NCBI GenBank assembly: GCA_018644675.1
Contig: JABGQC010000008.1
Span: 1-37,286, forward strand
Source: Candidatus Thioglobus sp.
GTDB lineage: Bacteria > Pseudomonadota > Gammaproteobacteria > PS1 > Pseudothioglobaceae
Direction of reading: 5' to 3'
Length of the DNA: 37,286 nucleotides
Shown: in pieces, positions 1 through 37,286 of the stretch
Numbering within the stretch: the stretch's first letter is position 1
Layout of the letters: each line of letters opens with the position of its first letter
The notes under the pieces: model-generated
Told to the model about the DNA's origin: nothing
Database searches by the model: none
The model's input: the letters and a program-made list of their open reading frames with translations, nothing else
Translations under genes and position numbers: made by a program

Positions 1-26
1 GAATTAAGGTGACACAACACTTAATT

Positions 27-62
27 ATTTAGTACTAAATTAAGTTTAAATTTAGTATAATG
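27..62 (+). promoter_or_regulatory. Candidate operator and -10 of the toxin-antitoxin operon
   Basis: A perfect 14-base palindrome, ATTTAGTACTAAAT, lies at 27-40. Its left half ATTTAGTA recurs at 50-57, 23 bases downstream, and runs into a perfect -10 hexamer TATAAT at 56-61. No good -35 is visible. A long palindrome plus a shorter half-copy over the promoter is the arrangement known for YefM/Phd antitoxin autorepression, so this is inferred to be the operator. Confidence 0.5.
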
Positions 63-92
63 AATTTGTATTTTTTATAAATAGGAGTGATT

Positions 93-365
93 GTGCACTT
101 AGAGCAAGACATTCAGCCAATTAGTTATTTAAAGGCAAAGACCGCAGATGTTGTTAACACAGTTAATAAAAATCGAAGAGCGATTATTATTACTCAAAAT
201 GGTGAGGCTAAGGCCGTTGTTCAAGATATTAAAAGTTATGAGAGTTTGCAAAATTCTCTTAATTTTTTAAAGCTTATTGTTCAGTCTGAAAAAGAGATTG
301 AGACTGGAGATGTTATCGAGCAGGGAAAAATGTTTGATGAATTAGAGCAGAGGCTATTTAAATAA
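93..365 (+). CDS. Phd/YefM-family antitoxin
   Basis: Small protein of about 90 residues whose N-terminal half follows the Phd/YefM antitoxin pattern: an opening DIQPISYLKA-like strand/helix, then NTVNKNRRAIIITQNGEAKAVV, the DNA-binding fold that autorepresses the operon. The acidic, helical C-terminal half would wrap the toxin. A GTG at 87 is also in frame, but AGGAG at 83-87 is correctly spaced from the GTG at 93 and not from the one at 87, so 93 is chosen. The toxin gene follows after 3 bases, the usual antitoxin-toxin order. Role (neutralising the partner and repressing transcription) is from family knowledge. Confidence 0.85.
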   Translation: MHLEQDIQPISYLKAKTADVVNTVNKNRRAIIITQNGEAKAVVQDIKSYESLQNSLNFLKLIVQSEKEIETGDVIEQGKMFDELEQRLFK

Positions 366-368
366 CTG

Positions 369-704
369 ATGAAAAACTTTAAAGTATTATGGGCAAATAG
401 CGCCCAAGATGATTTAGAGCAAATTATAGAATATATAAAGATTGATAATATTGATACGGCAAAAAACGTATTTTTAGCACTAAAATCTGAATGCAATGAA
501 TTGCATTGTTTCCCGGAAAAGTTTAGAGTAGTTCCAGAGTTACAACATATAAACATTCACCAATTTAGGGAAATTATCTATAAACGCTGGAGAGTTGTTT
601 ATAAAATAACAGGCGCAAATGTTCACGTCTTGTTTGTCGTTGATTCCAGTAGAAATGTCGAAGATTTACTTTTGCAAAGGCTGTTAAATAAGCCGAATAG
701 CTAA
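369..704 (+). CDS. ParE/RelE-superfamily toxin
   Basis: A 111-residue protein with the ParE/RelE layout: N-terminal strand and helices (VLWANSAQDDLEQIIEYI), a central PE-x-FR-V-PEL segment, then IHQFREIIYKRWRVVYKI and the hydrophobic strand VHVLFVVDSSRN. The REI..-.YRVVYKI pattern is typical of ParE-like toxins, which poison DNA gyrase, whereas RelE members cleave mRNA in the ribosome; the sequence alone favours ParE but does not settle the target. It starts 3 bases after the antitoxin stop and is probably translationally coupled to it. The pair sits next to housekeeping genes with no mobile-element remnants visible. Confidence 0.85.
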   Translation: MKNFKVLWANSAQDDLEQIIEYIKIDNIDTAKNVFLALKSECNELHCFPEKFRVVPELQHINIHQFREIIYKRWRVVYKITGANVHVLFVVDSSRNVEDLLLQRLLNKPNS

Positions 705-738
705 ACAGTATTGGATATTTCTTTGGCGAGCCTGTTCG

Positions 739-1284
739 CTACTGAACCACAACCACCATTGCTGGGCGAACCAAACGGCCGTTTAAAGTGAAGCCATGTT
801 GTACCACTTCTAATACTGAGTTAGACTCTTTATCCGGCATTGGAATCATGGTGACGGCTTCGTGGAACTCTGGATTAAAAGCCTCTCCCGTAGGATCAAG
901 TAATTCAACGCCAAATTTTTCCATGGTTGATAGAAAAACCTTGTCCGTCATTTCCAGACCTTCAGTGATACTATCTACTGAAGCGTTGTCATCTTTGGCA
1001 GTTTTGAGCCCCATGGTTAGAGAGTCCTTAACTTCGAGCAATGCTTTGACAAAGCCATCAAGGGCGAATTTGTGTGCGTTTTCAAGATCTTTGGCGTTAC
1101 GGCGCTTGAGATTTTCCATTTCTGCTTGGGCGCGCAAGACCTTGTCCCAGTTGTCTTTGGCAGATTGTTGGGCTGCAGCTAGCTGGGTTTCTAGGTCATC
1201 CTCTGGTGATTCTTGCTCAGTGGTTTCAATGTTTTCGTCTTCGATTTTTTCAACACTTTCGTCTTGGTCTTGCTTTTTTGTCAT
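739..1284 (-). CDS. grpE: Nucleotide exchange factor GrpE
   Basis: Nucleotide exchange factor of the DnaK chaperone: it releases ADP from DnaK in the cytoplasm. The first ~45 residues are charged and disordered, followed by a long helix ([20 protein letters not shown]) that forms the dimer stalk, and a C-terminal beta domain with FNPEFHEAV and the ending [16 protein letters not shown], the classic GrpE signature. About 181 residues, normal for the family. A TTG at 1296 is in frame, but the ATG at 1284 has GGA at a good distance and is preferred. dnaK and dnaJ are not in the window. grpE lies divergent to nadK-recN, a neighbourhood also seen in Escherichia coli. No sigma-32-type promoter is evident. 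Confidence 0.95.
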
Positions 1285-1310
1285 TTTGTTGTCCAATTAA
1301 TGTATATTTG

Positions 1311-1332
1311 TAGCTAATTATTAGCCAATTAT
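1311..1332. repeat. Tandem 11-base imperfect repeat in the grpE/nadK divergent region
   Basis: TAGCTAATTAT (1311-1321) is directly followed by TAGCCAATTAT (1322-1332), a 10/11 match. It overlaps the predicted grpE -10 region and transcription start. Short and AT-rich, so it may be chance. Confidence 0.5.
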
Positions 1333-1357
1333 ATAGTGGCTATTTTAAAGAATTCAA
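1328..1357 (-). promoter_or_regulatory. Candidate sigma-70 promoter of grpE
   Basis: Read on the minus strand: -35 TTGAAT (1352-1357), 18-base spacer, perfect -10 TATAAT (1328-1333), leaving a leader of about 37 bases before the ATG at 1284. An inverted repeat TAGCCA (1322-1327)/TGGCTA (1337-1342) brackets the -10, which could be a protein-binding site. Inferred from motif match only. Confidence 0.45.
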
Positions 1358-1372
1358 TAGCAAAATATAACA

Positions 1373-2194
1373 ATGTTTAATACAATCGGCATTATCACTA
1401 AACCCAATGACTCCGTTAGCGATGGTATCGCTGAAGAATTGTCTGAATTTTTACAAAACAAGGGTGTGGGTGTTGTTGTTGGCGATGAGCCAATAGCTGA
1501 GCAAGCAGACTTGATTATCGTGGTGGGCGGCGATGGCACTTTGCTTAATACAGCGCGTACATTTGTGGATAACAATATTCCAATTTTAGGGATTAATCTG
1601 GGCCGTCTTGGTTTTCTGGCGGATGTGTCGGTTGGTAAAATGCTGGAAATTGTTTCTCAAGTGTTAAAGGGTGAATTCACCAAAGAGGAGCGCTGTTTGT
1701 TGTCTTGTCAAATAGAGCAAGACGGGCAAGTGATCCACCAAAGTGTGGCGCTTAATGATGCAGTGGTTAATCGCCAGGATGCGATGAGAATGATCGAGTT
1801 TGACGTCTATATTGACGATAAATTTGTTAATAATCAGCGAGCGGATGGACTTATTATTACCACACCAACAGGCTCGACTGCTTACGCACTATCCAGTGGC
1901 GGCCCGATTATGCATCCAGGTGTGAATGCAATTGGTCTGGTGTCAATTTGCCCACACACCATGAGTCATCGACCATTGTTAGTGCCTGGCGGTAGTGAGG
2001 TGGTTGTGCGCGTTAAAGATGCGGGTGAAGGTGTGAGTGTACATATTGATGGACAAGTGTCATTTCCAATTGCTCTAGGTCAAGAAGTTCGGGTACGTCA
2101 GCATGGTAGTTTTGTGCATTTGCTGCACCCAAAAGACTACGACTATTTTGAAATTATTCGATCAAAACTACATTGGGGATCTAAGCTGTCATAA
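1373..2194 (+). CDS. nadK: NAD kinase
   Basis: ATP-dependent phosphorylation of NAD+ to NADP+, the only route to cellular NADP. At 273 residues it is near the usual bacterial length. The GGDGT phosphate-binding motif is at residues 52-56 (VVGGDGTLLN), followed by GINLGRLGFLADV, the LNDAVVNR segment near residue 127, and the diagnostic TPTGSTAYALSSGGPI block. The C-terminus contains VHIDGQ. The ATG has no obvious ribosome-binding site, so the start is chosen because the N-terminal strand IGIITKP matches the family. recN follows after 12 bases; nadK-recN is a conserved pair next to grpE in gammaproteobacteria. Confidence 0.96.
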   Translation: MFNTIGIITKPNDSVSDGIAEELSEFLQNKGVGVVVGDEPIAEQADLIIVVGGDGTLLNTARTFVDNNIPILGINLGRLGFLADVSVGKMLEIVSQVLKGEFTKEERCLLSCQIEQDGQVIHQSVALNDAVVNRQDAMRMIEFDVYIDDKFVNNQRADGLIITTPTGSTAYALSSGGPIMHPGVNAIGLVSICPHTMSHRPLLVPGGSEVVVRVKDAGEGVSVHIDGQVSFPIALGQEVRVRQHGSFVHLLHPKDYDYFEIIRSKLHWGSKLS

Positions 2195-2206
2195 GCGAAT
2201 GTAGTT

Positions 2207-3871
2207 ATGTTATCTCAGTTATCCGTTAAAAATTTAGCTGTTGTTGAAAGGCTAGATCTGTCTTTTGAGCCAGGTATGAGTGCTGTTACCGGTGAAACAG
2301 GTGCCGGAAAATCTATTCTTTTACAAGCATTAGGTCTAGCTTTAGGTGTGCGTGCCGATTCTAATTTGGTGCGCCATGGTAAAGACAAGGCCGATATTAG
2401 CGCAGCTTTTGCAGTAGAGCATAACCAAACGGTTCAAGAATTTTTATCTGAAAATGCTTTAGAAGATGAGGGCGAGTGTATTTTGCGCCGGGTAATTACC
2501 AGCGATGGCCGTTCAAAAGCGTTTATTAATGGTAATAGCGTGCCTTTATCCACCGTGCGCAATGTGGGCGATTTATTATTAGATATACATGGTCAAAATG
2601 AGCATCAGTTATTATTGCGACCAGACCAACAAATGAAACTACTAGATGGGTTTGCACAGCTAGAAGTTGATAAACAAGCCTTAAATGAAATCGTCAGAGC
2701 GCACAAGTCGTTAAGTGAAAAAGTAGATAATTTATTGAATAATCAAGAGCTTATCGAGCAACAGCAAGTGCTATATTCGCATCAATTAGAAGAGTTAAAT
2801 GAGGCGGCGTTGGATCAAGACGAGCTTAATACCATTGAAGCAAGTTTTAAAACCAGTGCCAACGCACAAGTGATTACTGAAAAAACATCCAACGTATTAA
2901 ACCAATTAGAAAGTGATACGGGCGCAAATGCTCAATTGTTAACACTGGGGTCGCAGTTGTCAGATGCGCTTGAAATGGATGATAAGCTTCAGGTTGGATT
3001 TGAGTTGTTAAGTTCTGCACAAGTACAAACTCAAGAGGCGGTGTACGAATTGACGCAATACTTGAGTCAGCTGTCAACGGACGAGCAAAGCGCTCAAGAA
3101 ATGGAAGAGCGAATTTCTGAATTGTACGCTTTGGGAAGAAAGCACAATTGCGCCATTGAAGAGCTGATAGAAGTACGCGAACAGTTGGATCTTAAGCTAG
3201 AGGAGATAGGGGGTGGTGCAAATTCTATCAGTGAAATGACCGATCAACTTGACCTGCTGGTTAAGCGCTATCAAGATAAAGCACAAAAGCTATCCAAGGA
3301 TAGACAGCTAAAGGCGACCGAGCTATCTCAGCTTGTTACCGAGGCGATGCAAGTGCTAGGCATGCCGGGTAGTGAATTTAAAATAGGGCTAAATGAAAAA
3401 CTTGATGGGGTGCATTTGAATGGCCACGAAGCTGTTGAGTTTTTGGTAAAAACCAACATGGGTCAAGATTTTAAAGCGCTTAAAAAAGTCGCCTCAGGCG
3501 GTGAGTTGTCACGCATATCGCTTGCAATTTCGGTGGTGAGTAGCGATAGCGAATATACACCAACCTTAATTTTTGATGAAGTGGATGTTGGTATTAGTGG
3601 TGCAGTGGCTGAGGTAGTAGGCAGAAAATTACAAGAGCTTGCTAAGCATTATCAGATTATTTGCATTACTCACTTGGCACAAGTGGCGAGCTTTGGACAT
3701 CAGCATTTGCGCGTGAGCAAAGCCCAGCAAGATGGCGGCGCTCAAACCACGGTTGAGCAGCTTGAAGATGCACAAAGAATAGACGAGGTGGCGCGTATTT
3801 TAGGCGGTGCAACAATTACGGATAAAGCCAGAGTCGCTGCCGCAGAAATGATTGCCAGTAGCCAGGCGTGA
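2207..3871 (+). CDS. recN: DNA repair protein RecN
   Basis: SMC-like ATPase that acts early in double-strand break repair, holding broken DNA ends for RecA-dependent recombination. The 554-residue protein has Walker A GETGAGKS at residues 29-36, the LLDIHGQNEHQLL segment near residue 125, a central coiled coil (roughly 150-365), the ABC signature VASGGELSRISLA, and Walker B TLIFDEVDVGISG near residue 450, followed by a switch histidine in CITHLAQVA. Full length for the family. Probably co-transcribed with nadK; the operon ends at the strong hairpin at 3885-3914. In enterobacteria recN is SOS-regulated, but its promoter here is not separately visible. Confidence 0.96.
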   Translation: MLSQLSVKNLAVVERLDLSFEPGMSAVTGETGAGKSILLQALGLALGVRADSNLVRHGKDKADISAAFAVEHNQTVQEFLSENALEDEGECILRRVITSDGRSKAFINGNSVPLSTVRNVGDLLLDIHGQNEHQLLLRPDQQMKLLDGFAQLEVDKQALNEIVRAHKSLSEKVDNLLNNQELIEQQQVLYSHQLEELNEAALDQDELNTIEASFKTSANAQVITEKTSNVLNQLESDTGANAQLLTLGSQLSDALEMDDKLQVGFELLSSAQVQTQEAVYELTQYLSQLSTDEQSAQEMEERISELYALGRKHNCAIEELIEVREQLDLKLEEIGGGANSISEMTDQLDLLVKRYQDKAQKLSKDRQLKATELSQLVTEAMQVLGMPGSEFKIGLNEKLDGVHLNGHEAVEFLVKTNMGQDFKALKKVASGGELSRISLAISVVSSDSEYTPTLIFDEVDVGISGAVAEVVGRKLQELAKHYQIICITHLAQVASFGHQHLRVSKAQQDGGAQTTVEQLEDAQRIDEVARILGGATITDKARVAAAEMIASSQA

Positions 3872-3884
3872 AAAAATTTAGATT

Positions 3885-3914
3885 AAAAAAAAAGCCGCGA
3901 AAGCGGCTTTTTTT
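3885..3914. terminator. Bidirectional rho-independent terminator (recN / sqr)
   Basis: Stem AAAGCCGC (3891-3898), GAAA tetraloop (3899-3902), GCGGCTTT (3903-3910), flanked by an A-tract at 3885-3890 and a T-tract at 3908-3914. It lies between two convergent genes and has a T-run in both readings, so it can end transcription from recN (plus) and from the oxidoreductase (minus). Confidence 0.92.
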
Positions 3915-3919
3915 GGTTT

Positions 3920-5206
3920 TTACTTCTTTTTTAGTCGCTCAATACCCAACATTTTAAAAATGTATTTTTGATAAGCAGGCTCAGAATTTCCAGTTTTCAT
4001 ATTTCGAATGAAGAACTTCTCAAAAGCAATCTTCGCCAAGTGCATCATCTTACCTTTTTTAGCCCAAGTAACATTGCGCGGTGGAATTTGAGGCATGGCC
4101 ACAAAGGCGGCACCCGTGTCACCCATATCAGCAATACAAACCGCATTCCAAGTTGGAATGTGTGATGGCGCATTGCCGGCAATCATGTCTTCAATGTTAT
4201 GCACAACTGCCGTTACCATAGATTCAATCATGTAGCCAGTTTTTGGTGTACCACACATGACCGGAGTGGCTTCTACAGGAGGGATGGCAATATTAACACC
4301 GAGTGAAAAAATATTGTCTTTTACAGGAGACTGTTGGTGGTCATTGATCATGACAAAGCCTCGTGGGTTAACGTATCCTGGGTCAACTTCTGCAAGTTTA
4401 GCAACTGTATCTACACCTTTAAAGGCTGGCAACATCATGGTGTGTTTAGTAGCCACCTCGTGGGTTTTGATTGTGTTGCCTTCACCATCTACTTCCTCAA
4501 CAGTAACGATATCTGCTGCAACAGAAGCTACTTTGGCATTGGTAATCCATTTAATATGACGATTTCTAAACTCAGATTCTAAAAGGCCCTTTGAATCACC
4601 GACACCTCCTAAACCTAAATGACCAATGTAAGGTTCGGCAGTAACAAAAGTCATTGGGCATTTGTCACGAATTCCGCGTTTTTTAAGATCGGTATCCATG
4701 ATGGTTGCAAATTCATAGGCCGGACCAAAACAAGAGGCACCTTGTACTGCACCAACAACAATTGGGCCGCCACCATTATTACAAAAAGCCTCCCATTCAC
4801 TAGAGGCAACTTTAGCATGTGCTGTTGTACAGATAGATACGCTGTGTCCATCAGGACCAAGACCTTCCACTTCGTCAAAAGCAAGTTTAGGGCCAGTGGC
4901 TAATACTAAATAATCGTAGTCAACCGTTTGATCGCCAACCATCACTTGATTTTCATTAGGTTTGATTTCTGTTGCTTCGCCAACAATTAGATTAATATCT
5001 TTGCGCTTAAGTCTTGGCTCAAGCTCAAAACTAATGTCCTCTTCACTGCGCCAGCCAACAGCAAGCCAAGGATTAGAAGGAATAAAGTTAAAGTTTGGAT
5101 TGTTAGAAATGACACTCACTTGGTGAGCGCTCCCTAGTGTTTTTTTAATATCGTAAGCAAAAGGCAAACCGCCCGTGCTCGCGCCAATAACGACAATATG
5201 CGCCAT
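3920..5206 (-). CDS. sqr: FAD-dependent sulfide:quinone oxidoreductase
   Basis: Membrane-associated flavoprotein that oxidises sulfide and passes electrons to the quinone pool. Of 428 residues, the N-terminus is a dinucleotide-binding strand-loop (IVVIGASTGGLPFAYDI, residues 4-20), with VLATGPKL near 101-108 as the second FAD contact. Three cysteines, C126 (SICTTA), C159 (GASCFGP) and C318 (VMCGTPKTGYM), are spaced like the catalytic/FAD-linking cysteines of characterised SQRs. The C-terminus is basic and amphipathic, fitting peripheral membrane attachment. It is preceded by a strong ribosome-binding site (GAGGAG). Its SQR subtype is not resolved; a related FAD oxidoreductase such as flavocytochrome c FccB is less likely because no export signal is present. 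It is divergent from the ATP synthase operon. Confidence 0.85.
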   Translation of the reverse strand: MAHIVVIGASTGGLPFAYDIKKTLGSAHQVSVISNNPNFNFIPSNPWLAVGWRSEEDISFELEPRLKRKDINLIVGEATEIKPNENQVMVGDQTVDYDYLVLATGPKLAFDEVEGLGPDGHSVSICTTAHAKVASSEWEAFCNNGGGPIVVGAVQGASCFGPAYEFATIMDTDLKKRGIRDKCPMTFVTAEPYIGHLGLGGVGDSKGLLESEFRNRHIKWITNAKVASVAADIVTVEEVDGEGNTIKTHEVATKHTMMLPAFKGVDTVAKLAEVDPGYVNPRGFVMINDHQQSPVKDNIFSLGVNIAIPPVEATPVMCGTPKTGYMIESMVTAVVHNIEDMIAGNAPSHIPTWNAVCIADMGDTGAAFVAMPQIPPRNVTWAKKGKMMHLAKIAFEKFFIRNMKTGNSEPAYQKYIFKMLGIERLKKK

Positions 5207-5242
5207 ATAATTCTCCTCAACAAGATTTAGTATAAAGAGTTC

Positions 5243-5271
5243 ATTATTCGTGTGTCTTTAGCTAATGTCAA
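5243..5271 (-). promoter_or_regulatory. Sigma-70-type promoter of sqr
   Basis: On the minus strand: perfect -35 TTGACA (5266-5271), exactly 17 bases of spacer, and -10 AATAAT (5243-5248, 5/6 match). The predicted transcript would have a leader of about 30 bases carrying a strong GAGGAG ribosome-binding site. Confidence 0.65.
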
Positions 5272-5281
5272 ATGCATTAGC
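5261..5281. promoter_or_regulatory. Inverted repeat over the sqr -35, candidate operator
   Basis: Perfect arms GCTAATG (5261-5267) and CATTAGC (5275-5281) separated by 7 bases. The -35 hexamer of the predicted sqr promoter lies within it, so a bound protein would contact or mask the -35. The identity of any regulator is unknown. Confidence 0.5.
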
Positions 5282-5365
5282 AAATGATGATATTATTGGT
5301 CAATTAGAGCCTAATAAGCTGTTAAATATAACTTGTATCAATTAATTCATAATATAAAAATATAT

Positions 5366-5395
5366 TTCACGATAGTATATCGGTTTATGTATAAT
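5366..5395 (+). promoter_or_regulatory. Possible promoter of the atp operon
   Basis: A perfect -10 TATAAT at 5390-5395 is preceded, at an 18-base spacing, by TTCACG (4/6 match to -35) at 5366-5371. Transcription would begin only a few bases before the atpI ATG at 5407, implying an almost leaderless message. The 200-base gap 5207-5406 is very AT-rich and offers other weak candidates, so this is tentative. Confidence 0.3.
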
Positions 5396-5406
5396 TTCAA
5401 AAACCT

Positions 5407-6515
<1,109 letters not shown>

Positions 6516-6522
6516 TTTTTAA

Positions 6523-6792
<270 letters not shown>

Positions 6793-6832
6793 ACTGTCTT
6801 TAACGTTTTAATCTAAGTACAAGGTAAGTCTT

Positions 6833-7303
6833 ATGAATATAAATGCTACATTAATTGGTCAATCAATTGCATTTTTTATTTTTATCTATATGGTCAAGCA
6901 GTATGTGTGGCCACCGCTTATAGCGGCCATGGAAGAGCGCCAAAAGCGTATCGAAGGTGGTTTGTTAGCAGCGGAACGTGGATTATCTGAGCAGGCAGAA
7001 GCCGAGCAAAGAGCAAATGAATTGATTAGCCAGTCTAAAGACCAAGCTTCTGAAATTATTGCTAACGCGTCAAAGCAAGCGTCTAATATGGTTGAAGAGG
7101 CAAAAGATGTTGCCTTACAGGCAGCTGAAAAAGTTAAGTCGCAAGCAGCGGCAGAGCTTGAGCAAGATAAAGTGCGCGTTCGTAATGAATTGCAAGATCA
7201 AGTATCAGCTTTAGTTATGCAAGGTGTTAATGCGGTTTTGTCTAAAGAAGTAGACGGTAAAACGCATAAAGCCATGTTAACTAAATTGTCACAAACACTA
7301 TAG
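6833..7303 (+). CDS. atpF: F1Fo ATP synthase subunit b
   Basis: Peripheral stalk subunit linking Fo to F1. The 156-residue protein has one N-terminal membrane helix (INATLIGQSIAFFIFIYMV) ending at the typical KQYVWPPL turn, then a long charged helix (EERQKRIEGGLLAAERGL and onward) that forms a right-handed coiled-coil dimer, and a short C-terminal region that binds subunit delta. Length equals the Escherichia coli homologue (156). A single b gene is present, so a homodimer is expected. Confidence 0.96.
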   Translation: MNINATLIGQSIAFFIFIYMVKQYVWPPLIAAMEERQKRIEGGLLAAERGLSEQAEAEQRANELISQSKDQASEIIANASKQASNMVEEAKDVALQAAEKVKSQAAAELEQDKVRVRNELQDQVSALVMQGVNAVLSKEVDGKTHKAMLTKLSQTL

Positions 7304-7312
7304 TAAGCTATT

Positions 7313-7861
7313 ATGGAATTAGTCACAATCGCCAAACCTTATGCAAATGCAGTTTTTGAAATTGCACAGCAAGACAAGTCACACGATGACTGGAAGGCTG
7401 TATTAGAGGCGTCATCATCATTAGTTGTTGATGAGCAGATGCAAGGTTATCTTGATTCTCCAAATGCGACAAAACAAGATAAAAGTGCCACTATTCAAAG
7501 GTTGGTTGCTAGTGTGATTAGCAGAGATTTGACTACCAAAGAAAATGAGTTTTTATCATTAATCTTGGACAATGATCGTGCGCCAGCCTTACCAAGTATC
7601 TTGGCTTTATTTGAAGACCAGGCTAACACCTTTGATGATGCGAAAGCATTTGATGTGATTAGTGCCTATAAATTAACGGCGGCTGAAGAAAAGAGTATTG
7701 TTGCTAGTCTGAGTGAAAAGTACAATGCTAGTGTTAGTATTGAAACAACAATTGATGATTCGCTGATTGGCGGTCTGATTATTAAACTAGGAGACAAGGT
7801 AATCGACATGTCGATTAAAGCTCGTACAGACGAGCTAAACTTGCTTCTTACAACACATTAA
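7313..7861 (+). CDS. atpH: F1Fo ATP synthase subunit delta
   Basis: Caps the F1 head and joins it to the b-dimer stalk. 182 residues, with the N-terminal helical domain beginning TIAKPYANAVFEIAQ, the standard opening of the OSCP/delta family, and the C-terminal signature SLIGGLIIKLGDKVIDMSIKA around residues 152-171. It follows atpF after 9 bases and precedes atpA after 27 bases with a GGAAG ribosome-binding site for the latter. Confidence 0.95.
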   Translation: MELVTIAKPYANAVFEIAQQDKSHDDWKAVLEASSSLVVDEQMQGYLDSPNATKQDKSATIQRLVASVISRDLTTKENEFLSLILDNDRAPALPSILALFEDQANTFDDAKAFDVISAYKLTAAEEKSIVASLSEKYNASVSIETTIDDSLIGGLIIKLGDKVIDMSIKARTDELNLLLTTH

Positions 7862-7888
7862 TTATAAATTTATATAAAAGGAAGAGTT

Positions 7889-9430
7889 ATGCAATTAAAC
7901 GCCAGTGAAATTAGTGATTTAATTAAAAAACAAATAGAGGGTTTTGATTTTGCAGCAGAAGCGCGCACTGAAGGCACAGTTGTTAGTGTTAGTGACGGTA
8001 TTGTTCGAATTCATGGACTGGCTGACGTACAATTTGGTGAGATGCTTGAGTTCCCTGGTAACACCTTCGGCATGGCGCTTAACCTTGAGCAAGATTCAGT
8101 AGGTGCGGTTGTATTAGGAGACTACCTACACATCTCTGAAGGTGACATTGTTAAATGTACCAACAGACTGGTTGAAGTTCCTGTTGGTGAAGCGATGCTA
8201 GGACGTGTGGTTAATCCATTAGGTCAACCGATTGACGGTAAAGGTGCAATTGATACAAACAACTCTCTTCCGTTAGAAATTATGGCACCAGGTGTGATCG
8301 AGCGTAAGTCGGTTGATCAGCCAATTCAAACAGGTGTTAAGGCAATTGATGCGATGGTTCCAGTTGGCCGTGGTCAACGTGAACTTATTATTGGTGACCG
8401 TCAAACGGGTAAAACTGCTGTTGCAATTGACGCTATTATTAATCAGAAAGACACAGGCATTCGTTGTGTTTATGTAGCGATTGGACAGAAGGATTCATCA
8501 GTAGCAGCCGTTGTTCGTAAATTAGAAGAGCACGGTGCATTAGAAAATACAATTATTGTTAATGCAGGTGCAGCCTCATCTCCAGCACTACAATACATTG
8601 CACCATATGCAGGCTGTTCAATGGCGGAATACTTCCGTGATCGCGGCGAAGATGCACTAATCGTTTATGATGATTTAACTAAACAGGCTTGGGCTTACCG
8701 TGAAGTATCATTACTTCTTAAGCGTCCACCAGGACGTGAAGCTTACCCAGGCGATGTATTCTACTTACACTCTCGTTTATTAGAGCGTGCATCGCGTGTG
8801 AATGCAGAGTACGTTGAGCAGATGACTAACGGTGAAGTTAAAGGCCAAACGGGTTCATTAACGGCGCTACCAATTATTGAGACTCAAGGTGGTGACGTAT
8901 CAGCATTTGTACCAACGAACGTGATTTCAATTACAGACGGTCAAATTTTCTTAGAAACTGACCTATTTAATGCGGGTGTACGTCCTGCGATTAACGCTGG
9001 TTTGTCAGTATCTCGTGTTGGTGGCGCTGCCCAAACAAGTATTATTAAGAAGTTGGGTGGTGGTATTCGTCTTGACTTGGCTCAGTACCGTGAACTACAA
9101 GCATTTGCACAGTTTGCATCAGATCTTGATGCTGAAACTAAGGCGCAAATCGATCGTGGTCAACGTGTAACAGAGCTAATGAAGCAGAAGCAATATGCAC
9201 CACTATCAGTGGCAGAATTAGCAACATCTTTATTTGCAGCTAACTCAGGTTCATTGGATGACCTTGAAGCAAATAAAGTCGTTGATTTTGAGGAAGCATT
9301 ATTAAACTACATGGGCTCTAATCAGTCAGCATTAATGGATAACATTAATGCAACAGGCGATTATAACGATGACATTGCTGCCCAGTTACAAGCGGCAATT
9401 GATGATTTCAAGGCAAACCACACTTGGTAA
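7889..9430 (+). CDS. atpA: F1Fo ATP synthase subunit alpha
   Basis: Non-catalytic nucleotide-binding subunit of the F1 hexamer. 513 residues, exactly the usual length. Walker A GDRQTGKT is at residues 169-176, with [11 protein letters not shown] before it, and the ATP synthase alpha/beta signature [17 protein letters not shown] lies near residues 366-382. The N-terminal beta-barrel domain opens with [25 protein letters not shown] ribosome-binding site precedes the ATG. Confidence 0.98.
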
Positions 9431-9439
9431 ATAAATAAT

Positions 9440-10303
9440 ATGGCAGCTGGAAAGGAAATTAGAACGCAGATTGCGAGTATTAAAAATACTCAGAAGATCA
9501 CATCGGCCATGGAAATGGTGGCAGCGTCTAAAATGAAAAAATCTCAACAAAGAATGGAGGCATCACGTCCTTATTCTGAGAGAATTACAAAGGTGATTGG
9601 CCACTTGGCGAATGCACATCCAGAGTTTGAACATCCTTATATGAAAGAGGTGGGTGAGCTTAAGCGGATTGGAATTATCATCATTTCCAGTGACCGAGGC
9701 TTATGTGGCGGTTTAAATACTAATTTATTTAGAAGTTTATTAAAAGAAGTTGCTGACTATCAAGCCAAAGGAATTGAGGTTGATATTTGCACGATTGGTA
9801 AGAAAGCCACTTCATTCTTTAAAAATTCTGGATTAGGAATTAAGTCGGTATTGACAGATCTTGGTGATGCGCCACACTTTGACGACCTATTAGGTACTGT
9901 TAAGGTCATGTTAGATGCTTATGATAATGATGAAATTCAGCAATTATCAGTAGCTTATAACAGGTTTGAAAATACCATGACTCAGGTGCCAACGACAGCA
10001 CAGCTCATTCCAATGATTGCTTCAGAAGCTGAAGGCATGAGTCATCGATGGGACTACATTTATGAGCCTGATGCAGAAGAAGCATTAAGCGCTTTGTTGG
10101 TTAGATATATTGAGGCAATTGTTTACCAGGGGTTGGTTGAAAACATCGCTTGTGAACAATCTTCACGAATGATTGCTATGAAGAGTGCAACTGACAATGC
10201 TGGTGATATGGTTGACGAGTTAGAATTGGTTTACAATAAAGCAAGACAGGCTGCAATTACTCAAGAGATCTCTGAGATTGTGAGTGGTGCAGCAGCAGTA
10301 TAA
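9440..10303 (+). CDS. atpG: F1Fo ATP synthase subunit gamma
   Basis: Central rotor shaft that turns inside the alpha3beta3 ring. 287 residues, as in Escherichia coli. The N-terminal helix carries the family pattern [19 protein letters not shown] followed by [10 protein letters not shown]; a Rossmann-like middle contains [19 protein letters not shown]; and the C-terminal helix ends [14 protein letters not shown]...[17 protein letters not shown]-type sequence. There is no clear ribosome-binding site in the 9-base gap after atpA, so coupled translation is likely. Confidence 0.97.
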
Positions 10304-10309
10304 AATTAA

Positions 10310-11719
<1,410 letters not shown>

Positions 11720-12136
11720 ATGTCAATGATTCAGGTCGATATCGTAAGTGCTACAGAGTCTCTTTACTCAGGTGAAGTGAAATGTGTATTTGCGCCTGGT
11801 AGTAATGGTGAGCTAGGTATTTATCCTCAGCATTTACCATTACTGTCAACGCTACGTCCTGGTGAAGTTCGTGTTGAAACAGATAAAGGCATGGAGTCAA
11901 TCTATGTTTCTGGCGGTATTGTTGAGGTTCAGCCTTCATTGGTTACGATCTTTTCCGATACGGCGATTCGTGCCCACGACTTAGACGAGTCTAAGGCATT
12001 AGAAGCAAAACAAAGAGCTGAAGAGGCTATGGCTAACGCGGATACGGATCAAGACATTTCATCAACTCAAGCAGCGCTTGCAGAGTCTATGGCTCAATTG
12101 CAAATAATTTCTAAGATGAGAGGAAAAAAACTTTAA
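11720..12136 (+). CDS. atpC: F1Fo ATP synthase subunit epsilon
   Basis: Rotor subunit that couples gamma to the c-ring and inhibits ATP hydrolysis. 138 residues: the N-terminal beta-sandwich includes the family marker FAPGSNGELGIYPQHLPLLSTL near residues 24-45, and two C-terminal helices follow (DESKALEAKQRAEEAMAN, then a second to the end). Starts immediately after the atpD stop. It ends overlapping by 4 bases the last codons of the convergent MGMT-like gene, and the operon's likely terminator lies 45 bases further on, inside that gene. The usual gammaproteobacterial neighbour glmU is not here but about 15 kb away. Confidence 0.96.
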   Translation: MSMIQVDIVSATESLYSGEVKCVFAPGSNGELGIYPQHLPLLSTLRPGEVRVETDKGMESIYVSGGIVEVQPSLVTIFSDTAIRAHDLDESKALEAKQRAEEAMANADTDQDISSTQAALAESMAQLQIISKMRGKKL

Positions 12137-12432
12137 AGACAAATAGCTTTAAAATTTACAACCTTGTTGTTGACCACTTGAACGCCTTCTTTTTGAAGGC
12201 GTTTTTGTTTTAAGCTTGATCCAAAAGCGTATTCACCTAATTCACCATTAGATTTCACTACTCGGTGACAGGGCACTTCAGGTGCATTGGGGTTTTTATT
12301 CATCGCTGTTCCCACCGCTCTATATGCTTTGGGATGGTTTATGAGTTTGGCTAGATTTTTATAGGTAATTACTGAGCCAGATGGTACGTTAGCTTTAAGT
12401 GTTTTGTAGCAAAGTCTTTGAAAATCTGTCAT
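12133..12432 (-). CDS. Short MGMT-family protein (alkyltransferase DNA-binding domain only)
   Basis: 99-residue protein made only of the C-terminal domain of O6-alkylguanine-DNA alkyltransferases. It has the winged-helix part (SVITYKNLAKLI), the YRAVGTAMNKNP segment that carries the flipped-base arginine, and the active-site PCHRV at residues 54-58 with the acceptor cysteine C55. Because the cysteine is present, unlike in the alkyltransferase-like Atl proteins where it is replaced by tryptophan or alanine, methyl transfer is possible; the N-terminal RNase H-like domain of Ada/Ogt is missing. Known short MGMT-family proteins bind alkylated DNA and recruit nucleotide excision repair. Start overlaps the kdsC stop by 4 bases, placing it last in the rpmH-yidC operon. 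Confidence 0.85.
   Translation of the reverse strand: MTDFQRLCYKTLKANVPSGSVITYKNLAKLINHPKAYRAVGTAMNKNPNAPEVPCHRVVKSNGELGEYAFGSSLKQKRLQKEGVQVVNNKVVNFKAICL
12181..12208 (+). terminator. Rho-independent terminator of the atp operon, inside the convergent MGMT-like gene
   Basis: Perfect 9-base stem AACGCCTTC (12181-12189) / GAAGGCGTT (12195-12203) with a T5 loop, followed by TTTGTTTT. It is 45 bases beyond the atpC stop and has a T-run only in the plus direction, so it fits the end of the ATP synthase message. It lies within codons of the minus-strand MGMT-like gene (residues about 76-84). Confidence 0.75.
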
Positions 12433-12962
12433 ACCAAATAAGAACTCATGGCGGAATCATACTTGTCTTGTGCTTTTAAGATAAAGTCACAAGCTTCTCG
12501 AACCGCACCATGGCCACCACGTTTATCGGTAATTAAGCAGGCGTTGTCTTTGACTAATTCGTGTGCATTGGCTACAGCAATTGGCAGACCTATATTGCGC
12601 ATCACCGGCAGGTCAATAATGTCATCGCCCACATAGGCCACTTGTTCAGCATTTAAAGAGAGTTTTTCTAAGAGCTCATTGAAGGCAATGAGCTTATCAC
12701 TTTGGCCTTGATAGAAATGCTCGATTCCTAAGTTTTTCATTCTATGAGCAACATTGGGCGTGTCTCTAGCACTGATGACGGCAGGTTCTACACCATTTTG
12801 TTTGAGTAGTTTAATGCCCAATCCGTCTAATGAATTGAAGCGCTTAAGCTCAATACCCTCGTCTGAGAAATATAAGCCACCATCAGTTAATACGCCATCA
12901 ACATCAAAGATGATGAGCTTGATGGTTTTAGCTCTTAGGTAAGCTTTGTTTAGTAATTTCAT
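12429..12962 (-). CDS. kdsC: 3-deoxy-D-manno-octulosonate 8-phosphate phosphatase
   Basis: HAD-superfamily phosphatase that releases phosphate from KDO-8-phosphate in LPS inner-core synthesis. 177 residues, the size of cap-less KdsC. The catalytic motif FDVDGVLTDG has D20 and D22; motif II is the AVISARDTPNVAHR segment, and motif IV is AYVGDDIIDLPVM. These match KdsC closely rather than other HAD phosphatases. Both ends overlap neighbours by 4 bases (ampD upstream, MGMT-like downstream), typical of a translationally coupled operon. Other kds genes are not in the window. Confidence 0.92.
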   Translation of the reverse strand: MKLLNKAYLRAKTIKLIIFDVDGVLTDGGLYFSDEGIELKRFNSLDGLGIKLLKQNGVEPAVISARDTPNVAHRMKNLGIEHFYQGQSDKLIAFNELLEKLSLNAEQVAYVGDDIIDLPVMRNIGLPIAVANAHELVKDNACLITDKRGGHGAVREACDFILKAQDKYDSAMSSYLV

Positions 12963-13477
12963 ATGACTTTACTCCATTCAAATGCAGGGCCAGGGTCAGT
13001 TTTTCTGCCAGGTGCAATATCACTATGGCCAACAACATCGCTAATCGGATAGTGAGATTTTAAAGTTGATAATACTTGATTTAGTCTATCGTATTGTTGT
13101 GTTTCATATTCGATATGATCAGCGCCTTCTAGCTCGATGCCTATTGAATAGTTATTACAATCTGGAATTTTATTAAATATAGACGCCCCTGCATGCCACG
13201 CACGCTGATCAAAATCAACAAATTGTGTCACGCTTCCGTCTCGCTTGATAAGCAGGTGTGCTGAAACCTTTACTGTTTCGATTTGTTTGAAATATGGATG
13301 TTTACTTGCGTCAAGCTGATTAGTAAAGAAATCTTCAATATAGTTGTTGTTAAATTTGCCTGGTGGCAATGAGATGTTGTGAACAACAACCAGGGTTATG
13401 CTGGCCTTATCTGGACGCTGATTGAAGTTTACAGTAGGTGAGTATTTTGCAATATCTAAGCGATGATTTGTAATCAT
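12959..13477 (-). CDS. ampD: 1,6-anhydro-N-acetylmuramyl-L-alanine amidase AmpD
   Basis: Cytoplasmic zinc amidase that recycles anhydromuropeptides in peptidoglycan turnover. 172 residues with no export signal, consistent with AmpD rather than the lipoprotein AmiD. Zinc ligands are visible as H33 (LVVVHNISLPPG), H151 (VVGHSDIAPGRKTDPG) and D161. WHAG (residues 94-97) and SIGIELEG are further Amidase_2 marks. It follows the dioxygenase gene after 2 bases. In enterobacteria AmpD activity affects beta-lactamase induction through AmpR, but no ampR or ampC is seen here. Confidence 0.93.
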   Translation of the reverse strand: MITNHRLDIAKYSPTVNFNQRPDKASITLVVVHNISLPPGKFNNNYIEDFFTNQLDASKHPYFKQIETVKVSAHLLIKRDGSVTQFVDFDQRAWHAGASIFNKIPDCNNYSIGIELEGADHIEYETQQYDRLNQVLSTLKSHYPISDVVGHSDIAPGRKTDPGPAFEWSKVI

Positions 13478-13479
13478 GA

Positions 13480-14346
13480 CTAAGATTGTACGCGATTAAA
13501 ATAGCGCCCTCTTAACATTAACCTAGGGGATTTTGCTTGGTCAGTAAAGGTGGATCGTTTGTGCAAGATATTGTTGCACAAAAGACCTTGGTTGGCATGC
13601 ATTGTGTGTTTGAAGTGATAAGGTGTATTACCGGCTAAAAGCTTATCAAGTAACTCAACAGCTTGTTTGATTTCAGCGGAATCGTAAAAAGCAACGTTTT
13701 TCTTCCTCTGGGTGTAGCGCATGTATAGCTCACTTGTTGCCTCATCTGTAAAAAAAATTGGCCCAATAGAACTTTTACGTCGAGTTTGGCCATCAACCAT
13801 ATGTGCTGGTATAGTCATGGCTTGTGAGTGAGTGAGGGCTGCTGTAACATCTGGATTTTCTTCTCTTAGGAGTAGATAGGCCATTTGCTGGTCAATCCAT
13901 TGGTTTTCACCTCCTTGTTGTGCCGGATTAACGCAGAACAAAGAAAAGGCTCGAATCCGATCTTCAACCGAATTGTAGTAGCCATCTGTATGCCAGCCAA
14001 TGGCTCGATTTGTATAAGGAATAAATTCAGCCTGATTTTGATCGACACTCTGGGTAATGTGAGCTAAGCCCTGGTTTTTAACATACAGATGTTGATCATA
14101 AGATTCAAGCCCAAATTGCTGATTAAAGCTAACAATGCTTAATTCGTAGTCTTGTTGGACGGGCGTGCTGAATAACGCAAAGTTATTAACTCGACATAAG
14201 TGGCTTATTTGATCTTTTTCAGATTTTAACAGCTGATTGGGATTGCTAACTTCTACTAAGCAATGTTCAATATTAGTCTGGGCATTGGCAAGTTTTTCAT
14301 CTCGCCAAAATTGGTAGTCATCTGTTGAAGTGACTACATTAGCCAT
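13480..14346 (-). CDS. TauD/TfdA-type Fe(II)/2-oxoglutarate dioxygenase
   Basis: Likely non-haem iron oxygenase using 2-oxoglutarate; substrate unknown. Counting from the ATG at 14346 (288 residues), the iron-binding triad is H119-x-D121 (GWHTDGYYN) and H262 (NNILHKRSTF), with the 2-oxoglutarate arginine probably in RLMLRGRYF near the C-terminus. A TTG at 14379 would add 11 residues and deepen the overlap with yidC from 8 to 41 bases; neither start has a good ribosome-binding site, so the ATG is preferred. No sulfonate transport or taurine genes lie nearby, so taurine desulfonation should not be assumed. Its place between yidC and ampD is unusual for this operon. Confidence 0.8.
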   Translation of the reverse strand: MANVVTSTDDYQFWRDEKLANAQTNIEHCLVEVSNPNQLLKSEKDQISHLCRVNNFALFSTPVQQDYELSIVSFNQQFGLESYDQHLYVKNQGLAHITQSVDQNQAEFIPYTNRAIGWHTDGYYNSVEDRIRAFSLFCVNPAQQGGENQWIDQQMAYLLLREENPDVTAALTHSQAMTIPAHMVDGQTRRKSSIGPIFFTDEATSELYMRYTQRKKNVAFYDSAEIKQAVELLDKLLAGNTPYHFKHTMHANQGLLCNNILHKRSTFTDQAKSPRLMLRGRYFNRVQS

Positions 14347-15955
14347 TAATGCGCTTGTTGATAAACCATTGTTGTGCAATTGATAAGATGTTGTTAATCA
14401 CCCAGTAAAGTACCAATCCTGATGGGAACCACAAAAAGAATATAGTAAATACAAAAGGCAATGCCATCATAATTTTTGCTTGCATTGGGTCAGGTGGCGG
14501 CGGGTTAAGCTTCTGTTGTACAAACATAGATGCACCCATAATGAGTGGCAAGATATAGAATGGATCTGGAGCGGCTAAATCGAGCAAATACCAGAAAGGC
14601 GTTTGACGCAATTCGACCATTTCTAATAGCACCCAATATAGTGAAATAAATACTGGAATCTGCACTAAGATTGGTAAACAACCGGCCGCTGGATTAATCT
14701 TTTCCTTGCGATACAACTCCATGGTCTTTTGGCCCATTTTTTCTTTGTCATCGCCATAAGTTTCTTTAAGTTTGGCCAATCTTGGAGATAGTTTTCTCAT
14801 GCCAGCCATTGATCGATAAGATTTTTCACTGAGTTTGTAAAAGGCCAGCTTGATTAAGATGGTAAGAATAATAATGGCATATCCCCAAGATCCAACATAG
14901 TCATAAATCCAGTTAAGGATTTCAGAGAGTGGCTTGGCAATAATAAACAAAATGCCGTAATCTACTGTTTTATCGAGTCCTGGCGCTAGGTTATCTATAC
15001 GAGATTGCTCTTTAGGGCCAATGTATAAAGCATTAGTACCAAGTGTTGTGGTTGAACCAGGCGCAACACTTTGAGCGGTATTTACAATGGTTAGTAGGTA
15101 TTTGCCGTTGTTAACTTTGGCAGAGTAATTGTGTGTTTCTTGTGCCTGTGGAATCATGGCAACAAAGAAATAGTGCTGAATCATTGCCAGCCAGCCGCCC
15201 TTGGAGGTGGTTTCTGGCTGTTCATCAAACTCATCAAATTCTATTTTTTCATAGACTTCTTGGTCGTCATACTTTGCACCGCCAGTATAAGTCGGCATCA
15301 TCATATTAGACTGATCTAGTGCATTGCGCACGAGCTGGGTGTAGCTAGTAACATCAATATTATTATTTGAGTTGTTGTTAACTTGGTAATCTATATTAAC
15401 AACATAACTACCTTGAGTAAAGTGGTAGTTCTTGGTGACAATAGTGCCATTTTCACCCGTCCATACCAGTGGCACTACTAAGCTATCTCCTTGCATTTGG
15501 TAGTGTGTTTGAGCCGAACTAAATAGCGAATGATGAGTTGGCATTTGCTCGCTTGGTAGTAGTCCGCTTTGTGCCTGGAACAATTCATTAGGTGTGTCGC
15601 TGAGCAATTGAAAGCTTACTTTTGAATTCAGCTCAATAGGATAATCGTTCAGCCATGCATTAGTGATCGTTCCGCCTTTTTGGCTAATTTCTAGTGTTAG
15701 TAAGTCTGTACTAACCGTAACAAATTCGCCACTATTTGATTCTTTGCTAAGTGGGACGTCAGGAGTTGCTTCTGTGCGAATTGCACTTGGTACATTTGCA
15801 TTGGCGCTTTTTGTTGCGCTTTTGGTATTTTCAGTTTTTGCTTGATAGAGTAAATTGCCATTGGCGTCAACAGCGTGCTGTCTATCCCACTGCTCATTGA
15901 GCAGGAAAATACTAAGAAAAATTGCAATAATTAGGAAGAATTTTTGATTGTTCAT
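14339..15955 (-). CDS. yidC: Membrane protein insertase YidC
   Basis: Inserts and folds inner-membrane proteins, including the c subunit of ATP synthase, alone or with SecYEG. 538 residues: an N-terminal anchor (KFFLIIAIFLSIFLLNEQW), a large periplasmic beta-domain of about 300 residues typical of Gram-negative YidC, and five C-terminal helices beginning near YDYVGSWGYAIIILTILIKL. The conserved arginine of the hydrophilic groove is probably in SYRSMAGMRKLSPRL, and PILVQIPVFISLYWVL and SGLVLYWVINNILSIAQQW are signature helices. Separated from yidD by 26 bases. Confidence 0.97.
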   Translation of the reverse strand: MNNQKFFLIIAIFLSIFLLNEQWDRQHAVDANGNLLYQAKTENTKSATKSANANVPSAIRTEATPDVPLSKESNSGEFVTVSTDLLTLEISQKGGTITNAWLNDYPIELNSKVSFQLLSDTPNELFQAQSGLLPSEQMPTHHSLFSSAQTHYQMQGDSLVVPLVWTGENGTIVTKNYHFTQGSYVVNIDYQVNNNSNNNIDVTSYTQLVRNALDQSNMMMPTYTGGAKYDDQEVYEKIEFDEFDEQPETTSKGGWLAMIQHYFFVAMIPQAQETHNYSAKVNNGKYLLTIVNTAQSVAPGSTTTLGTNALYIGPKEQSRIDNLAPGLDKTVDYGILFIIAKPLSEILNWIYDYVGSWGYAIIILTILIKLAFYKLSEKSYRSMAGMRKLSPRLAKLKETYGDDKEKMGQKTMELYRKEKINPAAGCLPILVQIPVFISLYWVLLEMVELRQTPFWYLLDLAAPDPFYILPLIMGASMFVQQKLNPPPPDPMQAKIMMALPFVFTIFFLWFPSGLVLYWVINNILSIAQQWFINKRING

Positions 15956-15981
15956 CGGGTTTAATTTTAATTAAAGTTAAA

Positions 15982-16197
15982 TTATTTTTTTGGTACCGGG
16001 TCGAAGCCGCCTTCATGCCAAGGATGGCACTTGCCTATGCGTTTTGCACCAAGTGCAAAGCCCTTGATAAGTCCATGCTCCTTGACAGAGTCATAAGCAT
16101 ATTGCGAGCACGTTGGCTGAAAGCGACAATTTGAGCCGAGCAAGGGACTGATAAACAGCTGGTAGAATTTAATTGGTATTAGCAATAGTTGGCGCAT
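15982..16197 (-). CDS. yidD: Membrane protein insertion efficiency factor YidD
   Basis: Small membrane-associated protein that assists YidC-dependent insertion. 71 residues with the family pattern [24 protein letters not shown] at positions 12-35, where the two cysteines and prolines are conserved, and the [15 protein letters not shown] ending. The rnpA stop codon directly abuts its ATG, as in the widespread rpmH-rnpA-yidD-yidC cluster. Confidence 0.95.
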
Positions 16198-16539
16198 TTA
16201 TTTAGCCACCACTTGATTAAACAGACTTAGCAAATCTTCTGCTATAGCAGCATTACTAGCCGGCTTAGCATGCTTAGCCATCACTACAAATTCCCAGTTA
16301 TTAAGCTGTGCTTGGTTTAGTCTAAAGGTTTCACGCGCTAATCGTTTAAAGCGATTACGTTCAACCGCTAGACGATGTACTTTTTTAGAAATTGCCAGAC
16401 CGAGTTTTGCTCGAGAATCATCTGTCTTAATAGACATAACCTGCCAATATTTTCCCCTAGTCATTTTTCCATTATTAAAAATGGATTTATATTCGCTAGG
16501 TTTTAATACTTTAGATTGGCGGGTTAATCTAAAAGACAT
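16198..16539 (-). CDS. rnpA: Ribonuclease P protein component
   Basis: Protein subunit of RNase P, which trims the 5' leader of precursor tRNAs and helps the RNA subunit bind substrate. 113 residues, with the family signature KVHRLAVERNRFKRLARETFR near residues 53-73 (RNR motif) and an N-terminal RLTRQSKVLKPSEYKSIF segment. Lies 13 bases after rpmH. The RNA subunit gene rnpB was not seen in this window. Confidence 0.95.
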   Translation of the reverse strand: MSFRLTRQSKVLKPSEYKSIFNNGKMTRGKYWQVMSIKTDDSRAKLGLAISKKVHRLAVERNRFKRLARETFRLNQAQLNNWEFVVMAKHAKPASNAAIAEDLLSLFNQVVAK

Positions 16540-16552
16540 CTGAAAATTAGGA

Positions 16553-16693
16553 TTAAGCTGTTAAGCGCTTACGTCCTTTTCTTCTGCGTGCGTTAACAAC
16601 TGCACGTCCTGCTTTTGTACTCATTCTTGATCTGAAACCGTGCTTACGCTTACGCTTAATAACACTCGGTTGAAAGGTTCTCTTTTGCTTCAT
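16553..16693 (-). CDS. rpmH: 50S ribosomal protein L34
   Basis: 46-residue, highly basic protein read from the ATG at 16693 on the minus strand. It contains [16 protein letters not shown] and ends [11 protein letters not shown], both diagnostic for L34. The N-terminus is [10 protein letters not shown], two residues longer than the common MKRTFQPS form. It heads the rpmH-rnpA-yidD-yidC cluster. In many gammaproteobacteria dnaA and the replication origin lie just upstream of rpmH, but here the divergent neighbour is dprA. Confidence 0.97.
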
Positions 16694-16826
16694 AATGGAT
16701 ATTGTTCAATAAAATCTTGCAATTTTACCATAACTTAATGAGATTTGCATTAACTGTGACGAATATAGCTTCTATAGTTATAAGGTGCTACAATGACACC
16801 TATTTTAAATTTAAAGCAGGTTTTTA

Positions 16827-17915
16827 ATGGATTTGGTGTATTGGTTGATGTTGTTAAAAGCGCCACATTTGGGCGTTAAAACATTTTATAAGGCTTTGCA
16901 ATATTTTGAGACGCCTCAGCAAGTTTTTCTTGCCAGTTCTCGTGATAGACTCAACTCTGGGTTATTTAAAAAGCCAACTCTGGCTTATCTTGAGTCGGCC
17001 GATAGTTCACTCGTCAAGGCAGATCTTGACTGGATGCAAAAACAGGATTGCCACATCTTAACATTAATTGATGAGCGCTATCCGTCACAACTTAAAACCA
17101 TTTCCGATCCGCCACCAATACTGTATGTTAGGGGAGAGGTTGCTTGTCTAAAGGAGCCTCAATTGGCAATTGTTGGAAGTAGAAATCCAACTACAGGTGG
17201 AAAGCAAAATGCTCAACAGTTTGCAGCTGACTTGGCCAAATTAGGCCTAGTGATTACCTCGGGTATGGCTAGCGGTATCGATGCACAGGCACATATTGGT
17301 GCATTAGAGCAAGGTGCAAAAACCATTGCCGTATGTGGTACGGGGCTTGATAGAATTTATCCAGCCAAACACAAATCTTTAGCCCATCAAATTTCTCTAC
17401 AAGGTGCGCTTATCTCAGAATTTTCAATTGGCACATCACCAATGGCCAGCAATTTTCCAAGGCGTAACCGACTGATTAGTGGTCTGAGTCTTGGCACGTT
17501 AGTAGTTGAGGCGAGTATTAAAAGTGGCACCATGATTACCGCCCGACTGGCTGCCGATCAAGGTAAAGAAGTATTCGCCATTCCAAGCTCAATCCACAAT
17601 CCCTTGGCTCAAGGATGTCACTATTTGATTAATCAGGGTGCTAAGCTGGCTGGTTGCGTAAATGACATTGTTGAGGAGCTTCCAGAGGGCTTATTGAATG
17701 ATATACTGCCACAGAAATACACCCATTCTATAAAAGAGATGGACAAAACAGGGTCTAAAGTATTAAAATGTCTCAGCTATGAGCCTTTGAGTGTTGATCA
17801 GCTGGTTGAAAAAACCAAGCTCAGCCCACAGATAGTTGCCCAGGAGTTACTCTTATTAGAGCTGGAGAGTAAAGTGGAAAAGACAAATGCACAAGGTTAC
17901 GTATTAATTAAATAA
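16827..17915 (+). CDS. dprA: DNA processing protein DprA
   Basis: Loads RecA onto incoming single-stranded DNA during natural transformation. 362 residues: a short N-terminal helical region (1-100), then the Rossmann-type DprA domain with LAIVGSRNPT (113-122), SGMASGID (145-152), CGTGLDRIYPA (170-180), FPRRNRLISGLS and GTMITARLA, and a C-terminal winged-helix (DML1-like) domain from about residue 300. All expected motifs are intact. It opens a dprA-smg-topA block seen in other gammaproteobacteria. No other competence genes are in the window. Confidence 0.95.
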   Translation: MDLVYWLMLLKAPHLGVKTFYKALQYFETPQQVFLASSRDRLNSGLFKKPTLAYLESADSSLVKADLDWMQKQDCHILTLIDERYPSQLKTISDPPPILYVRGEVACLKEPQLAIVGSRNPTTGGKQNAQQFAADLAKLGLVITSGMASGIDAQAHIGALEQGAKTIAVCGTGLDRIYPAKHKSLAHQISLQGALISEFSIGTSPMASNFPRRNRLISGLSLGTLVVEASIKSGTMITARLAADQGKEVFAIPSSIHNPLAQGCHYLINQGAKLAGCVNDIVEELPEGLLNDILPQKYTHSIKEMDKTGSKVLKCLSYEPLSVDQLVEKTKLSPQIVAQELLLLELESKVEKTNAQGYVLIK

Positions 17916-17925
17916 AATTTATGAC

Positions 17926-18417
17926 ATGACACACAATATTCTCGACGTTCTTACATATATGTTCGACTACCTTTTCGAAGAGGCGGAGCAAGACAACGCA
18001 CACGAAATTAATGATAGCGAATTAAAAGCACACTTATCAGATGCAGGATTTGATGTTGTTGGTATTGATAAAGCACTCAGCTGGTTGGAAAATATTGCCA
18101 CCCTGCAAGATGGAAAAATCAAACCATTTGATCTGATTAATCAAACCAGTATGCGTATTTATACGGATGCAGAGCAATCCAAACTAGATGCTAAGTCACG
18201 CGGGTTTTTACTATTCATGGAAAACGTAGGCCAGCTAGATGCTAATCAACGTGAAATGATTATCGAACAAGTGATGTCGCTTGGCGATACAGGCATTGAT
18301 CTGGAAGATCTTAAATGGGTAGTTATGATGGTATTGGGTAATAGCACAGAGGGTGAAATATCCGCCCAATGGCTAGAATCCATTGTATTTCTTGATGAAA
18401 ACCGAACCTTACAATAA
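17926..18417 (+). CDS. smg: Smg family protein (DUF494)
   Basis: 163-residue acidic, helical protein of the Smg/DUF494 family, whose biochemical role is not established. The N-terminus NILDVLTYMFDYLFEEAE and the segment LKAHLSDAGFDVVGIDKALSWLE match the family, and the C-terminal third has the EDLKWVVMMVLGN block. It lies between dprA and topA, as in many relatives, and its stop codon overlaps the topA ATG by one base, indicating coupled translation. Confidence 0.92.
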   Translation: MTHNILDVLTYMFDYLFEEAEQDNAHEINDSELKAHLSDAGFDVVGIDKALSWLENIATLQDGKIKPFDLINQTSMRIYTDAEQSKLDAKSRGFLLFMENVGQLDANQREMIIEQVMSLGDTGIDLEDLKWVVMMVLGNSTEGEISAQWLESIVFLDENRTLQ

Positions 18418-20825
18418 TGGCTAAAAATCTAGTTATTGTTGAGTCCCCTGCCAAGGCCAAGACGATTGAAAAATTTTTGGGCAAAGACTATGTGGTCAAA
18501 TCAAGTATTGGTCATATTCGTGACATGCCTAAGAAGAACATGGGTATCGATATCGAGAATGATTTTGAGCCTACATACGAGGTAACAGCAGACAAAAAGA
18601 AAGTGGTTGCTGAATTACGCAAAGCGGTTAAGTCGGCAGAAAAAGTATATCTAGCAACGGATGAGGATCGCGAAGGTGAGGCCATTGCCTGGCATTTACT
18701 AGAAGCACTTAAATTACCAAGGAATACAGCTAGAATCGTATTCCATGAAATTACTAAAGGCGCTATTACTGATGCTATTGTTGCGCCAAGAATGGTTGAT
18801 TATCATTTGGTAGATGCACAACAAGCGCGCCGAATTATCGATCGCTTAGTGGGTTTTGAAATCTCACCAGTACTCTGGCGTAAAATTTCAGGTGCGCGTT
18901 CAGCAGGCCGTGTGCAATCCCCAGTGATGCGTCTTGTGGTGGAAAGAGAAAGAGAGATTGCTCAACACACTTCGGTATCAACTTACAAGGTTAAGGCTGA
19001 GTTGGTTAACGAGAGTGGCGAGGTGGTTGATGTTAAGTTAAGCAAGGATTTTAACTCTAAGCAAGAGGCGCTGGAATTTGCAACCAAGCTTTTATCGGCA
19101 GATTTAAGCGTTGCATCGATTGAGAAAAAACCTTCAAAACGCTCACCAAAAGCACCTTTTATTACCTCGACGCTACAACAAGAAGCTTCACAAAAATTGG
19201 GTTTTTCGGTTAAACAAACCATGACTATTGCCCAAAACTTGTATCGTGAAGGTTCGATTACCTACATGAGAACAGACTCCTTTACTTTGTCAGAAACTGC
19301 AATTGAGGCAGCTGGAAAAGTTATTGAACAAGAGTTTGGCGCTCAGTATCATCATGTTAGACGTTTTAAAACAAAAGACTCTGGTGCACAAGAGGCGCAT
19401 GAGGCGATCCGCCCAACAGATCTAACCAAGCCAAGCATTTATGGCGTAGATGAGCAAACAGCTAAGCTTTACAGTTTAATTTATAAGCGTACATTGGCAT
19501 CGCAAATGAGTGATGCTCAGTTGCAAAAAACCCAAATCAAGGTTAACGTATCAAACGCAGATGAGCAGTTCTTAGCCAATGGTGAAATTTTAACATTCCC
19601 TGGTTTTTTAAAGGTTTATGACTACCTTTCTGCCGACGACAAGCTTCTGCCTGATTTGAGTGAAGGTGACGCTTTAACATTAGCCGGCTTCTCTGCGAGA
19701 GAGAGTTTTTCTCGTGCTAAGCCGCGCTATACAGAGGCCTCTTTAGTTAAAAAAATTGAAGAAATGGGTATTGGTAGGCCATCAACTTTTGCCACTATGG
19801 TGTCAACCGTTCAAGATCGAAACTACGTCACCAAAGAGACGCGAGAAGGTGTTGAGCGTGAGTATGAATTAATTGAAATTGAAGATAACGCAGTAGTAGA
19901 GTCAAAACCGAGTGAAATCACAGGTGCTGAAAAAAATAAACTATTCCCGACTAATGTTGCTTATTTACTGAATGATTTCTTGGTGAAAAATTTCAGCAAT
20001 ATTATTGATTATGAGTTTACAGCCAAATTAGAAAGTGATTTTGATACGGTGGCAACTCAAAACGTTCCATGGAAGCAGGTAGTTAAGAATTTTTACGACC
20101 CTTTTCATGCTCAAATTGAAGCGGCAGCAGACATCTCTAGAGAAGAAACCCATGGTATGCGTGAGCTGGGCGAGGATCCAAAATCTGGTAAGCCAGTGAG
20201 TGTTCGATTTGGTCGTTACGGCGCGTTTGCGCAAATTGGTCATAAGGACGACGAAGACAAGCCAACCTTTGCAGCTCTAAGAGGCACATTGGACATTGAA
20301 ACCATCACATTGGATGAGGCGCTTGAATTGTTTAATATGCCTAGAACAGTAGGAGAGACTGACGATTTTGGCATAATTAAGGCTAATTATGGTCGCTTCG
20401 GTCCTTATATTCAATATGGCAAAAAATATGTTTCTCTCAAAGAGCATACGCCAGAAGAGGTGGATTTAGCAACGGCATTAGAGCTAATCGCAGCGAAAGA
20501 AAAGTTTGATGCAGAGCGTGTAATTAAAACCTTTGACGAGTCTGAAATTCAAGTTTTGAATGGTCGCTTCGGCCCCTACATTTGGAATGGCAAAAAGCGT
20601 GGTAAAGGGCAAAAGAATATCACCATTAAAAAAGTTTTTGGTGATAAAGAGCCTGCTGATTTATCTCTTGAGGAATGTAAAAAAGCGATTGCTGGAAAGC
20701 TTAAGCCCAAAGCTAAAAAAGCGAAAAAGAAAGCGCCTAAAAAAGCCACTGCCAAAAAAGCGACCAGAAAAACTGTAAAGAAATCAGCTAAAAAACCTGT
20801 CAAAAAAGCTAGTAAAGAGTCATAG
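18417..20825 (+). CDS. topA: DNA topoisomerase I, zinc-finger-less with lysine-rich tail
   Basis: Type IA topoisomerase that relaxes negative supercoils. 802 residues. The TOPRIM domain shows NLVIVESPAKA (E9) and the acidic triad in TDEDREGE (81-88); the active-site tyrosine is Y283 in ITYMRTDSF. The C-terminal region lacks the tetracysteine zinc fingers of Escherichia coli TopA (a single cysteine is present there) and instead has three Topo_C-type repeats marked by VRFGRYGAFAQIG, NYGRFGPYIQYGKKYVSL and NGRFGPYIWNGKK. From about residue 761 to the end the protein is an almost pure Lys/Ala/Pro/Thr tail. Such tails are best known from actinobacterial TopA, where they aid processivity. Confidence 0.97.
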   Translation: MAKNLVIVESPAKAKTIEKFLGKDYVVKSSIGHIRDMPKKNMGIDIENDFEPTYEVTADKKKVVAELRKAVKSAEKVYLATDEDREGEAIAWHLLEALKLPRNTARIVFHEITKGAITDAIVAPRMVDYHLVDAQQARRIIDRLVGFEISPVLWRKISGARSAGRVQSPVMRLVVEREREIAQHTSVSTYKVKAELVNESGEVVDVKLSKDFNSKQEALEFATKLLSADLSVASIEKKPSKRSPKAPFITSTLQQEASQKLGFSVKQTMTIAQNLYREGSITYMRTDSFTLSETAIEAAGKVIEQEFGAQYHHVRRFKTKDSGAQEAHEAIRPTDLTKPSIYGVDEQTAKLYSLIYKRTLASQMSDAQLQKTQIKVNVSNADEQFLANGEILTFPGFLKVYDYLSADDKLLPDLSEGDALTLAGFSARESFSRAKPRYTEASLVKKIEEMGIGRPSTFATMVSTVQDRNYVTKETREGVEREYELIEIEDNAVVESKPSEITGAEKNKLFPTNVAYLLNDFLVKNFSNIIDYEFTAKLESDFDTVATQNVPWKQVVKNFYDPFHAQIEAAADISREETHGMRELGEDPKSGKPVSVRFGRYGAFAQIGHKDDEDKPTFAALRGTLDIETITLDEALELFNMPRTVGETDDFGIIKANYGRFGPYIQYGKKYVSLKEHTPEEVDLATALELIAAKEKFDAERVIKTFDESEIQVLNGRFGPYIWNGKKRGKGQKNITIKKVFGDKEPADLSLEECKKAIAGKLKPKAKKAKKKAPKKATAKKATRKTVKKSAKKPVKKASKES

Positions 20826-20899
20826 CCTTATTATCACACAGCCTTTTTTGGCTGTTGCGGTGTAAAATGCAAAGCATTTATTATTAAATACAAAGAGTT

Positions 20900-21082
20900 A
20901 TGTTGTTAATTAGCGAAATAATAATTGCCAATCCACAAATTGATGATTTTGAAGAGTTGGTTTCTGTACTTAAAACCATTTCAAAGGCGTCAGATGAGCG
21001 TTTTTTCCGTATGGATGTTAAACCTGATTATCAAAATACCCCTGACAACTGGGAGGACCGCCTTGAGGCGGCATTTTACTAA
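20900..21082 (+). CDS. Unrecognised 60-residue protein
   Basis: Not recognised. It is a short acidic protein beginning MLLISEIIIANPQIDDFEELV and ending in a Trp/Glu/Asp-rich stretch with DNWEDRLEAAFY. There is no signal peptide or membrane segment. Reasons to call it real: its TAA overlaps the ATG of the next gene by one base, the reading frame has normal codon use for this genome, and it begins a tight run of genes leading to trpF-trpB. The ribosome-binding site (AAAGAG) is modest. It might be a small partner of the following protein, but this is inference from coupling only. Confidence 0.65.
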   Translation: MLLISEIIIANPQIDDFEELVSVLKTISKASDERFFRMDVKPDYQNTPDNWEDRLEAAFY

Positions 21083-21789
21083 TGGGAAAATACCTCAATA
21101 AAGAGCAAATTTTTGACGCTGAAGACGGTGAAGATTTGTATGCAAATGAAGAGCAGCTATTCGCACGCCTTGAGTTTTTTGAAAAACAATTAGCAGAGCA
21201 AACAGCAGAAACAGCGGTTGAAGACAGAATTAACACCCTGCTCGAGATTGCTCGTATTCAGGTGGAGCGCTATAAGGGTGCAGATGCTTGGGAGAAGGCT
21301 ATGATGGCTTTTGATCTTGCCAAGGACAATGAGCTCTGGGAGCAGGCAACAGAAGCTTGCGACGCGATGTTTTTGTCCGAAGGTCCTGATGCGCTAAAAG
21401 CATTAGGCCATGCGCTTTGGTTAGGCATTACTTTCCCAATTGATCCTGAAATTACCGTGGCTATGCTCCAGCACCTGGTGGAAGAGTCTCCAAAAGGCGC
21501 AGATACCAAGGCTTACGCAGCGGCAGTGGCACACTATATTGTCTCCATTCGTCGCGGTGCGGATGATGATCTTACTTTCTTTGCCTCGCAGATGATTGCT
21601 TCAGTTGCGGATGAACATTCACACGTAACTGACCAATCAACGTTTGATTTATGGCGCAGGACCTTGCAACTTGATAAGCCGGAAGTATTCTTGCCTAAGC
21701 TTTCTAGCGCGGTTGATCAGTTGGTTGGCGATACTTGGTGGGTTGATCGTGATGCTATTAGAGCAAAACTCGACGCTGAAGGTAAATAG
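21082..21789 (+). CDS. Unrecognised acidic helical protein of 235 residues
   Basis: Not recognised. The sequence is acidic, nearly all helical and rich in Ala, Glu and Leu, with repeated helix pairs such as ARLEFFEKQLAEQTAETAVE, ADAWEKAMMAFDLAKDNELW and EQATEACDAMFLSEGPDALK; this looks like a helical-repeat scaffold, but no repeat family can be assigned by eye. Cytoplasmic: no signal peptide or membrane helix. It is coupled to the 60-residue gene upstream (one-base overlap) and its stop directly precedes the trpF ATG, so the three are very probably one transcript. A role in tryptophan synthesis is not implied by the sequence. Confidence 0.8.
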   Translation: MGKYLNKEQIFDAEDGEDLYANEEQLFARLEFFEKQLAEQTAETAVEDRINTLLEIARIQVERYKGADAWEKAMMAFDLAKDNELWEQATEACDAMFLSEGPDALKALGHALWLGITFPIDPEITVAMLQHLVEESPKGADTKAYAAAVAHYIVSIRRGADDDLTFFASQMIASVADEHSHVTDQSTFDLWRRTLQLDKPEVFLPKLSSAVDQLVGDTWWVDRDAIRAKLDAEGK

Positions 21790-22398
21790 ATGAAAATTAA
21801 AGTTTGCGGATTTACTCAAGCACAAAATGCATACGACGCATCCATGCTCGGTATTGATGCGATTGGACTGGTTTTTTATGAAAAATCACCACGCCATGTT
21901 GAAGTTGAACGTGCTTTAGAAATTGTTCAGGCTTTACCGCCTTTTATTAATAGAGTTGGGCTTTTTGTTAACGCAGATTCACATTTTATAGATGAAGTGT
22001 TGTGCGAAGTGCCGCTCGATACCTTGCAATTCCATGGCGATGAAACTCCTGAAGATTGCGCGCAATATGCCATGCCTTTTATTAAAGCTTTGCGGGTTAA
22101 CGAGCAAACTAATATCGAGCAGTTAGCACAAGCATACCAGCAGGCTAGTGGCTTGTTGCTAGATGCCTATAATCCTGACACTTATGGTGGCACAGGTGAG
22201 CGTTTTGATTGGACACTAGCTAAGGTCGATATTGACTTACCGATTATCTTAGCAGGAGGGCTAAACCCTGACACTGCTCAGCAAGCGGCGAGTCAAGTTA
22301 GCCCATACGCACTGGATGTTTCTAGTGGCGTAGAAAGCGCAAAAGGCATTAAAGATCTTGAAAAAATTAAGCAATTCATTAAACAAGCAAATTTATGA
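21790..22398 (+). CDS. trpF: Phosphoribosylanthranilate isomerase
   Basis: Third committed step of tryptophan synthesis: an Amadori rearrangement of phosphoribosylanthranilate. 202 residues, a (beta/alpha)8 barrel. The catalytic cysteine is C6 in IKVCGFT, and the catalytic aspartate is in [20 protein letters not shown] near residue 120. Phosphate-binding loops are ILAGGLNPD and ALDVSSGVE. It is monofunctional (not fused to trpC), as in Pseudomonas-type gammaproteobacteria. Its end overlaps the trpB start by 4 bases. Confidence 0.95.
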
Positions 22399-23600
22399 GT
22401 AATTATAATTTACCAGACGATAACGGCCATTTTGAGCAATATGGCGGCGTATTCATCGCAGAAACATTAATGACAGCAATTACAGAATTGCAAAATGCGT
22501 ACACAAAGTATAAAGATGACGAAGAGTTTATTCGTGAATTTGAGCATGACCTCAAGCATTATGTAGGGCGTACGACGCCACTTTATCATGCACAAAATTT
22601 GAGTAAAAAGCTTGGCGGTGCACAAATTCATCTTAAGCGTGAAGATTTAAATCACACGGGTGCACATAAGGTCAACAACACCATTGGCCAGGCATTATTA
22701 GCCAAACGCATGGGAAAAACACGCATTATTGCCGAAACCGGTGCAGGCCAACACGGCGTTGCAACCGCAACAGTAGCAGCGCGTTTAGGCTTGGAGTGTG
22801 TAGTTTATATGGGCGAGGTAGATGTCGCTCGCCAAGCTTTAAATGTATTTCGCATGAAGTTACTTGGGGCAACTGTGATCCCGGTGACTTCTGGGTCAAA
22901 AACCCTAAAAGATGCTCTAAATGAAGCCATGCGCGACTGGGTTACCAATATTGATGACACTTTTTATATCATTGGTACAGTGGCAGGTCCGCATCCTTAT
23001 CCAATGATGGTGCGTGATTTTCAAAGCATTATCGGCAAAGAGGCAAAAGTGCAATTTGCCGATCAAATTGGTGGTTTGCCTGATGCCTTGGTGGCTTGTG
23101 TTGGTGGCGGTTCAAATGCCATTGGACTTTTTCATGAATTTATTGATGACAAGTCAGTTGAAATTTATGGCGTAGAAGCTGCTGGACATGGTCTTGAAAA
23201 AGGCCCAACAGCGCACGCTGCACCTTTGTGTGCAGGAAATGTAGGGGTCTTGCACGGGAATCGCACTTATCTCATGGAAGATGAAAATGGCCAAATTATT
23301 GAAGGTCATTCAATTTCAGCTGGATTGGATTATCCAGGAGTGGGCCCTGAACACGCATACTTGAAAGATTCGGGACGCGCGCAATACGTAGCAATTACCG
23401 ATAAAGAGGCGCTTGATGCTTTTCATACACTTACCAAGGTTGAGGGTATTTTGCCAGCACTAGAATCTTCGCACGCCGTGGCTTACGGCATTAAGCTAGC
23501 TCAAACACTTGACAAAGACAAACACATTATTATCAATCTTTCGGGTCGTGGCGATAAGGATATTCATACGATCGCTGAAATCGAAGGCATTCAGTTTTAG
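22395..23600 (+). CDS. trpB: Tryptophan synthase beta chain
   Basis: PLP enzyme that condenses indole with serine; works in an alpha2beta2 complex with TrpA. 401 residues. The PLP lysine is K92 in [25 protein letters not shown] is the conserved segment around residue 115, and the glycine-rich phosphate loop is [10 protein letters not shown]. This is a TrpB1-type sequence, the form that partners TrpA. Coupled to trpF by a 4-base overlap. The trpA gene is about 10 kb downstream in another operon, so the two subunits are not co-transcribed. No clear terminator follows. Confidence 0.97.
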
Positions 23601-23697
23601 AATATAATTTTTCATAATCACTGCGGCAGTTTCCATACTTGAGGTCTTATGTATTAGTTAATATACTTCGACTTTTGCGCGCATTACTTCCTTGCGA

Positions 23698-23934
23698 TAA
23701 TAAAAAAATACCATCCTAAAACACCTCTAAAGTTAGTTTTTATCAAGGATTTTTCTATCAAAAATTTAGAAAATTTTATAAATTTAATCTAAATCAATCT
23801 ATTTTTTCTTAAAAATGAGAATTTTCGACTGATTTATGGCTAATATTTTCATTATTTCAGTTAAAAACACCATATTTATTGAATTTTATGTGTAATTTGA
23901 GCTAAATGTGCCCATATTTGGTATTTTTTTATTA
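23698..23934. repeat. 16-base inverted repeat spanning 237 bases
   Basis: TAATAAAAAAATACCA at 23698-23713 and its exact reverse complement TGGTATTTTTTTATTA at 23919-23934. The arms are low-complexity, so chance pairing is possible; a decayed miniature inverted-repeat element is the other reading. Confidence 0.5.
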
Positions 23935-23944
23935 AAAACACCAT
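23861..23944. repeat. Pair of 13-base direct repeats
   Basis: TTAAAAACACCAT occurs at 23861-23873 and again at 23932-23944, 71 bases apart and on the same strand, just upstream of the EF-hand gene. The spacing is close to seven helical turns. They could be protein-binding sites or remnants of a duplication. Confidence 0.55.
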
Positions 23945-24027
23945 TTTAATAATTTCCGAATTTTTAATCTGTCAATGTGGCCTGCAAGGTACAATTGTGG
24001 TTCGATTGTTTTTCTTGAGGGGTGAAA

Positions 24028-24864
24028 ATGCATAAAAAATCAACGATTAGTTTATTAATGAGTTTTACTGTCGGCTTGAGTATTGTCTTTTCTTCTGCGG
24101 TTTGGGCAAAAAATCCTAACATGGCAGTTAGTAAGAGAGATAGTAATGGTGATGGAAAAGTCAGCTTAGATGAATGGGATAAGCCAGAATTTATTTTTGA
24201 TAAAATTGATTTTAATGGTGATGGGTTTATAACTGCACAAGAGTTTGCAAAAAAATGGGGTATACCTATGCCTGGTGTCGGTGATGCAAGTGAGAGAATT
24301 ACTGATGAGAAAGCAACGTTAATATTCTTAGCGGGTGGAAAACATTGTCGAACAAATGTAAGTAGCTGGGAGTTTGAACGAATGGACAATATTACAGTAA
24401 TAATCCCACCGTGTGATGAGGCAGATGATATTGATCTGGATGAGATTAAAACGCCCATTTTCGTTGCTGGTATAAGCACAGGCTCAATCAAATCTATCAA
24501 ATACTACAATAAACATCCAGAAAAGGTTTCTGGAATTATTTTGTTATCAGGGATAGCAAGTCGTAAATGTAAATGGTGTGGCAGTTTGTACGATACAGAT
24601 TATAGAAATGTTAACGTACCAGTATTATTTGTTAATCATAAGTATGATAAGTGTCCTAGTACAAAAGATATGCATATTACAAAAAGGTTTAAAAATAGTC
24701 TGCCTTCAGAAGACGCTACAATAACAATGATAACTGGTGGTTATGATCAGGGCGGATCTTCTCCTGCAAGTCAATGTTTTAAAAACACCCATCACTCGTT
24801 TTCTGGAAACGAGCCTGATGTAACTGATGTTATGAATAATTGGATTATGAAACGTATTGATTAG
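24028..24864 (+). CDS. Exported protein with two EF-hands and an alpha/beta-hydrolase-like domain
   Basis: From the ATG at 24028 (preceded by TTGAGGGG; the GTG at 24022 is too close to it) the protein has 278 residues. Residues 1-27 are a signal peptide with likely cleavage at AVWA-K. Two canonical 12-residue EF-hand loops follow: D38-SNGDGKVSLD-E49 and D61-FNGDGFITAQ-E72, each with all calcium ligands. After a proline/glycine linker, residues ~95-278 look like a small alpha/beta hydrolase: strand ATLIFLAGG, nucleophile elbow GISTG (S150), strand VPVLFVNHKYD (possible acid D207) and HH at 255-256 (possible catalytic histidine). Six cysteines in the exported part (107, 129, 181, 184, 209, 250) suggest disulfides; 181-184 is CKWC. 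Substrate unknown. Base composition is AT-richer than flanking genes, suggesting it may be acquired. Confidence 0.8.
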   Translation: MHKKSTISLLMSFTVGLSIVFSSAVWAKNPNMAVSKRDSNGDGKVSLDEWDKPEFIFDKIDFNGDGFITAQEFAKKWGIPMPGVGDASERITDEKATLIFLAGGKHCRTNVSSWEFERMDNITVIIPPCDEADDIDLDEIKTPIFVAGISTGSIKSIKYYNKHPEKVSGIILLSGIASRKCKWCGSLYDTDYRNVNVPVLFVNHKYDKCPSTKDMHITKRFKNSLPSEDATITMITGGYDQGGSSPASQCFKNTHHSFSGNEPDVTDVMNNWIMKRID

Positions 24865-24877
24865 ACGGTATTTTTAA

Positions 24878-25030
24878 ATTTTTTATTTCGTATGGTCTAA
24901 GTGTAAATTACACATTGGCGGCAGCATAGAGAATAGTAGAGTGTTTTCCTATCTAGAGTTAGATGTGAACTTTGCAGAGATGGTTGAAGAAAAAATTGCT
25001 AAAAATGGTAAAAATCATTTAGTTAAGTAA
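24878..25030 (+). pseudogene. Possible remnant of a gene 3' end
   Basis: An open frame of about 50 codons ends at TAA 25028-25030 and reads like protein in its second half (GGSIENSRVFSYLELDVNF, then AEMVEEKIAKNGKNHLVK). The only plausible start is a GTG at 24941 (29 codons) without a ribosome-binding site. It may be the tail of a decayed gene or chance. The rest of the 181-base gap 24865-25045 shows no terminator or promoter. Confidence 0.3.
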
Positions 25031-25045
25031 TGGATGTTGCGCTAG

Positions 25046-26413
25046 CTAGCATTCAGTCATGCTGAGTGCTAAGCCGCCAAGAGAAGTTTCTTTATATTTG
25101 CTGGACATATCAAGCCCTGTTTTTTTCATGGTTTCAATACAGCGATCTAGGGAAATTAAATGCTCTCCACTTTCTTTTAGTGCTAGAGAAGCGGCGAGAT
25201 AAGCGCTAATTGCACCAAAGCCATTGCGCTCGATACAAGGAATTTGTACCAAGCCCTTAACAGGATCGCAAGTTAGCCCTAGGTGATGCTCGAGTGCAAT
25301 TTCTGCGGCGTTTTCAATCTGTGCAGTTGTGCCTCCTTTAGCAGCGCATAGCCCAGCTGCAGCCATGGAAGAGGCGGATCCGACCTCCCCTTGACAGCCC
25401 ACTTCAGCCCCTGAGATTGAGCTTTTGTGTTTGATTAAGCCGCCGATAGCTGCTGCAGTTAATAAAAAATCATAGATTTGCTGCTGATTGGCATTTTGGT
25501 GGTGCACTAGATAATACAAAATAGCCGGAATAATGCCAGCAGCGCCATTAGTTGGCGCTGTTACCACCATGTGACCTGAAGCATTTTCCTCATTTACCGC
25601 CATGGCGTAAGCGCATAGCCAATCATTTACATCAGCATTTTCCGGATCTTGTTCGAGCTGTTGGTGTATATTTTTGGCGCGTCTGGGCGTATTTAAACCG
25701 CCAGGCAATGTGCCTTCACCTTGCAAGCCTTTTTCAATACAGATCTCCATGGACTGCCAAATTTTATCCAAACCTTGCTCTAGAGATTTCAGAGAAAGAC
25801 TTTGGGTTTCGTTGGCTTGTTTCATTTTTGCAATTGAAAGCTTGCTTTCTTTTGACATGGCCAGCATGGCATTGGCAGAGTCAAATGCGTATGGAAATTG
25901 TGCTTTAGACTGGCTAAGCATCGGGGCTTGGAGTTGGTGAATATCTGCCAGCGTGGTGATAAATCCACCGCCAATGGAGAAGTAAGTCTGTGTCAGGAGT
26001 ATTTGGTCTGATGCATCCAGCCACTCAAACACCATACCATTTGGATGCTCAGGTAGTGAGTGTTGTGTATCAAAAATAATGGATTTTTCAGCGTCAAATT
26101 TAATGCTGCAGTCTGACTCCAGTGAAATTGTTGTTTGATGTTGTAATTGATTCGTGAGGCTGTCTACGTCAGAGAGAGATAGATCCTCTGGTAAATAGCC
26201 ATGCAATCCTAAAATAATGGCCGAATTAGTTGAATGGCCAATGCCGGTATGCGCCAAAGAGTCTTTTAATGTGCAGCGTAGGTGGGTTCCCATTTGAGTA
26301 GGCTGCAACCGTACGTGACTGACAAAGGTATGCGCTGCTACCATTGGCCCCATGGTGTGGGAGCTTGACGGCCCAATGCCTACCTTGAACAACTCTAAAA
26401 CGCTAATAAACAT
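25046..26413 (-). CDS. sdaA: L-serine dehydratase (iron-sulfur type)
   Basis: Deaminates L-serine to pyruvate and ammonia using a [4Fe-4S] cluster. 455 residues in the single-chain arrangement: beta domain first (SVLELFKVGIGPSSSHTMGP, residues 4-23), alpha domain from about residue 170. Cluster cysteines are C340 (GAEVGCQGEVG), C382 (GLTCDPV) and C393 (IPCIERN). The protein ends in cysteine (MTEC, C455); in the Legionella enzyme the C-terminal cysteine plugs the active site by binding the fourth iron, and the same is likely here. No clear promoter; a TTGACA at 26433-26438 (minus strand) is too close to the start codon to serve. Confidence 0.95.
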   Translation of the reverse strand: MFISVLELFKVGIGPSSSHTMGPMVAAHTFVSHVRLQPTQMGTHLRCTLKDSLAHTGIGHSTNSAIILGLHGYLPEDLSLSDVDSLTNQLQHQTTISLESDCSIKFDAEKSIIFDTQHSLPEHPNGMVFEWLDASDQILLTQTYFSIGGGFITTLADIHQLQAPMLSQSKAQFPYAFDSANAMLAMSKESKLSIAKMKQANETQSLSLKSLEQGLDKIWQSMEICIEKGLQGEGTLPGGLNTPRRAKNIHQQLEQDPENADVNDWLCAYAMAVNEENASGHMVVTAPTNGAAGIIPAILYYLVHHQNANQQQIYDFLLTAAAIGGLIKHKSSISGAEVGCQGEVGSASSMAAAGLCAAKGGTTAQIENAAEIALEHHLGLTCDPVKGLVQIPCIERNGFGAISAYLAASLALKESGEHLISLDRCIETMKKTGLDMSSKYKETSLGGLALSMTEC

Positions 26414-26510
26414 AAAAAATACCAGTCGATGCTGTCAATAGTAATGACTCAATCATACTAGTATATTTTTGCGACATGATTTTATTTGGCTGATTGTATA
26501 GAGCCAGAAT

Positions 26511-27677
26511 CTATGTTTTAACTTTTAGCCACCAAAATAGTAAAATAAATTGAGCAATTAATAGCGGCACAACAGACAATAACACCACTTCCCAGCCAAA
26601 ATTAAACACAAACCAGCCTGCAGACAGAGAAGCGATGGCTTGAAGACTAAAAATTAGGAAGTCATTAACAGACTGAACTTTAAATTTTTCAGCATCGATG
26701 TAGGAGTTTGGCAAGAGGCTGGTGCCACCAATAAATAAGAAATTCCAGCCCAGTCCTAATAGAATTAAGGCTACCCAGTAATTATTGAGTGCGTGACCTG
26801 AAAGAGCAATGGCGATACAGACAAAATACAACAAGACCCCAATAAGCATCATTTTGCTTAGGCCTAATAGTTTTACAATCCAAGGGGTGAATAGCGAAGG
26901 TAAAAACATGGCGATGACGTGCGACTGGATGACAAACTTGGTGTGTTCTAGTGAAAATCCATCAATGACGTGCATGCTCATCGGTGTGGCAGTCATGATA
27001 TAGCTCATCACCACGTAGCCAATTGCTGAACTGGACATGGCAATGATAAAGACTCGCTGCTTCACAATGGTGTGTAAGCTTCTACCTGAAGATGAATGAT
27101 TTTCAGAAGCGACAGCATACGGTTGATAAAACCAAAGCAATGTAAAGGCCATTATGAAGCTCAGGCTGAGTAAGGCAAAAGATCCAACAAATTGAGTGCT
27201 GAATAAATCTTGTCCTAGGATGGCGATTTCAGGGCCTAAATAGGCAGAAATTAAGCCGCCAACCAGTACTGCTGATGTGGCAGTGGCGCTTAAGTGGTGA
27301 TCAACACTTTCAATTGCTGCAAACCTAAATTGGTTCATGGTGGCGGTGGTGACGCCAAATAGAAAAGTGGCTGTGCAAAATAGATAAAAAGACTGGATGT
27401 TGAGAGCGGTAATGGCCAGTGTAATAATCACCAAGGTATAAATACAAACGCCTAGAAAAGTTTGGCGCCTGCCTAGGTGTGACATAATGCGATTTATTGG
27501 AATGATAAAGCTTGCCGTGCCAACCACCAGAAGCGCGACTGGTAGGGTTGACAGGCTATCCATGGGCGCTAAATTTTGACCAATAATACCGCCTAGAAAA
27601 ATCACAAAGACGCTGAGTGACATAAATAGTGCCAGCCCAGCGGTTAACAGCCAGACATTTTTAGGTAGGGTGAGCAT
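26511..27677 (-). CDS. Major facilitator superfamily transporter
   Basis: 388 residues with about 12 hydrophobic helices and the loop 2-3 motif in modified form (IMSHLGRRQTFLGV, residues 64-77), which identifies the MFS fold. A central basic loop near SSGRSLHTIVKQRV separates the two halves. Substrate cannot be told from sequence; it may be an efflux or uptake carrier. The ATG directly follows the glmU stop, so it is the last gene of a three-gene unit with glmU and the exported unknown protein. The 97-base gap after it has only a weak 5-base stem. Confidence 0.88.
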   Translation of the reverse strand: MLTLPKNVWLLTAGLALFMSLSVFVIFLGGIIGQNLAPMDSLSTLPVALLVVGTASFIIPINRIMSHLGRRQTFLGVCIYTLVIITLAITALNIQSFYLFCTATFLFGVTTATMNQFRFAAIESVDHHLSATATSAVLVGGLISAYLGPEIAILGQDLFSTQFVGSFALLSLSFIMAFTLLWFYQPYAVASENHSSSGRSLHTIVKQRVFIIAMSSSAIGYVVMSYIMTATPMSMHVIDGFSLEHTKFVIQSHVIAMFLPSLFTPWIVKLLGLSKMMLIGVLLYFVCIAIALSGHALNNYWVALILLGLGWNFLFIGGTSLLPNSYIDAEKFKVQSVNDFLIFSLQAIASLSAGWFVFNFGWEVVLLSVVPLLIAQFILLFWWLKVKT

Positions 27678-29036
27678 TTATTTTTTGACTGGTCTGTTCC
27701 AACTCGGAAAAACTCGTTGCTTAGATCTGCTCAAGGTTAGTTGATCCTCTGGGGCGCTAGCAGTAATGGTAGATCCTGCACCAATGGTGGCATTTTTACC
27801 AATAGTAACAGGGGCGACCAATTGCGAGTCTGAGCCAATAAAGGCGCCATCACCAATGATAGTTTGATGCTTGTTGACGCCGTCATAATTACACGTAATT
27901 ACTCCGGCACCGATATTAACATCAGCTCCTACGGTAGCATCGCCGACATAGCTAAGGTGTGAAATTTTTGAGCCTTTACCGATAATGGACTTTTTGACTT
28001 CGACAAAGTTACCAACTTTAGCGTTTTCTCCAATGTCGGCTTGAGGGCGAACACGGGCAAATGGACCGATTGAAGCGCCGTTGCCAATGACGGCATCTTC
28101 AATGACAGAATTTGCCAAGATAGTCACATGATCGCCAATTTTAGAGTTTTTTATACAACAATTAGGTGCAATTGTTGTGTTATTTCCCAGAGTGACAACC
28201 CCTTCAATCAAGGTGTTAAAGTCAATTTCACAATCTTGTCCGAAGCTTAGATCACCACGACAATCAAAGCGTGATGGATCTTTAAGGCTAAGACCTTGTT
28301 GCATATATTGATCAGATTTTTGCTGTTGGTAAATACGCTCAAGTTCGGCTAGCTGAACTTTGTCATTCACACCCGCAACTTCAGACTCATCTATGGTAAT
28401 TACAGAAGCAACAGTTTTGCCATCGTTAACAGCCGACTCGATGATATCAGTTAAGTAGAGCTCGCCTTGAGCATTGTTTGCATCTAGGCCGCTTAAGTAT
28501 TTTTTGAGCAATGCCGTTTGAACTGCCATGATGCCGGTGTTTACTTCACATACTTTGAGCTGCTCAACGTTTGCATCTTTTTGTTCAACAATGGCTTGAA
28601 TGGTTTCGTTGTTACGAATGATGCGCCCGTATCCTGTTGGATCTTCTAAGACCACCGACAGCAGGGCAATGCCTGAGGTTTTAGATGCATCGATTAGTTG
28701 CTCTAAGGTTGTTTGCTGAATCAAAGGCACGTCGCCATATAGAATTAGGGATACTGAATCCTCTTCAATATGAGGAGTTGCCTGTTGTACGGCGTGGCCA
28801 GTGCCGAGTTGTTCTACTTGCTCAACCCAGTTGATTGAATCATCATTAATTGTTTGTTTAACTTGATTGCCACCAAAGCCATAAACCACATGAATTTGCT
28901 GGCTAACTAGTTTTGCTTGTTTAAGTACGTGTCCTAAGAGGGTATTGTCTGCCAAAATTTGCAAGACCTTAGGTTTGGATGAATTCATGCGCGTGCCTTT
29001 GCCCGCTGCCAGAATAATGGCGTGAATGTTAGTCAT
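27678..29036 (-). CDS. glmU: Bifunctional GlcNAc-1-phosphate uridyltransferase / glucosamine-1-phosphate acetyltransferase
   Basis: Makes UDP-GlcNAc for peptidoglycan and LPS: the C-terminal domain acetylates glucosamine-1-phosphate, the N-terminal domain adds UMP. 452 residues. The pyrophosphorylase signature LAAGKGTRM is at 9-17 with KPKVL after it, and LILYGDVPL is the metal/UTP site. From about residue 250 the protein is a left-handed beta-helix of hexapeptide repeats (IGPFARVRPQADIGENAKVG, VEVKKS, SHLSYVGDATVG, IGAGVITCNYDG). Stop and start codons abut both neighbours. It is not next to the atp operon or glmS as in enterobacteria. Confidence 0.97.
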   Translation of the reverse strand: MTNIHAIILAAGKGTRMNSSKPKVLQILADNTLLGHVLKQAKLVSQQIHVVYGFGGNQVKQTINDDSINWVEQVEQLGTGHAVQQATPHIEEDSVSLILYGDVPLIQQTTLEQLIDASKTSGIALLSVVLEDPTGYGRIIRNNETIQAIVEQKDANVEQLKVCEVNTGIMAVQTALLKKYLSGLDANNAQGELYLTDIIESAVNDGKTVASVITIDESEVAGVNDKVQLAELERIYQQQKSDQYMQQGLSLKDPSRFDCRGDLSFGQDCEIDFNTLIEGVVTLGNNTTIAPNCCIKNSKIGDHVTILANSVIEDAVIGNGASIGPFARVRPQADIGENAKVGNFVEVKKSIIGKGSKISHLSYVGDATVGADVNIGAGVITCNYDGVNKHQTIIGDGAFIGSDSQLVAPVTIGKNATIGAGSTITASAPEDQLTLSRSKQRVFPSWNRPVKK

Positions 29037-29696
29037 TTAAAAGTCTTCAACAATAGGGTTTTGATCAAGATAGCTTTCGGTAATGCCGGGAACAATAAAG
29101 CTAATGGTGGCGATAACTTGCCCGTCTTTACGTCCGACGCTATAAGTGGCGGCGCGCATTTGAATAGGAGCATCTTTAAAAATATCGGAAAAATTACGAG
29201 ATTTTCTAGACTGCTCTACAAACTCTTGTTTGCTAATAAAGGTGTACTTGATACTATGTTTTTGATAGGCTTCGTTCTCAAATTCTGCAATCATTTTTGT
29301 GAATTCATCTTTATTAAAGGTATTGGCACTGACTTCTAAAATGTCAAATTTTTCCTTTCCGTCTTCAATTAAGACTAAATCAAACTGAGTTTTCAGTACG
29401 TGAAACATTTTTTTGACCTTGCTCACTTCAGATAAAGGTAGAACAAGCGCAGTAGAAACTAGGCGGTCGTTAAGAAAGCGAAAGGCTAACTCGGCATCTT
29501 CACCCGCCAAGGAGTGATTTTTTAGACATAATGTGCCTTGTTCATATCTGTCAGAGCAATCTTCGAGTACGTGGGCTTTTTGCAAAAAAACCTTGGGCAT
29601 GCCCACCACATATTGCTTGTAGAGTCGGATTTGTTCACCGGCTAAACTGGGGATACTGAAAATAGTAAATAGAATTAATAATAGAATGCGTTTCAT
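29037..29696 (-). CDS. Exported protein of unknown function
   Basis: Not recognised. 219 residues with a clear signal peptide (MKRILLLILFTIFSIPSLA, likely cleaved before GEQ), so periplasmic or outer-membrane associated; no lipobox cysteine. The mature part is mixed alpha/beta and charged, with two cysteines (C47, C57) close enough for a disulfide loop, and a C-terminal strand region (DGQVIATISFIVPGI). Its TAA directly precedes the glmU ATG, so it is probably the first gene of a unit with glmU and the MFS transporter. Functional guesses from that link alone would be weak. Confidence 0.8.
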   Translation of the reverse strand: MKRILLLILFTIFSIPSLAGEQIRLYKQYVVGMPKVFLQKAHVLEDCSDRYEQGTLCLKNHSLAGEDAELAFRFLNDRLVSTALVLPLSEVSKVKKMFHVLKTQFDLVLIEDGKEKFDILEVSANTFNKDEFTKMIAEFENEAYQKHSIKYTFISKQEFVEQSRKSRNFSDIFKDAPIQMRAATYSVGRKDGQVIATISFIVPGITESYLDQNPIVEDF

Positions 29697-29767
29697 ACAG
29701 AAAAATCGTTTTAACTTGAGTTATATTGTAAACGCATAAGCCTTTAAATACAATAAAATTAGCCTTT

Positions 29768-32182
29768 ATGAGTAACGCTTGTTTTCACTGCGGACTGGAA
29801 GTAACCAGTCGTAATCGCATCCAGATGAATATTGACCAAACACCCCAAGATTTTTGTTGTGTGGGTTGTGCTAGCGTTTGTCAAACAATTCATCAAAGTG
29901 GGCTGGGTGAGTTCTACACACAGCAGACCAGCTCGGTTTTGCCGGCAGTGGCACTCGAGTATCCGCTTGAGTTTTACGACGCGCCAGCCTTTCAACAGCC
30001 TTTTTTAGAATCGGCACCTTCCGGTGAAAATATTATCACCCTGATTAGCGACACCATTCATTGTGCCGCTTGTGTATGGCTGATTGAAAAAGCCATTGGC
30101 TCGTTAGCAGGGGTAAATTGGGTGCGTGCAAATTTAACCGACAAGCGCATTCGACTAAGCTGGAGTGATGGCGATATTCATCTATCTCAAATCATGCAGC
30201 GTTTGGCAGATTTGGGTTATAGCGCCATGCCGTTTGAGCAAAATATAGCAGAGCAGTTGGCGAATAAGTCCAATCGGGCCATGCTTTATAGAATTGGGTT
30301 TGCCGCCTTTACTATGATGAACTTATTGTGGATTTCTGTTGCCCTATATACCGGTGCCAGCGAAGGTAAGTATCATCAATATTTCCAATGGTTGGGGTTT
30401 GCTCTAGCGACGCCCACACTTTTTTATTCAGGATTTGGGTTTTTAAAGAGTGCTTACAACGGGCTTAGAAATGGTCTAATGAATATGGATGTACCCATTA
30501 GCATTGGCGCACTGACGACTTATTTTTATTCTGTTTATGTACTGCTTGGCTTTTCGACTAAAGGCGAGGTGTATTTTGATACAGTGGTGAATTTTATTTT
30601 TGTAATTTTGATTGGACGCTATTTAGAGGGTTCGGCCAAAAAATCCTCTATTTCAGCGTCTAGCTCTTTGCAGCAACTACAGCCTAAAGTTGCCCTGGTG
30701 ATTAAAGATAAAGACGAAATTATCACCCCAGTTGGAGCGATTAACATCAATGACAAGGTGCTGATCAGACCGGGTGAGCGAATTCCAGTTGATGGATGTG
30801 TGTTTTCAGGCATGAGTGAGGCAGATGAGTCGCTACTCAGCGGTGAATCTAGGCCAGTGGTAAAAAATCTAGGTGATGAGGTGTTTGCAGGGTCGGTTAA
30901 TGGTCAGGGGGCGTTAGAGATAGTTGTAACCAAAACGCTAAAGCAATCGGTTTTGGGCAAGATTGTGAGCTTGGTAGAAAACACCCAATATAGCAAAAGC
31001 GCCATCGTTTGTAGTATTGATAAAATTATTCCGTATTTTGTTGGTGTGACGATATTTCTTGCGCTGGCCACCTTTGTTTATTGGTATCCACATGACTTTG
31101 ATTTGGCCTTGTTAAGTGCCACGAGCGTGCTGATTATTACTTGTCCTTGCGCCTTTGGATTGGCCACGCCAATGAGTATTGCAGTAGCTAGTGGTGCTGC
31201 CATTAAAGAAAAAATGCTGATCAAAAATAGTGACGCCTTAGAGGTGTTAAATCAGGTTGATTGGGTTGTTTTTGATAAAACAGGTACACTGACTTTGGGT
31301 GAATTTAAGGTTGAGAAAGTGGTTCACGCTACCGTTAAACAATTAAACAAACAACCCGATTTAATGCAAATTATGGCCAGCATTGAAAAGTATTCAGAGC
31401 ACCCTTTGGCGCAAGCTATAGTGGTTGAAAACCAACACGCATTGTTAACAACGAATGACTTTCAATCCGCGCCGGGCCAGGGTGTTAGCGCTAGTATCGA
31501 TGGAGTCTCTTATAAAATCGGCAAATTGTCGTTTGTGGACAGCGGCCAACAGGTGGACACCGACATGCTAAAAAACTCTCAACAAATTGAGTTGCAAGGT
31601 TCTAGTTGTATTTGGTGTTCGACTCAAGACCAGGTGCTGGGGTTTGTAGCGTTATCTGATCAGATTAAACCAGATGCCAAAGCTACAATTACCCAACTAC
31701 TCGCAACTGGCAAACAAGTTAGTATTCTCAGTGGCGATAGCCAAGTGGTGACACAAAAAGTGGCGAAATATTTAGGTATTGAACATGTGGTGGCGCAAGC
31801 ACTGCCAGAAGATAAGGCGAATTATATTAAGCAATTGCAGCAGCATCATCGCGTCCTCATGATTGGCGATGGAGTGAATGATGCACCTGCATTGGTGCGG
31901 GCTGATACCAGTATGGCAATTGGCTCTGGTAGTGATGTGTCCATTAATCATGCAGACGTCGTTTTGTTAAAATCAACATTAACCCCAATTTTAACCATGA
32001 TGAGTTTGGCTCAACGCACCAGTCAAGCCATCAAACAAAACATTACTTTTGCATTGTTGTATAACGCACTCATGGTGCCTTTAGCAATGATGGCAAAGGT
32101 AACACCGCTATTTGCAGCTATTGCAATGCCCATTAGTTCACTCATCGTGATTGGCAATGCGGCGCGACTTAGAAAGAAATAA
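29768..32182 (+). CDS. ccoI: CcoI/FixI-type copper-exporting P1B ATPase
   Basis: Copper-translocating ATPase of the type that supplies the periplasm for cbb3 cytochrome oxidase assembly. 804 residues. N-terminus: a cysteine-rich putative metal-binding domain (C5, C8, C30, C31, C34), followed by an HMA domain with CAAC at 99-102. Eight predicted membrane helices follow; the transport motif is CPC at 459-461 (TCPCAFGLATP), the phosphorylated aspartate is D503 in DKTGTLT, and SEHPLAQAI and GDGVNDAPALVRAD are present. The extra N-terminal cysteine domain separates CcoI/FixI from CopA. The cbb3 genes ccoNOQP and ccoGH are not in the window, so the symbol is inferred from architecture. Confidence 0.9.
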   Translation: MSNACFHCGLEVTSRNRIQMNIDQTPQDFCCVGCASVCQTIHQSGLGEFYTQQTSSVLPAVALEYPLEFYDAPAFQQPFLESAPSGENIITLISDTIHCAACVWLIEKAIGSLAGVNWVRANLTDKRIRLSWSDGDIHLSQIMQRLADLGYSAMPFEQNIAEQLANKSNRAMLYRIGFAAFTMMNLLWISVALYTGASEGKYHQYFQWLGFALATPTLFYSGFGFLKSAYNGLRNGLMNMDVPISIGALTTYFYSVYVLLGFSTKGEVYFDTVVNFIFVILIGRYLEGSAKKSSISASSSLQQLQPKVALVIKDKDEIITPVGAININDKVLIRPGERIPVDGCVFSGMSEADESLLSGESRPVVKNLGDEVFAGSVNGQGALEIVVTKTLKQSVLGKIVSLVENTQYSKSAIVCSIDKIIPYFVGVTIFLALATFVYWYPHDFDLALLSATSVLIITCPCAFGLATPMSIAVASGAAIKEKMLIKNSDALEVLNQVDWVVFDKTGTLTLGEFKVEKVVHATVKQLNKQPDLMQIMASIEKYSEHPLAQAIVVENQHALLTTNDFQSAPGQGVSASIDGVSYKIGKLSFVDSGQQVDTDMLKNSQQIELQGSSCIWCSTQDQVLGFVALSDQIKPDAKATITQLLATGKQVSILSGDSQVVTQKVAKYLGIEHVVAQALPEDKANYIKQLQQHHRVLMIGDGVNDAPALVRADTSMAIGSGSDVSINHADVVLLKSTLTPILTMMSLAQRTSQAIKQNITFALLYNALMVPLAMMAKVTPLFAAIAMPISSLIVIGNAARLRKK

Positions 32183-32266
32183 AAACAAACTGATAAAAAA
32201 TAAAGCGCTACGAGCACAAATAGTATATAATTCGCTCTCTTTTGAGATTTAAACTTATATACAAAC

Positions 32267-32479
32267 ATGAAAACAGATATTCATCCTAATTATGACACCG
32301 TTAAAGTAGTTTGCTCATGCGGTAACACATTCGATACTCGCTCAACGGTAGGCAAAGAAGAATTACATTTAGATGTATGTTCAAGCTGTCATCCTTTTTA
32401 CACAGGTAAGCAAAAAATTATGGACAGTGCTGGACGTGTTGAGAAATTTAAATCACGTTTTGGTGCATTCAAAAGATAA
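32267..32479 (+). CDS. rpmE: 50S ribosomal protein L31, zinc-binding form
   Basis: 70 residues with CxC (VVCSCGNTF) and CxxC ([15 protein letters not shown]) pairs, the four ligands of the zinc-containing L31 that doubles as a zinc store; the alternative zinc-free paralogue ykgM/rpmE2 lacks them. The ending VEKFKSRFG is characteristic. A perfect TATAAT at 32226-32231 lies about 36 bases before the ATG and may be its -10, though the -35 is poor. A strong terminator follows, so it is probably a single-gene transcript. Confidence 0.96.
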
Positions 32480-32498
32480 AGCGAATGCATTTAAGCAA

Positions 32499-32524
32499 AA
32501 AGCCACATTTATGTGGCTTTTTTT
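32499..32524 (+). terminator. Rho-independent terminator after rpmE
   Basis: Perfect 9-base stem AAAGCCACA (32499-32507) / TGTGGCTTT (32512-32520), loop TTTA, followed by a T-tract to 32524. It starts about 20 bases past the rpmE stop. An A-run on the other side is short, so it acts mainly in the plus direction. Confidence 0.92.
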
Positions 32525-32595
32525 ATGCCCGATTGAATAGGATATATAGCCAAATATCGTTATAATTATGGCATTCTTTTTTTATCCATGAGTCT

Positions 32596-33630
32596 ATGTC
32601 ATTCGATTACCTTAACGCACTATCAAAAAAGCCAACAACACGCACGCCAATTTGGGTGATGCGTCAAGCAGGGCGCTATTTGCCTGAGTATCGCGCTACG
32701 CGCAAACAAGCTGGCGATTTTATGAGCTTGTGCAAAAATCCAGAGTTGGCTTGTGAAGTCACCATGCAGCCGATTGATCGTTTTGATTTGGATGCGGCCA
32801 TTTTATTTTCAGATATTCTTACCATTCCTGATGCGATGGGATTAGGGCTATATTTTAGCGAAGGTGAAGGGCCGAAATTTGAACGACCAATTCAAAACCT
32901 GGCAGACATTGAGGCTCTCCCTACAGAAGTCAACAATGATTTGACTTATGTTTTTGATGGCGTTTCCACCATTAAATCTGCTTTAAGCACTCGTGCGCCA
33001 CTCATTGGATTTAGTGGCAGCCCTTGGACATTGGCCACTTATATGATTGAAGGTGGTAGTAGTAAAACCTTTGCTAAAACCAAGGCCATGCTTTTTAACG
33101 AGCCACAAATGTTGCACCTATTATTAGACAAACTCGCCAGCAGTGTCATTGCTTATTTAGATCAGCAAGTGCAAAGTGGCGCGGATAGTTTGATGGTGTT
33201 TGATACTTGGGGTGGGGTTTTATCCAAGCAAAATTATCTAGATTTTTCACTGAACTATATGCAAAAAATTGTGAATGGTGTTAAGGCTAAACATCCAAAT
33301 ACACCGATTACTTTATTTAGTAAAAATGGTGGTAAGCATTTGGGTGAAATTGCTGCTACGGGTTGCGATGGTGTGGGTATTGATTGGACAGTAGAGCTGG
33401 GTGATGTTGAGCGCCAAATTGGTGATAAAGTCGCCATTCAGGGTAATCTGGACCCCGCAGTTATGTATGCCACGCCTGAAATTATAAGAACTGAAGTTAA
33501 AAAAGTGCTAGACCAATTTCAAGGCGATACAGGTCATATTTTCAATTTAGGCCATGGCATTACTCCAGACGTTAACCCAGAGAATATGAAAGTTCTTGTT
33601 GATGCAGTGCACGAATTTAGCGCCAAGTAG
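32596..33630 (+). CDS. hemE: Uroporphyrinogen decarboxylase
   Basis: Converts uroporphyrinogen III to coproporphyrinogen III in haem synthesis. 344 residues, close to the family's usual ~350. The N-terminal signature [14 protein letters not shown] lies near residues 20-33, the second signature [17 protein letters not shown] near 139-155, and the substrate aspartate is in [22 protein letters not shown] at 32561-32566 may be a -10. It starts an apparent operon hemE-trpA-accD-fkpB-ispH with very short gaps; the functions belong to different pathways. Confidence 0.97.
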
Positions 33631-33632
33631 TC

Positions 33633-34430
33633 ATGTCAAGATTATCATCAGTATTTGCTGACTTGCCAAAAGGGCATAAAGCGTTTATTCCCTTTATTAC
33701 TGCTGGAGATAGTGGCCTAGATAATACTTATGAGTTAATGCTTACCCTGGTAAAAAATGGTGCCGATATCATCGAGCTTGGCGTGCCTTTTTCTGATCCA
33801 ATGGCAGACGGCCCTACGATCGCCAAATCTCATGAGCGTGCAGTGGCAGCAGGCGTAAGTTTGAGAGATGTTCTGACTTTAGTGGAAAAATTCAGAGTAG
33901 TCAACAATACAACGGCCATTGTATTGATGGGCTACTTAAATCCAATTGAGGTTTATGGCTACCAAGCTTTTGCTAAAGACGCCAGCCGAAGTGGTGTTGA
34001 TGGTGTGTTAGTAGTGGACATGCCACCTGAAGAAGCGCACGATCTCAAGCAAAATTTAGATGTGACAGGGGTTGATTTTATTTTCCTAGTCGCACCAACA
34101 ACAACCGATGCACGCATTGAATTTTTGGCAACAATTGCCTCTGGCTTTGTTTACTTTGTCTCTCTCAAAGGGGTAACAGGCGCTGGGCATTTAGATATTG
34201 ATGCAGTCACCCATAACCTATCCAGAATTAGGCGTCACATTAGCCTGCCGGTTGGCGTAGGCTTTGGTATTAAAGATGCACAAACCGCCAAGGCCATCTC
34301 TACTAATGCCGATGCGGTTATTGTTGGATCGTCATTGGTTGCATTTGTTGAACAATATGCAAGCGATAAGGATAAAATGTTAGAAAGCGTTGGAAATTTA
34401 GCAAATGAAATTTCTGCTGCCATTAAATAA
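33633..34430 (+). CDS. trpA: Tryptophan synthase alpha chain
   Basis: Cleaves indole-3-glycerol phosphate to indole, which is channelled to TrpB. 265 residues, the normal length. The catalytic pair is in IIELGVPFSDPMADGP (Glu near 48, Asp near 59). Loop VSLKGVTGAG and the phosphate site GVGFGIKDA and VIVGSSLV are intact. It begins 2 bases after the hemE stop. The trpA-accD link is conserved in many proteobacteria, but trpB, which normally precedes trpA, lies about 10 kb upstream with other genes between. Confidence 0.96.
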   Translation: MSRLSSVFADLPKGHKAFIPFITAGDSGLDNTYELMLTLVKNGADIIELGVPFSDPMADGPTIAKSHERAVAAGVSLRDVLTLVEKFRVVNNTTAIVLMGYLNPIEVYGYQAFAKDASRSGVDGVLVVDMPPEEAHDLKQNLDVTGVDFIFLVAPTTTDARIEFLATIASGFVYFVSLKGVTGAGHLDIDAVTHNLSRIRRHISLPVGVGFGIKDAQTAKAISTNADAVIVGSSLVAFVEQYASDKDKMLESVGNLANEISAAIK

Positions 34431-34449
34431 TTAAAACAAGGATTTAGAC

Positions 34450-35298
34450 ATGAGCTGGCTAGAAAAAATCTTACCGTCAATTACTAATGTTGTTAAAAAG
34501 AATATTCCAGAAGGATTATGGAGTAAGTGTCCAAAATGTGAATCGACTATTTATACTGAGGAGTTGCAAGAGGCGGTATACGTTTGCCCAAAATGTGATT
34601 ATCACATGCGTATCTCAGCTCGTGTTCGACTTGAAAGTTTTTTAGATGAAAAAGGCCAAGAAGAAATTGCACCAAATCTAGTCGCTGTTGACCCGCTAAA
34701 ATTTAAAGACCAGAAAAAATACAAAGATCGCTATTTACAAGCGCAAAAAGCCACTAATGAAAAAGACGCGCTGATTGTTAAAACCGGTACTTTAGAAGGC
34801 ATGCCAGTAGTGGTTGCTGCATTTGAGTTTAAATTTATGGGTGGTTCGATGGGTTCAGTTGTGGGCGAGAAATTTGTCCGTGCTGCCCAGGAAAGTATCA
34901 AAACCGGCGCACCTTTAATTTGTTTTTCTGCCTCAGGTGGTGCGCGCATGCAAGAAGGTTTGTTCTCACTCATGCAGATGAGTAAAACTTCATTAATGGT
35001 AAAGCTATTAAGCGATAAAAAAGTACCTTTCATTTCCATCTTGACAGATCCAACCATGGGTGGCGTTTCAGCCAGTTTTGCCATGTTAGGCGATATTCAT
35101 ATTGCTGAGCCAAACGCTTTAATAGGTTTTGCCGGCCCTAGAGTGGTGGAGCAGACTGTGCGCGAGGAATTGCCTGAAGGCTTTCAACGCAGTGAATTTT
35201 TATTGGAAAAAGGTGCTATTGATCTAATCATTCATCGTCACGAATTGCGTAAACAAGTGCACACCCTATTAAGCGCAATGACGTTTAATAATGGCTAA
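34450..35298 (+). CDS. accD: Acetyl-CoA carboxylase carboxyltransferase subunit beta
   Basis: Forms malonyl-CoA with AccA, the committed step of fatty acid synthesis. 282 residues. The N-terminal zinc ribbon is C27-PK-C30 and C46-PK-C49. The crotonase-fold core includes [17 protein letters not shown], the oxyanion segment [11 protein letters not shown] and [24 protein letters not shown] ribosome-binding site precedes the ATG. The end overlaps the next gene by 8 bases. folC, often downstream of accD, is absent here. Confidence 0.97.
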
Positions 35299-35701
35299 CT
35301 ACTCCATTCATTACAAACTTAGTCATGCAAATGGCGCCTTGGTAGACGAGGCCTGGGATCAACCTTTAGTATTTGAGGTGGGCGATGGCCAACTCGACCC
35401 TTGTTTAGAAAAATGCGTACTCGATGCTAAATTAGGTGAATTACAAACCTTTTTACTCGGCGCTTCTGAAGCCTTTGGCGAGTGTTATGATGAGGCTTTC
35501 CAGTTTATGTCACGTGATGACTTTCCAAAAGACTTTAACTTTGAGCTAGACGCAGCAGTTGAATTTGAAACCCCAGCGGGTGATGCTTATGTTGGCTGTA
35601 TTGACCAAATTGAAGACAACCAGATTCGGGTGAATTTTAATCACCCACTGGCAGGTGCAGATGTGTCGTTTCAAGTTAAAGTCCTTAACATAGCATCGTG
35701 A
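35291..35701 (+). CDS. fkpB: FKBP-type peptidyl-prolyl isomerase, FkpB/SlpA-like
   Basis: 136-residue protein with the reduced FKBP domain and inserted flap typical of SlyD/FkpB: an opening strand [18 protein letters not shown], then [22 protein letters not shown] and [20 protein letters not shown]. Members catalyse proline isomerisation and act as chaperones. It lacks the metal-binding histidine-rich tail of SlyD, favouring FkpB. fkpB directly before ispH is also the arrangement in Escherichia coli, which supports the name. Overlaps accD by 8 bases and ispH by 4. Confidence 0.88.
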
Positions 35702-36624
35702 AAATCCTCTTAGCCAATCCCCGTGGATTCTGCGCGGGCGTTGATCGTGCTATTGAAATCGTAGAGCGAGCATTAGCCTTGCATGGCAAGCCGGTGTATG
35801 TGCGTAATGAGGTGGTGCATAATAAATTTGTCGTGAATGATCTTAAGTCCAAGGGCGCTATTTTTGTTAAAGAAATTAACGAAGTGCCCGATCAGCAAGT
35901 GGTTATTTTTAGTGCGCACGGCGTTTCTCAAATGGTGCGCACTCAGGCACAGCACATTCATGCAACTATTTATGATGCCACCTGCCCTCTAGTTACCAAG
36001 GTGCACAAGGAAGTGGCGCGCAAGCAAAAGCAAAATCATCAGGTTGTTTTAATTGGACATAAGGGTCACCCCGAAGTAGAAGGCACTTTGGGACAATCAA
36101 GCGAAGGTCGGCAAGTGGTTTTGGTTGAGGATGGCAAAGATGTTGCTCAGTTAAACATTGGCACGGATGACAATATTTCTTACACCACTCAAACAACACT
36201 ATCAGTAGACGATACTCAGCATATCATTAGCGAACTTAAGGATAGGTTTCCTAATATCAAGGCGCCAAAAAAAGACGACATCTGCTACGCGACTCAAAAT
36301 CGACAAGATGCAGTTAAAGCTTTAATGCAATCTGCTGATGTGCTATTGGTACTCGGCTCTAGAAATTCCTCCAACTCAAATCGATTACGTGAGATTGCCG
36401 ATAAAATGAACATCCCCGCTTATCTGATTGACGGCGCAGATGAAATTAAGCAAGATTGGATAAAAAATGCCAATATTGTGGGAGTGACGGCAGGCGCTTC
36501 AGCGCCAGAAGTGCTGGTGCAGGAAGTGGTTAATTATTTGTATGATCACGGTGCAGATGAATTGCAAGAAGTAGATGGCGCACAAGAAAACGTGCACTTT
36601 CCCGTGCCAGAAGAATTAAGGTAG
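35698..36624 (+). CDS. ispH: 4-hydroxy-3-methylbut-2-enyl diphosphate reductase
   Basis: Last enzyme of the MEP isoprenoid pathway: reduces HMBPP to IPP and DMAPP with a [4Fe-4S] cluster. 308 residues. The three cluster cysteines are C12 ([12 protein letters not shown]), C96 (DATCPLV) and C196 ([11 protein letters not shown]), spaced as in the Escherichia coli enzyme. The proton-relay glutamate is in [10 protein letters not shown]. The start is GTG, within the last codons of fkpB. A short 6-base stem at 36629-36643 follows the stop but has no T-run. Confidence 0.97.
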
Positions 36625-36675
36625 TGTTATAGGCCTTGCCTATGATGAATTAAATAAAAAACAGGAGAACGAGCA

Positions 36676-37286
36676 ATGGAAAAAACAGCACTCATTTGCG
36701 GATCATACGCCTTTGATTCAATTATGGTCTTTCATGACCAATTTAAAAACCACATTTTGCCAGATAAGGTGCACATGTTAAATGTCTCATTTTTAGTGCC
36801 TACTATGCGTAAAGAGTTTGGTGGTTGTGGCGGTAATATTGCCTACAATTTACATTTATTGGGTGCTAATTCAATCCCTATGGCAACCGTGGGCGAGGAC
36901 TTTACACCCTACATGAATTGGATGGAAAAACACCACATGAACACCACGCATATGAAGGTTGTTAAGGATAGTTACACCGGGCAAGCTTTTATTACCACGG
37001 ATATGGATGATAATCAAATTACCGCTTTTCATCCAGGTGCCATGAGTAATTCGCATGAAAACAAAGTGAGCGATGTAAGTGTGGCAGATATTGGTATTGT
37101 ATCTCCTGACGGACGCGACGGCATGATTGAACACGCCAAGCAATTTGCAGATGCTGAAATTCCTTTTATTTTTGATCCTGGACAAGGTATGCCAATGTTT
37201 TCGGGTGAGGAGCTAATTACTTTTATTGAGCAAGCAACCTATGTAGCTGTTAATGATTATGAATCACAAATGTTGCAAGATAAAAC
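36676..37286 (+). CDS. PfkB-family carbohydrate/nucleoside kinase, 3' end beyond the window
   Basis: The open frame starts at the ATG 36676, preceded by AGGAGA at a 7-base distance, and runs off the end (203 codons visible). It shows ALICGSYAFDSIMVF, the glycine-rich GGCGGNIAYNLHLLGA that marks the PfkB N-terminal signature, TVGEDF, and strand PFIFDPGQGMPMF. The style resembles bacterial adenosine-kinase-like PfkB proteins, but the C-terminal signature with the catalytic aspartate lies outside the window, so substrate is open. It follows ispH after 51 bases and may be in the same transcript or separate. Confidence 0.88.
   Translation, partial: MEKTALICGSYAFDSIMVFHDQFKNHILPDKVHMLNVSFLVPTMRKEFGGCGGNIAYNLHLLGANSIPMATVGEDFTPYMNWMEKHHMNTTHMKVVKDSYTGQAFITTDMDDNQITAFHPGAMSNSHENKVSDVSVADIGIVSPDGRDGMIEHAKQFADAEIPFIFDPGQGMPMFSGEELITFIEQATYVAVNDYESQMLQDK

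Follow-up and report, generated by a model that had tools for sequence, protein, structure and literature searches.

A probable exchange of the catalytic domain behind an exported EF-hand module in a Candidatus Thioglobus genome

Analysis of a 37,286-nucleotide stretch of DNA from Candidatus Thioglobus sp., a sulfur-oxidising bacterium of the sea (contig JABGQC010000008.1, hereafter the window), revealed a plus-strand gene in which a signal peptide-like N-terminus and two EF-hand loops are joined to an alpha/beta-hydrolase (ABH) domain. In related genomes the same N-terminal module, at the same syntenic place, carries an amidohydrolase domain. The reading that we favour, with a probability of about 0.7, is that the catalytic domain was replaced in place behind a conserved signal/EF-hand module, which would have given an exported, Ca2+-loaded serine hydrolase. 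It is built on observed homologies, a shared locus, a domain boundary, a conserved triad and an assembly with no match to the amidohydrolase.

The gene (P0001) starts with ATG at 24028, stops at 24864 and codes for 278 residues; a GTG two codons upstream of the ATG is also a possible start. A minus-strand ORF of 178 aa at 23964-24500 overlaps it and was dropped, both halves of the plus-strand frame having homologues. Judged by sequence comparison, the frame is placed above chance by its N-terminal module, which occurs in six other genomes, together with its hydrolase matches and five invariant residues. The preliminary description had reported the same frame with a signal-like start, two EF-hand loops and a GISTG elbow, and frame reading, Pfam searches and alignments bear out all of these.

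The N-terminus (residues 1-27, 24028-24108) is basic and hydrophobic and, as read from the sequence, ends in AVWA followed by KNP, with predicted cleavage after VWA; alignment indicated that this signal-like stretch is kept in the EF-module proteins of the relatives. EF-hand loop 1 covers residues 38-49 (24139-24174) and loop 2 residues 61-72 (24208-24243). Both are DxDxDG-type loops of 12 residues with canonical ligand positions and an acidic residue at position 12, and they were confirmed as two complete EF-hand loops by Pfam matches above cut-off to EF-hand_1 PF00036 (E=5.1e-8, 32.4 bits against a cut-off of 25.4) and PF13202 (29.1 bits against 25.9). Lanmodulin was rejected (NCBIfam, 16.4 bits against a cut-off of 135), as were weak NCBIfam matches related to XopAW, transaldolase and deiodinase, which were far under cut-off and sited over the EF loops.

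Searches with the full protein gave matches in seven of the 83 genomes of the family, its own included, and this patchy spread agrees with the earlier view of the gene as accessory; the order-level search set consisted of the same 83 genomes. Outside its own genome the matches ended between residues 50 and 99, and residues 1-94 showed 63-77% identity in the six other genomes. A wider contig search recovered nine loci with the EF module, three of which (L071-L073, from one Deltaproteobacteria MAG and two cyanobacteria) were 32-48% identical over the EF part only. The combination of EF-hands with the ABH domain was found in one of the 83 family genomes.

In all five relatives that can be read past the module, the EF-hands continue into an Amidohydro_2 (PF04909) domain of about 300 aa, a metal-dependent hydrolase that is unrelated to the 185-aa ABH domain; the sixth relative, G016, is cut by a contig end at residue 50. 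The relatives and the window genome belong to the Candidatus Thioglobus group, for which SUP05 is presumably another label, and the window genome shares its genus with three of them. The window protein is like these proteins in its signal/EF module, in its locus after trpB and in partly alignable upstream DNA, and unlike them in having a serine hydrolase in place of the amidohydrolase. Homology runs through part of the upstream DNA, the signal, both EF-hands and into the linker (residues 83-94, 24274-24309), and stops at about residue 94 (nucleotide ~24306), which coincides with the start of both catalytic domains. No match to the Amidohydro_2 domain was found in the window or in its genome assembly. 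The amidohydrolase is the commoner and probably the older partner of the EF module. A 331-aa frame of G017 (L113), a genome with no EF-module match, is 32% identical to the amidohydrolase domain and is possibly an EF-less relative of it.

The locus comparison suggested by the preliminary description revealed a shared syntenic place after trpB, at which the relatives carry the Amidohydro_2 domain. The gene order is trpB, EF-ABH, sdaA, MFS, glmU in the window and trpB, EF-amidohydrolase, MFS, glmU in G010 and G005; G020 has the latter order plus a 250-aa ORF between trpB and the EF gene. The order in G007 is trpB, sdaA, EF-amidohydrolase, MFS, glmU, while G026 has EF-amidohydrolase, a 129-aa ORF and glmU with no MFS between, and in G016 trpB is followed by the EF gene cut by the contig end. 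Several intervals have no EF gene: G002 and G009 show trpB, sdaA and MFS, and G006 trpB and MFS. G001 and G008 show trpB and sdaA up to a contig end, G011 an amidohydrolase tail only, at a contig end beside MFS, and in G003 the MFS gene lies close to the end of a contig; neither the MFS nor the EF query matched in G004.

The 250-aa ORF of G020 (L005:675-1427; L053 ~4562-5314) has two CxxCH motifs and is cytochrome c-like, and the 129-aa ORF of G026 (L003:1797-2186) lies where others have the MFS gene. The serine ammonia-lyase gene sdaA (25046-26413 in the window; L052, L056, L057, L063) occurs before or after the EF gene, or at loci that lack one. Since its position varies among the relatives, the stretch between trpB and MFS is apparently a hot spot of rearrangement. 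In G001 the sdaA match, which lies at the contig end (L062, 4351-4550), is split into two parts read in different frames, and one of the aligned segments contains a stop.

The ABH domain covers residues ~93-278 (24304-24861). When it was searched as a single sequence against 368 other genomes of the class, 11 of them had a match at or below E 1e-3; the lowest E value was 3.6e-10. Six of the 11 matching frames (L009, L011, L012, L015, L017 and L019) are open over 261-306 aa from stop to stop and most of these, by eye, start hydrophobic; the remaining five are longer frames or a piece. Alignment A1 was first made from the window domain and eight of the 11 matches, L013, L014 and L016 being left out. 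A profile built on A1, which includes the window domain, recovered that domain with E=7.8e-53 and matched 32 of 398 genomes of the phylum, its own among them; the weaker of these matches are probably general hydrolases. No relative was confirmed in the wider contig set, and the single sequence gave no match in the other 82 family genomes at E 0.1. The profile did detect broken ABH copies, with a frame break and a stop, in G084 (L076, L078) and G085 (L074, L079), one-contig genomes of 1.2 and 1.5 Mb from another genus of the same family, which suggests that the enzyme was lost in these lineages; a match of 29 positions was also obtained in G035.

A larger alignment joined the window domain to 19 sequences, picked for their greater length and better scores out of the 49 other ORFs that matched. 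S150 (24475-24477), D207 (24646-24648), C209 (24652-24654), C250 (24775-24777) and H256 (24793-24795) were identical in all 20 sequences, an outcome that the choice of good scorers favours, and G152 was kept in 18. A G-x-S-x-G elbow followed in order by an aspartate and a histidine is thus conserved across the alignment, with S150 as predicted nucleophile and D207 and H256 as predicted catalytic acid and histidine. The earlier proposal of S150 and D207 therefore stands; of the two histidines that it named, H256 is the invariant one, while H255 was discarded because its column is variable (histidine in 4 of 20). It had also stressed six cysteines (107, 129, 181, 184, 209 and 250), of which C209 and C250 are family-invariant; the columns of C107, C129, C181 and C184 hold cysteine in none of the 19 other sequences, so that the CKWC pair, C181/C184, was rejected as a family metal site.

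The window domain is 15-25% identical to the 19 other sequences and is the most compact of the 20, with 47 residues from residue 102 to the nucleophile against 64-95. The EF-loop pattern, which occurs twice in the window protein, was found in none of the 49 other ABH-matching ORFs (among them five duplicates and some gene pieces), so the survey of homologues supports conservation of S150, D207 and H256 and gives no second case of the EF-hand/hydrolase order. Pfam Hydrolase_4 PF12146 reached 25.0 and 26.5 bits, just under its cut-off of 27, and the domain was not filed as a member; DLH, which the preliminary description had named, was not among the Pfam matches listed. The nucleophile of dienelactone hydrolase is a cysteine; the elbow of the window protein has a serine, and this identity was rejected. 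PDB sequence matches gave no hydrolase identity, the 39 listed being mainly EF-hand proteins (best E 0.0016) with none named hydrolase.

A single-sequence model of the ABH domain was of low confidence (mean pLDDT 54.7, pTM 0.61). Foldseek with this model gave human monoglyceride lipase as the top match (E 1.8e-4), the best PDB matches being mostly hydrolases, and a second structure comparison gave Z values of 8.2-9.7, the best over 142 residues at 3.5 A. By title, nearly all of the 50 PDB matches listed for this model are hydrolases, lipases, esterases or thioesterases. The full-length model (mean pLDDT 54.6) has strands at 96-102, 144-149, 167-174, 199-206 and 232-238 and helices at 151-162 and 265-277, with strand 144-149 preceding S150 and strand 199-206 preceding D207. 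Residues 204-222 (D207/C209), 236-262 (C250/H256) and much of the EF region have pLDDT below 50, and the triad geometry and the disulfide therefore lie outside what the model shows. These low-confidence models favour the ABH fold and stop short of settling it. Together with the family alignment they uphold the original assignment and support the C-terminal half as a divergent compact ABH domain.

The DNA around the gene was also compared. The AT-rich noncoding region upstream (23601-24027) holds a 24-nt near-palindrome at 23762-23785 and can be partly aligned upstream of the EF-amidohydrolase genes of G005, G010, G016 and G026, with 72% identity over 434 nt for G016; no alignment was obtained with G007. 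Short upstream pieces also align to EF-less intervals (G001, G002, G006). AT-rich intergenic stretches of this kind (23601-24020 in the window; L050-L063) are common to Thioglobus genomes, also beside sdaA where there is no EF gene, and 23601-24020 has no second copy in its own genome at E 1e-3. Downstream, a 46-codon open tail (24890-25030) gave no match in Pfam or in the other 82 family genomes. This tail may be a remnant that arrived with the ABH segment, and the upstream DNA is AT-rich and noncoding as described earlier.

GC and GC3 were 0.355 and 0.266 for the ABH part and 0.352 and 0.242 for the EF part, both lower than in the flanking genes. The similar composition of the two parts and the tail without relatives raise the possibility that ~24306-25045 was acquired or rearranged as a single segment; blastn of 24301-25045 against the other loci compared gave no match at E 0.01. 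Promoter-like sites were not enriched (5 against a mean of 7.5 in shuffles), and three terminator-like matches lie inside the gene (shuffle mean 0.7), two of them being one site on both strands. A viral origin was rejected, no relative being confirmed in viral contigs with P0001, A1 or A4 and none in phages, as was a plasmid origin, for which there was a single distant match of 25% identity on an 819-kb Novosphingobium plasmid.

Under the favoured reading, the module, made up of a Sec-type signal and an EF-hand pair, carries Amidohydro_2 in the Thioglobus relatives, and in the window lineage a shortened member of the mostly standalone ABH family would have taken the place of the amidohydrolase, joined at the domain boundary. 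A phylogeny drawn from at most five flanking proteins, not all of them available in every genome, grouped the window with G001 and G002 (support 0.986). The short EF-module tree, with support values of 0.31-0.88, placed it weakly near G026 and G010. The sister genome G002 lacks an EF gene at this place, and in G007 sdaA lies on the other side of the EF gene. The interval has therefore been altered at least twice, and to picture one simple swap may be an oversimplification; the EF module has thus been lost, gained or moved several times between trpB and MFS.

The simplest route to the replacement is a deletion fusion, in which a neighbouring ABH gene would have been joined to the EF-hand start after loss of the amidohydrolase and of the ABH 5'-end; we put it somewhat short of even odds, direct recombination being the alternative. 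The broken copies in G084 and G085 indicate that EF-less ABH genes exist in the family, the window domain lacks the N-terminal stretch that precedes the first aligned strand of the standalone proteins, as a 5' loss predicts, and a remnant-like tail follows the stop. However, among the loci read no genome has both genes adjacent, and the shortening extends inside the domain, to the segment before the nucleophile, and is not confined to the 5'-end.

As to function, the replaced-domain protein would be exported by Sec, and both EF loops would fill with Ca2+ in the periplasm or in seawater. This filling would help to fold, stabilise or position the enzyme, whose S150-D207-H256 triad may hydrolyse an ester or a related acyl substrate through an acyl-enzyme at S150. 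Of the invariant cysteines, C209 lies close to the acid D207 and C250 to the histidine H256, and a C209-C250 disulfide, as their placement in the alignment suggests, probably pins the loops that hold the acid and the histidine; a similar disulfide placement is found in IsPETase.

A genuine calcium-sensing role, in which the EF pair would turn the hydrolase on and off, seems unlikely, although the canonical ligands of both loops would allow it. Seawater Ca2+ is millimolar and would keep micromolar sites filled. The EF module is shared by two unrelated catalytic domains, which points to a general role in folding, stability or placement over specific allosteric control, and constitutive Ca2+ loading with a structural role is, in the sea, at least as likely as calcium regulation. 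In favour of a sensor, EfhP of Pseudomonas aeruginosa, a protein with two EF-hands that is predicted to be periplasmic, binds Ca2+ with an affinity of 13.7 uM (PMC9132961). A more speculative and rather improbable extension is that the module is a reusable chassis on which Thioglobus lineages exchange the enzyme in place, and that both folds perform one and the same task on a common class of extracytoplasmic substrate, as a non-orthologous displacement of a single domain inside a gene.

It is considered very unlikely that the junction is chimeric, with foreign ABH sequence attached during assembly or binning to the front end of an EF-amidohydrolase gene. The chief caveat of the favoured reading is that the fusion is seen in a single genome of the 83, a draft in 48 contigs in which the amidohydrolase domain was not found, as a chimera would have it. 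Yet the frame crosses the junction without a stop, and the downstream flank is native, sdaA being 85% identical to that of G002 and adjoining MFS in both genomes. The ABH and EF parts are also alike in GC and GC3, both under the flanking genes, and the other 82 family genomes hold no near ABH source at E 0.1. Least likely of all is a catalytically dead, decaying relic, as the divergence and shortening of the domain and the broken copies in G084 and G085 might suggest, given that the 278-codon frame is intact and the triad residues and both family cysteines are kept.

Among known proteins, the mostly standalone Pseudomonadota ABHs of A1 (G-x-S-x-G, D-x-C, C-(5)-H) share the triad and the two invariant cysteines with the window protein and differ in having no EF-loop pattern, a longer pre-nucleophile segment and none of the four extra cysteines; the family libraries searched gave no name for them. 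Monoglyceride lipase and Est1E-type ABHs (3hju, 2wtm) rank high in the fold comparison with the low-confidence model, at 12-16% identity, the likeness concerning the predicted fold and not a demonstrated substrate. EfhP and the Caulobacter CaBP also come from Gram-negative bacteria and combine EF-hands with a signal peptide; the available parts of their accounts describe them as Ca2+-binding proteins and mention no enzymatic domain. Bacterial EF-hand dyads fused to sulfatase, thioredoxin, cytochrome, NADPH oxidase and other domains have been described (PMC7016017), an arrangement similar to that of the window protein; the partners named in the available part of that account include neither an alpha/beta-hydrolase nor Amidohydro_2. 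Among the papers listed for EF-hands with Thioglobus, amidohydrolase or esterase, none by title dealt with this protein.

Each part of the protein is of a known kind, and the interest of the gene lies more in the probable exchange of catalytic domains than in its being a lone curiosity. Inference of domain swaps commonly has to span deep time, whereas in these relatives, whose genomes are very small, a single syntenic locus displays the two states as well as the boundary. The comparison further brings out serine hydrolases with cysteines as a widespread family that is nameless in the libraries searched. If the favoured reading is true, an export/EF-hand module can persist while the catalytic fold behind it is replaced, and comparison of the two natural fusions would offer a direct test of what EF-hands do in exported enzymes of bacteria.
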